Origin: Phycisphaerales bacterium
Lineage (GTDB): Bacteria; Planctomycetota; Phycisphaerae; Phycisphaerales; UBA1924
Direction: 5' to 3'
NCBI GenBank assembly: GCA_020850415.1
Contig: JADZER010000037.1
Span: forward strand, 186,001 to 250,000
DNA length: 64,000 nucleotides
Shown here: piece by piece, positions 1 to 64,000 of the stretch
Position numbering within the stretch: position 1 is the stretch's first letter
Layout: each line of letters opens with the position of its first letter
Notes under the pieces: model-generated
Database searches by the model: none
Seen by the model: the letters and a program-made list of their open reading frames with translations, nothing else
Told to the model about the DNA's origin: nothing
Translations under genes and position numbers: made by a program

Positions 1-911
1 CCGACGAACTCCGGCCCGCGCTGCTCGGCGACCCTCCGCCCGAGCCCGTGCAGGATCGGTGCGCGGTGGTCGCCGTTCTTGTAGACGCGGTGCCCGAAGC
101 CCATGAGCTTGCGCTTGTCCGCGAAGGCCTTGTGCATCCACGCCTCGATCTTCGCCCTGTCGTTCACCGGCCCGATGTCGCGCCGGATCTCGCTGAGCAT
201 GTCCATCGCGGCCTCGTTGGCCCCGCCGTGCAGCGGGCCCTTCAAAGCCGCGATCGCGCCGGTCACCGCCCCGTGCATGTCGCTCAGCGTCGCGCTGATC
301 ACCCGGCTGGCGAAGGTGCTCGCGTTGTAGTCGTGCTCGGCGTAGAGAATCAGCGAGACATCCAACACCTTGGTGTACTCGGCGTTGGGCTTGGCCCCCG
401 TCATCAGGTACAGCAGGTTCGCCGCGTGGCAGAGATTCGCGTCCCCGCCGGTGTTCGGCGCGATCAGGCCCTTCCCGTCGATGATCGTCTGCATGTGCCC
501 GATGATCGTCGGGATCTTGGCCGTCAGGCGCTTGGCCTTGCGGAGGTTCGCCCCGGGCGAGTTGTCCTGGCTGTCCTTGTCGAGGTTGCCGAGAATCGAC
601 ACGCCCGTCCGCAGCACATCCATCGGGACCGCCGTGCCCTCCTTGAGCATCGGGCCCGCGCCGTGCAGATAGTCGATGACCTGCGTCGGCAGCGCCCGGT
701 TGGCGATCAGCTCGTCCTTGAAGAACCGCAGCTCCTTGGCGTCCGGCTTGTGGCCGACGAGCAGCAGGTGGGCCACCTCCTCGAAAGTCGCGTGGTCGGC
801 AAGGTCGTGGATCTCGTAGCCGCGGTAGATGAGGGCGCCCTGCTCGACCGAACAGATCTGGGTGTCGCCCGCGATAATGCCCTCCAGGCCCTTCGTCGCT
901 GCGGTCGTCAT
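1..911 (-). CDS. gltA: Citrate synthase (3' end outside window)
   Basis: Condenses acetyl-CoA and oxaloacetate to citrate, the entry step of the TCA cycle, in the cytoplasm. The visible 303 residues start MTTAATKGLEG and contain the family signatures PLHGGANEAA (first catalytic histidine) and GFGHRVYKNGDHRA (second catalytic histidine). The last part, including the final catalytic aspartate, lies beyond position 1. The start is set by an AGGAGG seven bases upstream. A possible -10 (TATAGT, 957-962) lies upstream, but I see no convincing -35. The family also includes 2-methylcitrate synthases (PrpC); a PrpD-like gene occurs 43 kb away but is not adjacent, so plain citrate synthase is preferred. 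Confidence 0.93.
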   Translation of the reverse strand, partial: MTTAATKGLEGIIAGDTQICSVEQGALIYRGYEIHDLADHATFEEVAHLLLVGHKPDAKELRFFKDELIANRALPTQVIDYLHGAGPMLKEGTAVPMDVLRTGVSILGNLDKDSQDNSPGANLRKAKRLTAKIPTIIGHMQTIIDGKGLIAPNTGGDANLCHAANLLYLMTGAKPNAEYTKVLDVSLILYAEHDYNASTFASRVISATLSDMHGAVTGAIAALKGPLHGGANEAAMDMLSEIRRDIGPVNDRAKIEAWMHKAFADKRKLMGFGHRVYKNGDHRAPILHGLGRRVAEQRGPEFV

Positions 912-1020
912 GCATGGTCCTCCTGCGTCGGATCGGGGTCCTCAAGCTCGAACAGAACTATAGGGAGCCTCCCACGGGCGGTCCGACCGGTCGCGCGCCG
1001 CCCGCGGGCGCAGCACCGGC

Positions 1021-1051
1021 AAAAAAGAAAGCCCGAGCCGTTAGGCCCGGG
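1021..1051 (-). terminator. Rho-independent terminator of the EF-hand gene
   Basis: On the minus strand an 8-bp GC stem (1032-1039 with 1044-1051, one G-U pair) with a four-base loop is followed by a T-rich run (complement of 1021-1030). It lies about 45 bases after the stop of the EF-hand gene that ends at 1095. Confidence 0.8.
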
Positions 1052-1094
1052 ATTCCTGTCAGGACTCTACTCCTCTCCACTGCTCGGGTCAGCC

Positions 1095-1925
1095 TCAGCC
1101 CTGGCCGCCGGGGCGGACGCGCTGCGGCTCGGGAACGGGGGCCTCGCCCTGGCCAGGCCGGCCCGCCTCGCCCTCTTCCTCCTCGGGCTCGAACGCCGCG
1201 TGGCCTTCCTTCTGGACCTGGAGGAGGTTCTCAAGGCTCTTCTTCGCCTCCTCGCTGTCGCCGCGGATCAGCGCGTCCTCGAGCGCGAGGCTCTCGAACA
1301 TCGCCTGGATCAGGTTGAGGCGCATATCCGACTCGTACTTGAGCTGGTCCTCGCCGTACTTCTCCTTCGCCTGCGGCGCCATCGGCACCTCGCCCACGCG
1401 CCCCTTCGCGGCGATCAGCCCCGCCTGCACCGCCTGGATCTGGCGCAGGTCGCCCATGCGGCTGGCGTCGTCGAACGCCGAGCGCCGGAGCTGGCGCAGC
1501 GCACGCCCCGCCATCTGCATGCCACCCTCAAAGCCGAGCACCTCCGCCCCGGGCCCGCCCGGCCCGCCCACCGCCGGCGCACCCGGCTGCCCAGGCTGCC
1601 CGGGCGTCGCGCCCGGGCGCTGCCCGCCCGGCCCGAACTGGCCGAAGCTCTCGGCCACCTTCCGCAGCTCCTCGCGGTCGATGAACCCGTCGCCGTTGGC
1701 GTCGTTGTTCTCGAACAGACGCTCGGCGAACCGGCCGGGGACCTCGTCCCGGGACAGCTTGCCGTCGCCGTTCGCATCGTTCTCCATCATGCGGTCGATG
1801 AACTGCTGAGGATCGGGCGGCCCGCCCTGCCGCCCGCCGCCGGCCCCGCCCCCGCCCGGCTGGGCGAGCGCGAGAGTCGTGGAACTGGCGAGCAGTGCGA
1901 GGCCGAGAGTCGTGCGGAGTTTCAT
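1095..1925 (-). CDS. Exported EF-hand protein
   Basis: A 276-residue secreted protein, probably calcium binding. It starts MKLRTTLGLALLASS, has a signal peptide ending near ALAQP, and then a Gly-rich linker. Two canonical EF-hand loops follow at about residues 55-95: DANGDGKLSRDE and DANGDGFIDREE. A Pro/Gly-rich spacer leads to a helical, charged C-terminal half rich in Glu that ends in a PEPQRVRPGG-like tail. A longer reading frame extends upstream, but the signal peptide begins only at this ATG. The function beyond Ca binding is not recognisable. It has its own terminator. Confidence 0.85.
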   Translation of the reverse strand: MKLRTTLGLALLASSTTLALAQPGGGGAGGGRQGGPPDPQQFIDRMMENDANGDGKLSRDEVPGRFAERLFENNDANGDGFIDREELRKVAESFGQFGPGGQRPGATPGQPGQPGAPAVGGPGGPGAEVLGFEGGMQMAGRALRQLRRSAFDDASRMGDLRQIQAVQAGLIAAKGRVGEVPMAPQAKEKYGEDQLKYESDMRLNLIQAMFESLALEDALIRGDSEEAKKSLENLLQVQKEGHAAFEPEEEEGEAGRPGQGEAPVPEPQRVRPGGQG

Positions 1926-2189
1926 GCGGTGGTCCTTGCGTGTATGTCGGTGGCGTCGGCGCGACGCCGGTAAGAGACGAACGAACGATGCACACCAGTA
2001 TTGCACGATCCAGGCACGCGAGCATGCGTACGCCGTGCGAACGGGGCGCGGGCCGGACAGGCACGACACCAAGACTCTAGATCGACCCCGATAAATCGGA
2101 TATGATGGGGTTCAATTCGGCGTGCCCTCCCAGCGAGGGTCGCGGGGTGGGTTCCGCCGCTCTGCGATCTTTCGCGAGGGAGAGTGAAA

Positions 2190-2828
2190 ATGCACAAGAC
2201 CCTGACCATCGCCGTCCTCGCCGCCGCCGCCACCCCCACCCCGGCTTCCATCATCCGCTATGACTTCACCGGGACGGTCACCGCCATCAGCCAGCCGGGC
2301 CCCTTCGGCGTGGTGGCCCAGCCCGGCAACCCCGTCACCGGCTGGTTCATCTACGACGACCAGACCCCCGACATAAGCGGCCAGCCCACCTTCGGCCACT
2401 ACCCCCAGCTCATCCCCGTCGGCTTCGGCTTCGTCATCAACACCGTCCACACCGCGACCTGCGACAGCTACGACATCTTCATCACCGGCGACAACCCGCC
2501 GAACAACGCCTTCGACGAGATGGAGCCCTTCTCCTCCAACCAGATCCTGGTCGACGGCGTGCCCACCATGGCGGCCAACATGTACCTCCAGCTCCGCGAC
2601 GACACCGGCACGGTCTTCCCCGCCGACGGGCTGCCCGACTGGAGGCTCACGCTCGCCGACTTCCCCGACAACGACAACCTCGCCCTGCCCAACGGCTACC
2701 TGCTCGACACGAGCACCGGGGCGATCGTGAACTTCTCGATCGATTCGCTCGTCGGCGTCCCCGCGCCGGGCACGCCGGCCGTTATCGGCGCGGGCCTGCT
2801 GATCGCAGCACGCCGTCGTCGGGACTGA
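2190..2828 (+). CDS. Exported protein with PEP-CTERM-type tail
   Basis: A 212-residue exported protein. The N-terminus MHKTLTIAVLAAAATPTPAS is a short signal peptide. The C-terminus reads VPAPGTPAVIGAGLLIAARR followed by Arg and Asp, which has the layout of a PEP-CTERM sorting signal: a Pro-containing motif, a hydrophobic helix and a basic end. Such tails are processed by exosortase in exopolysaccharide-producing bacteria. The body is a beta-rich domain I cannot name. ATG 2190 is chosen because a GAGGGA lies eight bases upstream; an in-frame GTG at 2184 is possible. No exosortase gene is in the window. Confidence 0.8.
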   Translation: MHKTLTIAVLAAAATPTPASIIRYDFTGTVTAISQPGPFGVVAQPGNPVTGWFIYDDQTPDISGQPTFGHYPQLIPVGFGFVINTVHTATCDSYDIFITGDNPPNNAFDEMEPFSSNQILVDGVPTMAANMYLQLRDDTGTVFPADGLPDWRLTLADFPDNDNLALPNGYLLDTSTGAIVNFSIDSLVGVPAPGTPAVIGAGLLIAARRRRD

Positions 2829-2920
2829 CCTGCCCCTCGGCGACGGTCGTGCGCGGGCCGGGGTCGCCAACACCCCGGCCCGCTTTGCATCGGGCCCGGG
2901 TCTCTCGGTATGCTCCCCAC

Positions 2921-4042
2921 ATGAAGATCGCCAGACCTTCCGTGTTGAGCCTGATCCTCTGCCTCTCCCCCGCCGCCCTCGCCGACGACGCGCCGATCGG
3001 GGCCCTGCTCGAACGGATGGAGGCCGCCGTTCTGGCCGGTGACTCCGCGGCCTACCTCGAGTGCGTGGACAGGTCGCACCCCGAGTGGGCCCGGGAGCAG
3101 ATCAACTGGGCCGCCGACCTCGCCGGGCACACGCCCGAGGCGTTCGACATGGCCCTGACCGGCGAGCCGGCCGGGGAGGATGGGCCGGCGGGCAAGGTCG
3201 GAGGCCTCAAGATCCGTTGGACGCTGCCGGGCGGGCGCGAGCATTCGGTGGAGTTCGCCGCGAGGTTCACCCCGGGCGAAGGGGGTTGGCTGTTCGCCGG
3301 GGAAGCCTGGACCGAGCTGGCCTCGACCGACGGGCAGAACATCGTGCTCTACCTGGACGATGGGCTGGAGAACACCGCGCTGCAGGTGATCGAGGCGATG
3401 CCCGAGATCCGCGGCCATGTCGACGAGGGCTTCGGCGCCACCCTCGACCACCCGCAGGTCATCAAGCTCTACACCGACATGGGCCACCTGCAGGAGTCGA
3501 TCTACCTCTCCTACACCGACCCCCTCGGCGGCTGGAACGAGCCCGGCGAGGCCATCAAGATCATGGCCAGCGAGCGGATGGGCGCCCGGCAGATGCGCAC
3601 CCTCCTGGCCCACGAATACGGGCATGTGGCCACCTTTACCTACAGCCCCGACGCGAGCAACAACATCCCCTGGTGGGCCGCCGAGGGAGCAGCCGAGCTC
3701 GCCGCGGAGAAGTTCGCCGGCCGGCGCGGGCGCGAAGCCGTCAACGAGGTCGTCCGGGCCTGGGCCAACGCCGGGCGACTCGCCGACTGGGCGGACATGG
3801 CGGATTTCCGCGAGACCCCATCCAGCCTGCACGGCCATGTCTACACCCAGGGCCACCAGTTCCTGGGGTACCTGTCCGAGCGGTTCGGCCGGGAAAGCCG
3901 GAACCTCTGGCTGCGCCGCCTGGCCGAGGGCGCCGGGGTCGAGAAGGCGACCAGCGAGGCGTTCGGGCTCGCCTTCGACCAGCTCGACCGGGAGTGGCGG
4001 GCTTCGCTCGAGGCCGGCCCCGACGAGGCCGATGAGAACTGA
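2921..4042 (+). CDS. Exported zinc metalloprotease, peptidase MA-like
   Basis: A 373-residue protein with a signal peptide (MKIARPSVLSLILCLSPAALA). An N-terminal domain of about 110 residues looks like a SnoaL/NTF2-type fold, but that is a guess. The protease half has HEYGH (HExxH zinc site, about residue 230), followed about 20 residues later by WWAAEGAAELAAEKF, where the downstream Glu is the likely third zinc ligand, as in gluzincins of the MA-like group. It probably acts in the periplasm or outside the cell. It converges with the receiver-like gene that ends at 4060. Confidence 0.78.
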   Translation: MKIARPSVLSLILCLSPAALADDAPIGALLERMEAAVLAGDSAAYLECVDRSHPEWAREQINWAADLAGHTPEAFDMALTGEPAGEDGPAGKVGGLKIRWTLPGGREHSVEFAARFTPGEGGWLFAGEAWTELASTDGQNIVLYLDDGLENTALQVIEAMPEIRGHVDEGFGATLDHPQVIKLYTDMGHLQESIYLSYTDPLGGWNEPGEAIKIMASERMGARQMRTLLAHEYGHVATFTYSPDASNNIPWWAAEGAAELAAEKFAGRRGREAVNEVVRAWANAGRLADWADMADFRETPSSLHGHVYTQGHQFLGYLSERFGRESRNLWLRRLAEGAGVEKATSEAFGLAFDQLDREWRASLEAGPDEADEN

Positions 4043-4059
4043 ATGCCCTTCTCGGACCT

Positions 4060-4431
4060 TCAGGCCGATCGTTCACCGCCCCCCGCAAGCTCGCGGAGCA
4101 GATCGGGCAGCCTGTCCGCGAACGCCCCGCGGCTGAGCACACGGTCGGCGCCCGCCAGCCGGGCGTTGGCCAGGGCGTCGGTGGCCACATGCGGCCCGAA
4201 GGCCAGGACCCGAAGGCCGCCCGCGGCGACCGCGCGGGCGATCAATTCAAGCCCTGTGGATCCCATTTCAAGATCGACCAGGAGGGCAACCGGTGAGGCG
4301 TCGGCGAGGCGGGATTCGAGCATCTCGACCGACCTCACAGGCCGGGAAGGGATGCCCAGGGCGTCGGCCGTCGCTTTCACCCGGGTCGCCCATAGCAAAT
4401 CCGAGCAGGAGTAGAGTATCATCCCGTCCAT
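4060..4431 (-). CDS. Receiver-like single-domain protein
   Basis: A 123-residue cytoplasmic protein with the pattern of a CheY-like receiver. Asp in VALLVDLEMGSTG is in the phospho-acceptor position, and a strand RVLAFGPHV and GADRVLSRG follow. The conserved Lys of receivers (usually in a GADxxLxKP motif) is replaced by Ser/Arg, and the acidic pair near the N-terminus is not obvious, so it may be a pseudo-receiver. ATG 4431 is used; an ATG three codons later is also possible. It is divergent from glutamate dehydrogenase with 69 bases between the starts, so promoters are shared or overlapping. Confidence 0.65.
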   Translation of the reverse strand: MDGMILYSCSDLLWATRVKATADALGIPSRPVRSVEMLESRLADASPVALLVDLEMGSTGLELIARAVAAGGLRVLAFGPHVATDALANARLAGADRVLSRGAFADRLPDLLRELAGGGERSA

Positions 4432-4500
4432 TTTTGAAAATCCCCGCGTGCCTTGACGGAGAGAGCCGGGGACGAATCCCACACCTGTAAAGGGTCCCGC

Positions 4501-5829
<1,329 letters not shown>

Positions 5830-5873
5830 GCCCAGACACCGTACACCCGCCGCAAATCACCTAAGTACCCTCT

Positions 5874-5905
5874 GCCGCCCGGTTTACACCGGGCGGCTTT
5901 GCTTT
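5874..5905 (+). terminator. Rho-independent terminator of gdhA
   Basis: A perfect 10-bp stem (5874-5883 with 5888-5897) with loop TTAC is followed by TTTGCTTT. It lies 45 bases after the gdhA stop. Confidence 0.92.
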
Positions 5906-6073
5906 GTGGTTCTCGGACCATCTCGGAGACCCGCCGGGGCCGATTGCCCTCCTTTCGCCCCAAGTCGCTGGCAGAGCCGGACTTCCGTGCCATCTTTGAG
6001 GTGAACCACGAACCCAGCGGAATCGCTGGGCTTCCAGGACAACTGCAAAGACCGGTGGGGAGGAGGCCTCGTC

Positions 6074-6748
6074 ATGCGCAGAGCGGCAATGATCAGTTTG
6101 GTGGCGCTGTCCGGGATTGCCGGCGCGGCGTGGGCGGATGTGGTGCTCGTCGACGGCAAGTCCGCGATCTTCGACGCGGGGCGTGCGACGCCGACCCTCG
6201 ACGGGCAGCTGCCCCCCATGCTCGAGATCCCCGACGGCGCGGTGTCCATGTACCTGCCCGAGGTCATGGGCCTCGTCCGGGCACACCCCGTCCTCCAGTG
6301 GGCGGGGCCCGAGGGCAACGCCGCCACGCTCAACGACACCGATATCAACTCGTTCAACAGCATCTCCGGGCTCGTCCACCCGCGGACCCTCGCCCTCCTC
6401 GGCGTGTTCCTCACCGACGCCGAGCCCGAGGGCCTGGCCCCCACGCGCCTCGACTACTACGCCATCGGCGACGCGTTCACCAGCTTCAGCCCCACCCTCG
6501 GCCAGTCGTTCTTCATCGGCGACGGCTGGGCCGACGGCGAGGTCATGCACGAGTTCATGATCCCCGCCGGCGCCACCCGCCTGTTCCTCGGCCTGGCCGA
6601 CGCGGGCTACTTCACCGGCCAGCCCGGCGCCTACGCCGACAACGACGGCGGCTTCTCCGCGGATGTCCGCTTCAATGTGGTCCCCGCCCCGGGCGCCCTG
6701 GCCCTGCTCGGACTCGGGGGCCTCGTCGGCGCCCGGCGCCGGCGATAA
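6074..6748 (+). CDS. Exported protein with PEP-CTERM-type tail
   Basis: A 224-residue exported protein starting MRRAAMISLVALSGIAGAAWA, a typical signal peptide. The C-terminus VVPAPGALALLGLGGLVGAR plus basic residues is a PEP-CTERM-like exosortase signal, closely similar in layout to the protein at 2190-2828. The body has a beta-rich pattern with GDGWADGEVMHEF and aromatic-Gly turns, as in other PEP-CTERM proteins that hold a carbohydrate-binding-like fold; I do not know a specific function. GGGGAGGAGG lies just upstream of the ATG. A two-tier terminator follows. Confidence 0.82.
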   Translation: MRRAAMISLVALSGIAGAAWADVVLVDGKSAIFDAGRATPTLDGQLPPMLEIPDGAVSMYLPEVMGLVRAHPVLQWAGPEGNAATLNDTDINSFNSISGLVHPRTLALLGVFLTDAEPEGLAPTRLDYYAIGDAFTSFSPTLGQSFFIGDGWADGEVMHEFMIPAGATRLFLGLADAGYFTGQPGAYADNDGGFSADVRFNVVPAPGALALLGLGGLVGARRRR

Positions 6749-6777
6749 CGACCCCCCGACGCTCCAAGCCCCACCCC

Positions 6778-6821
6778 CCGGCCGTGTCACGCTCACCGAG
6801 CGTGGCGCGGCCGGTTCTTTT
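6778..6821 (+). terminator. Two-tier hairpin terminator
   Basis: The outer stem CCGGCCG/CGGCCGG (6778-6784 with 6808-6814) and inner stem CACGCTC/GAGCGTG (6788-6794 with 6798-6804) are separated by a symmetric 3x3 internal loop and followed by TTCTTTT. It ends the PEP-CTERM gene and faces the end of the arginine operon 33 bases further on, where it may also act as a transcription barrier. Confidence 0.85.
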
Positions 6822-6853
6822 GCTGCAGGCCTCGGCGCCCGCCCGGTGCCCGG

Positions 6854-7885
6854 TCACCCCCGCCCGAGCATGTGCCACAGCAGCGCGTTCTGCACCCACA
6901 TCCGGTTCTCGGCCTCGTCGAAGACGATCGACCGGTCCGAGTCGATCACCTCGTCGGTGACCTCCTGGCCCCGGTGCGCCGGCAGGCAGTGCATGAACAG
7001 AGGCCACTCTCCGCCCGGCCCGGTGATGCGGGACATCAGCTCCTCGTTGATCTGGTAGCGGTCGAACACGCCGTCGCGCAGCGCCGCCTGGTGGTCCTGG
7101 CCCATGCTCATCCAGCAGTCGGTGTACACCGCCTGGTGCCCCGCCGCGGCCTCGGGGCTGTGGCTCAGGGTGATCGTCGCGCCCGTCGCCCTGGCGTCGG
7201 CGAGGGCGTCGCGGACGATCTGAAACTGCGGCTCGAACCCCTTCGGCGTGATGGCGGTGAAGTCCACGCCCAGCTTGGCGCACAGCAGCATCAGCGAGTG
7301 GCACACATTGTTCCCGTCCCCGAGCCAGGCCATGCGGGCGCCCGCGAGCGTGCCGAGCTTCTCCCCGAGCGTGAACAGGTCGGCGAGCGCCTGGCAGGGG
7401 TGCTCCAGATCGCACAGCGCGTTCACGACCGGGACCCGGGCGTGCTGCGCCATCTCCCGCACCACGCGGTTCTCGAACACCCGCAGCACGATGCAGTCCA
7501 CCCAGCGCTCCAGGTTCTTGGCGTAGTCCTTCACACTCTCCCGCTGCCCGATCCGCTGGGCGGCGTGGTCGTAGTACATCGCGTGGGCGCCCATCCGCGA
7601 CGGCCCGACCTCGAAGGTCACCCGCGTGCGCAGCGAGGGCTTCTCAAACAGCATGATGATCGTCCGCCCCGCCAGCGAGCCGGCGTAGGGCGCAAAGTCC
7701 CGCTTCATCGCGCCGGCTGTCGCGAACACCGCGCGGACCTCGCCCGCCGTCAGGTCGCTGATCGACACCAGATCGCGTCCACGCAGCAGCGGGGCGGCGG
7801 GAATGGCGGGAAGGTCGGGGCTGGCGGGGCTGGCGGGGCTGTCGTGGGGCATGGTCACCTCGAGGGCGGCGTGGGGCAGGGGCAT
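6854..7885 (-). CDS. argF: Ornithine carbamoyltransferase
   Basis: Forms citrulline from ornithine and carbamoyl phosphate in arginine synthesis. The 343 residues carry the carbamoyl-phosphate loop FEKPSLRTRVTFE (Leu where Thr is usual in SxRTR), HPCQALADL, the ornithine-contacting SMG in WMSMGQD, and HCLPAHRG. The first ~35 residues are an Ala/Pro-rich extension. The start is supported by GGAGGA nine bases upstream; a later ATG at 7852 would give a more usual length. N-acetylornithine transcarbamylases also use SxRTR with non-Thr residues, but SMG and the argB/argC context favour ornithine. It is the last gene of the argRCBF run, 53 bases after argB. Confidence 0.9.
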   Translation of the reverse strand: MPLPHAALEVTMPHDSPASPASPDLPAIPAAPLLRGRDLVSISDLTAGEVRAVFATAGAMKRDFAPYAGSLAGRTIIMLFEKPSLRTRVTFEVGPSRMGAHAMYYDHAAQRIGQRESVKDYAKNLERWVDCIVLRVFENRVVREMAQHARVPVVNALCDLEHPCQALADLFTLGEKLGTLAGARMAWLGDGNNVCHSLMLLCAKLGVDFTAITPKGFEPQFQIVRDALADARATGATITLSHSPEAAAGHQAVYTDCWMSMGQDHQAALRDGVFDRYQINEELMSRITGPGGEWPLFMHCLPAHRGQEVTDEVIDSDRSIVFDEAENRMWVQNALLWHMLGRG

Positions 7886-7938
7886 CGGGCGGGTTCCTCC
7901 GGCGGTTCTTGCGTCGGTGTGCGCGGGGAGCGGGTCGG

Positions 7939-8790
7939 CTAGCGGCCCGGCCCGACGGGCGTCGGGCGCGTCGGCAGCACGCGCGTGCCCACCGGCTCGC
8001 CCAGGGCCAGGCCCGCGAGCCGGTCGCACCGCGACCACGACGCGATGACGGCCGGCACGCCGCTCGCATCCGCTCCGGCCGCCGCGGCCCGGGCCTTGGG
8101 GATCATGCCCCCGGAGATCACCCCCGAGGCGATCAACCGCTCGATCTGCCCGGCGTCAGTCTCGCCCAGGAGCGAGCCCGAGCCGTCGAGGATGCCGGGG
8201 ACATCGGTGAGGAGGACAAGCACCGACGCGCCGAGCACGCGCGCAACCCCCAGCGCCGCGTCGTCGGCGTTGACATTCAGCGCCGCACCGGCCCCGTCGA
8301 GGCCGATCGACGAGATCACGGGGACAAACCCGCCCCCGAGCAGCCGGCGCCACAGGGCGCCCTCGCCCGGCGCGGGGGCGTCCCCCGCCCCGACCCGCTC
8401 CGCCTCGACGCGCCCCACCCGCCCCAAATCCACGCCGCCCGGCTCGTGCTTCACGCACACGCACGCCCCACCGTCGGAGAGCCCAAGGCCCACCGCCCGG
8501 ACGCCCCGCGCCGCCAGCAGCCCGACCAGCCGCGTGTTGACCCGGCCGCGGAGCACCCCGACGACCTCGCCGATGTGATCGTCCGGGGTGACGCGCAGGC
8601 CGGCCCTGCGTTCGCTGGCGAGCCCCAGCCGGGCAAGGTGCGCATCGACGGCGCCGCCCCCGCCGTGGACGATGACCAGGCCCCCCGGCGCGTCGGCGCC
8701 GAGCCGGGCGATGGCGTCCCACAGCTCACCCCGGGTGTCGGCCTCGTCGAGGGCGCGCCCGCCGAGCTTGATGACGATGGGGCCGGTCAT
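7939..8790 (-). CDS. argB: Acetylglutamate kinase
   Basis: Phosphorylates N-acetylglutamate with ATP, the second step of arginine synthesis. The 283-residue protein has the amino-acid-kinase fold: N-terminal VIKLGG, VIVHGGGGAVDAHLARLG for nucleotide/phosphate binding, a central NVNADDAALGVARVLGA segment, VLLTDVPGIL, and GGMIPKARAA near the C-terminus with the conserved Lys. ATG overlaps the argC stop as ATGA, indicating translational coupling. The GC content is very high and several loops are Gly/Ala rich, but no catalytic motif is lost. Confidence 0.93.
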   Translation of the reverse strand: MTGPIVIKLGGRALDEADTRGELWDAIARLGADAPGGLVIVHGGGGAVDAHLARLGLASERRAGLRVTPDDHIGEVVGVLRGRVNTRLVGLLAARGVRAVGLGLSDGGACVCVKHEPGGVDLGRVGRVEAERVGAGDAPAPGEGALWRRLLGGGFVPVISSIGLDGAGAALNVNADDAALGVARVLGASVLVLLTDVPGILDGSGSLLGETDAGQIERLIASGVISGGMIPKARAAAAGADASGVPAVIASWSRCDRLAGLALGEPVGTRVLPTRPTPVGPGR

Positions 8791-9857
8791 GCGTACCCCC
8801 CGAACGGCGCGCCCGGGGCCGCGCCCCGCCCGCGCAGGCCCGCCGCCTCGTCCAGCCCGAACCGGACATTCATGCACTGCACCGCCTGGCCCGACGCCCC
8901 CTTGACCAGGTTGTCGATGGCGCTGACCACGATGAGGTGCCCCTCGGCCTCGCCGGCGCCCCCGGCCAGCGAGATGTCGCAGTAGTTGGTCCCCCGGACC
9001 CCGTTGACGCTCGGCCAGACGCCCGGGGGCAGCAGGCGCACGAAGGGCGACGGGCCGTACGCGTCGTCGAGGGCGGCCCGGGCCCGCTCGGCGTCCCACC
9101 CCCCGGCGAGCTCGATGTGCATCGTGCTGACGATGCCGCGCTCGTAGGGGCCCAGGTGCGGGGTGAACACGACCGGCCGATCGGCGTGCGTGGCGATCTC
9201 GGGCCCGTGCCGGTGCTCCCACACGCCGTACGGCTGGAGGCTGACCTCGCAGAACATGTTCCGCTCGCCGGGGGTGCGTCCGGCGCCGGAGACGCCGCTG
9301 ACGCAGTCGGCGATGACGCGGGACCCCTCGCGGATCGCCCCCGCCTCGGACAGCGCCGCGACGGGGAGGATGACGCTGGTCGGGTAGCAGCCAGGGACGG
9401 CGATGAGGTCGGCGCCGGCGAGCTCGTCCCGGGCCCGCTCAACGAGCCCGTACACCGCGTGCTCGAGCAGCTCGGGGCGCGGGTGGGTGAAGCTGTAGTA
9501 CCGCTCGTACTGGGTCGGGTCCGGCAGGCGGAACGCCGCGGAAAGATCGAGCACCACCGGGCCGCCCGCCCCCGCCCGGTCGCGCAGCTCGCCGGCGAGG
9601 TGGGCGCTGACCTCGTGGGGGGTGCAGAGGAACACCGCGTCGGGGCGCTGCGCGAGGATGTCGCCCGCCCCGCCGGGCAGGATCGCCATGTCGCACTCGC
9701 CCCGGAAGCGGGGGTGGATCTGGCTGAACACCCTGGGCGAGCCCTCCCGTACCCCGCCGAACATGCCGACGATCTCGGCCCCGGGATGACGGAGGAGGAT
9801 CGCGCCGAGCTCGGCCCCGGTATACCCGCTCGCGCCGACAAGGGCGCAGCGGATCAT
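8787..9857 (-). CDS. argC: N-acetyl-gamma-glutamyl-phosphate reductase
   Basis: NADPH-dependent reduction of N-acetylglutamyl phosphate to the semialdehyde, the third step of arginine synthesis. The 356 residues start with the Rossmann motif VGASGYTGAEL. The active-site cysteine lies in VPGCYPTS, and HLGPYERGIVST holds the conserved His/Arg region. Its start overlaps the argR stop (ATGA) and its stop overlaps the argB start (ATGA), so argR, argC and argB are tightly coupled. The C-terminal ~20 residues are a Gly/Ala/Pro tail not usual in the family. Confidence 0.93.
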   Translation of the reverse strand: MIRCALVGASGYTGAELGAILLRHPGAEIVGMFGGVREGSPRVFSQIHPRFRGECDMAILPGGAGDILAQRPDAVFLCTPHEVSAHLAGELRDRAGAGGPVVLDLSAAFRLPDPTQYERYYSFTHPRPELLEHAVYGLVERARDELAGADLIAVPGCYPTSVILPVAALSEAGAIREGSRVIADCVSGVSGAGRTPGERNMFCEVSLQPYGVWEHRHGPEIATHADRPVVFTPHLGPYERGIVSTMHIELAGGWDAERARAALDDAYGPSPFVRLLPPGVWPSVNGVRGTNYCDISLAGGAGEAEGHLIVVSAIDNLVKGASGQAVQCMNVRFGLDEAAGLRGRGAAPGAPFGGYA

Positions 9858-10330
9858 CGCCCCGCCCCGGCCAGCTCGGCAAGGCCCAGCAGCTCGCGCG
9901 TCAGCTCCTTGGCCCGCTGCGCCGAGGCCACGGCGACAAAGATCGTGTCGTCCCCGGCGAGGCACCCGACCACCCCGACCAGCCCGGCCCGGTCCATCTC
10001 GAGCGCCACGATCTGGGCGTGGCCCGGGCCGGTCCGCAGCACGATCGTGTTGCACGCCGTCTGGATGTCCGTCACGAACGACGCCATCGTGCGTGCCAGC
10101 GGCGTCAGCGCACGGGCCGACTCGCTCCGCCCCGGCGTCGTACCGCTCGGCAGCTGATAGCCCCGGGGGGTCTTCGCCGCCCCCAGCTCGCGCAGGTCGC
10201 GGCTCAGGGTCGCCTGCGTCACCTCGATCCCCCGCCCCGCCAGCGACTGGCGCAGCTCCTCCTGGCTGTCCACCGGCTGGCGCTGGAGGATGTCGATGAT
10301 CACCTGCTGGCGGCGTGCTCTCCCGGTCAT
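9854..10330 (-). CDS. argR: Arginine repressor
   Basis: A 158-residue DNA-binding regulator of arginine metabolism. The N-terminal winged helix-turn-helix covers RRQQVIIDILQRQPVDSQEE and the recognition helix QATLSRDLRELG. The C-terminal hexamerisation and arginine-binding domain has GCLAGDDTIFVA, where the GDD residues contact arginine in the family. It is the first gene of the operon it probably controls. The only ATG giving a complete HTH is at 10330, eight bases after a near-consensus -10, leaving almost no 5' leader. There is no Shine-Dalgarno sequence, in line with leaderless translation. Confidence 0.92.
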   Translation of the reverse strand: MTGRARRQQVIIDILQRQPVDSQEELRQSLAGRGIEVTQATLSRDLRELGAAKTPRGYQLPSGTTPGRSESARALTPLARTMASFVTDIQTACNTIVLRTGPGHAQIVALEMDRAGLVGVVGCLAGDDTIFVAVASAQRAKELTRELLGLAELAGAGR

Positions 10331-10338
10331 GGTGCATG

Positions 10339-10366
10339 ATTATACGAGGATTGCATAGTCAATCAA
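10339..10366 (-). promoter_or_regulatory. Promoter of the argRCBF operon, probably leaderless
   Basis: Read on the minus strand: -35 TTGATT (10361-10366), 16-base spacer, -10 TATAAT (10339-10344), then eight bases to the argR ATG at 10330. The expected transcription start (about 10332) is practically at the start codon. The spacer and flanks are AT-rich with partial symmetry (ATGCAAT and ATCATGCA), as expected if an ArgR operator overlaps the promoter. The operator assignment is inference. Confidence 0.7.
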
Positions 10367-10418
10367 GCCCGGCCCGCGCGAGAACCCGCCCGCCCGCCGG
10401 GGCCGGTACCCTCCCGCC

Positions 10419-11201
10419 ATGCCCGGACCTATCAACCTCGCCTGCACCGACCAGGGCTCCGGCCCGGTGGTGGTCCTCGTCCACGGCTTCCCGATCGAGG
10501 GCTCCATGTGGCGCGACGCCGCCGGCCTGCTCGGCGCCGCCCACCGGGTCCTCGCGCCGGACCAGCGCGGCTACGGGCGCTCGCCCGGCACCCCGGCCGC
10601 CACGATGGCGGACTACGCCGACGACCTGGCCCGCCTGCTCGACCGCCACGCCGTCGACCGCCCGGCGTTGCTGGCGGGGCTCTCGTTCGGCGGGTATGTC
10701 GTGATGGAGTTCATGCGCCGCCACCCCGACCGGCTCGAAGCCGTGGGGCTGGTCGACACGCGCGAGGTCGGCGACACGCCCGACGCCGCGGCCGGCCGGC
10801 GGGCCGGCGCCGACGCCCTCGACGCCGGGGGCCCCGTCTCCGCCGTCGTCGCGCCGATGCTGCCCAAGCTCTTCGCCCCCGGCGCCCCGCGCACCATGGT
10901 CGAGCACTGGTCGCGGGTGCTCTGCGCCCAGTCGCCCGGCGCGGTCGCCGCCACCCTCCGGGCCATGGCCGACCGGCCCGACTCCACCGAGACGCTGCGG
11001 GCCTTCCAGGGACGGGCGCTGGTCGTCGCGGGCGAGTACGACGCCATCACGCCCGTGGAGGTCCACGAGCGGATGGCCGCGCTGCTACCGAACGCCGAGC
11101 TGCGCATCATCCCCGGGGCCGGCCACATGGCCCCGACCGAGCAGCCCCGGGCGTTCGCGTCGATCGTGGAGGAGTTCCTTGCGCAGGACGCCCGGTCCTG
11201 A
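10419..11201 (+). CDS. Alpha/beta hydrolase
   Basis: A 260-residue cytoplasmic hydrolase of the alpha/beta fold. VLVHGFPIEGSMW gives the oxyanion region, GLSFGGYV holds the nucleophile serine (about residue 90), AGEYDAITP the acid, and GAGHMAP the histidine. The substrate cannot be told from sequence; the family includes esterases, lactonases and haloperoxidase-like enzymes. It is divergent from argR, with 88 bases between the starts, and is followed 50 bases later by the LON-domain gene. Confidence 0.83.
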   Translation: MPGPINLACTDQGSGPVVVLVHGFPIEGSMWRDAAGLLGAAHRVLAPDQRGYGRSPGTPAATMADYADDLARLLDRHAVDRPALLAGLSFGGYVVMEFMRRHPDRLEAVGLVDTREVGDTPDAAAGRRAGADALDAGGPVSAVVAPMLPKLFAPGAPRTMVEHWSRVLCAQSPGAVAATLRAMADRPDSTETLRAFQGRALVVAGEYDAITPVEVHERMAALLPNAELRIIPGAGHMAPTEQPRAFASIVEEFLAQDARS

Positions 11202-11251
11202 GGGCGGCGACCCCCCGCCGGCCCAGCCACTACACTACCCCCGGAGGGCCC

Positions 11252-11959
11252 ATGTCCGAGGAAGTCTCCATCCAGGTCAACTTCTCGCGCCCCATGCCGC
11301 TGTTCCCGCTCGACCAAGCGACCCTCCTGCCCCAGCAGGTGCTCCCGCTCCACATCTTCGAGGAGCGCTACCTGCGGATGATCAACGACGCGCTGGACGG
11401 CGCCGGGCAGATCGCGATGGCGGTCTTCCGCGGCCAGCGCTGGAAGCAGGAGTACCACGGACGACCGCCGCTGCGCCCCGCGGTCTGCGTCGGGCAGGTC
11501 GTGCAGCACGAGCAGCTCCCCGACGGCCGGTACAATGTCCTGCTCCAGGGCATCTGCCGCGCCAAGATCGTCGAGGAGCTCGAGCCCGAGGAGGGCCTGC
11601 TCTACCGGCGCGCCCTGCTCCAGCCCGTCGGTGTGGGCGAGGTGGACGAGCAGGAGCTCGACGGCCTGCGCGACTGGCTCGACGAGGCGCTCACCGAGGG
11701 ACCCCTCCGCCAGATGACCGCCGCCTCCTCCATCCTGGAGTATGTCCGGAACGCCGAGATCCCCACCAGCGCCCTCCTCGAGCTGGTCAGCTTCACCATG
11801 ACCGGCGGCGGCGAGCTGCGCTACCGCCTGCTGGCCGAGGGCGATGTCACCCGCCGCGCGCGCCTCGTGCGGGACGAGCTCGAGCACATCGGGGTCCTCA
11901 TCCGCCGGGCACAGGCCCAGCGCCCGGAGGACTGGCCCAAGGGGTGCAGCTGGAACTGA
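11252..11959 (+). CDS. LON substrate-binding-domain protein
   Basis: A 235-residue protein that matches the N-terminal substrate-recognition domain of Lon protease without its ATPase or protease domains. Landmarks are MPLFPLDQATLLPQQVLPLH, the typical LPxxxLPLHIFEERY motif, and YNVLLQGICRAKI. The second half is helical and ends RRAQAQRPEDWPKGC. Stand-alone LON domain proteins are widespread; their role (adaptor or protein binding) is not settled. GGAGGG lies just before the ATG. Confidence 0.85.
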   Translation: MSEEVSIQVNFSRPMPLFPLDQATLLPQQVLPLHIFEERYLRMINDALDGAGQIAMAVFRGQRWKQEYHGRPPLRPAVCVGQVVQHEQLPDGRYNVLLQGICRAKIVEELEPEEGLLYRRALLQPVGVGEVDEQELDGLRDWLDEALTEGPLRQMTAASSILEYVRNAEIPTSALLELVSFTMTGGGELRYRLLAEGDVTRRARLVRDELEHIGVLIRRAQAQRPEDWPKGCSWN

Positions 11960-11988
11960 TCGCCCGCGCCCGGCGCGAGCCCCCGGCG

Positions 11989-13395
11989 TCAGGCGTCGAA
12001 CGCGCGCCCGATCGACTCCCGCAGGCTCTCGATCTGCGGGCCCGAATAGAACGGCCAGGGCCACGCCCGCTCGGCGATGATCTCGGCCTCCTCGGCCCGG
12101 GCGCCGAGGGCCTCAGCCCGCGCCCGCAACGCCTCCAGCGCCCCCGTGTTGCCCGACGCCCCACGCTCCCGCAGCCGCTGCATCCTGGCGAAGAGCTCGG
12201 CGCGCAGGCCGCTGCCGCGAGGAAGCGCGGCGATCTGGGCGGCCAGCTCGCGCTTCTCCCGCCCCAGGTCCGCGTCGCCGAGCAGGGCCGGGTCGTGGGC
12301 GGCGCGGTGGGCGAGGTCCCGGGCCGCGCCGATCTCGGCGGGGGTGGGAACCCCCTCGGCCAGGCCGCCAAAATCCAGGCGCAGCGTCGCGCTGGCGACC
12401 ACGGCGGGGGCCAGGTCGGTCGCGCCCAGCCAGCCGGCGAGCCACCGCTCGGTCACCCGGTCGTAGCCCCCGTCGGCGTGGCTCGCCCCGCCGCCGGTGC
12501 CGTGGATGAACAGGTCACACGCCCAACGCCGGAGCAGCCCGGTCATCGGCAGCCCGCGGAGGACGAGCCTCTCGTCGGGCAGGTCGGGGAGGCGGTCGCT
12601 GCCGACGGTGCGCCACGGGCCGGGCTCCCCCGAGCGCTCCCACAGCGGCAGCTCGACGGCGCCGGGCGAGACCGCGAGCTCGCGCACGCCGGCATCGGGG
12701 TGCGCGCCGGCGGCCTCGTTGTAGAGCCGGGCGCACGCCCCGGCGTCCTCGCGCATCGCGCCGACGAGCCGGGCGAAAGCCGGCGCCGCGTGCAGGTCGC
12801 TGGCGAAGAACGAGCGGAGCGCCGCGCCGCTGCCCAGCGCCGATCCGCACGCGCCGTGGAGCTGGCGGGCGAGGGAGGGCTGGTCGGCGTGCGCATCGAG
12901 CAGCCCCACAAGGCGTGCGAGCGCGTCGTGGACCGAGGGGAGCGCCGCATCGGCCGGCGCCCTGAACCGGGCCGGGGGCAGCGAGGCCGGCGGCGTATCG
13001 TCCCGGCCCAAGCTGATCGCGCCGCGGGAGAGGTGTCCGCCGTCCCGCGCTGGGCCAGTTGGCCCGGCCGGGCCTGCCGCACGCGCCGGATATATCAGGC
13101 TCGCCCCCGCCCCCGGCGACTGATCGACCACGACCCACGCCCCCGCCCCGCCGACGCGCTCGGCCAGCGCGTGCACCGCGAACCACTTGGCCAGGATCCC
13201 CGGGTGCCAGAGCCCCGGCTGGTGCCCGGCCATAATCACCGGCCGATCGGTCGGCAGGCCGAGCGCCGCGCGCGTCGAGCGCGAGAGATCATCAGCCCGC
13301 CCCGCGCGCACCAGCCCCGGCCAATCGCGCGCCGACGGCTCGAAGACCAGCCCAGCATCGTCGTGCGTGCTTGCCATGTCCGCCATGTCCGCCAT
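11989..13395 (-). CDS. Hypothetical protein with BshC-like HQPG motif
   Basis: A 468-residue protein I can only place loosely. VIMAGHQPGLWHPGILAKWF resembles the GxQxGLxxGPxxxxxK nucleotide-site motif of BshC, the cysteine ligase of bacillithiol synthesis, and the length and C-terminal helical region are compatible. LRGLPMTGLLRRW and FIHGTGGGASHADGGYDRVT are further conserved-looking stretches. Whether it is a true BshC is doubtful, as no other bacillithiol genes are visible. The start lies in a repeat giving three in-frame ATG codons nine bases apart (13395, 13386, 13377), and the longest form is used. It lies 11 bases after the glycosyltransferase stop, so both are probably cotranscribed. 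Confidence 0.6.
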   Translation of the reverse strand: MADMADMASTHDDAGLVFEPSARDWPGLVRAGRADDLSRSTRAALGLPTDRPVIMAGHQPGLWHPGILAKWFAVHALAERVGGAGAWVVVDQSPGAGASLIYPARAAGPAGPTGPARDGGHLSRGAISLGRDDTPPASLPPARFRAPADAALPSVHDALARLVGLLDAHADQPSLARQLHGACGSALGSGAALRSFFASDLHAAPAFARLVGAMREDAGACARLYNEAAGAHPDAGVRELAVSPGAVELPLWERSGEPGPWRTVGSDRLPDLPDERLVLRGLPMTGLLRRWACDLFIHGTGGGASHADGGYDRVTERWLAGWLGATDLAPAVVASATLRLDFGGLAEGVPTPAEIGAARDLAHRAAHDPALLGDADLGREKRELAAQIAALPRGSGLRAELFARMQRLRERGASGNTGALEALRARAEALGARAEEAEIIAERAWPWPFYSGPQIESLRESIGRAFDA

Positions 13396-13406
13396 GTCCG
13401 CCAACT

Positions 13407-14180
13407 CTAGAACCCCGGGCACGGGCACCGGACATCGTGCCACGCCGACTCGGGCAGCCTGCAGGCGTGTCGGCGCAGCTCGCAGTGCATCGCGTGCTGG
13501 TAGTGCGCCAGGCGCAGGGCCGCGTCGTCCAGGTCGCCGCCGAAGCTGCGGTTGGGGTCGTTGTAGATCAGCTTCACCGGGATCTCGCGGATGCGGAACC
13601 GCATCGCGGCCGCCTGGACCCACAGCTGCATCGGGAACGCGTACCCGCTCTCGGTGAGATGGAGCCGGCGCATCGCCTCGACCCGGTGGGCCTTGAACCC
13701 GCAGAACGCGTCGGTCAGCAGCGTCCCCCCGGCCCCGACGAACACCGCGCCGAGCCGCTCGTTGATCTCCCGCGTGATCGCCGCGTTCACATTGCGCCGC
13801 TCGATCGGCGGCGCGTCGTCCTCCGGCTGGCGGACCAGGTACCGAGAGCCGCTGATGATGTCCCACCCGCCGCCGCCGGCCGCCTCCACGAACTCAGGGA
13901 TCGCGTCCGGCTCGTGCTGCTCATCGCAGTCCATCGTGATGACCCAGTCGTACCCGCCCGCCGCCGCCGCGTGGAACGCCTCCCGGAGCGACGCCCCGTA
14001 CCCGAGGTTCGGCTGGTTGCGGATCACCCGGACCGGCTTGCCCGCCAGCAGCTCCGGAGTCCGGTCCGTCGACCCGTCGTCGATCACGAGCACATCGTGC
14101 CCGTGGGCCAGCACTCGGTCGACGACGCGGCAGACATACCGCTCCTCGTTGTAGACGGGGATGGCGATCAAGGTGCGCAT
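13407..14180 (-). CDS. Family 2 glycosyltransferase (DPM1-like)
   Basis: A 257-residue soluble GT-A glycosyltransferase. IAIPVYNEERYV begins the fold; VIDDGSTD and the DxD motif TMDCDEQHEPDAI bind the nucleotide sugar and metal; NLGYGASLREA and DAFCGFKAHR follow. The pattern resembles dolichyl/undecaprenyl-phosphate mannosyl- or glucosyltransferases, without the C-terminal membrane anchors some of these have. Donor and acceptor are unknown. GGAGGG 11 bases upstream supports ATG 14180. It is upstream of, and probably cotranscribed with, the BshC-like gene. Confidence 0.88.
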   Translation of the reverse strand: MRTLIAIPVYNEERYVCRVVDRVLAHGHDVLVIDDGSTDRTPELLAGKPVRVIRNQPNLGYGASLREAFHAAAAGGYDWVITMDCDEQHEPDAIPEFVEAAGGGGWDIISGSRYLVRQPEDDAPPIERRNVNAAITREINERLGAVFVGAGGTLLTDAFCGFKAHRVEAMRRLHLTESGYAFPMQLWVQAAAMRFRIREIPVKLIYNDPNRSFGGDLDDAALRLAHYQHAMHCELRRHACRLPESAWHDVRCPCPGF

Positions 14181-14295
14181 GGTGGGGGGTGCCCTCCTGG
14201 CCGGCCGGCCCTGCTCCCGCAAGATTAGGCCGCCCGGTCACCGAGAAACTGGCCGGCAAGGTGGGGTATTCCCGCCGGCCCCGGGCCGGCCCGGG

Positions 14296-16131
14296 TTACT
14301 TCACCCCCGCCAGCTTCCGCACCGTGAAGTCGAAGTTCTTGACCATGCTCGCGTGCACCCCGTAGACCACGCCGATGTACACGCCCGCCGCGATCGCGCC
14401 CCCGACGATCAGCGAGATCCGGGCCTGGGCCAGGCTCGTGCTCGAGATCGTCTCGGCCAGCGCCGAGTCGGGGTGGATGCACGCGAACACGAGCGTGGCC
14501 GGGCTGGCGGCCGTCAGCACGGCCCCGATGATCGCGAGCCCCTCGCCGGACTTCCAGGCGCACAGACCGATCACGCCGCTGATCACGCCGACCACGCCCA
14601 CCGCACCGATCACGCTCGCGATCGTCCCCTTGCTCTTCAGCGACCACTGCAGGCCGATGATGACGCAGAACATGATGAACGGGATCGTGACCAAGGGCGC
14701 GAGCAACGCCGCCTCGGGCAGCAGCACCGGGATGCTCACCGTCGCGCCGCCGTTGACCGAGGCGCTGACCATCGCGCCGTCCTCCCGCCCCAGCCCGCCC
14801 GTGAGCACATACACCGCCGTCAACGCGAGCGTGCCCATCGGGACCGCCAGCATCGGCAGCAGGTACGCCACCAGCCCCCGCATCTTCCCCGTCAGGTACG
14901 AGCCGGGAGTGATCGGTGTCGTGAGCAGCAGGTCCAGCGTCCCATCCTCCCGCTCGCGGCTGACGGCCGTCGCCGACATGTTGATCGCGATCAACGCGAT
15001 GATCACCAGCTCGCCCAGCACCGTGAACGCCAGCGACAGCTGGAAATCCGACGCGCCGAAGGTCCCGATGTGGTACGCGATCACCAGCGCCACGCCCAGC
15101 GCCGCCCCCATCGCCACGAACGACCAACGCGCGAGGATCCGACCGAAGGTGCTGTTCCGCGCCGCGGCCTCACGCCACGCGATCGGGTTGCTCCACACCG
15201 TCCGCGGCGGGCGGTGCTCGGCCCCCGCGGCCCCCAGCCCGAACATCTTGCGGTACCACGGCACACCCGCCTTCCGATTGCCCGCCAGCGACGCCAGCCC
15301 GCCCAGCCGGACCGTGATCGCGCTGAGCACCATCAGCACCAGACTCACCCCCACGCTCAGGTAGCACCACGCCGTCACCGGGTGCCGCAGCATCCACGGG
15401 CCGGCCTCGTCGGCGCGCGGGTAGTTGGAGGGCTCCAGCAACGCCCGGAGCGTCAGGAACGGGTTGATCACCGTCATCCAGGTGACGCCCGGGTACCCCG
15501 AACGCAAACGGATCATCGCGTCGATCGCCATCGTCACCGCCAGATAGCTCACCACCGACACATAGAAGGTGAACACCGCCCGACGACCCGCCATGCGGCT
15601 CACCGCCAGCGCGATCGCGATCGTCCCCACCAAAACCGCCGCGCACCCCGCGATCAGATAGCTCGCGAAGATCGACCCGCCAGGCACGCCGCCGAAGTAC
15701 TGCACCAACGCGAACAACGGCAGACTCGCGAACAGCAGCGCCAGGATAAAGAACAGCCGGCCGAACAGGTTCCCCAGCACGATCTCCGCGGCCGTCAGCG
15801 GCGTGGTCAGCAGCACCTCCCAGGTCCGCGGGCTCGCCTCCTGGGCGATCGCCCCCGCCATGAACACCGGCGCGATCACGCAGATCAGACCCACCTGCAG
15901 GTACGCGATCGCGATGAAGCTCGACGCCCCCGCCTCGGCCAGGTCACGGTAGCTCAGCTCCGCGCTCCCGCCCGTCAGCAGCAGCCGCCACAGCAGCACG
16001 ATGACCAGCACCGCCAGGTACGCGCTCCGGATGTACATGTGGCGCGTCCGCCGGGACCCGTTCTGCACAAGGCGCACCGCGATCGGGTTCGTGGGGGCAA
16101 GACGCAGAAACCATCGGAGGATCGCGGGCAT
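14296..16131 (-). CDS. ABC-2 type permease, two fused units
   Basis: A 611-residue integral membrane protein with about twelve hydrophobic segments in two homologous halves. Each half carries the ABC-2 permease amphipathic motif: EASPRTWEVLLTTPLTAAEI in the first and REREDGTLDLLLTTPITPGS in the second. The halves are joined by a cytoplasmic stretch (GAEHRPPRTVWSNPIAWREA). It probably forms the complete membrane part of an exporter; the partner ATPase is not adjacent. ATG 16131 gives the usual start before ILRWFLRLAPTNPI; no clear Shine-Dalgarno is seen, and an upstream start is possible. Cargo unknown. Confidence 0.85.
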   Translation of the reverse strand: MPAILRWFLRLAPTNPIAVRLVQNGSRRTRHMYIRSAYLAVLVIVLLWRLLLTGGSAELSYRDLAEAGASSFIAIAYLQVGLICVIAPVFMAGAIAQEASPRTWEVLLTTPLTAAEIVLGNLFGRLFFILALLFASLPLFALVQYFGGVPGGSIFASYLIAGCAAVLVGTIAIALAVSRMAGRRAVFTFYVSVVSYLAVTMAIDAMIRLRSGYPGVTWMTVINPFLTLRALLEPSNYPRADEAGPWMLRHPVTAWCYLSVGVSLVLMVLSAITVRLGGLASLAGNRKAGVPWYRKMFGLGAAGAEHRPPRTVWSNPIAWREAAARNSTFGRILARWSFVAMGAALGVALVIAYHIGTFGASDFQLSLAFTVLGELVIIALIAINMSATAVSREREDGTLDLLLTTPITPGSYLTGKMRGLVAYLLPMLAVPMGTLALTAVYVLTGGLGREDGAMVSASVNGGATVSIPVLLPEAALLAPLVTIPFIMFCVIIGLQWSLKSKGTIASVIGAVGVVGVISGVIGLCAWKSGEGLAIIGAVLTAASPATLVFACIHPDSALAETISSTSLAQARISLIVGGAIAAGVYIGVVYGVHASMVKNFDFTVRKLAGVK

Positions 16132-16261
16132 GGCGGGGAGATAGTACTGGCTCGGGACCCTCGGCGTACGCCGGCCCATCACGCGGCCGATCACGCGGCC
16201 GCCACCCTTGTACCGGCGCGGCGCCCCCGGGGTTCAGCCCCTCTCACCCCCAATCCCGCCG

Positions 16262-17602
16262 TCACCCCCCCTGCGACTGGTACCGCCCGGCCATGGTCTC
16301 CAAGTCTCTCCCGTCCACCACCCCGTCGTAGTTGATATCCGCCCGCAGGCTGCCCGCACGGTACCAGTCCAGGTAGCTGACCAGCTCGCCCGTGTCGACA
16401 CGCCCGCTGCCGTCCAGGTCGTAGTGGAGCAGGAACAGCCGCTGGGCGGTGGCCTGCCCGAGGGCCTGCCTCCGTGCCGCCCACTCCCCGTCGCTGAGCC
16501 GCCCATCACCGTCGGCATCGAACTCCGCGCCCGCGCGTTCGAGGGCGGCCTTGGCTCGTTCGGCCCCGACCAGCACGCTGGTGTCCTGGATGACAGTCTC
16601 CCAACGCTGCACCGCCGCCATGTACCGCTGGAGTTGGTCGTCGTCGGTGAAACGCCCCCCCTCCGCGCCGTACTCCCGCGGGTCGGGCTGAGCCGGCAGT
16701 TGGGGCGCGGCCCCCGCGTCCGGGCCGGCGAGCGCGTCGCCGAGGATGGCCTCGATCGTCGGGCGCGACAGGCTCTGGCGGAGCAAGTCGTCGCGCCGGG
16801 CCTCGGCGACACCGGCCCAGTACTGGCCCTGAGTTCCCTCGGCCGCGATCTTCGCGAACACCTCGGCCTGCTGCCCGGCGGTCTGTCCCGCCGGTGTCCC
16901 CAGCCAGTCGACCGATCCATCGAGATCGACCAGCGTGTGCGCGACCAGCTGGGCCCGCCCGCTGTCGCGTTCCTCGTCGCTGAGCAGGCCGTCCCCATCA
17001 ATGTCCCACGCGTCAAGCCGGGCGCGGTCGGCCATCGCCCGCATGCCGACCTCGTTGAGCCGCAACTGCGACGCCGGCGCCTGCTCTTGCGCACTGAGCA
17101 CTCCGTCGCCGTCGGTGTCCAGCAGGGCGACGATGTACGGGTGGGGGTTCTTCGGGAGCGAATACTCAGCGATGTACGCGCCGAACGCGAGAAGCTCCTC
17201 CTCCGATACGCTCCCATCGCCGTCGGCATCGATCGCCCGCAGTTGGATGTCATCCGCTCGGGTCTGCTCGATCAGATCCGCGACCGTCGGCTCGACCCCC
17301 TCGAGGCGGGCCTGATACTGCGCCAGGGTGTAGGCCTCGAGCTCGGCGTAGGGCCAGCCCGCAGGCCGGTTGGCCGTCACCCACGCCCTCGCCCGGTCCA
17401 ACCGCTCGTCCCTGTCGGGCCGTCCGGCGGGCCCGGCCCTTGCGATCTCTCGCTGGAGCGCATCGAGCGCCTCGGACTCGGAGACCGGCGGCAACCCGCG
17501 TGGGGTCGCCAAGTCCTGCGTGGGCTCCCCCCGCCGCGCGAACCACAGCAGCCCCAGACTCAGGGCAACCACGACCGCAACCCCGACGCCGACTCGCCTC
17601 AT
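16262..17602 (-). CDS. Membrane-anchored EF-hand protein, array copy 4
   Basis: A 446-residue protein with one N-terminal transmembrane segment (VGVGVAVVVALSLGLLWFAR) and a large extracytoplasmic part. After a conserved region NRPAGWPYAELEAYTLAQYQ come about six EF-hand loops (for example DADGDGSVSEEE, DTDGDGVLSAQE, DIDGDGLLSDEE, DADGDGRLSDGE). The end is a dockerin-like pair, DLDGSGRVDTGEL and DINYDGVVDGRDL, finishing GRYQSQGG. GGAGGG lies five bases before the ATG. It is the last member transcribed of four tandem paralogues, 66 bases after the previous one. The function is unknown; calcium binding is very likely. Confidence 0.87.
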   Translation of the reverse strand: MRRVGVGVAVVVALSLGLLWFARRGEPTQDLATPRGLPPVSESEALDALQREIARAGPAGRPDRDERLDRARAWVTANRPAGWPYAELEAYTLAQYQARLEGVEPTVADLIEQTRADDIQLRAIDADGDGSVSEEELLAFGAYIAEYSLPKNPHPYIVALLDTDGDGVLSAQEQAPASQLRLNEVGMRAMADRARLDAWDIDGDGLLSDEERDSGRAQLVAHTLVDLDGSVDWLGTPAGQTAGQQAEVFAKIAAEGTQGQYWAGVAEARRDDLLRQSLSRPTIEAILGDALAGPDAGAAPQLPAQPDPREYGAEGGRFTDDDQLQRYMAAVQRWETVIQDTSVLVGAERAKAALERAGAEFDADGDGRLSDGEWAARRQALGQATAQRLFLLHYDLDGSGRVDTGELVSYLDWYRAGSLRADINYDGVVDGRDLETMAGRYQSQGG

Positions 17603-17668
17603 GCCGTCCCTCCGGGGCCGCCCCCTGGGGGATCCTACCACAGGAGGCGCGTGCGCCCAACCCCGGCC

Positions 17669-19015
17669 TCACCCCCCCTGCGACTGATATCGCCCGGCCA
17701 TCGCCTCCAGGTCGCGCCCGTCCAGCACCCCGTCGTAATTGACATCCGCCCGCATGCTCCCCGCCCGGTACCAGTCCAGGTAGCTGACCAGCTCGCCCGT
17801 GTCGACACGCCCGCTGCCGTCCAGGTCGTAGCTCTGCAGGAACAGCCGCTCGTCCCGCTCCGCTCTCAACTCACGCAGCCGGGCGTCCCACTCCGGGACG
17901 GTCAGGCGGCCGTCGCCGTCGAGGTCGCTCTCGGCCGCGGCGTGCTCGAACTTCAGCCGCAGCGCCAGCGCGTCCCGCAGGGTTGCCAGCTCCAGCAACT
18001 GGGCCCGGTGGGCCTCGGTCGCGGCCAGATACCGCTCCATCGACTCGCTGTCGAGGGAGCCGTCGCCGTCCCCATCGAACTCGCTCGCCTGCGGCTCCGG
18101 GGGCAGGCTCTGGGCGAGTCGGGACTGGAGCTCCCGCGGGTCCATCGTCTCGATCCGCATGCTCTGCAGCAGCGGCTGCGCGAGGGCCTGTGTCGACATC
18201 CGCTCCTGGCGCTGCAGCAGCCGGTCGAGATAGTCCTGGCCGAACTCCCCGACGATCGCCTCCCGGGCCGCCGCCTGCTCGGCGGGGTCGATCTGGCCGG
18301 GATCCTCCACCATCTCGATGCTCCCGTCGGGGAGGAGCTTCATCCGGTCGAAGGTGGCCGCGGCGCCCGCGTCCCGCTCCTGCGCGGAGAGCACCCCGTC
18401 GCGGTCCGCGTCCCACCGCTCGAGCTCCACCCGCTCGAGGATGCCGGCGAACGCCCCCTGCATCGCGGTGGCCGCGATACCCGCCTCTCGCTGCTCGCGC
18501 CCGCCGGGGCTTTCGTTCTCGGGGCCCGGCGACGGGTTGAGGAACGGATGGGTCAGCGGGTTGAACGACGCGAGCCCGCCATCGGCGAATGCCGTCAGCT
18601 CGTCATCGCTGACGCGCCCGTCGCCGTCGGCGTCCAACGCCCGGATCAGCTCGACCTCGATCTCCTGCTGCCCGAGCACCCAGCCCGCCGATCGCGCCTC
18701 GCCGTCCATCAGCGCCGCCATCATCGCGAGCATCCTGGACTCCAGATCGGCGTGGGGCCACCCCTCGGGCCGATTCGCCGCCACCCACGCCCGGGCGTCC
18801 GCGAGATGGTCCTCGCCTGAGGCCGCCCGCACGGGCGGCGCCCGCCGGATCTCCTCGCGGAGTTCCGCGAGCGCGGCGTCCGGCTCGGGCCGGCCGGCCC
18901 CGTCACCGGCGGGCGTCGTGCCGGCCGATCCCCCCGGGGTGCCTCCGCGAAGCACGAGAAACGCGATCGCTCCCGCGAGCAGGACCGTCCCGACCGCCGC
19001 CAATGCCACCCGCAT
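17669..19015 (-). CDS. Membrane-anchored EF-hand protein, array copy 3
   Basis: A 448-residue paralogue of its neighbours: N-terminal anchor (VALAAVGTVLLAGAIAFLVL), conserved NRPEGWPHADLESRMLAMMA, then EF-hand loops DADGDGRVSDDE, DADRDGVLSAQE, DGDGDGSLDSES and DLDGDGRLTVPE and the dockerin-like end DLDGSGRVDTGEL/DVNYDGVLDGRDL, finishing GRYQSQGG. The second EF-hand position present in the siblings is degenerate here (a Pro/Glu/Asn/Ser-rich loop). GGAAGGGAG is upstream of the ATG. The 3' end is nearly identical at nucleotide level to copies 2 and 4. Confidence 0.87.
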   Translation of the reverse strand: MRVALAAVGTVLLAGAIAFLVLRGGTPGGSAGTTPAGDGAGRPEPDAALAELREEIRRAPPVRAASGEDHLADARAWVAANRPEGWPHADLESRMLAMMAALMDGEARSAGWVLGQQEIEVELIRALDADGDGRVSDDELTAFADGGLASFNPLTHPFLNPSPGPENESPGGREQREAGIAATAMQGAFAGILERVELERWDADRDGVLSAQERDAGAAATFDRMKLLPDGSIEMVEDPGQIDPAEQAAAREAIVGEFGQDYLDRLLQRQERMSTQALAQPLLQSMRIETMDPRELQSRLAQSLPPEPQASEFDGDGDGSLDSESMERYLAATEAHRAQLLELATLRDALALRLKFEHAAAESDLDGDGRLTVPEWDARLRELRAERDERLFLQSYDLDGSGRVDTGELVSYLDWYRAGSMRADVNYDGVLDGRDLEAMAGRYQSQGG

Positions 19016-19135
19016 ACGAGGCACTCCCTTCCGTCGGGGCCCGTTGCGGGCGGGCCGAGTTTCCGACCGTTCGCGAACTCCACCCGGGCGCACCGGACGA
19101 CCTCCCGGACACGGGCGCCGGGGCGTCGTCGGCGC

Positions 19136-20572
19136 TCACCCCCCCTGCGACTGGTACCGCCCGGCCATGGTCTCCAGGTCGCGCCCGTCGAGCTTGCCGT
19201 CGTAGTTGATATCCGCCCGCATGCTGCCCGTGCGGTACCACTCCAGGTACGACACCAGCTCCCCGGTCTCGACCCGCCCGCTGCCGTCCAGGTCGTAGCT
19301 GCGGTTGTACAGCCGCTGGTCGCGTTCGTTGAGCAGGCCGCCGATCCGCTGGTCCCACTCGTCGGGGCTCAGCCGCCCGTCGGCGTTGCTGTCGCTCTGG
19401 GACACCGAGTTCTCGAACTGGGCCTTCAGCCGGTAGGCGGTGATCTCCGAGCCCCAGCGCGCCACGGCCCCCTGGTAGTCCACCATCGCCTGCTGCTGGG
19501 CCGCCAGCTCGTCCTCGGCGAACTGCCCGTCCCCGTCGATGTCGAACGCCATCGCGTCCGGCGGCTGGGGCATGCCGGACATCATCTCCTTGATGTCGGG
19601 CGTCGGCAGGTTGTCGACCCGCATGGCCTCCATGAAGTCCATCGACGCCGCCTGCGAGATCAACATCTGACGCTGCGACTCGAGCATCTGGGCCGTCTGC
19701 TCCCCGACCTCCTCGTACAGCGCCTTCCGGGCCGAGGCCTGCTCCTCCGGGCTCAGCGACGGGTCGCCCAGCAGCGCGTTCGCCGCCTCGTCCCCCTCGG
19801 GGCCGGCCATGCTGGCGATCATGTCGCCGAAGGTGTCCTGGGCCTTGGCGATCGCCGCGGCCTCGCCGGCGACGCGCTCGTCGGCGCTCAGGGCGCCGTC
19901 GTTGTCGGCGTCCCACGCCTCGAGCTTGGCCCGGTCAAAGACGCCCGACAGCGCGCCCTCGCCCACCATCGTGCTCAGCTCCATCATCTCCTCGGGCTGC
20001 AGGTCGCCGTCGCCGTTGGTGTCGAGCTTGGCCTTGAGGTAGGGGTGCTCGAGCGGGTTGAACATCCCCGCGATGTTCTCGTCGATGAACGCCTGCACCT
20101 CGGCGTCCGAGACCTGCCCGTCGCCGTCGGCGTCGAGCGAGCGGATCATCTCGACCTCGATCTGCGACTGGTTCATCGTCCACTCCGGCGACTTCTTCTC
20201 GCCGTCGAACATCACATCCATGAGCGCGAGGATCTCCGCCTCGATCTCGTTGTAGGGCCGGTCCGCCGCCCGGTTCGCGGCCACCCACGCGCGGGCCTCC
20301 GCCAGCCGTTCCTCGTCGGACTTGGACTCGACCGGCCCGGCCTTGGCCAGCTCGGCCTTCAGCTCGGCCAGCGCCGCGTCGGTCATCGGCGCCGCGCCCG
20401 GGGCGTCCGCGCCCCCGCCCGACCCGCTGCCCCCGCCGGGCTGATCGACCGACACCCGCCCCCCGGCGGCGGTGGCGTCGCCCCCGCCCGCCGACCCGGC
20501 GCGGACCAGCAAGTACGCCGCCCCACCGAGCACCACGACACCGACACCGACCGCTATCACCCCACCTCGCAT
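19136..20572 (-). CDS. Membrane-anchored EF-hand protein, array copy 2
   Basis: A 478-residue member, the longest of the four. The anchor is VIAVGVGVVVLGGAAYLLVR, followed by a Gly/Ala/Asp-rich linker and the conserved NRAADRPYNEIEAEILALMD segment. All seven EF-hand positions are intact: DADGDGQVSDAE, DTNGDGDLQPEE, DADNDGALSADE, DIDGDGQFAEDE, DSNADGRLSPDE, DLDGSGRVETGE and DINYDGKLDGRD. A Met- and Gln-rich helical region (residues ~230-330) separates loops three and four. GGAAGGAG eight bases upstream fixes the start. Confidence 0.88.
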   Translation of the reverse strand: MRGGVIAVGVGVVVLGGAAYLLVRAGSAGGGDATAAGGRVSVDQPGGGSGSGGGADAPGAAPMTDAALAELKAELAKAGPVESKSDEERLAEARAWVAANRAADRPYNEIEAEILALMDVMFDGEKKSPEWTMNQSQIEVEMIRSLDADGDGQVSDAEVQAFIDENIAGMFNPLEHPYLKAKLDTNGDGDLQPEEMMELSTMVGEGALSGVFDRAKLEAWDADNDGALSADERVAGEAAAIAKAQDTFGDMIASMAGPEGDEAANALLGDPSLSPEEQASARKALYEEVGEQTAQMLESQRQMLISQAASMDFMEAMRVDNLPTPDIKEMMSGMPQPPDAMAFDIDGDGQFAEDELAAQQQAMVDYQGAVARWGSEITAYRLKAQFENSVSQSDSNADGRLSPDEWDQRIGGLLNERDQRLYNRSYDLDGSGRVETGELVSYLEWYRTGSMRADINYDGKLDGRDLETMAGRYQSQGG

Positions 20573-20709
20573 CAGACACGCTCCTTCCACCCTGAGACGC
20601 CCAGCATACCGCCGAGACCGAACCCGAACCCGGCGCGAACCCCGCGCCTCAGAGTATTGGGGACCCCGACCCGCCCGTTTCGCCCGCCGCACCCGGGGGC
20701 GCCCGCCGC

Positions 20710-22005
20710 TCAGCCGCCCGGGGCGCGGAAGTGCCCGATAAGCGTCTCCAGGTCCGACGCGTCCACCAGCCCGTCGAAGTTCGCGTCCGCCCGAACGCTC
20801 CCCGCCCGGAACCAGCCGAGGAAGCTCTCGACCTCGCCCAGCTCGATCCCCCCGCTCCCGTCGGCGTCGTACGACCGCAGCACCAGACGCCGGTCGCGCT
20901 CGGCCAGCCGCGTGGCGATCAGGTCGTGCCACTCGCCCTCGGTCATCCGCCCGTCGCCATCCGCATCCCCCGCCCCGGCGAGCCGCTCGAACTGGCGGGC
21001 GAGCCGCCGGGCGTTGTCCAGCGACTGCCACGCGTCGAAGGCCGCCTTCCACTCGGCCTCCGCGCCCCGCAGCGCGGCCTGCTCGGCGTCGCTCCACACA
21101 TCGTCACCGTCGCTGTTGAAGAGCGCCCAGTCCGGCATCTCTGGGCCGGGCTCCGGACCGGTCGCCCGGTCAGGCTCGATCAGCTTCATCTGGGCGTCGA
21201 GGGCGGCGGAAAGGTGATAGTCCGCGGCCCGGTCGAGGCGATCGCGCGTCATCTCGGCGGCCTGGGGCCCGAACTCCGCCGCGAGCTGCGCGAGGGCCGC
21301 GTCCTGCGCGGCGGTCCCATCGGCGGGCGGGGCCTCGGTGTACTCGATGTGCCCGTCGGCGAAGACGACCTGATGCAAGCGGGCCTCCGCCGCGCCCGCG
21401 GTGCGCTCGGCCTCGCTCAGCACCCCGTCGCCGTCGGCGTCCCAGAGGTCCGTCTGCGCCCGTTCCAGCAGCCCCGCCTGCTCCGCCTGGACGGAGTAGA
21501 GCCCGTCGAGCAACGGTTCGTCGATCCGCCCGTCGCCGTCCCCGTCGAGCAGCGCAACCAGGTACGGGTGCGTGGTCGGGTCCAGAAACTCGCGGCTGAA
21601 CCCGGCCAGCGCGCCGATCTCCTCCTCGCTCACGCGCCCGTCGAGGTCTGTGTCCATCGCCCGGACCCATTCGACCTCCTGCCGGGCCATCGCGAGCGCC
21701 CACGCGACCGAACGCGCCTCCGCCCGGGCCCGCGCCTCGTAGTCGGCCAGCACCCGCGCCTCGAGCTCCGCGTAGGGCCACCCGGCCGGCCGGTTCGCGA
21801 GCACCCACGCCAGCGCGTCGGAAACCCGGTCCGCGTCGGTCCGCCCCGCCGGACGCGCCGCCAGGTCCAGCTCGGCGCGGAGCTGTTCCAGCGCGGCGTC
21901 CGCCCGCGACGCGTCATCCGCCCCGCCCCGCCGGGCCTGCGTGACCGCCCACACCAGCACCACGCCCAGACCGACCACCGCCACCGCCGGCGCCAGCTTC
22001 TTCAT
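20710..22005 (-). CDS. Membrane-anchored EF-hand protein, array copy 1
   Basis: A 431-residue first gene of the array and the most divergent copy. The anchor is MKKLAPAVAVVGLGVVLVWA, then NRPAGWPYAELEARVLADYE and seven EF-hand-type loops (DTDLDGRVSEEE, DGDGDGRIDEPL, DADGDGVLSEAE, NSDGDDVWSDAE, DADGDGRMTEGE, DADGSGGIELGE, DANFDGLVDASD). It ends LIGHFRAPGG rather than GRYQSQGG. The fourth loop has Asp for Gly at position six and may not bind calcium. GGGAGGG lies seven bases before the ATG. It probably heads a four-gene transcript with 137, 120 and 66 bases between genes. Confidence 0.87.
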   Translation of the reverse strand: MKKLAPAVAVVGLGVVLVWAVTQARRGGADDASRADAALEQLRAELDLAARPAGRTDADRVSDALAWVLANRPAGWPYAELEARVLADYEARARAEARSVAWALAMARQEVEWVRAMDTDLDGRVSEEEIGALAGFSREFLDPTTHPYLVALLDGDGDGRIDEPLLDGLYSVQAEQAGLLERAQTDLWDADGDGVLSEAERTAGAAEARLHQVVFADGHIEYTEAPPADGTAAQDAALAQLAAEFGPQAAEMTRDRLDRAADYHLSAALDAQMKLIEPDRATGPEPGPEMPDWALFNSDGDDVWSDAEQAALRGAEAEWKAAFDAWQSLDNARRLARQFERLAGAGDADGDGRMTEGEWHDLIATRLAERDRRLVLRSYDADGSGGIELGEVESFLGWFRAGSVRADANFDGLVDASDLETLIGHFRAPGG

Positions 22006-22070
22006 CGACCCGCCCTCCCGGATGCCCCGAGAGTACCGGCCCCCGCGCCCGCGCACAACGCCCACCCAAC

Positions 22071-22103
22071 AAAGAAACACCCGCGCCGTCCACCGGCGCG
22101 GGT
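22071..22103 (-). terminator. Rho-independent terminator after clpC
   Basis: On the minus strand a 9-bp perfect stem ACCCGCGCC/GGCGCGGGT (22095-22103 with 22079-22087) has a seven-base loop and is followed by GTTTCTTTG. It separates clpC from the EF-hand array that starts at 22005. Confidence 0.85.
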
Positions 22104-22132
22104 GCTGTCAACCCAGTCTCTCAACCCGCACA

Positions 22133-22181
22133 CCTCAAGCCTCAGGCCTCAAGCCTCAGGCCTCAGGCCTCAGGCCTCAGG
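22133..22181. repeat. Seven tandem CCTCARG heptamers
   Basis: Seven exact 7-base units (CCTCAAG or CCTCAGG) run without gaps and end six bases beyond the clpC stop codon. A four-unit array of the same heptamer lies inside the MmgE/PrpD gene at 44165-44192. Similar arrays are, from memory, common in planctomycete genomes. Confidence 0.9.
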
Positions 22182-22186
22182 CCTTC

Positions 22187-24724
22187 TCAAGTGCTCTGCG
22201 CCTGCGGCTCGCGCTCGGGCTTCCCGCCCGCCTGCCGGTCCACATGCTCGCCCCGGAAGCTGAGCTTGTCCTCCCCCTCGTTGTGCGTCACATGCACGAC
22301 ATTCATGCCGTGCAGGTCGCCGGAGAGCAGCATCTCGCTCAGCGGGTCCTCGATGAAGCTGCCCAGAGCCCGGCGCAGCGGGCGGGCGCCGTAGTCGGGG
22401 TTGTAGCCCTTGTCGATCAGGAAGGTCTTCGCCTTGTCGTCCAGGGCCAGCTCGATCGACTGCTCCTTGAGACGCTTGAAGACCTTGTTGACCTCGTAGT
22501 CCACGATGACCACCAGGTCGTCCCGGGTGAGCGGGTGGAACACGATGATGTCGTCGAGGCGGTTGATGAACTCGGGGCGGAAGAACCGCTCGATCTCCTT
22601 CATCAGCACGCTCTTGATGTTCTCGTAGTCGATGTCGGCCGACCGGCGCTGGAAGCCGAACCCGCCGCCGCCCTTGATCAGGTCCGCGCCGATGTTGCTG
22701 GTCATGATCAGCACGGTGTTGCGGAAGTCCACATGACGCCCGAACGAGTCGGTCAGGCGGCCCTCCTCCATGATCTGCAGCAGCATGTTGAAGACATCCG
22801 GGTGCGCCTTCTCAACCTCGTCGAGCAGCACGACCGAGTACGGCCGACGCCGGATCCGCTCGGTGAGCTGACCGCCCTCCTCGTACCCGACATACCCGGG
22901 GGGCGCGCCGACCAGCCGGCTCACATTGTGCTTCTCCATGTACTCGCTCATGTCCAGGTGGATCAGGGCCTCCTCGTCCCCGAACATGAACTCCGCCAGC
23001 GCCTTCGACAGCAGCGTCTTGCCAACGCCCGACGGGCCGACGAAGATGAACGAACCCATCGGACGCTTCGGGTCCTTCAGCCCAGCCCGCGCCCGGCGGA
23101 TCGCCTTCGCCACCGCCTTGATCGCCTCCTGCTGGCTGATCACCTTCTTGTGAAGCTCGCCCTCCAGGTCCAGCAGACGCGCGGCCTCCTCCTTCTCCAG
23201 CCGGGTCAGCGGCACACCCGTCATCTTGCTCACCACCTCCGCAACCACATCCTCGTCCACCACGCCGTCGACCTCCATCGACTTGGCACGCCACTCCTTC
23301 TGGATGTCTTCCTTCTTCTTCTTCAGCTGCTCGGCCTTGTCGCGCAGCTCCGCCGCACGCTCGTAGTCCGCCGCCTTCACCGCCTCGTCCTTCTCCACGC
23401 TCAGACGCTCGATGTCCCCCTCGATCTCCGCGAGGTTCGGCGGCTTGGTCATGCTCTTGATCCGCACCCGGGCCCCGGCCTCGTCGATCACATCGATCGA
23501 CTTGTCCGGCTGCACCCGACCCGTGATGTACCGGCCGCTCAGCTCCACCGCCGCACGGATCGCCTCGTCGGTGATCTGCGCCCGGTGGTGCTGTTCGTAC
23601 TTCTCCCGAAGCCCCCGCAGGATCTGCACCGTCTGCTCGTTCGTCGGCGGGTCCACCGGGATCGACTGGAACCGACGCGCCAACGCAGCGTCCTTCTCGA
23701 TGTACTTGCGGTACTCGTCGAAGGTCGTCGCCCCGATGCACTGGATCTCCCCGCGGGCCAACGCCGGCTTGAGCACATTCGACGCGTCGATCGCGCCCTC
23801 CGCCCCGCCCGCGCCCACCAGCGTGTGCAGCTCGTCGATGAACAGGATCACATTCTTCGCCTTCCGGACCTCGTTCATCACCGCCTTGATCCGCTCCTCG
23901 AACTGACCGCGGTACTTCGTCCCCGCGACCATCATCGCAAGGTCAAGCACCACCAGGCGACGCTCGTGCAGGATCTCCGGCACCTCGCCCGAGATGATCT
24001 GCTGCGCCAGACCCTCGACGATCGCCGTCTTCCCCACGCCCGCCTCGCCCAGAAGCACCGGGTTGTTCTTCGTCCGGCGGCACAGCACCTGCACCACCCG
24101 CTCGATCTCACGCTCGCGGCCGATCACCGGGTCAAGCTCGCCCTCCTTGGCCAGCTCCGTCAGGTCCCGACCGAAGCTGTCCAGCGCCGGCGTCTGGCTG
24201 CGACGCTTCCCGCCCCGACCCTCCGGCCCGGCGCCCTGCGCGCCGCCACCGCCGCCGCCCATCGCCTCCGTGCCCTCCGACTCCGCACCCGCTCCGAGCA
24301 GGTTCAGAACCTCCTCGCGGACCTCCTCGAGCTTCAGACCCAGGTTCATCAGCACCTGCGCCGCAACACCGTCGTGCTCACGCAGCAGACCAAGCAGAAG
24401 ATGCTCGGTCCCCACATAATTGTGGTTCAGATTCCGGGCCTCCTCGATCGCGTACTCGATCACCTTCTTCGCCCGCGGGGTCTGCGGCAGCTTGCCCATC
24501 GTCACCATCTCGGGCCCCGCCTTCACCAGCTTCTCAACCTCAAGCCGGACCTTGCGGAGATCGACATCCAGATTCTTGAGCACATTCGCACCGACGCCCG
24601 AACCCTCCTTGACCAGCCCAAGAAGGATGTGCTCGGTCCCGATGTACTCGTGGTTGAACCGCTGCGCCTCCTGGTTGGCCAGGGCCATCACCTTGCGGGC
24701 ACGGTCGGTAAAGCGCTCGAACAT
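22187..24724 (-). CDS. clpC: ATP-dependent Clp protease ATP-binding subunit ClpC
   Basis: An 845-residue AAA+ unfoldase that feeds substrates to ClpP. Two N-terminal Clp repeats come first ([20 protein letters not shown] and [20 protein letters not shown]). A Gly-rich linker leads to the first AAA domain with Walker [10 protein letters not shown] (~226-234). The UVR-containing middle region [20 protein letters not shown] identifies ClpC rather than ClpA or ClpB. The second AAA domain has [12 protein letters not shown] (~560) and [19 protein letters not shown] six bases upstream sets the start. The ~300 bases upstream (24725-25021) hold no gene and presumably its promoter, which I could not place. 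Confidence 0.96.
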
Positions 24725-25021
24725 GGGCGACTCCTTGTGGGCCCCTACGGGTCCCGTCCTGCTCTGTACGGTTCAACTCCCGGCTCCGGACGACGCTCCC
24801 GCCCGATTCGCCGACGAACCGAAGTCCGAGCCGCCGCGCCCTCCGCGCAGTGCGACCCTCCAACTACATCGGCAGCGACCGGCGTGCCAGTTGCCCGATC
24901 TTGCCCGTTCCGCCCCAACAGGCCGGAAACGCAGCTCGGGCCGGTGAAAACCCCTATTTCGCCCAAGGCCAAGGCCTGCCAACCGCGCCCGCCGCGCCGG
25001 AATGGCAGCCGGCCCCAGGGC

Positions 25022-26212
25022 CTACTCCGGTGTCCACGCCAGCGCCGGGTCCGCAACCACCTTGATCGGGATGAACGCCTCCGCCTGCTGCTCGCCGACC
25101 CGATCCTTCACCACCACCTTCAACTGGTAGGAACCAACCGTAAGTGTCTGTGGGAGCGTGATTTCCGTCAACAGATAGAAGTCGCGCTGCTTGTTGCGGC
25201 TCGTCTCCACCACGACCTCCTCGGGCCGCTTCCACGCCAGGATCGCCTTCTCCCCCTCGTGGTACAGCTCGAGCGTCTGCGAGAGGTCGATCGACCACTC
25301 CTCCTCCACCTCCAGCCCCCCCAGGCTGTCGCGGTCCACCTGCCCGTGCTCGAACCGGTCAACCTCTACATATACCAGCGCCCGGATAGGCCGCCCGGCC
25401 AGGAAGCTCGTGGAGCTGAACGCCTCGTACTTCCCGAACCCACGCACCCGGGTGCACAGGATCGCCTTCGGGAGCTGAAGCCCGACCGTCGAGCTCAACT
25501 GCTCCCCGAACTCGCGGAGAATCGCCGCCCGCTCCCCGGCGTCCGACCCCTCCGGGCCGAGCAACGACCCAAGCAGCCCCGCGATCGCCAGCGCCGACTC
25601 CCGCTCCGCCGGGCTCAGCCGGTCCCCCGCCACCGTCCCCGCGCCGACCGCCGTCGACGGGTCCTTCCCCTGCGCCGCCGCCAGGGACACCATCGCCACC
25701 GCCATGCGGAAGGGCTCCGAGGTCTCCCCGAGCTCCCGGCCCAGGGCGTCATGGAGCTTCGCATAGAGGTCTTCCAGGTCCAGCGGGTCCGGTCCGGCGC
25801 CCGCCTCCCCGGCGGGCGCCTCGGTCACCAAGCCGCTCTCATCCCCAGGCACCAAGTCCTCCAGCGAGACGCTGGCCTCGGTCTCCGCGCTGATCTGCTC
25901 CGGGCCCGTCTCCGCCGGGATCGGCTCGGTCCCCAGCGCCGCCGCCAAGTCCGCGGCTTGGGCGTCGATGAGGCTCTGCAGGTCGGTCTCGGGCATCGCC
26001 CCCTCGTACCCGGGCTCCGGCTCGTCGGGGGTCTCAGCCCCGACCAGGATGTCCGCCGGGGCGGGATCCTCGCCCAGCAGGGTCTCCAGGCCCACGCTGA
26101 AGCCGGCCGGCTCCTCGGCCCGCGTGCGCTTGCCGCAGCCGGCGGGCAGGGCCAGCGCAGCGCCCAGCACGAGCAGGAAGGCGGTGGGGGGGTTCGGTCG
26201 GGTGTTGCTCAC
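25022..26212 (-). CDS. Lipoprotein of unknown function
   Basis: A 396-residue lipoprotein. The GTG start at 26212 is chosen because AGGAGG lies seven bases upstream and the signal sequence follows: NPPTAFLLVLGAALALPAGC, with lipobox LPAGC. After the lipidated cysteine comes a long acidic, Pro/Glu/Ala-rich stretch (to ~residue 170). A folded C-terminal domain follows with predicted beta strands (RALVYVEVDRFEH, VEEEWSIDLSQTLELYHEGE, REITLP-like repeats). I do not recognise the domain. It lies 83 bases downstream of holA and is probably in the same transcript. Confidence 0.78.
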   Translation of the reverse strand: MSNTRPNPPTAFLLVLGAALALPAGCGKRTRAEEPAGFSVGLETLLGEDPAPADILVGAETPDEPEPGYEGAMPETDLQSLIDAQAADLAAALGTEPIPAETGPEQISAETEASVSLEDLVPGDESGLVTEAPAGEAGAGPDPLDLEDLYAKLHDALGRELGETSEPFRMAVAMVSLAAAQGKDPSTAVGAGTVAGDRLSPAERESALAIAGLLGSLLGPEGSDAGERAAILREFGEQLSSTVGLQLPKAILCTRVRGFGKYEAFSSTSFLAGRPIRALVYVEVDRFEHGQVDRDSLGGLEVEEEWSIDLSQTLELYHEGEKAILAWKRPEEVVVETSRNKQRDFYLLTEITLPQTLTVGSYQLKVVVKDRVGEQQAEAFIPIKVVADPALAWTPE

Positions 26213-26295
26213 AGCAGCGCCTCCTGCGCCTCTGGTGCGCGTCAGCCCCGGTCGCTCCGCGCTCGGGGCGGTCTGAAACAGTTCTATCGGCCGAG

Positions 26296-27312
26296 TCACC
26301 GCGCCACGGCCGCAAAACGCAGCCCGAGCCGCTCCAGCACCCTCTGCGGCTCGCCCAGGCCCGATTTCAGCCCGCGGTCGGCCTCCACGCACGCCCGCAG
26401 CAGCGCCTGCGTCCGCCGCGGACGGAGGCTGGGGGCAAGCTGCATCAGGGGGTCACGCGACGCCCCCCAGAGCTTGAGCTTGCCGGCCGCGGCCTGGAGG
26501 TTGACCCGCTGCGCATTCGCCACCGCCATGCCGTGCAGCTTCTTGGCCAGGTCGGAATAGGCGAAGATGACCGGGATGTGCGCATCGCGGGGGGCGTTGT
26601 CGAGCACCAGGCGGAGATAGTGGAGTATCGCCGTCGGGTCGCCCGAGAGCAGGACCGACTGGATGGTCCAGGGGTCCTCCTGCCGGCTCACCCCCACCAT
26701 CTCCGCGACCAGGTCGGTGGTGATCTTGTCCGCGTTGACCGCCAGCTTGCCCAGCTCGCTGTCGATCCGTCCGAGGTCGGGCCCGAGCCGATCGACCAGG
26801 AGCTGGGCCGCGGGCTTGTCGATCGTCACCCCGTGCCGCGACTTGCAGTTCCGCCCGATCCACACCATCGCGTCGCCCGAGCCCACACCCTCGCACTTGC
26901 ACATGACCCCGACGCGGGCGATCGCCTTGTCAAGGTTCCCCGGGTTCCAGCGTTCGGCCCGCAGCACCAGCGTCGCGTCCTCGCACGGCTTCTCGGCGTA
27001 ACGCTCCATCAGCGGGCGGGCGTCCTCCTTCACCAGCTGGTCCGAGTTGTCCACCACGATCATCTTGTGCTGCTGCATCAGCCCGAAGCTGCGGCACTCG
27101 TCCAGCACATCCGCCACCTGCGCCGACTGCCCGTCGAACCCGATCACATCGACCTCGCCGTGCGCCTCGGCCAGAGCCTTCCGGATCCGGGCCGTCGCGT
27201 CCAGCCGCAGAAACGCGTCCTTGCCGTGCAGCACGACCACCCGCCAGGCGGGGTCGGGGGTCAGATCGATCGGGCTGATGCCGGGGGCTTTGGGGGAGGC
27301 CTGCTTAGCCAC
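26296..27312 (-). CDS. holA: DNA polymerase III delta subunit
   Basis: A 338-residue clamp-loader subunit that opens the sliding clamp during replication. The length, the VVVLHGKDAFLRLDATARIR start of the AAA-like domain without a functional Walker A, CRSFGLMQQHKMIVVDNSDQ, and the helical collar domain (VIFAYSDLAKKLHGMAVANA) fit HolA. GTG 27312 is preferred because AGGAG lies seven bases upstream; a GTG six bases earlier is too close to it. The start overlaps the end of the ATPase gene by eight bases, so the two are translationally coupled. Confidence 0.85.
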   Translation of the reverse strand: MAKQASPKAPGISPIDLTPDPAWRVVVLHGKDAFLRLDATARIRKALAEAHGEVDVIGFDGQSAQVADVLDECRSFGLMQQHKMIVVDNSDQLVKEDARPLMERYAEKPCEDATLVLRAERWNPGNLDKAIARVGVMCKCEGVGSGDAMVWIGRNCKSRHGVTIDKPAAQLLVDRLGPDLGRIDSELGKLAVNADKITTDLVAEMVGVSRQEDPWTIQSVLLSGDPTAILHYLRLVLDNAPRDAHIPVIFAYSDLAKKLHGMAVANAQRVNLQAAAGKLKLWGASRDPLMQLAPSLRPRRTQALLRACVEADRGLKSGLGEPQRVLERLGLRFAAVAR

Positions 27313-28519
27313 GCTCACGCTCCTGTCGTGTCGGGAGTTCCTGCGCCCGGGCGGCGAGCATGTAGTAAAGCCGGTTCAGCTCGTTCTTGAAGCGGTACGA
27401 GCCGCGGTCGTTCTGCACGAGGACATCCAGCTCCCGCATCCGCCGGACGAAGTTGTCGAAGACCTTCTGCTCGGCGTCGTCGAGCTGGCTCAGCACCTCC
27501 TGGCGCGAGAAGCTCTCGCCGACGGTGAGGGACGCGACCCGGCCGAGGATCGAGCGGTACTTGCTCGACTGGATGGCGTCGAGCACCTCCGGCTTGATGT
27601 ACTTGCGCCCGATCGCCTGGGCCGCGTCCACGACGCCCTCGGCAGCCTCGACGACGCCGACGCGGTCGCCCTCGGTCCGCTCGAAGGCGGCGTCCCCGAT
27701 CTCCTGCAGGATCGCCGGGTACCCCCCGCTGAAGCGGAGGATCAGCCGCAGCGCCTCCTCGTCGACCTGCACATCCACCGACCGCAGCGCCCCGAGCAGA
27801 TACTGGCGGGTGTCCTCGTCCGACAGCGGCTGCACCTCGACGATGCTGAACACGCGGTTGAGCGACGGGTTGTGGTCCACGAGCTGCTGGCGCCGCTCGG
27901 GCAGCGAGACAAGCACCAGGTGCAGCGGGAGCGGCTCGCCGCTGGTCGCCGCGCCGTCCACAAAGCTCTTGAGCCAGTCGGCGAACTCCCGCGTATCCGC
28001 CAGCCCGTTGATGTCGTCCAGGATCAGCAGCACCCCCTCGCGATCCCCCTGTAGCAGGCCGAGCAGCCCGCGGAGTTCCGTGCCGAGGTTCTGCCAGAGG
28101 TTCGTCAGCTCCTCCCGGCTCGCGTGGAACTCCACCCGCGTCCCGAACAGCCCCACGCTGCGCAGGTGCTTGCCCAGCGCCCCCGCCAGCTTGGCGTACC
28201 ACGGCCGGTTCTGGCTCGACTCGGCCAGCCCCTTGAACACCCGCCGGGCCATCTCGTCCAGCGTCTTGGCCCCGCCCAGGTGCACATGGACCGTGAGCAT
28301 CCGCAGATCGCGGTCGGCCACCTCCCGGACCAGCGACGCCAGCGAGCTCTTCCCTATCCCCCGCTCGCCCTCGATGTAGCTCCGCTCCACCCGCCCGCTA
28401 TGCTGGGCACGGCGACAATCCCCCAGCAACGCCTCAACCTCCCGCTGTCGGCCTGCGAACAGGCTCGGGGGGAGGGGGTGTCCGGGTGTGAATGGGGAGT
28501 AATCCCGCGGCATCGTCAT
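27305..28519 (-). CDS. AAA-type ATPase with C-terminal helical/winged region
   Basis: A 404-residue cytoplasmic ATPase of the Orc1/Cdc6-like or STAND-related type. FAGRQREVEALLGDCRRAQH precedes Walker A EGERGIGKSSLASL (~residues 50-63). Walker B is LLILDDINGLADT, and VLVSLPERRQQLV is in a sensor-1 position. The C-terminal ~130 residues are helical with a winged-helix look (LGRVASLTVGESFSRQEVLS ... VFDNFVRRMRELDVLVQNDR). The start is 22 bases from that of the divergent FHA kinase, so their promoters must overlap; the pairing suggests linked function. No clear Shine-Dalgarno. Confidence 0.75.
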   Translation of the reverse strand: MTMPRDYSPFTPGHPLPPSLFAGRQREVEALLGDCRRAQHSGRVERSYIEGERGIGKSSLASLVREVADRDLRMLTVHVHLGGAKTLDEMARRVFKGLAESSQNRPWYAKLAGALGKHLRSVGLFGTRVEFHASREELTNLWQNLGTELRGLLGLLQGDREGVLLILDDINGLADTREFADWLKSFVDGAATSGEPLPLHLVLVSLPERRQQLVDHNPSLNRVFSIVEVQPLSDEDTRQYLLGALRSVDVQVDEEALRLILRFSGGYPAILQEIGDAAFERTEGDRVGVVEAAEGVVDAAQAIGRKYIKPEVLDAIQSSKYRSILGRVASLTVGESFSRQEVLSQLDDAEQKVFDNFVRRMRELDVLVQNDRGSYRFKNELNRLYYMLAARAQELPTRQERERG

Positions 28520-28541
28520 AGCATAGGGCCGGGTCCGAAAC

Positions 28542-30230
28542 ATGCTCGTCCTCACCGTCCTCCAGGGCCCCGACAAGGGGCGCAAGTACCAGCTCCCGCC
28601 CAACGAGCCCCAGCTCATCGGGCGATCCAGCGAGGCGCTCCCCTTCACCGACGACACCGTCAGCCGCCGGCACGCCGAGCTCACCCCCGACGCCGGCATC
28701 TGGTGGATCCGCGATCTCCAATCCCAGAACGGCACCTATGTCAACGGCGTCAAGATCGACGGGCGCCAGCGCCTCAAGCCCGGCGACCAGATCCGCACCG
28801 GCGCCACCCTCCTGGTCTTCGGGCAGGACGAGACCGTCGACGCCGACGCCATCCAGCTCCTCAAGCCCGCCGACCTCGACTTCTCCATCGAGCGGACGCT
28901 CCCCTCCAACGAGGACTCCATGATCCTCGCCGAGCCCGAGCCCGCCGCCGCCGCCGTCGACCACCTCCGCATCATCTACCAGCTCACCACCCTCACCACC
29001 CAGGTCATGGACCGCCAGCAGCTCCTCGAGTCCGTGCTCGACCTGGTCTTCAAGGAGTTCGAGCCCGAGCGCGGCTTCATCATGCTCGCCGGCGAGACCC
29101 CCGACGCCCCCATGAAGCCCGCCGTCGTCAAGCACAGAACCCTGCCCAAGGACAAGCAGGACGCCAAGATCGGCGTCTCCCGCACCATCATCCACCATGT
29201 CATCAAGCACTCCGAGGGCGTCCTCAGCTCCAACGCCATGACCGACAGACGCTTCGCCTCCGGCGACAGCGTCCAGCGCTATCACATCCGGAGCGCCATC
29301 TGCTCCCCCATCCGCTTCCAGGACCGAGTCTTCGGCGTCGTCTACATCGACTCCTCCATCGCCAACTACACCTTCACCGAGCAGCAGCTCGCCCTCATGA
29401 ACGCCATCGGCCAGCACACCGGCCTCGCCCTCGCCAACGCCGACCACTACGGCCAGAAGCTCCACAACGAACGCCTCGCCGCCGCCGGAGAGACCGTCGC
29501 CAGCCTCTCCCACTCCATCAAGAACATCCTCCAGGGCCTCCGCGGCGGGGCCGATGTCGTCGAGATGGGCCTCCGCAAGGACGACCTCAACCTCGCTAAA
29601 AGCGGCTGGACCATCCTCAAACGAAACCTCGACCGCATCGTCGGCCTCACCATGAACATGCTCACCTTCAGCCGCCAGCACGGCGTCGAGCTCGCCCTCG
29701 AGCCCCTCGGCCTCCTCATCGACGACTGCGCCAGCCTCCTCGAATCCCGCTGCCAGCAGCGCGGCATCGCCCTCATCGTCGACCACGACCCCGAGATGCC
29801 CCCCGTCCCCATCGACGGCAACCTCATCCACCAGGCCCTCATGAACCTCCTCTCCAACGCCGTCGAGGCCGTCGAGCCGCAGAAGGGCGTCGTCACCGTC
29901 CGCACCATGTTCCGCATGACCGACCCCCTCCTCGGCCAGGGCCACAGCTTCGCCGAGGTCCACATCATCGACAACGGACCCGGCATCCCCGCCGACCGAC
30001 AACGCTGGATCTTCGAGCCCTTCAACACCACCAAGGGCACCAAAGGCACCGGCCTGGGCCTCGCCGTCACCAAACGCATCGTCGACGAGCACCGAGGCCA
30101 GATCCTCATGGAAAGCGCCGAGGGCAGAGGCACCGTCTTCCGCATCATCCTCCCCGCCGACACCCCCGAGGGGATGGACCCGTCGGCCACGGCGCAGAGC
30201 GCCCAAGCGCCGCCGCAGCGCGAGGGTTGA
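28542..30230 (+). CDS. FHA-GAF sensor histidine kinase
   Basis: A 562-residue cytoplasmic kinase without membrane segments. An FHA domain (1-95) has the phosphothreonine-site motifs IGRSSEAL, SRRHAE and SQNGTYVNG. A GAF domain (~140-310) follows, then an H-box LSHSIKNIL with the likely phosphorylated His and a HATPase with NLLSNAVEAV (N), DNGPGIP (G1) and GTKGTGLGLAV (G2). The combination suggests a histidine kinase that reads Ser/Thr phosphorylation through its FHA domain, consistent with a genome rich in Ser/Thr kinases. No response regulator is adjacent. Codons end almost always in C, unlike the accessory module that follows. Confidence 0.9.
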   Translation: MLVLTVLQGPDKGRKYQLPPNEPQLIGRSSEALPFTDDTVSRRHAELTPDAGIWWIRDLQSQNGTYVNGVKIDGRQRLKPGDQIRTGATLLVFGQDETVDADAIQLLKPADLDFSIERTLPSNEDSMILAEPEPAAAAVDHLRIIYQLTTLTTQVMDRQQLLESVLDLVFKEFEPERGFIMLAGETPDAPMKPAVVKHRTLPKDKQDAKIGVSRTIIHHVIKHSEGVLSSNAMTDRRFASGDSVQRYHIRSAICSPIRFQDRVFGVVYIDSSIANYTFTEQQLALMNAIGQHTGLALANADHYGQKLHNERLAAAGETVASLSHSIKNILQGLRGGADVVEMGLRKDDLNLAKSGWTILKRNLDRIVGLTMNMLTFSRQHGVELALEPLGLLIDDCASLLESRCQQRGIALIVDHDPEMPPVPIDGNLIHQALMNLLSNAVEAVEPQKGVVTVRTMFRMTDPLLGQGHSFAEVHIIDNGPGIPADRQRWIFEPFNTTKGTKGTGLGLAVTKRIVDEHRGQILMESAEGRGTVFRIILPADTPEGMDPSATAQSAQAPPQREG

Positions 30231-30304
30231 CGGGCGCCGCCGCAGGCAACGCACATTAGAGTCCTTTATAAGAGCGCGTGGACTGATAAAAAGTCCTGAC
30301 CCTA

Positions 30305-30337
30305 TTGACAGCACCGGGGGGGGGGGGGGGATATCTT
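30305..30337 (+). promoter_or_regulatory. Putative phase-variable promoter with 15-G spacer tract
   Basis: Consensus -35 TTGACA (30305-30310), then GCACC, fifteen G (30316-30330), and a -10-like TATCTT (30332-30337). The spacer is 21 bases; a tract of 11 G would give the optimal 17. Poly-G tracts in promoter spacers change length by slippage, as known for porA of Neisseria. The predicted transcript starts about 96 bases before the gene at 30440. Confidence 0.6.
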
Positions 30338-30439
30338 GCATCAGCGGCGTCGCCGTGTGGGTTGGCATACATGTGCGGGGTCGCCTGGGGCCTGATCTTA
30401 CGAGGCCGTGCCCGCTGCGCAGGATTTCGCGAGACAGTC

Positions 30440-31582
30440 ATGAGCACGACCTTCCGAAACACCCTGGCGAAGGCATTCGCGACAGGAATTGCAGTCGGGC
30501 TCAGTTGCATAGCGCCCGCGGCGGCCAGGGCGCAGGTCAGCGCTGACGAGGTCGAGAGCGCAATCCTTGCCGCATGGACCGCCTCGACCACGCCGCCGGA
30601 TTTGAAGGACCTCACAGTCCGGTGGAGACTCGAACTTCTGTTCGTCCCCGACCAGGGCGAACTCAATCAGTTGCGAGAGGCCGTCCGGGGACATCCTGAC
30701 CACCCCCGGGTCGCCGAACTGGCAGGATACGAGGCGGCCTTGCGGGGCGAACCCATCAAGATGGGCCGACACCTCCTAATGCGATCGGCGGAAAGATGGC
30801 GATACGGAAGCGACCCGACCCAGACGGAGTACATTGATGTCATTGTCGATGGGCGCAACCGTTGGGAGCTGACGCGGTCGGTCCTCCGCATACTTCCTGG
30901 CGAGGGCAGCACGGACGATGGCAGAGATCCGACATTCGACTTGCACCTGTTCTGGCCGGAACTGGGGCGGCTGCTGAATGGCGGCTTTGCGCTCGGGGCA
31001 CAGTCCGGCCTCGTGCCGCAAGGGGCGTCCGTGTCCGAATCTGGAGACTGGGAGTTCCTCGCATCGAAGGGCGAGCGACCTGAAGAGGCCTTCACCGCCC
31101 GCTTCACGGGGGCCTACGACGCGCCGACCCGTACCGTGTTGCCCGCCTCGATGGAGTATGTGGAGCTCGCGGCCAAGCCGGAGTCGGTGGGGAAACGCAC
31201 CGTCTTCCGGGGCTGGCAGTGGCGCCCGCTTCTCGGAGCGTGGGCGTGCGACGAGGTGATCCAGTACCTGCCGGACGGCAAGATCGACCGGCGGCTGGTC
31301 TTCGAGAGCGTGGACCAGAATGTCACATTTGATGCGGCAGTTGCGATGCCAAAGGACGCGGGGGACGACCCACTCAGAGGCCCCGTTACCTTCTCGAGCA
31401 TCATTGACTACCGCGCAAATGAGATCGCCGATGTGGCCACAGGGGAACGGGCACGGTTCGTGGTCCAAAGCGAGCGGCAGGCCGCGCGGAGCACGGTGCG
31501 GTGGATAGGTTGGACCGCGGCCGCTGCGATCATTGTCGTGCTCGGTGTGATACGACTGCAACGGCGCCTTCGGAGCTCCTGA
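30440..31582 (+). CDS. Exported protein with C-terminal membrane anchor
   Basis: A 380-residue protein of unknown function. The signal peptide (GIAVGLSCIAPAAARA, then QVSADE) is followed by a large extracytoplasmic domain and a C-terminal transmembrane helix (WIGWTAAAAIIVVLGVIRLQ) with a short basic tail. ATG 30440 is chosen because the signal peptide begins there; the open frame continues upstream through the poly-G tract, which would encode Gly, but this looks fortuitous. Codon use is clearly less GC-biased than that of the kinase upstream. It is followed after 82 bases by a pseudopilin, together forming module 1. Confidence 0.75.
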   Translation: MSTTFRNTLAKAFATGIAVGLSCIAPAAARAQVSADEVESAILAAWTASTTPPDLKDLTVRWRLELLFVPDQGELNQLREAVRGHPDHPRVAELAGYEAALRGEPIKMGRHLLMRSAERWRYGSDPTQTEYIDVIVDGRNRWELTRSVLRILPGEGSTDDGRDPTFDLHLFWPELGRLLNGGFALGAQSGLVPQGASVSESGDWEFLASKGERPEEAFTARFTGAYDAPTRTVLPASMEYVELAAKPESVGKRTVFRGWQWRPLLGAWACDEVIQYLPDGKIDRRLVFESVDQNVTFDAAVAMPKDAGDDPLRGPVTFSSIIDYRANEIADVATGERARFVVQSERQAARSTVRWIGWTAAAAIIVVLGVIRLQRRLRSS

Positions 31583-31664
31583 GCCGCTGTGGCCTGGGCC
31601 GGAGCATCGCCGGCAGTTGCACCGCGCTCGTGAACGATGACTTCTCCAGCAGAAAGGCCCTGCC

Positions 31665-32501
31665 ATGGATGCTCAGTCGAAACCTCGTGCTGCTCGTCAC
31701 GACGGTTGCCTGCTGGGCGGTGCTGCGAGACAACGGGGGGCGAAGACCGGCGCCGGGTTCACGCTGATCGAGACGATACTGGTCATCCTGCTGATCATGG
31801 TGCTTGTGGCGATGCTGCTCCCATCGCTGGGACAGGCCCGATGGCGGGCACGGACGGCGATGTCCGCTTCCCAACTGCGGAGCCACGGGCAGGTCCTCGC
31901 GGCCTATGTCGGTGACTGGGACGACGCCTGGCCGTGGTTCGCCGACCCTCAGGCAACCTGGACAGTGGTTCGATGTCAAGAGCGCGGTACGAGCGTCAAG
32001 ATCAAGTACTTCCAGTCGGCCAACAACTGGAACTACGCGCTCGCCGATCGGTACTACGACGGGCAGTTTGACCACGAGGCGTTCTACCCCCCCGGCATGC
32101 CGGACTCCGTCCAGACATACGGCCACCGTGGCGGACCGACCCCGTACTCGCTCGGATGCAGCTTCATCGCCGACCCGAAGTTCTGGCGTCCGGAGAGCCG
32201 CACCGGCCCGCGCCAATGGCGCCTCACAAGGGCCAGCGAACTGCTGTTCCCAACGGACAAGACGCTCCTGGCGTCCGACTGGCCCCTGCTGGCCGAACTG
32301 CCGAACCCGATCCCGCCCGTCACCGCCGCTCGGGCCGGCATGGAGATGTGCTTCGCGGACGGCTCGGCGGAGTCGCTGTCAACAACTTCGCTGCGAGCAG
32401 GATACGAAGGCAGCGACGGAGTGTTCGATGGCTCGTGGCACATTACGGATTTCCCGTACGCTGTCCACACCCTCGAAGGCGTCAAGGGTCGGGATCGCTA
32501 A
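31665..32501 (+). CDS. Pseudopilin, module 1
   Basis: A 278-residue protein with a type IV prepilin-like N-terminus after an unusually long (~31-residue) leader: GAGFTLIETILVILLIMVLV, cleavage expected after Gly with Phe as new N-terminus and Glu at +5. The rest resembles planctomycete type II secretion-like pseudopilins, with a MCFADGSAESL segment in the position of the H-x9-DG motif of DUF1559-like proteins and a C-terminal GVKGRDR. It is related to the pseudopilin at 36175: compare YSLGCSFIADPKFW ... ELLFPTDKTLL with FRYSRSFLARPEAW ... EVLFPSSKALL. Confidence 0.8.
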   Translation: MDAQSKPRAARHDGCLLGGAARQRGAKTGAGFTLIETILVILLIMVLVAMLLPSLGQARWRARTAMSASQLRSHGQVLAAYVGDWDDAWPWFADPQATWTVVRCQERGTSVKIKYFQSANNWNYALADRYYDGQFDHEAFYPPGMPDSVQTYGHRGGPTPYSLGCSFIADPKFWRPESRTGPRQWRLTRASELLFPTDKTLLASDWPLLAELPNPIPPVTAARAGMEMCFADGSAESLSTTSLRAGYEGSDGVFDGSWHITDFPYAVHTLEGVKGRDR

Positions 32502-32720
32502 CGGGCGTCGGCCGAGGTGGGCGGATGCGTGGCTCCGCTTCCGCGCCGTCGAACCCGCCCAGGGTGCAGGTCTCTACCGTCGTATCATGGAGTGACTTCG
32601 TCCCGGGCGCCGTCGGGCGCTGAGCCTCGTACGGGGCATCCACCGCCTCCGAATCCCCGTGCCAAGGCCTCTTGTGAGCAGACCTGCCCGCCTGTAGACT
32701 ATCGCCGAGGGAGGTGTGCC

Positions 32721-33395
32721 ATGCGCCCGACGCGTCCGAGGGCCTTCACCCTCATCGAGCTCCTCGTCGTCATCGCCATCATCGCGATGCTCATCTCCAT
32801 GCTCCTCCCCGCACTCGGCAAGGCCCGCGCCGCCGGACGCGCCGTCGCCTGCGCCTCCGGACTCCGCCAGATCGACACCGCCACCGAGCTCTACACCGGC
32901 GCCTTCGACGGCCTCTACCCACCCCGCTCCAGCCCCCGCTGGGTCTCCCTCCTCGCCACCCACGCCGAGGTCGGCTCGGTCTACCTCTGCCCCGAGGACC
33001 GCGACGCCGCCGGCGGCACGCCCGACAACCTCCCCGAAGACCGCGCCCCCCGCAGCTACCTCTTCAACGGCTTTAACGACTACTTCGTCGACCGCAACGC
33101 CGGCCAGGGCGGCGTCGAGCAGTCCAACGACAAGTCCATGCCCACCTGGGGCGTCGACTTCCCCTCCGACACCTGCCTCTGGGGCGAGAAGCGCTCCGAG
33201 AGCACCCACTACTACCTCGATCTCCTCGAAGGCCTCGGCAACGACTTCACCGAGCTCGAGCCCAGCCGCCACGGCCTCAACACCTCCAACGCCGGCATGG
33301 CCGACGGCAGCGCCCGCTCCATCAAGCACCCCGCCGCCCTCACGCCAGTCAACCTCTGGGGCGTCACCAAGTGGGGACGAGAGTCGGTGTACTGA
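32721..33395 (+). CDS. DUF1559-like pseudopilin
   Basis: A 224-residue type IV prepilin-like protein: RAFTLIELLVVIAIIAMLIS is a textbook prepilin-peptidase site and hydrophobic helix. The H-x9-DG motif near the C-terminus is HGLNTSNAGMADG. Such proteins are highly multiplied in planctomycetes, and their role (pseudopilus or exported surface protein) is not established. GAGGGAGG just before the ATG sets the start. Codon use is of the C-ending host type, unlike the module-1 and module-2 pseudopilins. The stop overlaps the next start by one base (TGATG). Confidence 0.88.
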   Translation: MRPTRPRAFTLIELLVVIAIIAMLISMLLPALGKARAAGRAVACASGLRQIDTATELYTGAFDGLYPPRSSPRWVSLLATHAEVGSVYLCPEDRDAAGGTPDNLPEDRAPRSYLFNGFNDYFVDRNAGQGGVEQSNDKSMPTWGVDFPSDTCLWGEKRSESTHYYLDLLEGLGNDFTELEPSRHGLNTSNAGMADGSARSIKHPAALTPVNLWGVTKWGRESVY

Positions 33396-33868
33396 TGAGC
33401 TTCGCCTCGTCCTACATCATGCGCGAGCACTACCGCACCGGCCGACGCTGGCTCGAAGCGCACTGGCGCACAACCGCCCTCGCCGCCGCCGGCGTGCTCG
33501 TCGCCATCTTCTGGCTCGCCCGCGTCGCCCGCCCCTTCGACTCGCGCGACATGGTCATCCTCTACCGCCCCAGCCCCGACGGCTCGTCCATCGTCTTCAA
33601 CCTCGGCGACGAGTACAAGCTCCGCACCGTCCGCCTCATCGCCCTCGACGAAACCGGCAAAGAGACCACCCTCTGGCGATTCGAGGTCCCCGGCGACGCC
33701 CCCAAGCTCAGCACCTTCGCACTCCCCCCGCAGGGCCGCCAGACCGCCGACGACCCCCCGCCACCCATCGAGCCCGGCAAGCCCTACCGACTCCGAGTCT
33801 CCGCCTCCGGCGCGAGCGGCGTGACCGACTTCTCGATCAAACCCAACCCCCGACGCCAAGCCGGCTAA
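33395..33868 (+). CDS. Small membrane protein coupled to pseudopilin
   Basis: A 157-residue protein with one transmembrane helix near the N-terminus ([20 protein letters not shown]) and an extracytoplasmic beta-rich domain of about 110 residues ([20 protein letters not shown] ... [12 protein letters not shown]). It may be a minor pseudopilin-associated factor; I do not recognise the domain. The start overlaps the stop of the pseudopilin gene, so the two are translationally coupled. Confidence 0.72.
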
Positions 33869-34196
33869 GCGGCCCGCGCCTCCGCGCATCCGGAATCCCG
33901 CCAGTTCCAATCGCGCCACCACGCCAGCGATGGGCGGCGATCTGCCCCCTCTCCCGCCTACCTCACTCCGGCCCCCTCTCCCGCCCCCGGCGGGAGAGGG
34001 CTGGGGAGAGGGCTCTTTCTTCTCTTTCTTCTCCTCATGCTTTCTTCCTTTCTGCCCCACAGGCTCCTCTGCGAAACTCTGCGACCTCAGCATGAGAACT
34101 GCCTTCCCCGTCTTCCTCTGTGTCCCTCTGTGTCCCTCTGTGGCCTCTGTGGTGAATCCACCTTCCTCCCGCCCCGCCCGCGGCGAACACTCCCCC
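33869..34196. repeat. Non-coding repeat patch upstream of dinB fragment
   Basis: No gene is seen here. A 12-bp perfect inverted repeat CCCTCTCCCGCC/GGCGGGAGAGGG (33974-33985 with 33989-34000) is followed by CTGGGGAGAGGG and a T/C-rich tract, and could serve as terminator for the preceding gene. At 34112-34158 there is a tandem CTCTGTGTCC-type repeat ending CTCTGTGGTGAATCCA. From memory both types recur between genes of planctomycetes and relatives. A decayed TTTCTTCTC repeat lies between them. Confidence 0.75.
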
Positions 34197-34298
34197 ATGC
34201 CCCGCGCCATCCTCCATGTCGACATGGACGCCTTCTTCGCCTCCGTCGAGCAGCTCGACAACCCCGACCTCCGTGGCAAGCCCGTCCTCTTCGGCGGC
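34192..34298 (+). pseudogene. dinB 5' fragment (duplicated, truncated)
   Basis: Starts with ATG at 34197 and encodes the first ~34 residues of DNA polymerase IV ([20 protein letters not shown]) before departing from it at 34299 and stopping at 34325. The 107 bases match 37011-37117 at all but two positions (A/G in the start codon, T/G at 34290). The complete gene follows 2.8 kb downstream. This copy keeps the ATG and probably the ancestral upstream DNA, so it marks the left border of an insertion. Confidence 0.9.
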
Positions 34299-34407
34299 GC
34301 GGACCCGGCAATGCCGGCGAGGTGACCTGCTAACGCGTTCCCCGTGGGCCTCGCTCCCGTGCCGAGCAAGGTGCCAGAAAAAAAGGGAACAGAGGCCCGG
34401 GAGACTC

Positions 34408-34434
34408 TTGACATAGGTTAGGGGGGGGTACATT
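34408..34434 (+). promoter_or_regulatory. Putative phase-variable promoter with 8-G spacer tract
   Basis: TTGACA (34408-34413), TAGGTTA, eight G (34421-34428), then TACATT (34429-34434). The spacer is 15 bases; nine or ten G would give 16 or 17. It has the same architecture as the promoter at 30305-30337. The predicted transcription start is about 93 bases before the GTG at 34534. Confidence 0.58.
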
Positions 34435-34533
34435 CCAACAGGATCTACTCGGCGCTGCTTGGGGAGACCGAGAGTGGGAACAGAATCAGCAACAGTTCGG
34501 CGTCGGCGAGTCAGAAGCGCAGGAGATGCGCCG

Positions 34534-35019
34534 GTGGGGTTCAGCTGGCTGTTCCTTACGGAACTGTGGACGGTGCTACTGGCCGGCGTGTTCTACTTCG
34601 CAGCACTCCACAAATTGTGGAGCCCCGCCGGGACTCAGCGGGCAATTGGTTGGTACGCGACCAGGTTGGGGATGGACGACACGCCCGCGGAGTCTGTCGC
34701 GGCTATCGGCTTTCCGGCACTGGTGATCCTCGAAGTATCTCTCGCGACAGTGCTCTTGATCGGGCGGGTGCCCCGCGTGGCAATGGCCGCGTCTGTTCTG
34801 GTCTTTGGGGGCTTCACGGCTTGGCTGGCGCACGCCCGATTGCTGGGCATGCAAACGGGCTGCGGGTGCGGCCTGCCGCCGCTGTTCGGCGAGGGTGTCG
34901 GCGGCGCGGTTCTCCGCAACGCTGTGTTGATGTGTCTGACAGTGCTTGCGTTCGCGGGTCGACGGCCCGCGGCAAACACCAGAGTCAATCAGAAGCAATG
35001 TGGAGAGCGGAAGCGGTGA
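34534..35019 (+). CDS. MauE/DoxX-like redox membrane protein
   Basis: A 161-residue protein with four hydrophobic segments. The second half has GMQTGCGCGLPPLFGEGVGG followed by a VLRNAVLMCLTVLAF helix, which fits the MauE/DoxX redox-associated pattern in which a CGC motif precedes the last helix. MauE is needed for disulfide formation in the methylamine dehydrogenase small subunit. GTG 34534 is chosen because CAGGAG lies eight bases upstream; TTG 34459 and GTG 34474 are alternatives. It is followed 34 bases later by a ten-cysteine secreted peptide, its likely substrate. Confidence 0.78.
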   Translation: MGFSWLFLTELWTVLLAGVFYFAALHKLWSPAGTQRAIGWYATRLGMDDTPAESVAAIGFPALVILEVSLATVLLIGRVPRVAMAASVLVFGGFTAWLAHARLLGMQTGCGCGLPPLFGEGVGGAVLRNAVLMCLTVLAFAGRRPAANTRVNQKQCGERKR

Positions 35020-35053
35020 AGTACTGAACCCTCTCTCAACAAAGGAGCGAAGC

Positions 35054-35356
35054 GTGTCTGACCGATTTCGAGTGTGGGCTCGTGCGAAGTCTGGGGTCTT
35101 GGCGGCAGTTGGCGTGGGTGGTCTGTTGGGGGTGGCCTCAGGCGCTCTGGCGCAGAGTGTGTTTCCGATCAAGATCTGTGAGTTCTGTTACGACTACTCG
35201 GACACTGTGACCATCTGTGACCATGTGTTCTGCTGGTCCAACGCCGGGTGTACCGGTCAGGTGTGCCAAGCGAACGATGGACTTACCGTTCGAGCATGCT
35301 GCAATTCCTGTCCGGATGACGATTGGCAGGACACTTGTGATGGTGACCCGCAGTAA
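35054..35356 (+). CDS. Secreted ten-cysteine peptide
   Basis: A 100-residue protein with a clear signal peptide (VLAAVGVGGLLGVASGALA, cleavage before QSVFP). The mature ~65 residues hold ten cysteines in the order CEFC, C, C, C, C, CCNSC, C, enough for five disulfides, and are acidic at the C-terminus (CPDDDWQDTCDGDPQ). AAAGGAG six bases before GTG fixes the start. It lies between the MauE-like gene and a pseudopilin-linked gene. The density of cysteines recalls the MauA small subunit, but I see no proof of homology. No known toxin or bacteriocin pattern. Confidence 0.8.
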   Translation: MSDRFRVWARAKSGVLAAVGVGGLLGVASGALAQSVFPIKICEFCYDYSDTVTICDHVFCWSNAGCTGQVCQANDGLTVRACCNSCPDDDWQDTCDGDPQ

Positions 35357-35377
35357 GGAGAGGGGAGCCAGACGCAC

Positions 35378-36160
35378 ATGGCGATTGACAGCCGACGCGT
35401 ACGCGTTATCCTCGCCCTCGCGCTGGCGGCTGCTGGCGTCGGAATGACGATCATGGTCGTTGCCCGTCAGCGGTCGGGTGGCTCCAGCCGAACTGCTGGG
35501 CTCCTGGCGGACCAGGAAGGGGTCCAAAGACTGGCCGAAATTGACTCTTACCAAGCCGTAGAGTCCCCAACGCCCGATGGCACGGAACAAACTCGAGAGC
35601 AGCTGAGAGCGGATCTGGAGGCGCGGCTCAGAACGATCACAGTCCCCGGTGCCGCTCATGGACTACCCGGGAGTCTCGCGGGGTTGGCTGCCAAACGCCT
35701 CGCGCTACACGCGTTTCCATCGTGGGAGGCATATCGGGCGCAGGTGTCCCCCTTGGCGGCGAGGCCTGACGCAACGAACGCGGCCATGTTTGAGAAGGAG
35801 ATCTGGACGAAGCTGGCGGCCGTATTTGCGAAGGCAGAATTCGCCTTCGACAAGATCGAAATCCGTCGAAGCACCGGTGACGAGTCTGCCATGCTCGGGG
35901 CGCTGTCGATACAGGGCGGTCGATTCACCACAACCCGTGATGGGGGGTTCTACTCCGACAAGGCTGACGCTCCCGTCGAAGTGATTCACATTGTCGTCCC
36001 CATCCGTCTCAATGGGTGGCAGCAGGCGGACGGCCCGCTGGAGTTGCAGCTGATCGAAAGCTACCGCCAGCGAGCATCCGACGGGGCCTGGGTTCCGTAC
36101 CGAGCGGGGGTCTACGACCCCGCTGGCAAGGCCCGGTCGTTGCCCGTGCCCTGGCTTTGA
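35378..36160 (+). CDS. Hypothetical exported/anchored protein, module 2
   Basis: A 260-residue protein with an N-terminal membrane segment (VILALALAAAGVGMTIMVVA) and an extracytoplasmic domain. A helical stretch (EQTREQLRADLEARLRTITV) is followed by a strand-rich half (FDKIEIRRSTGDESAMLGAL ... PVEVIHIVVPIRLNGW). Function unknown. It lies 21 bases after the cysteine-peptide gene and 14 bases before the pseudopilin, so all four genes of module 2 are probably one operon. Codon use is less GC-biased than the genomic background. Confidence 0.72.
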   Translation: MAIDSRRVRVILALALAAAGVGMTIMVVARQRSGGSSRTAGLLADQEGVQRLAEIDSYQAVESPTPDGTEQTREQLRADLEARLRTITVPGAAHGLPGSLAGLAAKRLALHAFPSWEAYRAQVSPLAARPDATNAAMFEKEIWTKLAAVFAKAEFAFDKIEIRRSTGDESAMLGALSIQGGRFTTTRDGGFYSDKADAPVEVIHIVVPIRLNGWQQADGPLELQLIESYRQRASDGAWVPYRAGVYDPAGKARSLPVPWL

Positions 36161-36174
36161 GGAGGCGTCGGTCC

Positions 36175-36939
36175 ATGGTGTTTCGCGGATCGATCGGGAG
36201 AGCTCTTGCGCGGAGACGCCGGGCGTTCTCGCTGATTGAGGTGCTGGTGAGCATCGGGGTAGTCGGCGTGCTCATGGCGTTGCTTCTGGTATCACTCGGC
36301 AAAGCTCGCCAGGGCGCATCGAGCACCGTGATGCTCTCGAACGGGCGAAGCGCTGCCATTGCGTTCGATGCGTACAACACCTCGTATCGAGAGGCGTTTC
36401 CCTGGTCCGCGGTTTGGCAGCCCCTGCGGGTGTCTCCAGAGCGGGGCGGCCCGTTCGTGAGCTCTGACGACCCGTGGATTCTCACGACCCTGTGGCCCGC
36501 ACTCATGCACGAGTCCGCACCATGGCCCGAGAACTACGAGTCCTGGATTGATCCCACCAAGGCCGGTCGCGGGCGCCTCCCATGGCTCCAGGAGTCAGGC
36601 GGATGGTTGCCACCTTCGTTCCGTTACAGCCGGTCGTTTCTCGCGAGGCCCGAAGCGTGGTCGGGCGATTGGGCTGGCGACGAGGAGCGGCTCTTGGCCC
36701 CGACACGAAGCTACGAGGTGCTTTTCCCAAGTTCGAAGGCTCTGCTCTTCGACGGCGAGCGGTCGTATCTGCGCAGAGCTCCGGTCCCGGGAGATGCCCG
36801 GGTTGTGGTCACCACCGATGCCTCCGTTTCGCTCCACACGGACGCGGAAGTCCTTCCTCCCGTTCAAAACGCCGTCAACGCGGCATTGCCCGCACCCTTG
36901 CACGACACAAAGGACGGCGTGCGCGGTCGCGACTTCTAG
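36175..36939 (+). CDS. Pseudopilin, module 2
   Basis: A 254-residue type IV prepilin-like protein: a basic leader, then RRRAFSLIEVLVSIGVVGVL with the expected cleavage site before the Phe and Glu at +5. The C-terminal half matches the module-1 pseudopilin at 31665 (FRYSRSFLARPEAW, EVLFPSSKALLFDGE, ending DGVRGRDF versus EGVKGRDR). GGAGG nine bases upstream sets ATG 36175. It is the last gene before the right-hand dinB repeat. Confidence 0.85.
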   Translation: MVFRGSIGRALARRRRAFSLIEVLVSIGVVGVLMALLLVSLGKARQGASSTVMLSNGRSAAIAFDAYNTSYREAFPWSAVWQPLRVSPERGGPFVSSDDPWILTTLWPALMHESAPWPENYESWIDPTKAGRGRLPWLQESGGWLPPSFRYSRSFLARPEAWSGDWAGDEERLLAPTRSYEVLFPSSKALLFDGERSYLRRAPVPGDARVVVTTDASVSLHTDAEVLPPVQNAVNAALPAPLHDTKDGVRGRDF

Positions 36940-37010
36940 CGACGGCGCTGCGACGGGGTCCAGCTCTCTGGGTGCGACGCCCGCACTCCAAGACTTGCTG
37001 GCGAATAATT

Positions 37011-37117
37011 CCCCCGTGCCCCGCGCCATCCTCCATGTCGACATGGACGCCTTCTTCGCCTCCGTCGAGCAGCTCGACAACCCCGACCTCCGTGGCAAGC
37101 CCGTCCTCGTCGGCGGC
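37011..37117 (+). repeat. Right copy of 107-bp dinB direct repeat
   Basis: Same orientation as 34192-34298 with two mismatches. It contains the start and first 34 codons of the intact dinB. The 2.7 kb between the two copies holds the MauE/cysteine-peptide/pseudopilin operon. No integrase, transposase or inverted terminal repeats are seen inside or beside it. Confidence 0.9.
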
Positions 37118-38194
37118 ACCAGCAAACGAGGCGTCATCTCCGCCGCCAGCTACGAGGCCCGCGCCTTCGGCTGCCGCAGCGCCATGCCCACCGCCGTCGC
37201 CAAGCGACTCTGCCCCCACGCCATCGTCGTCAAGACCCGCGGCCGCCGCTACCGCGAGCTCTCCGACCAGGTCTTCGCCATCTTCGACGACTTCACCCCA
37301 CTCGTCCAACCCCTCTCGATCGACGAGGCCTTCCTCGATGTCACCGGCTCTGAGCGCCTCCTCGGCCCCGCCCTCGGCATCGCCACCACCATCCGCGCCC
37401 GCATCAAGGCCGAGACCGGACTCACCGCCTCCGTCGGCCTCGCCCCCAACAAGTTCCTCGCCAAGCTCGCCAGCGATCTCAAGAAGCCCGACGCCCTCGT
37501 CGTCATCGACCCCGACCGCATCCAGGAGACCCTCGACCCCCTCCCCGTCACCGTCATCTTCGGCATCGGCAAGGCCGCGGCTCAGCGCCTCGAGCGCCTC
37601 GGCGTCCGCACCATCGCCCAACTCCGCCAGCTCGAGCCCCGCACGCTGAAGGCGACCTTCGGCTCCTGGGGCGAGCGCGTCGGCCAGCTCGCCCGCGGCG
37701 AGGACGACCGCCCCGTCGTCCCCGACCACGCCGCCAAGAGCGTCGGCCACGAGACCACCTTCGGCGAGAACCTCACCACCCCCGACGAGGTCCGCGCCGT
37801 CCTGCTCCAACTCACCGAGGACACCGCCTGGCGACTCCGAAAGAAAGACCGCCGCGCCCGCACCATCACCTGCAAGATCCGCTTCGGCGACTTCGAGACC
37901 ATCACCCGCGCAACCACCCTCGACACCGCCACCAACACCACCGCCGAGCTCTGGGCCGCCGCCGCCGAGGTCTTCGACGCCTGGGCCGCCAAGAGCTTCC
38001 AGCCCGTCCGCCTCATCGGCATCCAGGCCAGCGCCCTCACGGAAACCGCCGAGACCCAGCCCGGCCTCTTCCCCGACCCCGCCCACGAACGCCAGCAGGC
38101 CCTCGACAAAGCCAGCGACGCCGTCGCCGCCAAGTTCGGCAAGGGCTCGATCCGCCGGGCCCGGACCCTGCCAGATGATCCGGACCGGGGGTAG
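37016..38194 (+). CDS. dinB: DNA polymerase IV (Y family)
   Basis: A 392-residue error-prone translesion polymerase. The catalytic palm has [13 protein letters not shown] and SIDEAFLDVT with the metal-binding acids, and YEARAFGCRSAMP and SVGLAPNKFLAKLASDLKKP are family signatures. A helix-hairpin-helix thumb and little-finger domain follow. It starts with GTG, where the truncated upstream copy has ATG. AATAAT lies six bases before GTG and could act as a -10 for a leaderless message supplied by the inserted DNA. No clear LexA box or Shine-Dalgarno is visible. The near C-terminal QPGLFPDP may be a beta-clamp-binding motif. Confidence 0.94.
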   Translation: MPRAILHVDMDAFFASVEQLDNPDLRGKPVLVGGTSKRGVISAASYEARAFGCRSAMPTAVAKRLCPHAIVVKTRGRRYRELSDQVFAIFDDFTPLVQPLSIDEAFLDVTGSERLLGPALGIATTIRARIKAETGLTASVGLAPNKFLAKLASDLKKPDALVVIDPDRIQETLDPLPVTVIFGIGKAAAQRLERLGVRTIAQLRQLEPRTLKATFGSWGERVGQLARGEDDRPVVPDHAAKSVGHETTFGENLTTPDEVRAVLLQLTEDTAWRLRKKDRRARTITCKIRFGDFETITRATTLDTATNTTAELWAAAAEVFDAWAAKSFQPVRLIGIQASALTETAETQPGLFPDPAHERQQALDKASDAVAAKFGKGSIRRARTLPDDPDRG

Positions 38195-38287
38195 CCGGCC
38201 AGCCGCCCATCACCCGACCTGCAAGTTCTTCCCCAGAAAGCCGAACAACAGGCCGAGAGTTAGCGAACACTAACTGTGGAGCCTGCC

Positions 38288-38692
38288 ATGTATAACGGGG
38301 CAATCGGCTGGATCGGCATCACGCTCGGCTTCGTCTGGGGGGCGGCCCTCGGCCTGGGCTTCCTCAACCCCGACCACCTCGGCGGGTACGCCTCGCCCCG
38401 CCGCCGCCTGCTCCGCCTGGGCCATATTGCCATGATCGCCCTCGGGGTGCTCAATGTGGTCTTCTGGACGGGGGCGCCCCGCCTGGCCCTCGGCTCCTGG
38501 GAGGCGACCACCGCCTCCGCCGGCCTGGCCGCGGGTGCCCTGCTCATGCCCGCCTTCTGCGCCCTCGCCGCCTGGCGCCCCGCGTTCGCACGCCTGTTCC
38601 CGCTGCCGGTGATGTGCCTGGTCACCGCCGGCATCGCGATCTCGATTGCGGCGGTCCGCGCGGCCATGGCCGCGCAAGGAGGGATGCCATGA
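38288..38692 (+). CDS. Small four-helix membrane protein
   Basis: A 134-residue integral membrane protein with four hydrophobic segments (IGWIGITLGFVWGAALGLGF; LGHIAMIALGVLNVVFW; LAAGALLMPAFCALAAW; VMCLVTAGIAISIAAVRAAM). The family is not recognised. TGGAG six bases before ATG 38288 sets the start; an upstream GTG is less likely. Its stop overlaps the start of the radical SAM gene as ATGA, so the two products are coupled and may work together, for example on a lipid. Confidence 0.72.
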   Translation: MYNGAIGWIGITLGFVWGAALGLGFLNPDHLGGYASPRRRLLRLGHIAMIALGVLNVVFWTGAPRLALGSWEATTASAGLAAGALLMPAFCALAAWRPAFARLFPLPVMCLVTAGIAISIAAVRAAMAAQGGMP

Positions 38693-40032
38693 GGGTCGGG
38701 TTCATCGCCATGAGCGGCGTGCGCGCCGAGAACCCCAAGCTCGTCGAGGCCGGCCTCACCATGCCCGGCGTCGTAGAACGCGGACGCGTCGTCGCCTCGC
38801 TCCCAAGCCTCTCCCTCCTCACCCTCGCGGCCCTCACGCCACCCGCCGTGGAGGTCGAGTACCACGAGGTCCGCGATCTCCGCGAGAACCCCACGCTGCC
38901 GACCGACTGCGACCTGATCGCGATCTCCTCCCTCTCGGCCCAGATCCTCGACGCCTACGCCCTGGCACGGCGATTCAAGGCCGCGGGCGCCACGGTCGTC
39001 ATGGGCGGCCTGCATGTCACCGCCCTGCCCGAAGAGGCCCTCGAGCACTGCGACGCCGTGGTCATCGGCGAGGGCGAGCCCCTCTGGCCCCGACTCGTCC
39101 AAGACTTCCGCGCCGGACGCCTGCGCCGGCGCTACAAGGCGCTGCCCGGCGAAGACTTCGACCTCGCCGACGCCCCCATCCCCCGCTTCGACCTGCTCGA
39201 TATCGACAAGTACAACCGCCTGACCGTGCAGACCAGCCGCGGCTGCCCGCACAAGTGCGAGTTCTGCGCCAGCTCGGTCCTGCTCACCAACCGCTACAAG
39301 CTCAAGCCGGTGGACAACATCATCGCAGAGATCCACGCCATCCGACGCGTGTGGAAGCGCCCGTTCATCGAGCTCGCCGACGACAACAGCTTCGTCCACC
39401 GCGCCCACGCCCGGCAACTGCTCGAAGCCCTGACCCACGAGCGCATCAACTGGTTCACCGAAACCGATATCTCCATCGCCAACGACCCCAACCTCCTGAC
39501 CCTCATGCGCGAAGCCGGGTGCCGGCAGGTGCTCATCGGCCTGGAGAGCCCGCGCGCCGAAGGGCTCCGCGGCATCGAGACCCGCGCCGACTGGAAGCTC
39601 CGCCAGCTCGACCGCTACGAGCACGCCGTCCGCACCATCCAGTCCCACGGCATCACCGTCAACGGCTGCTTCATCCTCGGCCTCGACGGCGACGACGAAT
39701 CGGTCTTCGACGCGGTGTACGACTTCGTCACCCGCACCAACCTCTACGATGTCCAGATCACCGTCCAGACCCCCTTCCCCGGCACGCCGCTCTACGACCG
39801 ACTCCTCGCCGAGGGACGCATCCTCCGCCCCGGCGCCTGGAGCGCCTGCACCCTCCTCGATGTCAACTTCGTGCCCCGCCACATGACGCCGGACCGGCTG
39901 CAGTGGGGGCTGGTCGAGCTGGCCCGCCGGCTCTACGACCCCGGCTTCGTCCGCGAACGCCACGACGCCTTCTTCCGCGAGATGCACCGGCGCCACATCT
40001 CCCCCCCGATGCCGCACCCCGTCGCCTCATAG
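38689..40032 (+). CDS. B12-binding-domain radical SAM protein
   Basis: A 447-residue enzyme. The N-terminal ~150 residues resemble a cobalamin-binding domain (DLIAISSLSAQILDAYALAR ... VVMGGLHVTALPEEALEHCD, GEGEPLWP). The radical SAM core has TSRGCPHKCEFCASS with the CxxxCxxC cluster ligands, then FIELADDNSFVH, and VLIGLESPRAEGLRG. The architecture matches class B (HpnR/BchE-like) enzymes, which include methyltransferases and cyclases of lipids and pigments; the substrate is unknown. It is coupled to the small membrane protein, and the TauE-type gene follows 20 bases later. Confidence 0.87.
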   Translation: MRVGFIAMSGVRAENPKLVEAGLTMPGVVERGRVVASLPSLSLLTLAALTPPAVEVEYHEVRDLRENPTLPTDCDLIAISSLSAQILDAYALARRFKAAGATVVMGGLHVTALPEEALEHCDAVVIGEGEPLWPRLVQDFRAGRLRRRYKALPGEDFDLADAPIPRFDLLDIDKYNRLTVQTSRGCPHKCEFCASSVLLTNRYKLKPVDNIIAEIHAIRRVWKRPFIELADDNSFVHRAHARQLLEALTHERINWFTETDISIANDPNLLTLMREAGCRQVLIGLESPRAEGLRGIETRADWKLRQLDRYEHAVRTIQSHGITVNGCFILGLDGDDESVFDAVYDFVTRTNLYDVQITVQTPFPGTPLYDRLLAEGRILRPGAWSACTLLDVNFVPRHMTPDRLQWGLVELARRLYDPGFVRERHDAFFREMHRRHISPPMPHPVAS

Positions 40033-40052
40033 CCCCGGCTACGCTCCGCCCC

Positions 40053-40847
40053 ATGGAGTACGCCCTGGTCGCCACCGTCGCGCTCCTCGCCGCCGGGCTC
40101 ACCCTCTTCTCCGGCTTCGGCCTCGGCACGCTCCTCCTCCCCGCCTTCGCCGCCTTCTTCCCCACCGAGGTCGCCGTCGGCGCCACCGCCGTCGTCCACC
40201 TCGCCAACAGCTGCTTCAAGCTCGCCCTGCTCGGACGCGCCGCGGTCCCCCGCGTGCTCCTCCGCTTCGGCCTCCCCGCCGTCGCGGCGGCGGTCCTCGG
40301 CGCGTTGCTCCTCGAACGCCTCGCCGCCGCCCACACAGAACTCGCCTCCTACGACCTCGCCGGCCGAGTGTGCCGCATCACCCCCATCGGCCTGGTCGTC
40401 GGCGTGATGATCGTCTGCTTCGCGGCCCTCGAATGGCTCCCGGGCCTCAAACGCCTCGAGATCCCACCCAAATACCTCCCCCTCGGCGGCGTCCTCTCCG
40501 GCTTCTTCGGCGGGCTCTCCGGACACCAAGGCGCCCTCCGCTCCGCCTTCCTCATCCGCTCCGGCCTCGACCGCGACCAGTTCGTCGCCACCGCCGCCGT
40601 CTGCTCCGCGATGGTCGACCTCACCCGCCTCGCCGTCTACGCCGCCGCCGCGGCACTCGCCGCCGAACGCCCCGGCCCCGACGGGGACAGCCCCGTGCCG
40701 CTCGTCGCCGTCGGGTGCGTCGCCGCCTTCGTCGGCTCGTTCGTCGGCTCGCGCCTCGTGAAGAAGATGACGCTCGCCTGGCTCCAGGCCTTCGTCGCGG
40801 CGGCCCTGGCGCTCTTCGGGCTCGCCATGGCCGCGGGAGTACTCTGA
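40053..40847 (+). CDS. TauE/SafE family membrane transporter
   Basis: A 264-residue integral membrane protein with seven to eight hydrophobic segments. The half repeats of the TauE/SafE family are visible: SGFGLGTLLLPAFAAFFPTE in the first half and GVLSGFFGGLSGHQGALRSA in the second. Members are proposed exporters of sulfite or other organosulfur anions; the substrate here is unknown. It starts 20 bases after the radical SAM gene, possibly in one operon. No obvious Shine-Dalgarno. Confidence 0.85.
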   Translation: MEYALVATVALLAAGLTLFSGFGLGTLLLPAFAAFFPTEVAVGATAVVHLANSCFKLALLGRAAVPRVLLRFGLPAVAAAVLGALLLERLAAAHTELASYDLAGRVCRITPIGLVVGVMIVCFAALEWLPGLKRLEIPPKYLPLGGVLSGFFGGLSGHQGALRSAFLIRSGLDRDQFVATAAVCSAMVDLTRLAVYAAAAALAAERPGPDGDSPVPLVAVGCVAAFVGSFVGSRLVKKMTLAWLQAFVAAALALFGLAMAAGVL

Positions 40848-40880
40848 CAACCACGCCCCGCCCCCGGAGAGGAGACCACC

Positions 40881-41273
40881 ATGCCCATCCAACGCACCCA
40901 GTCCGGCTCACCCTGGGAATCCCGCTACGGCTACTGCCGCGCCCTCCGCGCCGGCCCCTTGATCTTCCTCACCGGCACCGCCCCCATCGGACCCGACGGC
41001 AACACCTTCGCCCCCGGCGACGCCCACGCCCAGACCGCCCGCTGCTTCCAGATCATCGAGGCCGCCCTCCACGCCCTCGGCGCCGACAAGACCGCCATCG
41101 TCCGCAGCAGGATGTATGTCACCGACATCTCGCGGGCCGACGACTTCGGACGCGCCCACCACGACTTCTTCGCCGGCCATCGCCCGTGCCTGACCATGGT
41201 CGAGGTCGCGGCACTCATCGACCCGGCCATGCTGGTCGAGATCGAGTGCGACGCACTGGTAGAAACTACCTAA
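40881..41273 (+). CDS. RidA family protein
   Basis: A 130-residue protein of the RidA/YjgF/UK114 family, trimeric enamine/imine deaminases that remove reactive 2-aminoacrylate. The key arginine is in IVRSRMYVTDISR, and the C-terminal EIECDAL contains the conserved Glu. FLTGTAPIGPDG is the usual N-terminal strand-turn. GGAGAGGAG precedes the ATG. It follows the TauE-type gene after 33 bases. Confidence 0.9.
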   Translation: MPIQRTQSGSPWESRYGYCRALRAGPLIFLTGTAPIGPDGNTFAPGDAHAQTARCFQIIEAALHALGADKTAIVRSRMYVTDISRADDFGRAHHDFFAGHRPCLTMVEVAALIDPAMLVEIECDALVETT

Positions 41274-41413
41274 CCGCGCAGCTCGGGTGGCAGATTCCCC
41301 GCAGTTTGGGGCGATTCCTGGGTGCTGACGCCTATACTCCGCCCCACCCAATCTGGGTGGCTGGCGGGCACGGCCCGCGTTGTTGATCAAGACCCAACCT
41401 GGGAGGTGCGTCA

Positions 41414-41842
41414 ATGGGGTTCGTGAAGGAATTCCGAGAGTTCGCGCTCAAGGGCAATGTCATGGACATGGCCGTGGGCATCATCATCGGTGCCGCGTTC
41501 GGCTCCATCGTCAAGACGATGGTGGACAAAGTCCTCATGCCCCCGCTCGGGCTGCTCATGGGCGGGATGGATTTCGCGGACAAGAAGCTCATTCTCAAGG
41601 ATGCGGTCGCGGCGGTCGGCGATACCGCGGCCGTCGCGGAGGTCGCCATCGGCTACGGCGAGTTCATCAACGCCGTGATCAACTTCACGATCGTCGCGTT
41701 CGCGCTGTTCATGGTGATCAAGGCCATGAACACCGCCAAGAAGCGCTTCGAGAAGGAGCAAGAGGCCGCCCCGCCCCCCGCCCCGGCCGCCGATGTCGTG
41801 CTCCTGGCCGAGATCCGCGACCTGCTCAAGGCCAAGTCCTGA
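41414..41842 (+). CDS. mscL: Large-conductance mechanosensitive channel
   Basis: A 142-residue pentameric channel that releases solutes on osmotic downshock. The N-terminal amphipathic helix and first transmembrane helix are clear ([20 protein letters not shown] and [20 protein letters not shown]). The periplasmic loop leads to TM2 ([20 protein letters not shown]), and a C-terminal helical bundle ([13 protein letters not shown]) ends the protein. Length and motif order are standard. GGGAGG is upstream of ATG 41414. It stands alone between RidA and the DUF11 gene. Confidence 0.96.
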
Positions 41843-42109
41843 CCGTCGTCCGCCTCCCCCGCGGGATTCCCGCCACCGGCACCTCTCCCGGCCCACGGAA
41901 TCGGGCCGGTAACGGGGCTAGTATTCGGTCCTTCCCTCCCACGAGGAGGCCTGGAACAGGGGAGGTTGCCGTGCGTTCTGCCCGGGAAATGGGGAGGGAG
42001 CCCCCCGGTTATCTGTCAACACCTGCGGGGCGTCCCGCAGGGGTTTGCTCGGCGTCCCCGGGCATGAAGTCATTCCTCTTTTTCGTCGTATCGAATCTGG
42101 AGATCACCC

Positions 42110-43777
42110 ATGAAAGTCCGTAACTGGATGAAGCAGTCCGTCGGGGCCCTCGCCCTGGCGACCGTGTTCGTCGCCGGCGCCTGCAGCTCTGACGGCGTCC
42201 GCAATGCCGATGAGCTGTACCAGACCGGGACCTGGCGCTATGGCAGCGACAAGCCCCAGCGCGCCGCCGCGGCCCCCGCTCCCAAGCCCGCCGACCCCGC
42301 CCCCGCCAAGACCGAGGCGGCCCCCAAGCCCGCTCCGGCCCGCGCCAGCGGCCCGTGCTCGCCCCAGGTCGGCCCCGACCAGACCGTCACCAGCCAGGCC
42401 TTCCCCACCGGCGAGCTCTCCTCCAGCGCACTCGTCGTCTACACCATCATGCCCAAGGAAGTCCGCCGCAACCAGCCCTACGAGTACCAGCTCCAGGTCT
42501 GCAACCTCACCAGCGGCGAGCTCCAGAATGTCGTCGTCCTCCACGAGAACCAGAACAACCTCGAGATCGTCAGCTCCGACCCCGCCGCCAGCCGCGGCGC
42601 CGACGGGACCCCCCAGTGGATCCTCGGCTCCATCGGGCCCAACGAGAGCGAGATCATCACCGTCACCGGCAAGGCCGGAGCCACCGGCGTCAGCTCCAAC
42701 TGCGTCAGCGTGGTCTACAACAACTTCCTCTGCGCCGAGACCAAGGTCGTCGAGCCCGCCCTCGCCCTCAAGAAGACCGCTACCCCCGAGGTCCTGATCT
42801 GTGACCCGATCACCCTCACCTATGTCGTCACCAACACCGGCACCGGCGCCTGCGACACCGTCGTCGTCAAGGACACCCTCCCCACCGGCCTGACCACCGC
42901 CGACGGCAAGAACATGGTCTCCTTCAACGCCGGCACACTCGCCGCCGGGCAGAGCAAGGAGTTCTCCGTCCAGGCCAAGGCCGCCAAGACCGGCAGCTTC
43001 TCCTCGCCCGCCACCGCCACCAGCGGCTGCGGCACCGACGCGAACGCCGCCGCCGTCTCCACCATCGTCCGCCAGCCCAAGCTCGCCATCAAGGCCGACT
43101 GCCGCGAGTATGTCTTCCTCGGCCGCGATGTCACCTTCGCGTGGACCCTCACCAACTCCGGTGACGCCGCCTGCGACAACACCACCATCTCCGCACCCGT
43201 CCCCGCCGGCTCGACCTTCGTCAGCGCCACCGGCGGCGGCGTCCTCCAGGGCAACACCGTCGTCTGGAACGCCGGCACCGTCACCGCCTCCGGCGGCAAG
43301 CGCGACATCAGCATGACCGTCAAGCCCAGCGGCATCGGAACCCTCCGCGCCGCAGCAACCGCCGAGTGCGAGTGCGCCGAGCAGGTCGCCGACGGCTGCG
43401 AGACCGAGGTCCGCGGCATCCCCGCCATCCTCCTCGAGGTCGTTGACAACCCCGACCCCATCGCCGTCGGTGATTCCGTCACCTACACCATCACCGTCAC
43501 CAACCAGGGCTCCGCCAACGGCACCGGCATCAAGGTCGTCTGCACACTCCCCGAGCAGGAGGAGTTCGTCAACGCCACCGGCGATACTACCGCCACCCGC
43601 AGCGGCCAGACCGTCACCTTCGCCCCGCTCCCCAACCTGGCCCCGGGCGCCAAGGCCACCTTCCGCATCACCGTCAAGGCCACCGCCGCCGGCGATGTCC
43701 GCTTCAGCACCAGCATGACCTCCGACCAGTTCCAGCGCCCGGTCGAGGAGACCGAGTCCACCAACCTCTACCAGTAA
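42110..43777 (+). CDS. OmcB-like cysteine-containing DUF11 repeat protein
   Basis: A 555-residue exported, probably lipidated protein (signal MKQSVGALALATVFVAGACS, lipobox-like AGAC). A Pro/Ala/Lys-rich spacer (45-80) is followed by four Ig-like DUF11/conserved-repeat domains, with tell-tale NTGTGACDTVVVKDTLPTGL, NSGDAACDNTTISAPVPAGS and NQGSANGTGIKVVCTLPEQE. The arrangement and paired cysteines recall the chlamydial 60-kDa outer-membrane protein OmcB, also from the PVC group, which is cross-linked by disulfides. A role in cell-envelope architecture is inferred. GGAG precedes the ATG and a strong terminator follows. Confidence 0.85.
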   Translation: MKVRNWMKQSVGALALATVFVAGACSSDGVRNADELYQTGTWRYGSDKPQRAAAAPAPKPADPAPAKTEAAPKPAPARASGPCSPQVGPDQTVTSQAFPTGELSSSALVVYTIMPKEVRRNQPYEYQLQVCNLTSGELQNVVVLHENQNNLEIVSSDPAASRGADGTPQWILGSIGPNESEIITVTGKAGATGVSSNCVSVVYNNFLCAETKVVEPALALKKTATPEVLICDPITLTYVVTNTGTGACDTVVVKDTLPTGLTTADGKNMVSFNAGTLAAGQSKEFSVQAKAAKTGSFSSPATATSGCGTDANAAAVSTIVRQPKLAIKADCREYVFLGRDVTFAWTLTNSGDAACDNTTISAPVPAGSTFVSATGGGVLQGNTVVWNAGTVTASGGKRDISMTVKPSGIGTLRAAATAECECAEQVADGCETEVRGIPAILLEVVDNPDPIAVGDSVTYTITVTNQGSANGTGIKVVCTLPEQEEFVNATGDTTATRSGQTVTFAPLPNLAPGAKATFRITVKATAAGDVRFSTSMTSDQFQRPVEETESTNLYQ

Positions 43778-43833
43778 TCCTGGAACAGGCTACAAACCCT
43801 CAGCGGGCAACCCGCTGAACCTCGATCACACGC

Positions 43834-43870
43834 GGCGGGCCCGGAGCGTTCCGGGCCCGCCGTCTTTTTT
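43834..43870 (+). terminator. Rho-independent terminator after DUF11 gene
   Basis: A perfect 12-bp stem (43834-43845 with 43850-43861) with loop GCGT is followed by GTCTTTTTT. It lies 57 bases beyond the stop of the OmcB-like gene. Confidence 0.95.
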
Positions 43871-43955
43871 CACCCGCCCGCCCAACTGCCGCCCCCGACC
43901 GAGACGGGTAAAGTCTCCCATTACGGACAACCGCACCCGAATCCCGGAGCCCCCC

Positions 43956-45410
43956 ATGGCCGCCGCGTACAAGACCTCCGACTTCCTCTCCGCCAAACTC
44001 GCCAAGTGGGCCTGCGCCCTCAAGTACGAACACCTCAGCCCCCAGGCCATCCACGCCGCCAAGCTCTTCTGGTACGACTCCGTCGGCTGCGCCCTCGGCG
44101 GCAGCCAACAAGAAGACGCCAAAATCCTCCTCGCCCACTACATGGAAATGGCCGGCGTCTCCACCCTCAAGCCCCAAGCCTCAAGCCTCAAGCCTTCCAC
44201 CCTCTTCGTCTCCGGCTTCAAGACCAACCCCGTCGACGCCGGCTTCCTCAACGCCCACATGATCCGCGCCATGGACTACAACGACATCTACTGGAAGGCC
44301 GACCCAGCCCACCCCTCCGACATCATCGCCGCCCCACTCGCCCTCTGCGAATACAAAGGCCTCTCCGGCCGCGACCTCATCCTCGCCACCGTCATCGCCT
44401 ACGAGATGGAGCAGCGCCTCGTCGAGTTCGGCCTCCCCGGCATCCGCGAATACGGCTGGCACCACGCCACGCTCACCGCCTTCGCCGCCCCCATCGCCTG
44501 CGCCCGCGTCCTCGGCCTCACCCCCGACCAGATGGTCCAGGCCATCGGCATCTCCGCCGCCCGCACCTTCAGCCCCGGCGCCGTCACCGCCGGCAAGCTC
44601 ACAAACATGAAGAACACCGTCGACCCCTGGGCCGCTCGCATGGGCGCCGAGTCCGCACTCCTCGCCGCCCGAGGCTTCTCCGGCCCCGAGCACATGCTCG
44701 ACGGCAAAGAAGGCCTCTACCACATCTTCAGCCATGTCCACTACAAGGGCGAGCCCGCCCGCTTCGACACCGACATCATGCTCGACAAACTCCCCACCAA
44801 GCCCGCCGACCACTACCGCATCCTCGACTGCGGCATGAAGTCCTTCCCCATCGAGGCCCTCTCCCACGCCCCCCTCACCGCCATGCTCAAGTGCGTCAAG
44901 GAAAACGCCATCAAGCCCGCCGAGGTCGCCGAGATCAAGGTCGAGGTCATCGCCCGCGCCGCCGACATCCTCGGCGACCCCCACAAGTACCGCCCCGACT
45001 CGAAGGAAACCGCCGACCACTCCCTCCCCTACTGCATGGCCGTCGGCCTCATCGACGGCATGGTCACCCCCCTCCAGTTCAAAGAAGAACGCGTCCTCGA
45101 CAAGTCCCTCATCCCCGTCATGGACAAGGTCAAGGTCGTCGCCAACGACGAGTTCGAAGCCCTCTTCCCCAAGTTCCAACCCAGCCAGGTCACCATCACG
45201 ACCACCAGCGGCAAGTCCTTCACCAAGCGCGTCGATGTCCCCAAGGGCGACCCCCGCGACCCCATGACCCCCGAAGAAATCGGCATCAAGTTCACCGCCC
45301 TCGGCAAAGCCGTCATCGGCGAAGCCAAGTGCAAACAAGCCGGCAACTGGATCATGACCCTCGACAAACACGACTCCGTCTCCGGCCTCTTCGACCTCAC
45401 CACCGCCTGA
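43956..45410 (+). CDS. MmgE/PrpD family protein
   Basis: A 484-residue protein of the family that contains 2-methylcitrate dehydratase. Landmarks are YDSVGCALGGSQQEDAK, NAHMIRAMDYNDIYWKADPA (DYND region near the active site), GISAARTFSPGAVTAGKLTN, and MKSFPIEALSHAPL. Whether it acts on methylcitrate or another substrate is open; no prpB or prpC neighbours are seen. About residues 69-80 a Ser/Lys/Pro insertion (LKPQASSLKPS) is encoded by the heptamer array at 44165-44192, in frame and apparently tolerated in a surface loop. It uses strongly C-ending codons. Confidence 0.88.
   Translation: MAAAYKTSDFLSAKLAKWACALKYEHLSPQAIHAAKLFWYDSVGCALGGSQQEDAKILLAHYMEMAGVSTLKPQASSLKPSTLFVSGFKTNPVDAGFLNAHMIRAMDYNDIYWKADPAHPSDIIAAPLALCEYKGLSGRDLILATVIAYEMEQRLVEFGLPGIREYGWHHATLTAFAAPIACARVLGLTPDQMVQAIGISAARTFSPGAVTAGKLTNMKNTVDPWAARMGAESALLAARGFSGPEHMLDGKEGLYHIFSHVHYKGEPARFDTDIMLDKLPTKPADHYRILDCGMKSFPIEALSHAPLTAMLKCVKENAIKPAEVAEIKVEVIARAADILGDPHKYRPDSKETADHSLPYCMAVGLIDGMVTPLQFKEERVLDKSLIPVMDKVKVVANDEFEALFPKFQPSQVTITTTSGKSFTKRVDVPKGDPRDPMTPEEIGIKFTALGKAVIGEAKCKQAGNWIMTLDKHDSVSGLFDLTTA
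44165..44192. repeat. Four CCTCAAG heptamers inside prpD-like gene
   Basis: Four 7-base units (CCTCAAG, CCCCAAG, CCTCAAG, CCTCAAG) are the same unit as the array beside clpC at 22133-22181. Here they are translated as part of a loop of the MmgE/PrpD protein. Confidence 0.85.
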
Positions 45411-46153
45411 TTCCCCCGAGCCCGGAGGGCTCATCGTGAGTAGCCGGGGGTGGAGCCGAGCAGCGGCGACACCCCCGGATAGCCGCCCCCCACGCGCGGC
45501 CCCGGACCCGGCAGGGGCCCTCCCGCCTCTACGAGCCCCGAGCGCCAGCTCGGGACCCCCGCCCCCGCTCCTCCCACGGTGGCACGGCTGTCCCAGCCGT
45601 GCGTCAATCGCCTTGTGGTGCAGGCTTCCAGCCCGCACGCGCTCCACACTTGTGGTGCAGGCTTCCAGCCTGCACGCGCTCCTCAGCCCCGAACGGGGCG
45701 CCGGAATGGAGCCACGGGCGCAGCGCAGCCCGCCGAAGGCGGTCGAAGCGGAACCCGTGGAACCGGTGAGCAGACGCCCCAGAGCCCCCACGGCCCGAAC
45801 CAAGCAATCAACCCCACCCACCCCGCGGCACCACCCCCAAACCCCGCACGCATCCCCCCGCCCGTGCCACCAGTCACCGGAGGCTCTGCGGAGGCGACCG
45901 GTGCCGCCGCGCCCGAACTCCCCCACCCCCCCAAGCCCGAAGCCCTCATCTCCAAGAGCCAAGGGTGGAGCCGCCCCGTGGCGACACCCCCGGACACTCC
46001 CCCCGCCCCTCCCGGACCCCGCAGGGGTCCTCCTGCCTCAACGAGCCCCGAGCGCAAGCTCGGGGATCCACGCCCCCACGCCAACGGCGTTCCGCAGCCG
46101 CAGCCCGGGGCAACGCGCAGCGCCGTCCTGGAAAGAGCCATATACTGTTTGGC
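45411..46153. repeat. Intergenic field of palindromic and direct repeats
   Basis: No gene is seen in 743 bases. A composite unit of ~120 bp occurs twice in direct orientation (45439-45563 and 45956-46073), with shared GGGTGGAGCCG, GGCGACACCCCCGGA and GAGCCCCGAGCG segments. A perfect 9-bp palindrome GCACGGCTG/CAGCCGTGC is at 45582-45602. A ~32-bp unit TGTGGTGCAGGCTTCCAGCC... occurs twice in tandem (45613-45644, 45650-45681), itself a GTGCAGGC/GCCTGCAC palindrome. I recall such palindromes from many planctomycete genomes. They are not CRISPR: spacers are too short and units differ. Confidence 0.85.
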
Positions 46154-48211
46154 ATGCCTTCGCACCTTGGGACGGTTGACTTGACGCAGGACCACATCGA
46201 GCGGCAATCTCGATGCAGTCCGGAGCGGGCACTCGAAGAGCTGATCTGGAACGCGCTTGATGCGGGCGGCGCAAGCGTTGAAGTGCGCTTCGAAGTCGAC
46301 AACATGACCTCCGTTTCCGCCGTGGAGGTGCGGGATCATGGGGTGGGCATTCCGTTTAGCCAGAAGGACAGGGCCTTCGGCTCGATTGGGGAATCAGTCA
46401 AGCTGAATCAGAGAACGACTCCCGAGGGGCGTGCTCTGCACGGCTCTGAGGGCCGGGGTCGATTCAAGGCCCTGGTGCTCGGGACCGTCGCAACTTGGGA
46501 GACGACGTACAAGGAGCACGAGGCATTCAAGAAATACTCAATCACTGTCAAACGAAGCAACCAAAGAGTATACAGCTACACCGATCCGGTACCCGCTCCG
46601 GGTCCGTCGGGAACACGTGTTCGTGTCGAAGGAATCGACAGTGGCACTCAGTCTTTGCTGGCAGATGCGACATTTGACGGTATCGTCGTGCGATTTGCCA
46701 TGTACCTCAAGCGGTATCCAGATGTTAAGTTACGTTTTGATAACAGGTCCGTCGATCCCACCAAGATCATCCAGCACAGCGAAACCGTCGCACTGACCGA
46801 CCCAGCAACCGGCGCTGAAATTGGCCAATTGGAGATCGTCGAATGGACATTCGATCCTGATGGGAAGAAGCTCTTTATTTGCGATCCGGATGGGTTCGCT
46901 TGGCATGAGATGACTACGGGCGTGCACCTGCCGGGATTAAGGGTCAGCGCCTACCTGCGCTGGCCAGAGGCCCGAGAAGTATATCAAAGCAATCGCATGG
47001 CCCTCGGAGAGATGGATCCGGCGATCGCAACCGTGGTCGATGCTGCAAAGGAAGCGCTACGGCAGTTCAGGAAGCGGCGACTGGCGGAGCAGGCACAGAC
47101 AGTTGTTGAACAATGGAAACGAGACAAAGTCTATCCCTTTCCCGATGCCGAGCCAACGACCACGATCGAACGTGCCGAGCGGCAGGTCTTCGACATTGTG
47201 GCAACACGCGTGCACGAATTCCACGAGCCATTGCGAACAGCAGAGTCTAGTAGCAAGCGTCTGACGCTGGAGCTCGTGCGACAGGCATTAGAAACGAATC
47301 CATCAAGTCTGAAGTCCATCTTCGACAAGGCCATCCGGTTGCCCAAGGAGAAGCAGGATGAGTTGGCCGAGTTGCTCGAGCTAACCAGCTTTGAAGGGAT
47401 CATCGACGCTGCGCGGACTGTAACGGAACGCATGGATGTGATTTGCGGGTTTGAGTCTCTACTCTTTGATCCGGATTGGAAGCGCAGACTCAGAGAACGG
47501 ACTCAGCTACATCGCTTGTTGGTGCATGAGCTTTGGCTCTTTGGCGAGGAGTATACTCTTGACAATGACGATGAGCCTTGGAAAGCCTACCTTCAAAAGC
47601 ACATCTCTAAACTCGGGCGTGATGAACCATCGCCTGATGTTGATCCTGCGCATATTAATGAATTGGGTAAGATCCCGGATCTCCTTCTCTCTCGTCGCTT
47701 CCTTCGTCACCCAAGGCGGTTTGAGAATCTTGTCATCGAGCTCAAGAGACCGACCATTCGGATCGGATCGAAAGAGATTGTGCAGATCGAGGAATACGCC
47801 GGCCTGATCATCAGCGAGGACGCGTTTAACAAGACTGATTACGCGTGGACGTTCGTCTTGATTGGCAACGGATTGGACCGCTATGCAGAAGCGCGAGCTA
47901 GCCAAGTCCATTTGCCGCCGGGCTGCATCTCGCAAAGCGGCAATGTGGCCATTTGGGTGCGGCGATGGAGCGACATATTCGCCGAGGCTAGGATGCGGTA
48001 CGAGTTCTTTCGTGAGCGGCTCGAGGTGGAGGCGTCTGCGGCGAGAGGTCTAAGGTATCTGAACGAAAACTACGCTCATCTGCTCTCCGGTAGGGGAATG
48101 ACCAAGAAGGCAGAGATTGAGGCGGGCCTATTGACGCCGAGCACCCGGTCAGGTTTCGCGCCACCCCCATCCCCGAATACATATGCAGCCGATCATCCGG
48201 CAGACTCTTGA
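46154..48211 (+). CDS. GHKL ATPase with PD-(D/E)XK nuclease-like C-terminus
   Basis: A 685-residue protein. The N-terminal ATPase of the Hsp90/MutL/histidine-kinase type has LEELIWNALDAG (catalytic Glu and Asn, ~28-38), VRDHGVGIP (~59-67) and HGSEGRGRFKALVLG (~96-110). A long helical middle follows. Near residues 503-533, KIPDLLLSRRF ... LVIELKRPTI and IEEYAGLI give the PD...ExK pattern and look of the Shedu (DUF4263) nuclease core. This suggests a one-gene defence system with ATP-dependent sensing and DNA cleavage. GC is clearly lower and codon use different from neighbours, indicating transfer. The last ~20 residues read antisense into a GNAT remnant, so the native end is probably altered. 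Confidence 0.75.
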   Translation: MPSHLGTVDLTQDHIERQSRCSPERALEELIWNALDAGGASVEVRFEVDNMTSVSAVEVRDHGVGIPFSQKDRAFGSIGESVKLNQRTTPEGRALHGSEGRGRFKALVLGTVATWETTYKEHEAFKKYSITVKRSNQRVYSYTDPVPAPGPSGTRVRVEGIDSGTQSLLADATFDGIVVRFAMYLKRYPDVKLRFDNRSVDPTKIIQHSETVALTDPATGAEIGQLEIVEWTFDPDGKKLFICDPDGFAWHEMTTGVHLPGLRVSAYLRWPEAREVYQSNRMALGEMDPAIATVVDAAKEALRQFRKRRLAEQAQTVVEQWKRDKVYPFPDAEPTTTIERAERQVFDIVATRVHEFHEPLRTAESSSKRLTLELVRQALETNPSSLKSIFDKAIRLPKEKQDELAELLELTSFEGIIDAARTVTERMDVICGFESLLFDPDWKRRLRERTQLHRLLVHELWLFGEEYTLDNDDEPWKAYLQKHISKLGRDEPSPDVDPAHINELGKIPDLLLSRRFLRHPRRFENLVIELKRPTIRIGSKEIVQIEEYAGLIISEDAFNKTDYAWTFVLIGNGLDRYAEARASQVHLPPGCISQSGNVAIWVRRWSDIFAEARMRYEFFRERLEVEASAARGLRYLNENYAHLLSGRGMTKKAEIEAGLLTPSTRSGFAPPPSPNTYAADHPADS

Positions 48212-48353
48212 ACCCATACTTCTCGTAAAACCCCCGCACCCCCTCATCCTTCGCCTCCACCTCCACCACCGCCGAAGCCACATTCTCCGACATCTCCACC
48301 GCGACCCGCAGCGCCTCCAGCAGCAGCGCCCCGCCCAGCCCCAACCCATCACG
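48145..48353 (-). pseudogene. GNAT acetyltransferase remnant (C-terminal part)
   Basis: The minus strand encodes GLGGALLLEALRVAVEMSEN, then VEVEAKDEGVRGFYEKYGFK and SLPDDRLHMY, which is the acetyl-CoA-binding and C-terminal part of a GNAT acetyltransferase of the TacA-toxin-like kind. The N-terminal half is missing: upstream of ~48353 the frame runs into unrelated sequence with a promoter for the opposite strand. Its 3' end overlaps the end of the GHKL gene on the other strand. I read it as the relic of a gene broken when the low-GC gene arrived. Confidence 0.72.
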
Positions 48354-48394
48354 GTTCGTCCGTCAAAAAGTTCGGCAATTGTGCGGCACAGCCG

Positions 48395-48437
48395 TTGACA
48401 TGCGGTAAAAGTTCGGTATTCTAGAGGCAGAATACCG
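48395..48437 (+). promoter_or_regulatory. Promoter with 9-bp inverted repeat operator
   Basis: -35 TTGACA (48395-48400), 16-base spacer, -10 TATTCT (48417-48422). A perfect inverted repeat CGGTATTCT/AGAATACCG (48414-48422 with 48429-48437, six-base gap) covers the -10 and the expected start point, a classic repressor position. AAAAGTTCGG occurs twice (48366-48375 and 48407-48416). The downstream gene starts at 48452. Confidence 0.72.
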
Positions 48438-48451
48438 TTCAAGAACCGCCC

Positions 48452-49504
48452 ATGTTCACTCCCCAACCCAACCCCGTTCCACCCCCCACCCTCCCGCCCC
48501 ACCCCCCGGCGGCCGCGGCCGCCGCTTCCAGTTCATCCTTCATCCTTCCGCCTTCCTCCTTCCCCTCCCCCCCTCCCCCCGCGTCCGCCGACGCCCCGCC
48601 GGCCTCCCCTCCGATTTGCTGCTTTGCTGCTTTGCCATTTGCTGCTTTGTCCGCTTCGGACCACTCCCTCCTCACCGCCCTCTTCACCCCCTCCACCGAC
48701 CTCCTCTCCACCGCCGCCGCCCACAACCTCTCCCTCCTCGACCTCGCCCACTGGCTCGCCCAGCCCCACATCCAGGCCCAGGTCGACGCCATCCACTCCC
48801 TCCGGGCCCTCCAGCACCACATCTGGGCCGACCAGCTCCGCCACGAGGCCGCCGAGGCCCTCCGCGGCCCCATGAAAGAAGCCGCCGACCCCGCCGAACG
48901 CCGCCGCTGCGCCACCACCCTCCTTCGCGCCATCTCCCTCCCCCCCGTCCCCCGCGCGCCCCGCCGTGTGCCACTGGCGGCTCGCCCGCCAGTGCTCGGC
49001 GCACCCGCGCTCCCCGCCCACCCCGACTTGTCCATCCCCCACAGCCCCGCGGCGGATCTCGCCGAGTCTCCGAGACCGGAGCGCGGCCCGGGGGTCGCAG
49101 AGCCTGAAGCGCAAGCGAGCGCCACTCCCCCCCTCGGTGCCTCGATGCCTGAGTGCCTTGATGCCTTCCCCTCCGTCACATCCTCCTACCACCAAACCCT
49201 CGCCTCCCTCCGCGCCCTCGGCTACGACATCCCCACCGACGCCGAACTCGACGCCGAGATCGATGCCGATGCGGACGACGACTTCGAAGACGACCTCGAC
49301 GGCGACGACCTCGACGCCCTGGAGGACGCCGAGCTCGACAACTACGCCGCCAATCTCACCGACGCCGAGGCCATCGCCCTCGCCGAGCACCTCGTCGAGC
49401 AGCACCTCGCCAACCGGCCAACCAACCCCCACCCCAACCCCAACCCCAACCCCCAACCCAACCCCCAACTCAACCCTCACCCCAGCCATCTCGATACAAG
49501 CTGA
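48452..49504 (+). CDS. Helical protein with repeat-derived insertions
   Basis: A 350-residue protein in patches. A Pro/Ala-rich N-terminus (1-60) is made partly of simple repeats (TTCATCC-type and TTTGCTGC-type). A helical core (~70-165: HNLSLLDLAHWLAQPHIQAQ, DPAERRRCATTLLRAI) has the look of a small-terminase-like or HTH DNA-binding domain I associate with planctomycete hypotheticals. A linker contains an in-frame palindromic element (48972-48994), then comes an Asp/Glu-rich C-terminal region and an Asn/Pro repeat tail. It may bind the inverted repeat in its own promoter. The role is unknown. Confidence 0.6.
   Translation: MFTPQPNPVPPPTLPPHPPAAAAAASSSSFILPPSSFPSPPPPASADAPPASPPICCFAALPFAALSASDHSLLTALFTPSTDLLSTAAAHNLSLLDLAHWLAQPHIQAQVDAIHSLRALQHHIWADQLRHEAAEALRGPMKEAADPAERRRCATTLLRAISLPPVPRAPRRVPLAARPPVLGAPALPAHPDLSIPHSPAADLAESPRPERGPGVAEPEAQASATPPLGASMPECLDAFPSVTSSYHQTLASLRALGYDIPTDAELDAEIDADADDDFEDDLDGDDLDALEDAELDNYAANLTDAEAIALAEHLVEQHLANRPTNPHPNPNPNPQPNPQLNPHPSHLDTS
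48972..48994. repeat. Palindromic element inside coding sequence
   Basis: A perfect 9-bp inverted repeat CACTGGCGG/CCGCCAGTG has a five-base loop. It belongs to the class of short palindromes also seen at 45582-45602 and 45613-45681, here in frame within the gene at 48452-49504. Confidence 0.8.
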
Positions 49505-49733
49505 ACCCCGGCCTCGGGCGAGCGCCCGCCCACCCCAGCACCACTCGTCGCGGCTGCCCACCGGGGCTGCGCCCGGGGACCGACCGCGAACCGCGCCCAC
49601 GGAAATTCCTCCTCCGCGCACGGAGATCTCTGTGCAACGCGGCCCGATCCTGCCAGAGGCAGTGATGGGTGGCCGCGGCGAGCACGGGTGTGCCGTCGAA
49701 CGACGCGGCCCGATGCGAGCAGGAGGTGTGGAC

Positions 49734-51062
49734 ATGTTTCGAGGCAAGCACAGCAGGAGCGCCGGGCGCAGGGCCGCGGCGTTGCTGGTGGTGGGCCTGG
49801 CGGCGGCGTGCCAGGCGCGGGTGATCTATGTGGATCAGTCCGTGGCGCTCCCGGGCGACGGTTCGACCTGGGCGGCGGCGTTTGCCGACCTGCAGGACGC
49901 TATCGCCGTCGCCGCGCCCGGCGACGAGATCTGGGTGGTCCAGGGCGTCTACACCCCCGGCCCGAGCCGCCGGGACTTCTTCGCGATCAAGGAGTCGGTG
50001 GCGATCTACGGCGGGTTCCTCGGGACCGAGACCCGCGTGTGGGAGCGCGACATCGTCAACCGCACGATCCTCAGCGGCGACATCGACGGCGACGGGACGC
50101 CCGCCGGCAACTCGTACTCGGTGCTGGCGGGCAAGAACATCCGCGGCGCGAAGGTCTCCTCGTGCTGGATCGAGGGCGGCAACGCCGACGGGAGCGACCC
50201 CGCCGCGCTCGAATACCGGCGCGGCGGCGCCATCTTCCTCGAGAACTCCAGCGCCGCGATCGAGCAGTGCAGGATCCGCAACAACATGGCCCTCGCGGGC
50301 GGCGCCGTGTTCATCGAGCCCGGCCCCGACGATACCGAGGTCTCCTTCTGGCGGTGCTTCTTCAACGGAAATCTCGCGTTCGGGGACCCGATGTTCGGCG
50401 ACGGCGCCGGCGGCGGGATCGGCGTGGAGAACCTCCAGTACACCATGCCCCAGGTCACGGTGGACCGCTGCCACTTCACCTCGAACGACGCGGCGGCCGG
50501 CGGTGGAGCGATCAACTTCAACGGCGACGACGCCGACCTTGAGGGCCGACTGGTGGTCTCGAACTCGGTGTTCAGCACCAACTCCGCCGCGTCCGGCGGC
50601 GGCATCTACGCGGGCTGCTGCTGCGATGTGCATGTGCTCGGCTCGTCGTTCTGGAACAACAGCGCCGCGGGCTCCGGCGGCGGCGTGATGCTGAAGGGCC
50701 GCCTGTACAACAACATCTTCTGGCGGAACCTGGGCTTCGCGGGGTCGATGGACCGAGCCGCCCAGGTGGACGGCGACCCGCTGAGCCTGGTCGCGATCCA
50801 CAACGACATCATGGCGTATGACGGCGCGTTCGACGGCTACGGCAACATCGACGCCGACCCGCTGTTCACCAACCCCCCCGGGCACGACGGCTTCGCGGGC
50901 ACGCTCGACGACAGCCTCGCCATCCTGCCGCGCTCGGCGTGCGTGCAGGCGGGCGACAACGCGTTCGTCTTCGGAACCCTGGACTTCCCCGGCAAACGGC
51001 GCGTGAGCCCGAACCGGCGCGGCGCCCCGGCCATCATCGACATGGGCGCCTACGAGATCTAG
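49734..51062 (+). CDS. Exported right-handed beta-helix protein
   Basis: A 442-residue surface protein. The signal sequence (AAALLVVGLAAACQA) has a lipobox-like AAAC. The opening VIYVDQSVALPGDGSTWAAA and LQDAIAVAAPGDEIWVVQGV are typical of planctomycete parallel beta-helix proteins. GGAIFLEN, GGAVFIEP, GGGAINFNG and GGGIYAG repeats recall the GGAI/FxxN repeats of chlamydial polymorphic membrane proteins. It ends with a DMGAYEI motif, a common terminus of these proteins. AGGAGG seven bases before ATG 49734 sets the start. Adhesion or polysaccharide processing is possible; no catalytic residues can be assigned. Confidence 0.85.
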   Translation: MFRGKHSRSAGRRAAALLVVGLAAACQARVIYVDQSVALPGDGSTWAAAFADLQDAIAVAAPGDEIWVVQGVYTPGPSRRDFFAIKESVAIYGGFLGTETRVWERDIVNRTILSGDIDGDGTPAGNSYSVLAGKNIRGAKVSSCWIEGGNADGSDPAALEYRRGGAIFLENSSAAIEQCRIRNNMALAGGAVFIEPGPDDTEVSFWRCFFNGNLAFGDPMFGDGAGGGIGVENLQYTMPQVTVDRCHFTSNDAAAGGGAINFNGDDADLEGRLVVSNSVFSTNSAASGGGIYAGCCCDVHVLGSSFWNNSAAGSGGGVMLKGRLYNNIFWRNLGFAGSMDRAAQVDGDPLSLVAIHNDIMAYDGAFDGYGNIDADPLFTNPPGHDGFAGTLDDSLAILPRSACVQAGDNAFVFGTLDFPGKRRVSPNRRGAPAIIDMGAYEI

Positions 51063-51181
51063 CCGCGCCCGAAGGCGGCCCACGACGGCATCCTCATCCT
51101 GCCGTGATACCCCGACCGTTCCCCACTCGTGAGGCCGCCGGCGTCCCGCTTCATCCGCGGGGCGTCGGCGGCCGCCATTCA

Positions 51182-53737
<2,556 letters not shown>

Positions 53738-53762
53738 GCCGCCACCCCCCGATGGAAAGCCG

Positions 53763-54371
53763 CTACTCCCCGAGCCGCCGGGCCAGCCAGGCCCGAGCGA
53801 GGCGCCAGTCCGTTGTGACCGTCGAGGTGGCGCAGCCCAGCAGCGCGGCGGTTTCCTCGATCGTCCGTCCGGCGTAGTACCGGTGCATCACGACACCGAA
53901 CCACCGCTCGTTGTAGCTCTCCAGGTGGTCGAGGGCCTCGTCCAGCGCCAGGGCGTCGATCGGGTCGGCGGAGGAGGCCGGGGGGTCGGGCTCTTCCAGG
54001 AGCGGCGCGGGGGCCCGGCCACCCCCGCGTTTGAGCGCTTGCTTGGCCCGCCAGTGCTCGCGGACGATCCGCCTGGTCGCGAACGCGACGCTCTGGAAGA
54101 AGGTCGCCCGGCTCTCCGGGAGCGAGAGCGGCGGGGGAGGGAAGCGGCGGCAGAGTTCGACGAAGATCTCCGACGCGACGGCGGTCGGCTGGAGCGTGTC
54201 GCCGCGGCGGCCGACATAGGGGGTTCCGGCCGAGATCTGCTTGATCTCGACATAGAGGAGTTCGAGCAGTTCCTGGCGTTGGGCATCGCCGCCCTGGCGC
54301 GCCGCGACGATGAGGGATGTCAGATCCCTTGCGTCACCGAGCTCTCCACCCTGTGGCTCCGTCGCGTCCAT
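53763..54371 (-). CDS. ECF-type sigma factor (planctomycete family)
   Basis: A 202-residue sigma-70-family factor. Region 2 covers LLELLYVEIKQISAG ... LQPTAVASEIFVELC and SRATFFQSVAFATRRIVREH; region 4 is FGVVMHRYYAGRTIEETAAL followed by CATSTVTTDWRLARAWL. This is the TIGR02999-like group, typically next to a Ser/Thr kinase whose N-terminal region or phosphorylation is thought to control it. The kinase gene at 53737 follows immediately and is surely cotranscribed. No anti-sigma factor is present. Confidence 0.9.
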   Translation of the reverse strand: MDATEPQGGELGDARDLTSLIVAARQGGDAQRQELLELLYVEIKQISAGTPYVGRRGDTLQPTAVASEIFVELCRRFPPPPLSLPESRATFFQSVAFATRRIVREHWRAKQALKRGGGRAPAPLLEEPDPPASSADPIDALALDEALDHLESYNERWFGVVMHRYYAGRTIEETAALLGCATSTVTTDWRLARAWLARRLGE

Positions 54372-54486
54372 CCGGGGATGGTACCGGTGTTCGCGGCCGG
54401 GAGAACGACGGCGCCGGGTGCTTGAAGATCGCGCTCAGGTTCGGGCGGTGGTCGCGGTGAGACGACCGTTCGCCGCGCAGGGCTCG

Positions 54487-54608
54487 CGGGCGGCCCTCGA
54501 CCCGGGGCTGGCGTTGTACGGGCGGGACGGGTTGGCTCGGAGTCATCGGGGGAAGGGATTTGGCTTCGGGTTTGCGGGGATCGGTCCGGGGCTCGCGGTC
54601 GTGTTCCG
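54487..54608 (+). pseudogene. Decayed 3' fragment of a TIGR01777-type epimerase
   Basis: Translates as LDPGLALYGRDGLARSHRGK followed by GFGFGFAGIGPGLAVVF, which aligns with the C-terminus of the intact epimerase at 62244-63167 ([20 protein letters not shown], then [16 protein letters not shown]). Several substitutions break motif residues and there is no upstream gene. It occupies the gap between the sigma-factor gene and the LEPR/dockerin gene. Confidence 0.7.
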
Positions 54609-54644
54609 CGGGTGGGGTTGGGCCGCGTCGCGGCGTCCGGGGAC

Positions 54645-57600
54645 TTATCCGTCGGCCCACCAGGACAGGTAGGCGATGAAATCCTGCGTATCGATCACTC
54701 CGTCGCCGTTGACATCCGCGCGCGGGTCGCGGTGGCTCCAGAGGCCGAGGAAGGCGATGAAGTCCTGGGTGTCGGTCGTGCCGTCGAGGTTCAGGTCGGC
54801 GAGGTCTGTAAAGAGCACGCGGACGCCGGCGCCGTCTGTGATGACGGCGATTCGATCGCCGTCCTGCGGCGGATCGGGGAGCAGGATGGTGGTGAACGCT
54901 CCGGAGAGTCCGCCCGCCGCCTCCAGCACATCAAACACGCGGCCTTCGTCGGGTCTGGTGGCCGGGTGGCGGACCGAGAAGGCGCCCGAGATGTTCGCTG
55001 CTCCTGACACCACGAGCCGGCCCCAGACATATCGCGAGTCGTAGTCGAGCCAGCTCTCGAGGGCGCCCTCGGGCGTCTGCTCGTACCGCCCGTCGAGATT
55101 CAGAACGCTGCCGGGGCCCAGCACCAGGCGGCCGGCGTTGATCAGGGCGCCCGACAGCGGGCTGAGATCGAAATCGCGGCCTCCCGCGAGTTCCAAGAGG
55201 CCTTGCAACTCCTGAAGATCGCTGGCCAGCGGCGGGAAGGCGCCGCCGTTGCCGTCGAGCACCACGGCCGCACTTGGGCCGATTCGGACGATCGAGGCTC
55301 CGGGGATCTCGAGTCTCGAATCCTCCTCGATGGCCCATGTCCCCTCGAGCAGCTCCCGGTTGCCGTACGACCCCGCGGCTGTGACGATGGCGGTCCCGCC
55401 GTTCGCGGCGCGCACTTCACCGCGATTGATGAACTTCGACGGCAGGACGAGGACTGAACCTCCGGAGAGCGACGAGGTCAGCGTGCCCTCGAGCACGAGC
55501 GTCTCTCCCGCCGCGGACGCGATACCCGCCCCGGACTGGTGACCGCCCGTGACATGCGTGGTCGGGCCGAGCGTGATGACGGCATTGGCTCCCCCCGCGG
55601 TGTAGATCACCGGGGGCGCCCCGCCCGTGAGGAATCGGATCTCGTCGATGTCGAGTCGCTGGGTGCCCTCGAGGAACACCCTTGCGCCGTCGCCGATGCG
55701 GAACAGGCCCGCGAGCGTCAGCCCGCCGGTGATCGTGATTCGGGCGTAGGGGATCGTCGCGGCGTTGATCGAGCCGACGATGCCGATCGGCCCCTGGAGC
55801 TTTCCGGCGCCGGGCCCAATCAGCAGCGTGCCGATGGGGCTCATGGACACCTCGCCGCCGATGATGGTGCCCCCGTCGAGTGTCCACGATCCGAGTGTCT
55901 GTGGGAGGGCGAGCGTCTGGTCGGTGTTGGTGAGGGCCCCGGTGATGGCGATGGTCCCGCCGTTGCGTGCGAAGCCGTCGAGGCCGAGGTCGGATGTGGA
56001 GAAAGTGCCGGCGAGGTTCAGGCGTCCGCCGTTGACCGCCACTTGGCCCAGGTTGGTCCACGATCCGCTGACGGTGAGGGTCCCGTCGGAGCTGCACGCC
56101 ACGAGGCCGCGGTTCTCGAATCGGGTCGCCCGGATCTCGATCCCGTGTCCCGGGACATCCGACCTGATCTCGCCGAGGTTGATGAGCGTCTGCCCGGTGC
56201 CGGTCGAGAGGATCCGCCCCTCGTCGGCGTGCCCGCCGCGGATGAGCAGGCCGGCGCCCAGGGTGATGACGGCGTCCTGCCCCCAGAGGCGGATCTCATG
56301 GTCCTGTCCCAATCCGGAGAGCTCGATGACTCCCGAGGAGAGTGTCTGGTCTCCATCGAGGCCCAGGTCGCCGTTGGCGCCGAGTCGGATGGTTCCAACA
56401 AGCAGGAGCCCTCCCTCGATGTTGAGGGTTGCTTCGGTGAGGTCCTCGACGAGGATGTTTCCGTGGAGCTCGATCGGGCCTGTCAGGCGGCTGGGGGAGC
56501 CGGCCGAGACTCGGAGTGTTCCCGCGACATTGACCACGCCTCCGATGATTTCGCCCCCGGTCAGCACCCAGGCGGCGTCTGGGAGGTTGAGTGTTGCGTC
56601 GGTGTTGTCGATGACGCCGAGCAGCCGCACGAGGCCCCCGCCGAACTCCCAGCCCGCGAGGTGCACATCGTCGGTCGTTGCTTCGGCGTCGATCTGGAGG
56701 GTCCCGCTGAGCATGCTGATCTGGCCGGGGTTCGACCACCGGTCGCAGAGGAGCTCCACCGTGCCCCGCACTTGGAGGAGTCCCTCGTTCCGGAACTCCT
56801 CGAGATCGATCTCGAGGGAGGCGTTCTCGTCCGCCAATGTGATGAGTGCGCGGCTGTGGAGCGGTCCGTCGTTGCCCGTCGCGCGGAGGATCCGCCCGGT
56901 CGCCCCCGGTGCGACGACGAGGGAGAGAGCCGGGCCGAGGGTGGCCGTCTTGTCCTCAACGCCGGTCAGCCGGATGTCGCCGGAGTCCACGATCGTGATG
57001 ACGCCCCCGTCGAGGGTGAGTTCGTGGTCGAGCTCGAGATCGGCGCTTCCGTACAGCAGGATCTCGCCATCGAGGGTGAGCCCCCCGGTCACGCGCAGCG
57101 TGAAGCCTCCGGTGGAGAGCGGCAGCGTGCCGGTGAGCTTCAGCGGGCCTTCGAGCCGGCCGTCCCACATCTCCGGCGCGTAGCCGCTTTCGATGATCAC
57201 CTCGCCGCCGCGGAAGCCCCCGAACTCCCAGACCTGCCAGACCCCGGTGTTCTCGCCGAGGACGAAGACATCTCCGGTATTGTCGATGGTGCCGATCAGG
57301 TCGACGCTCGTTTCGAGGATCGTGAACCCCTCCCACCCCAGGTCTGCGGTCGCGACGGTGCCGCCGAGCTCGAGATGGGAGTTGACGAGGACGAACTGGC
57401 CGGCGTTTCTCCAGACCGTGCTTTCTGTGCCGAGGGTGACGAGCTTCGCGCCCGTGGCGAGGACGACACCCTCGTTGGACCAGTAGGTCCCGCCGATCCC
57501 CAGCTGTGTATCCGAGCCGGCGCGGATGACGCCCTCGTTCGTGAGGTGGTCCGCGCCCATGGAGAGGGTTGCGAACTGCCCGTCCATCGCGATCAGCCCT

Positions 57601-59018
57601 TGCAGGGTGAGGCTGGCGGTGCCGTTGTAGACGGCTGAGATGGAGGCCTTGGCCCGCGCCCCGATTGTGATCACGGTGTCCGGTCCGAGGATGGCGGCGC
57701 CCCGGGTACTGATCGCGACCCCGGTGGCGAGTGGCAGCACCTCGACCCCGCGGATCCCTGCCCAGCCCCCGTCCAACAGGTGCAGGCCGCTGTCTTTGCC
57801 CAGGCGGATCACGCCGTTGACCGTCGCCTCCCCATAGATGCCGAGATCGGCCTCGCCGGAGGTGGTCGTGGCCAGGATGTCGCCGTTGAAGGTCAGCGGG
57901 CCTTGCAGATCGAGGTCCCGCACGAGGAACTCTGAGCCCGGCGGCACGACCACGGTGCCGCCGGTGATCGACCCCCACCCGGCGGTCAGTCCCAGAAGGC
58001 TGCCGGTGAGAGAGAGCACCGTGCCCGCGTTGTCCAGGTCGCCGAACAGGGTGACGGTTCCGCCCTGGCGTGAGAAGACGCCTGCGCCGATGTCGGCCGA
58101 TCGGAACGCTCCGTAGAGCTGTACCACGGCGTTGGAGGCGTCGATGACTCCGGTGTTGGACCACGCGGCGCCGTCCCGTCCGATGCGCAGCGTCGATCCG
58201 GAGGCGGTGACGGTGCCGGTATTCGTTGTTGCCTCGGCGGACAGTTCCAGTGTGGTCCCGGCGGCCGCGAGGACGGTCCCGTGGTTGATGAATGAGCCTG
58301 CTTCGATCTCGAGGGTTCCACCGGTGACCGAGATCGTCCCTCGGTTGATGAGCACGCCGTCGTCGGGTTGTACTGCGCCGCCGCCGACCACCTCTACCCG
58401 CACCGCGGGCCCGAACTCCAGCTGGCCGTAGGCGTAGATCTCGGAACTCTGGAGCCGGATCGTCCCTTCGGAGAACTGTTGACTGCCCTCGAAGCGCAGA
58501 TCCGCACCGGACTGCGTGTAGATGGTGCCGAACAGGGTGAGTCCATTGGCGACACTGAGCACGGTTCCCGAGGTGCTCGTCATATCGATGTCGCCGGTCA
58601 GCACCATGCCGCCGCCGATGACCGAGTAGACTCGGGACGCTCTGAGTGTTCCGCCCGTCACATCCCAATGTCCTCCGAGGAGCTTGCCGCCGTCAAGGGT
58701 TACGGGGGCGTCGACATCTGCGGAGTCCAGGATGGAGAGGCTTCCTCCCTGGAATGAGATTGTTTCGGTGGTCTGCAGCGATCGGATGATCCGATCGCCG
58801 TTGAGCGAGGTGAACGCGATGTTGGGATCCGCGGCGACGCTTATGACGGCGTCGTCCACCAGACCCGGTGGGGCGCCGGTATCCCAGTTGGACCCGTCGT
58901 GCCAGGAGACACCGTCGCCGGCGCCGGTCCAGCTCACGACGCTGAGCGCCAGGCGCGGCTCCAGTTGCTCCAGCTGACTTGCGCGGGTGTTCAGACCGTC
59001 TCGGCCCTGCGCTCTCAT
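54645..59018 (-). CDS. Giant LEPR/dockerin extracellular repeat protein
   Basis: A 1457-residue secreted protein. The N-terminus contains ASQLEQLEPRLALS, the LEPR-type export-associated motif of planctomycete extracellular proteins. The body is made of many ~45-60-residue repeats built from Gly-Thr-Asn/Asp strands (INRGTISVTGGTLEIEAG, WSNTGVIDASNAVVQLYG, GGTVTLFGDLDNAGTV), as in autotransporter-like parallel beta-helices. The last ~55 residues form a dockerin-like pair: DLNLDGTTDTQDFIAFLGLW and DVNGDGVIDTQDFIAYLSWW. Function unknown; a surface or matrix role is likely. It is flanked by two sigma/kinase pairs. Confidence 0.9.
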   Translation of the reverse strand: MRAQGRDGLNTRASQLEQLEPRLALSVVSWTGAGDGVSWHDGSNWDTGAPPGLVDDAVISVAADPNIAFTSLNGDRIIRSLQTTETISFQGGSLSILDSADVDAPVTLDGGKLLGGHWDVTGGTLRASRVYSVIGGGMVLTGDIDMTSTSGTVLSVANGLTLFGTIYTQSGADLRFEGSQQFSEGTIRLQSSEIYAYGQLEFGPAVRVEVVGGGAVQPDDGVLINRGTISVTGGTLEIEAGSFINHGTVLAAAGTTLELSAEATTNTGTVTASGSTLRIGRDGAAWSNTGVIDASNAVVQLYGAFRSADIGAGVFSRQGGTVTLFGDLDNAGTVLSLTGSLLGLTAGWGSITGGTVVVPPGSEFLVRDLDLQGPLTFNGDILATTTSGEADLGIYGEATVNGVIRLGKDSGLHLLDGGWAGIRGVEVLPLATGVAISTRGAAILGPDTVITIGARAKASISAVYNGTASLTLQGLIAMDGQFATLSMGADHLTNEGVIRAGSDTQLGIGGTYWSNEGVVLATGAKLVTLGTESTVWRNAGQFVLVNSHLELGGTVATADLGWEGFTILETSVDLIGTIDNTGDVFVLGENTGVWQVWEFGGFRGGEVIIESGYAPEMWDGRLEGPLKLTGTLPLSTGGFTLRVTGGLTLDGEILLYGSADLELDHELTLDGGVITIVDSGDIRLTGVEDKTATLGPALSLVVAPGATGRILRATGNDGPLHSRALITLADENASLEIDLEEFRNEGLLQVRGTVELLCDRWSNPGQISMLSGTLQIDAEATTDDVHLAGWEFGGGLVRLLGVIDNTDATLNLPDAAWVLTGGEIIGGVVNVAGTLRVSAGSPSRLTGPIELHGNILVEDLTEATLNIEGGLLLVGTIRLGANGDLGLDGDQTLSSGVIELSGLGQDHEIRLWGQDAVITLGAGLLIRGGHADEGRILSTGTGQTLINLGEIRSDVPGHGIEIRATRFENRGLVACSSDGTLTVSGSWTNLGQVAVNGGRLNLAGTFSTSDLGLDGFARNGGTIAITGALTNTDQTLALPQTLGSWTLDGGTIIGGEVSMSPIGTLLIGPGAGKLQGPIGIVGSINAATIPYARITITGGLTLAGLFRIGDGARVFLEGTQRLDIDEIRFLTGGAPPVIYTAGGANAVITLGPTTHVTGGHQSGAGIASAAGETLVLEGTLTSSLSGGSVLVLPSKFINRGEVRAANGGTAIVTAAGSYGNRELLEGTWAIEEDSRLEIPGASIVRIGPSAAVVLDGNGGAFPPLASDLQELQGLLELAGGRDFDLSPLSGALINAGRLVLGPGSVLNLDGRYEQTPEGALESWLDYDSRYVWGRLVVSGAANISGAFSVRHPATRPDEGRVFDVLEAAGGLSGAFTTILLPDPPQDGDRIAVITDGAGVRVLFTDLADLNLDGTTDTQDFIAFLGLWSHRDPRADVNGDGVIDTQDFIAYLSWWADG

Positions 59019-59591
59019 GATCGTCCTCCGTGAGCCCCGCGGGCGGGTCGGAGGACCAGCCTATCCGCCGCACGCGGCGCGGGCAATCGTTTCGATTGGG
59101 GGGGACGGTCCGAGAAGCCCGAGCGGGAGCTGGGCGCGGTGTTGGGGGCGTTGTGAGAGCCTGTCCGGCGGGGGTGGTGGGCTTCAGGGGTCGGGGGCTT
59201 CGCGGTCCGGGGTGGGCGCGGGGTGTTGCTGGCGCACCTGCGGCCGCGACGGCTTTCCGTCAGCCGTCGGCGGCCGGTGCAGGTGCGCCCCGGGGCGCGG
59301 ATTGGGGCAGGCGCACCCGGGGCTCCCCCTCTCCTCAACTCCCAGCCGGCTGCTCGGAAGGCGTTGCAGACCCGCGGCATCCGACGGCTGTTCGGCGCGG
59401 GCGTGTTCGGGACCAAACCGGCGCGGGCCCAGCGGGACCGTCCGGGCACGGGGCAGGCCGCTCGGGGCGGGGTCAACGACTCCCCTCGGACCCCGCCCCG
59501 GGAACGGCCGGCCTGTCCTCCCCTCCCAGATCCGGCTCGGCAGCTGCGTTCGGCCTCCGTGCTGCGCGGCGGGGGGTGGCTCCCGCGCGGT
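59019..59591. other. Non-coding region with long bulged hairpin
   Basis: No convincing gene in 573 bases. At 59231-59289 a long inverted repeat can fold into a 23-bp stem: 59231-59241 with 59279-59289 (11 bp), 59242-59246 with 59271-59275 and 59247-59253 with 59263-59269, leaving bulges of three and one bases on the 3' side and a nine-base loop. A G7 tract lies at 59098-59104 without a nearby -35 box. The rest is GC-rich and featureless. Confidence 0.7.
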
Positions 59592-59918
59592 CTATGCGTC
59601 GAGCGCCCCGCGGATATCGTCGATCAGCGATTGGGTGGCGGACTTGACGGCGGGGCTGATCGTCGCGTTCGGGAGGTTGATATGGGTCTCCAGGTCGTTG
59701 AGCAGCTCCTCGAATTCCTGCTGCGCTGTGATTCCGGTGAGCGGGGGCAGGCCGTTGGTCTCGAACGCCGTCCTGACGGTGTCGACGGCGGTCTGGCCCC
59801 CGTCGCCCCAGTCCAGGGTGCCGCAGTCTCCTCCGAACTGCTGGTACAACTCGCACAGCAGCGACCGGAAGAGGATGATCCAATCATCAGCCGGTGCCTT
59901 CGAGAGGCGATTTCCCAT
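59592..59918 (-). CDS. Small hypothetical protein
   Basis: A 108-residue soluble protein starting MGNRLSKAPADDWIILFRSL, mostly helical by eye, with two cysteines (CELYQQFGGDCG) and an acidic C-terminal half (FEELLNDLETHINLPN, IDDIRGALDA). GGAGG eight bases before ATG 59918 supports the start. It is divergent from the sigma-like gene at 60038, with 119 bases between the starts. I do not recognise the family; a partner role for the adjacent sigma factor is only a guess. Confidence 0.6.
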   Translation of the reverse strand: MGNRLSKAPADDWIILFRSLLCELYQQFGGDCGTLDWGDGGQTAVDTVRTAFETNGLPPLTGITAQQEFEELLNDLETHINLPNATISPAVKSATQSLIDDIRGALDA

Positions 59919-60037
59919 CGGTCCAGCCTCCATGCCCGGCGAAGGGGCGCGGTTTCTCTCGCACCCTCCGCTACACTGGTCGCCTCAGCACACGATGTGT
60001 GAGGCATGTTCTCAGTATTTCCCTTTCGGGTGTTTCG

Positions 60038-60580
60038 ATGCTGCACTCCCGACAAGCTATTGCGGACTTTGTTCTCCGGCAGGAGCCGCGGATCCGGGAG
60101 CTGGCCCGTCGGAAGCTCTCGGCGCAGGTGCGGTCGGCGTTCGGGAGCGACGATGTGTTCTCGACGATCGTGCGTCGGCTGGACGCGCTGGCGGCGGCGG
60201 GCCAGGTGCGGGCCGAGTCGGAGGCGCAGCTGTGGGCGTTGATCCGGGGGATTGTCGAGAATGTGGTGCTGCAGCGCCTTCGTCTGATCGAGTCCACCTC
60301 GTGCCGCTCCGGGGAGGACGCGGAGTTCTGGTCGATGGTGAGCGCCGACCTGCGGCGTACCTCGGACGACACGGGGGCGTTCGTGCTGATCTTTCGGATG
60401 CTTGCGACGCTGACCGACAACGAGGAGCGTCAGATTTTCACGCTCCGTCTGCGTGGGGTGTCGCACAAGGTGATTGGGCAGCAGGTCGGGTGCTCGGCGG
60501 AGGCGGCCCGGCAGCGTTGGAGCACGATCATGGAATCGCTGCGTCGGCGGGACTGGGAGACCCAGGATGAGCGGAGCTAG
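60038..60580 (+). CDS. ECF-like sigma factor
   Basis: A 180-residue sigma-70-type factor, more divergent than that at 53763. Region 2 covers LARRKLSAQVRSAFGSDDVF and LWALIRGIVENVVLQRLRLI; region 4 covers LTDNEERQIFTLRLRGVSHK and IGQQVGCSAEAARQRWSTIM. It overlaps the following kinase gene by 14 bases, the same sigma-then-kinase order as the pair at 54371-51182. ATG 60038 is used because the conserved region starts there; longer frames upstream contain no family sequence. Confidence 0.8.
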   Translation: MLHSRQAIADFVLRQEPRIRELARRKLSAQVRSAFGSDDVFSTIVRRLDALAAAGQVRAESEAQLWALIRGIVENVVLQRLRLIESTSCRSGEDAEFWSMVSADLRRTSDDTGAFVLIFRMLATLTDNEERQIFTLRLRGVSHKVIGQQVGCSAEAARQRWSTIMESLRRRDWETQDERS

Positions 60581-62189
60581 CGGCCCGCGCCCGGTCGAGG
60601 ATGTGTATTCGAGCATCCTCGTCGATATCGCGGCGTCGGCTCGGGTTGCGCCGAGGATCGTGCCGGAGGACTTCGGGCCCGACGGGCGGTACCGGCTCGA
60701 CGAGCTTGTGGGGATCGGGCGGGACTCGCATGTGTACCGTGCGGTGGACCGGCACCTGTCGCGTCCGGATGTGCCGGCGGTGGTGGCCATCAAGATCCGG
60801 GCCTCGGGGGCCGAGGCGCGGACCGAGGCTCTCGTCGGGCGGAGCGTGGTCCACGACCATGTGGTCCGCGTCATCGACCACGGGCGGGACGGCGACGGCG
60901 CGGCGTATGTGGTGCAGGAGTACATCGACGGCGGCGACCTGACGGAGCTGTCCCTGCCGCTGGATCCTCGGGAGAGCGCCCGCCTGATGGTGGCGATCGC
61001 CCGGGGCCTTCAGGCGCTGCACTCGGCGGGCAATATCCACGGCGACCTCAAGCCTTCGAACATCCTTCGGACCGGCTCGGGCGTGCCGAAGATCACCGAC
61101 TTTGACCTGGCGGTCGCCGGCGACCTCGACCCGGGTCCGCGCGGTGGCAACCTGGCGTTCATGGCGCCGGAGCGTGTGCTGGACGCGCAGACGCTGCCGT
61201 CGCCGCTGGCGGACATCTATGCGTTGGGGGGGCTGCTGCACTTCTTCCTGACGGGTCGCCCGGCGCTGGGGGAGACGGGCGAGCAGATCCTCGGGGCGCA
61301 CCGGGCGGGGCGTGTTCCGGATCTTGAGGGTGTTGACCGCGACCTGCGGGCGATCTGCCTCCGGGCCCTCGCGCCCGACGCCGCGGACCGCTACCGGTCG
61401 GCCGAGGCGTTCGCCGACGATCTGTCGTCGTGGCTCGGCCATCGCCCCCTGGGTTGGACGCGTTGCTCGCCGTCGCGTCGGACGGCGCTGCTGGTCCGGC
61501 GGCACCCGGTGGGGTTTGTCGTGGGGGCGCTGGCGTTGTTGTCGCTGGGGGCGACGGCGGCGCTGGCGTTCTCGCTCGCGACTCGGGAGATCGAGGCCGA
61601 GCGGCGCGCGGTGGCGATGACCCGCGCGGATATTGATCGGCTCAACGCCCGGTCGCGTAGCGCGATCGAGCGGTTCATCCGTTCGGGCGCGGCGTCGGGC
61701 GGGGCCGAGTCGGGGCCGTCGATCTTCGTGGGGTTGGTTTGGGTGGACTGGCTGGCGGACACTCCGATCCTGGGCGACGCGGGGCCGACGCTCGCGCGCG
61801 ACGAGCGCATCCGGAGCTTGACCAGGCTGCGGGAGCACTACGCTGGGGCGGGGCAGACGGGGTCGCTGGGTGATTCCATCGCGGCTTACTCGCTGGCGTA
61901 TTCCTATCTTGAGATGGCCGACACCGAGCGTGCCCGCGGGGAGTTGGACGCCGTGGCCTCGGGAGCGCTGGGTCTGCTGGGGCCGGACGACGACATGCGC
62001 CGGGCGGTCGACGGGCTGGAGGCGGTCTGGGCGTATCAGGAGGCGCGGGGGTCCGACGGCGCCGACGCCGCGGGCATGGTCGCCGAGCTGCGCCGGATCC
62101 AGACCGACCTGCGTCGCCTGGACGGCAAGCACTCGGTCGGGCGGTTGATCGATCGGACGCTCTCGCCCGCGGAGCGGCCAGGCCGCTGA
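60567..62189 (+). CDS. Ser/Thr kinase with atypical catalytic motifs
   Basis: A 540-residue membrane protein. The kinase domain keeps the Gly loop LVGIGRDSHVYRA, the ATP lysine in VVAIKI (Lys76), the catalytic Asp in IHGDLKPSNIL (Asp160) and MAPERV. But HRD is HGD and DFG is DFD (178-180), so it may be slow or regulatory. A transmembrane helix (GFVVGALALLSLGATAALAF) precedes a ~200-residue C-terminal helical domain (SLAYSYLEMADTERARGELD). It overlaps the sigma gene by 14 bases and is coupled to it. Confidence 0.87.
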   Translation: MSGASGPRPVEDVYSSILVDIAASARVAPRIVPEDFGPDGRYRLDELVGIGRDSHVYRAVDRHLSRPDVPAVVAIKIRASGAEARTEALVGRSVVHDHVVRVIDHGRDGDGAAYVVQEYIDGGDLTELSLPLDPRESARLMVAIARGLQALHSAGNIHGDLKPSNILRTGSGVPKITDFDLAVAGDLDPGPRGGNLAFMAPERVLDAQTLPSPLADIYALGGLLHFFLTGRPALGETGEQILGAHRAGRVPDLEGVDRDLRAICLRALAPDAADRYRSAEAFADDLSSWLGHRPLGWTRCSPSRRTALLVRRHPVGFVVGALALLSLGATAALAFSLATREIEAERRAVAMTRADIDRLNARSRSAIERFIRSGAASGGAESGPSIFVGLVWVDWLADTPILGDAGPTLARDERIRSLTRLREHYAGAGQTGSLGDSIAAYSLAYSYLEMADTERARGELDAVASGALGLLGPDDDMRRAVDGLEAVWAYQEARGSDGADAAGMVAELRRIQTDLRRLDGKHSVGRLIDRTLSPAERPGR

Positions 62190-62243
62190 CTGACCATCCA
62201 GGCCGCCGGCGAGCGGGCGGGGGCTGTGTTGTACGATGGGTGC

Positions 62244-63167
62244 ATGACACACCCAGGCCGCAGGCTCGTCATCGCGGGGGGGAGCGGGTTTCTGGGCCGC
62301 TCGCTGGCGGCCTGGATGGCCGGTCGCGGCTGGGAGGTCACGGTGCTGTCGCGGCACCCTCCCCGCGAGCCCGGGCCGTGGTCGCACGAGGTGTGGAGCG
62401 CGGGCGTGGCGGGGGCGTGGGTGGAGCGGCTGGACGGCGCCGCCGCCGTGGTCAACCTCGCGGGCCGGACGGTCGATTGCGTCAAGACGCCCGACCATCA
62501 GGACGAGATCGTGCGTTCGCGGGTGGAGTCGACGCTGGCGCTCGGGCGGGCGATGAGGGCGATCAAGAGCCCGCCGCGGGTCTGGGTGCAGATGTCCACG
62601 GCCCACATCTACGGCGACCCGCCGGAGGCGCGGATCACGGAGGGTTCGGCGTTCGGCGTCGGGCTGGCGCCGACGGTCGGTCGGGCGTGGGAGGAGGCCT
62701 TCGCGCAGTCGGTGCTCCCGGCCCAGCGCGCGGTGGTTCTCCGCACGAGCTTCGTGCTGGGGCGCGGGGGAGGGGCGCTGCGGCGTCTGGCCTTGCTCGC
62801 CCGCCTGGGGCTCGGCGGGCGTGTGGGGCACGGGCGTCAGGGGATGAGCTGGATCCACGGGCGCGACATGGACCGCATCTTTGAGCGCGCGATCACGGAC
62901 GACGGCATGCGCGGCGCCTACATCGCGAGCGCCCCCAACCCCGTGAGCCAGGCCGAGTTCATGCGCCGGCTGCGGCGTGCGCTCCGCGTGCCGATCGGCC
63001 TGCCCGCCCCCGGTCCGCTCGTCCGCCTCGGGGCCCCGCTGGTGATGCGGACCGACCCCGATCTGGCGCTGTACGGGCGGTACTGCCTGCCCGAGCGCCT
63101 GCTGGGCGAGGGGTTCGGGTTCGAGTTCGCGGAGCTGGGGCCGGCGCTGGCCGATGTGTGCGCGTGA
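62244..63167 (+). CDS. NAD(P)-dependent epimerase, TIGR01777/SDR39U1 family
   Basis: A 307-residue short-chain-dehydrogenase-like protein. The Rossmann motif is [24 protein letters not shown] and [10 protein letters not shown] correspond to the family signatures VxLAG and SAxGxYG, the latter altered (Ala-His-Ile-Tyr). [18 protein letters not shown] and the C-terminal DUF1731-like [14 protein letters not shown] complete the fold. The reaction is not known; plant and bacterial homologues are linked to cell division. A decayed copy of the 3' end lies at 54487-54608. Confidence 0.88.
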
Positions 63168-63273
63168 CCGGCGGGGCGGTTTTCGGGCTTTGGGGGCGGC
63201 GTTTCTGGGCACGCGCCAGGCCGCCGATCGAACCCCGAGGCCCGCCGCGCCGGCCGCCCCTATGCTCCCGGCC

Positions 63274-63801
63274 ATGTCGCTCCTGCCCTATCGGATCGCC
63301 TGCCTCTGCGACCTGCGCGACGAGCGGGGGCGGGTGCTGCTGCTGCACAGGCTGAAGGCCCCGAACAAGGACCTGTACTCGCCGATCGGCGGCAAGCTGG
63401 ATATGGAATCGGGGGAGTCGCCGGCGCAGTGCGCGCAGCGGGAGATCCGGGAGGAGGCGGGGATCGAGGTGCCGATCGATCGGCTGCACCTGGTCGGCAT
63501 GATCTCCGAGGCGGGGTACGAGGGGTCGGGGCACTGGCTGCTGTTCTATTACCGCGTGCTGGGTCCGGTGGAGGTGGAGGCGGGGCAGATGAACGAGGGG
63601 CGTTTGGAGTGGCACGAGCCGGGGGCGATCGACGGGCTGAACCTGCCCGAGTCGGACCGGAAGGTGATCTGGCCGCTGGTGCGCCGTGCCGAGGCGCGGC
63701 GGGAGGGGGCGCTGCCCGGGTTCTTCGCGGTGCATATCGACTGCACGGGGCCCGAGATGGCGTGGACGGTCGAGCAGGAAGAACCGGCGCGGGGCGGGTG
63801 A
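63274..63801 (+). CDS. Nudix hydrolase
   Basis: A 175-residue pyrophosphohydrolase. The Nudix box is GGKLDMESGESPAQCAQ followed by REIREEAGI; the catalytic REUxEExGU core is intact, but the first Gly and Glu are two residues further apart than the consensus, a variant seen in one subgroup. Likely substrates are nucleoside di- or triphosphate derivatives, perhaps oxidised ones. Start ATG 63274; an ATG four codons earlier is also open. There is no clear Shine-Dalgarno. It lies 106 bases after the epimerase gene. Confidence 0.85.
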   Translation: MSLLPYRIACLCDLRDERGRVLLLHRLKAPNKDLYSPIGGKLDMESGESPAQCAQREIREEAGIEVPIDRLHLVGMISEAGYEGSGHWLLFYYRVLGPVEVEAGQMNEGRLEWHEPGAIDGLNLPESDRKVIWPLVRRAEARREGALPGFFAVHIDCTGPEMAWTVEQEEPARGG

Positions 63802-63854
63802 GGGGCGGGCCGGTGAGGCGAATCGCGGGGTGAATCGCCTTGGGGGCGCTTCCG

Positions 63855-63860
63855 TATACT
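63855..63860 (+). promoter_or_regulatory. -10 box of a possibly leaderless gene
   Basis: TATACT ends six bases before the ATG at 63867, placing the expected transcription start at the start codon. The -35 region is weak (GAATCG, 63832-63837). Confidence 0.5.
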
Positions 63861-63866
63861 TGGGGT

Positions 63867-64000
63867 ATGGGTTCACATGCCGGGTTCAGGGCGGTGGGGG
63901 GGCGTTCCGGGCCGGGTGTCTGGAGGGTGTTGGCGCGTTTGGTGGTGGCGGTGGTCGCGCTGGGCGGGGGCGTGTTCGCGCCCGCGCAGACCGGGGGGGC
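63867..64000 (+). CDS. Start of an exported protein (truncated by window)
   Basis: The first 44 codons run off the window end. The N-terminus is long and basic (GGRSGPGVWRVLARLV) followed by a hydrophobic core VVAVVALGGGVFAPAQ that ends with a signal-peptidase-like APAQ, so the product is probably exported. The Gly-rich content and lack of more sequence prevent a family call. The start follows the TATACT box directly. Confidence 0.6.
   Translation, partial: MGSHAGFRAVGGRSGPGVWRVLARLVVAVVALGGGVFAPAQTGG

Follow-up and report, generated by a model that had tools for sequence, protein, structure and literature searches.

Two gene modules with predicted envelope products in a Phycisphaerales genome are each preceded by a putative promoter of the sigma-70 type in which a run of G lies between the -35 and -10 boxes, and promoters of the same construction recur before related modules in other genomes of the family. 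They are interpreted here as slipped-strand phase-variable promoters of the porA type driving envelope modules, with a probability of roughly 0.8. The identity of the promoters, their linkage to the modules and the differences in tract length between species and between paralogues are established by comparison of sequences; that tracts slip within a clone, and that transcription changes as a result, is inferred by analogy with porA. In Neisseria meningitidis, tracts of 11, 10 and 9 G between the -35 and -10 boxes of porA are associated with decreasing expression, in that order (PMC3639595).

The window, i.e. the whole stretch of 64 kb that was analysed, contains only two runs of eight or more G or C, and both lie in putative promoters on the forward strand. 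The promoter of module 2 (34408-34434) is composed of the -35 box TTGACA (34408-34413), the 7 nt TAGGTTA (34414-34420), a G8 tract (34421-34428) and the adjoining -10 box TACATT (34429-34434), for a total spacer of 15; this layout, first described in a sequence-only reading, was found to be exact when the sequence was re-read. At the sister site (30305-30337), which precedes module 1, TTGACA (30305-30310) is followed by GCACC, a G15 tract (30316-30330) and, as a best guess, TATCTT (30332-30337), giving a spacer of 21; this -10 box is ambiguous and other registers are possible. The two spacers flank the modal range of 16-19, in agreement with the earlier proposal that one tract is too long and the other too short. 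The distances of ~93 and ~96 nt proposed between predicted start and first gene are right for the GTG at 34534 and the ATG at 30440, but their near equality is coincidental, because the distance from tract to conserved protein start varies from 28 to more than 200 nt in relatives.

Module 2 (34534-36939) comprises four genes on the forward strand. The first encodes a MauE-family membrane protein (34534-35019, GTG start; PF07291, E 4.5e-14, 53.3 bits against a cut-off of 27), followed by a small Cys-rich exported protein (35054-35356, GTG start inferred from the homologue in G002, a genome of the same genus) without any Pfam or NCBIfam match above cut-off, and by a 260-aa protein with an N-terminal hydrophobic stretch (35378-36160), which is conserved in the G002 module and has no Pfam or NCBIfam match. 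A promoter-like TTGACA-N16-TATCCT also stands at the very start of this 260-aa gene (35385-35412); about 0.6 matches of this kind are expected by chance. The last gene encodes a pseudopilin (36175-36939, ATG start inferred) with the motif AFSLIEV and the C-terminus DGVRGRDF, which meets the prepilin motif [GA]-F-[ST]-L-x-E above the curated cut-offs of PF07963 and TIGR02532. Module 1, on the same strand, encodes a 380-aa exported protein with a C-terminal membrane helix (30440-31582) and a pseudopilin (31665-32501; GFTLIET, ending EGVKGRDR) that is 31% identical to that of module 2 and has GFTLIE, yet remains below the Pfam cut-off (15.5 vs 21.2). No sequence family in Pfam or NCBIfam matches the 380-aa protein. 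Its structure model (pLDDT 83) finds LolA, DUF1329, LolB and RseB as best PDB matches, with E down to 8e-7 and TM-scores of only ~0.2-0.5, so that the predicted fold has no more than a remote similarity to LolA/RseB-type half barrels.

The MauE protein resembles that of methylamine utilisation (PF07291) in exceeding the curated cut-off and in its conserved C-x-C pair. It differs from the Mau system in that no genes for methylamine dehydrogenase or other Mau enzymes were found within the modules, and in that MauE is often fused in frame to the pseudopilin in relatives; it is thus to be regarded as a family member by sequence and not as part of a Mau system. That MauE helps its Cys-rich or LolA-like partner to form disulfides is no more than a guess by analogy with the Mau system. 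The module pseudopilins share a prepilin N-terminus with the planctomycete DUF1559 / H-X9-DG pilins, but they end in T-x-x-G-x-x-G-R-D and do not match those models.

The simplest objection is that TTGACA and a G run have met by chance in GC-rich DNA. Runs of eight or more G are indeed not rare in this genome (251 in 4.43 Mb), and the excess of the motif within it is modest: from these runs and the window's own rate of TTGACA, ~0.25 sites of the form TTGACA-N3-9-G8 are expected and 2 are found (P ~0.03), which is weak evidence taken alone. Decisive evidence is provided by comparison with other genomes. TTGACA-N3-9-G8 is present in 41 of 121 genomes (the genome itself and relatives), and ~75 distinct sites were listed; a reversed-hexamer control in the same genomes gave 15 hits in total. 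Moreover, 73 different TTGACA-N0-12-G8+ sites, almost all of them in relatives, were compared for the sequence 3' of the tract, which had played no part in their selection: at 53 of them TAnnnT begins no more than 4 nt after the tract, at 37 directly after it, while the same holds for only 1 of 28 control G8+ runs that have neither TTGACA nor a one-mismatch -35 box (Fisher P 8e-11). The sole exception among the controls, G18-TAGTCT in L054, precedes a MauE gene, and TTGCAC could serve as its -35 box. In G002 the same four genes as in module 2 follow TTGACA-ACATC-G11-TAGATT, with the same -35 box and a spacer of 16. Together with the search for modules blind to the promoter that is described below, these results refute a chance origin, which retains virtually no credibility, and bear out the earlier argument that two occurrences of so unusual an arrangement are not accidental. 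The TTGACA/poly-G sites are, as judged from sequence, real promoters of the sigma-70 type, and they possess the feature which defines a porA-type promoter, a repeat tract between recognisable -35 and -10 boxes. Searching the whole of the own genome for TTGACA-N0-12-G8 yields 3 sites only, two of which are the window promoters; the third (N2, contig C18) was rejected as a module promoter, as no -10 box adjoins its tract and no pilin module is in view.

Spacers at these sites range from 11 to 22, mostly 16-19, and the tracts reach 19 G. At some sites with very short spacers (L164, L165), an overlapping second TTGAC restores a normal distance. A search for G8-N0-6-TATAAT returned few sites, because the -10 box is here TAnnnT, often TAGnnT, and rarely the full consensus.

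The association with genes is equally far from random. At ~62 usable poly-G sites, a MauE gene lies downstream on the same strand in 26 cases and a pseudopilin gene in ~32, compared with 0 and 1 in the antisense control, and many poly-G promoters precede genes outside the modules. To exclude selection by promoter, the modules were also retrieved without reference to it, by searching 163 genomes of the family with the alignment of the module 1 protein (A1); the copies in this alignment had been collected by way of the motif, its hits had not. Matches were obtained in 64 genomes, and 71 copies have usable upstream sequence, with a pseudopilin downstream in 68 and MauE in 60. Upstream of the 71 copies, G8+ occurs in 22, C8+ in 15 more and (TC)14 in 1, whereas 26, about a third, belong to modules without a tract; the tract-less copies with a recognisable promoter mostly have a spacer of 16-18 nt. 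G/C runs number 38 against 1.1 expected, at a density of 2.07 per kb upstream of the modules, 34-fold the 0.060 per kb in the remainder of these loci. Collecting MauE genes by similarity alone gave a smaller set with a consistent result: a run of 8 to 14 G, located at -140 to -192, precedes 3 of 7 MauE-first modules with the pilin in its usual place. A tract is carried by each of the four modules found in the genome itself (G15, G8, C13 and C9), the latter two being module 1 paralogues (L190 on C23 and L223 on C50) with the C run in the promoter spacer. The genome-wide check that had been called for in the sequence-only reading, namely whether the motif is random with respect to genes, has therefore gone in its favour, with about half of the promoter-blind modules carrying a G/C tract.

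Across this set, repeats of G, C and CT occupy the same position in the module promoters. For poly-C the claim rests on the module-anchored set, since genome-wide the poly-C pattern is only modestly above control in 61 relatives. The (TC)14 dinucleotide repeat itself was seen in a module promoter of G002 (L196, contig C1), in place of poly-G or poly-C. That the repeats differ bears on whether the tract might owe its effect to a binding protein or to a structure specific to one strand, such as a G-quadruplex, instead of to spacer length. Contiguous G tracts are unusual DNA and G15 could form such a structure, but eight G do not suffice for an intramolecular quadruplex, the same place is taken in other modules by poly-C or (CT)n, and the near-constant feature is the distance from -35 to -10 and not the count of G. 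This explanation is accordingly held to be very improbable.

Tract length was found to differ between related loci. Three sister species of genus g57 share TTGACAGATGTAC-Gn-TAGGGTGGTG with n = 11, 9 and 9, and the two Gs are the sole indel near the promoter, the flanks being otherwise conserved; the expectation that tract lengths vary is thereby met. In G036, paralogous promoters with ~70 nearly identical upstream bases have G18 and G9. The two sites concerned (L112, contig C45) share TTGACAGGCT and are followed by different genes, as would result from copying of the promoter. For the window promoters themselves, only diverged relatives can be compared: G8 against G11 in the G002 orthologue, and G15 against G9 at the G001 site most like that of module 1. 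All these lengths are assembled consensus, which in MAGs may be wrong, with one genome per species.

That the tracts could be mere artefacts of sequencing or assembly is suggested by at least nine of the fetched sites, which are no more than 200 nt away from the end of a contig, a position that fits either mixtures of lengths or trouble in sequencing homopolymers. Most tracts, however, are well inside contigs and flanked by conserved promoter boxes; they also occur in single-contig genomes (G001, G109), they are linked to one gene family, and breaks at tracts are also compatible with true length mixtures, so that an artefact can hardly be maintained.

A more serious alternative accepts the promoters as real and regards the homopolymer as a fixed spacer, which tunes promoter strength over evolutionary time without any switching within populations. 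It draws support from the fact that length differences have been seen only between species and paralogues, that MutS is present in the genome, and that about a third of the modules do without a tract. On the other hand, tracts of up to 19 G and the presence of G, C and CT repeats at the same position are hard to explain unless instability is selected, and long homopolymer tracts are generally known to slip even with mismatch repair. Loss of mismatch repair was itself considered as a cause and rejected, MutS being present, and for the same reason slippage rates need not be high. A fixed spacer is considered unlikely.

Under the preferred reading of slipped-strand phase variation, the mononucleotide G tract inside the -35/-10 spacer of a sigma-70 type promoter would be lengthened or shortened by mispairing during replication, which would move the boxes away from or towards the optimum of 16-18 nt and thereby take module 2 from strong to weak transcription or back. 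The G15 tract of module 1 would let that module switch independently. Both modules are predicted to be weak in the assembled consensus, given spacers of 15 for module 2 and 21 for module 1; the gain of 1 to 3 Gs in module 2, or the loss of ~3-5 in module 1, would bring the spacer to 16-18. As the putative products are a MauE membrane protein (by inference a disulfide-bond helper), a Cys-rich or LolA-like exported protein and a pseudopilin, individual cells would differ in the composition of their envelope.

The two modules lie in a variable locus. An FHA-GAF histidine kinase-like gene (28542-30230, forward) forms its left border, and dinB (DNA polymerase IV; 37016-38194, forward) directly follows module 2, an order of module 2 and dinB shared with G002; in G001 an esterase-like gene stands between the kinase gene and dinB. 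Since genomes of the same genus have either module 2 or the esterase-like gene between kinase and dinB, this junction is a hotspot for accessory genes. In the window, the kinase gene and module 2 are separated by an additional 4 kb with module 1, another pilin (32703-33395, weakly matching DUF1559 / H-X9-DG models), a 165-aa gene and a truncated copy of the 5' end of dinB (34191-34298, forward), a 108-nt direct repeat 98% identical to 37010-37117. By inference, the locus looks like two alternative alleles joined in tandem. GC3 is 0.61-0.79 in the module genes and 0.90-0.95 in their neighbours.

In many modules, MauE and pseudopilin are encoded in one open frame. Fourteen such fusions were aligned (A2; L104:2566-3684, L106:3289-4476(-) and 12 more loci), all of which match Pfam MauE (E up to 0.05) and 13 of which match N_methyl, with the C-x-C pair conserved in MauE and the prepilin motif ~140-180 residues into the polypeptide. 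In a structure model of a fusion (mean pLDDT 76), a bundle of four membrane helices is joined by a poorly ordered linker to a long pilin-like helix and a head. No account of a link between MauE and pseudopilins was found in the open-access literature searched.

The promoter type is by no means restricted to Planctomycetes. Scanning genome contigs for TTGACA-N1-9-G9-TAnnnT gave at least 117 loci (L228-L344), from uncultured Clostridia, Bacilli, Treponema, Lentisphaerae and others, and from the matches listed the repeat-spacer promoter is widespread over many phyla. Among these listed loci, only L263 (Phycisphaerales) and L342 have a complete module by HMM, and L295 (Phycisphaerales) has a MauE match. 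At L251, two copies of the motif have near-identical surroundings and downstream genes that start alike.

The proposed mechanism is already known from other bacteria; the novelty appears to lie in the lineage concerned, in the modules and in the fact that different repeats recur at a single position. As in porA, a G tract of similar length (9-11 G in porA) occupies a sigma-70 spacer, the product belongs to the envelope and relatives differ in tract length; unlike porA, a single porin gene, the planctomycete promoters drive a whole operon-like module at many loci per family, also occur with poly-C or CT in that position and are found in free-living bacteria, with switching only inferred. Homopolymer length also sets transcription in Neisseria opc, through a poly-C spacer, and in Bordetella fim, through poly-C near the -10 box. 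These are likewise repeat-controlled promoters, and the fim product, fimbriae, is pilus-like; the fim tracts, however, act with an upstream activator, and neither system is known to include a pseudopilin/MauE module; both belong to other phyla. Judging from titles and abstracts, the open-access papers found on phase variation in Planctomycetes describe no system of this kind.

On balance, the evidence leans somewhat towards the wider proposal that Phycisphaerales possess a large family of loci that switch independently of one another, with slippage of G, C or CT repeats in the spacer toggling envelope modules, including an unreported MauE-pseudopilin fusion architecture with an internal prepilin cleavage site. 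The module set has brought this fusion to notice and, with its promoters, would supply a sequence rule for finding switching loci. Contingency loci are known above all from pathogens adapted to a host; if the proposal is true, combinatorial envelope variety would arise within each population of free-living bacteria, and family-wide repeat-spacer promoters tied to one module type would suggest random envelope diversification in environmental planctomycetes.
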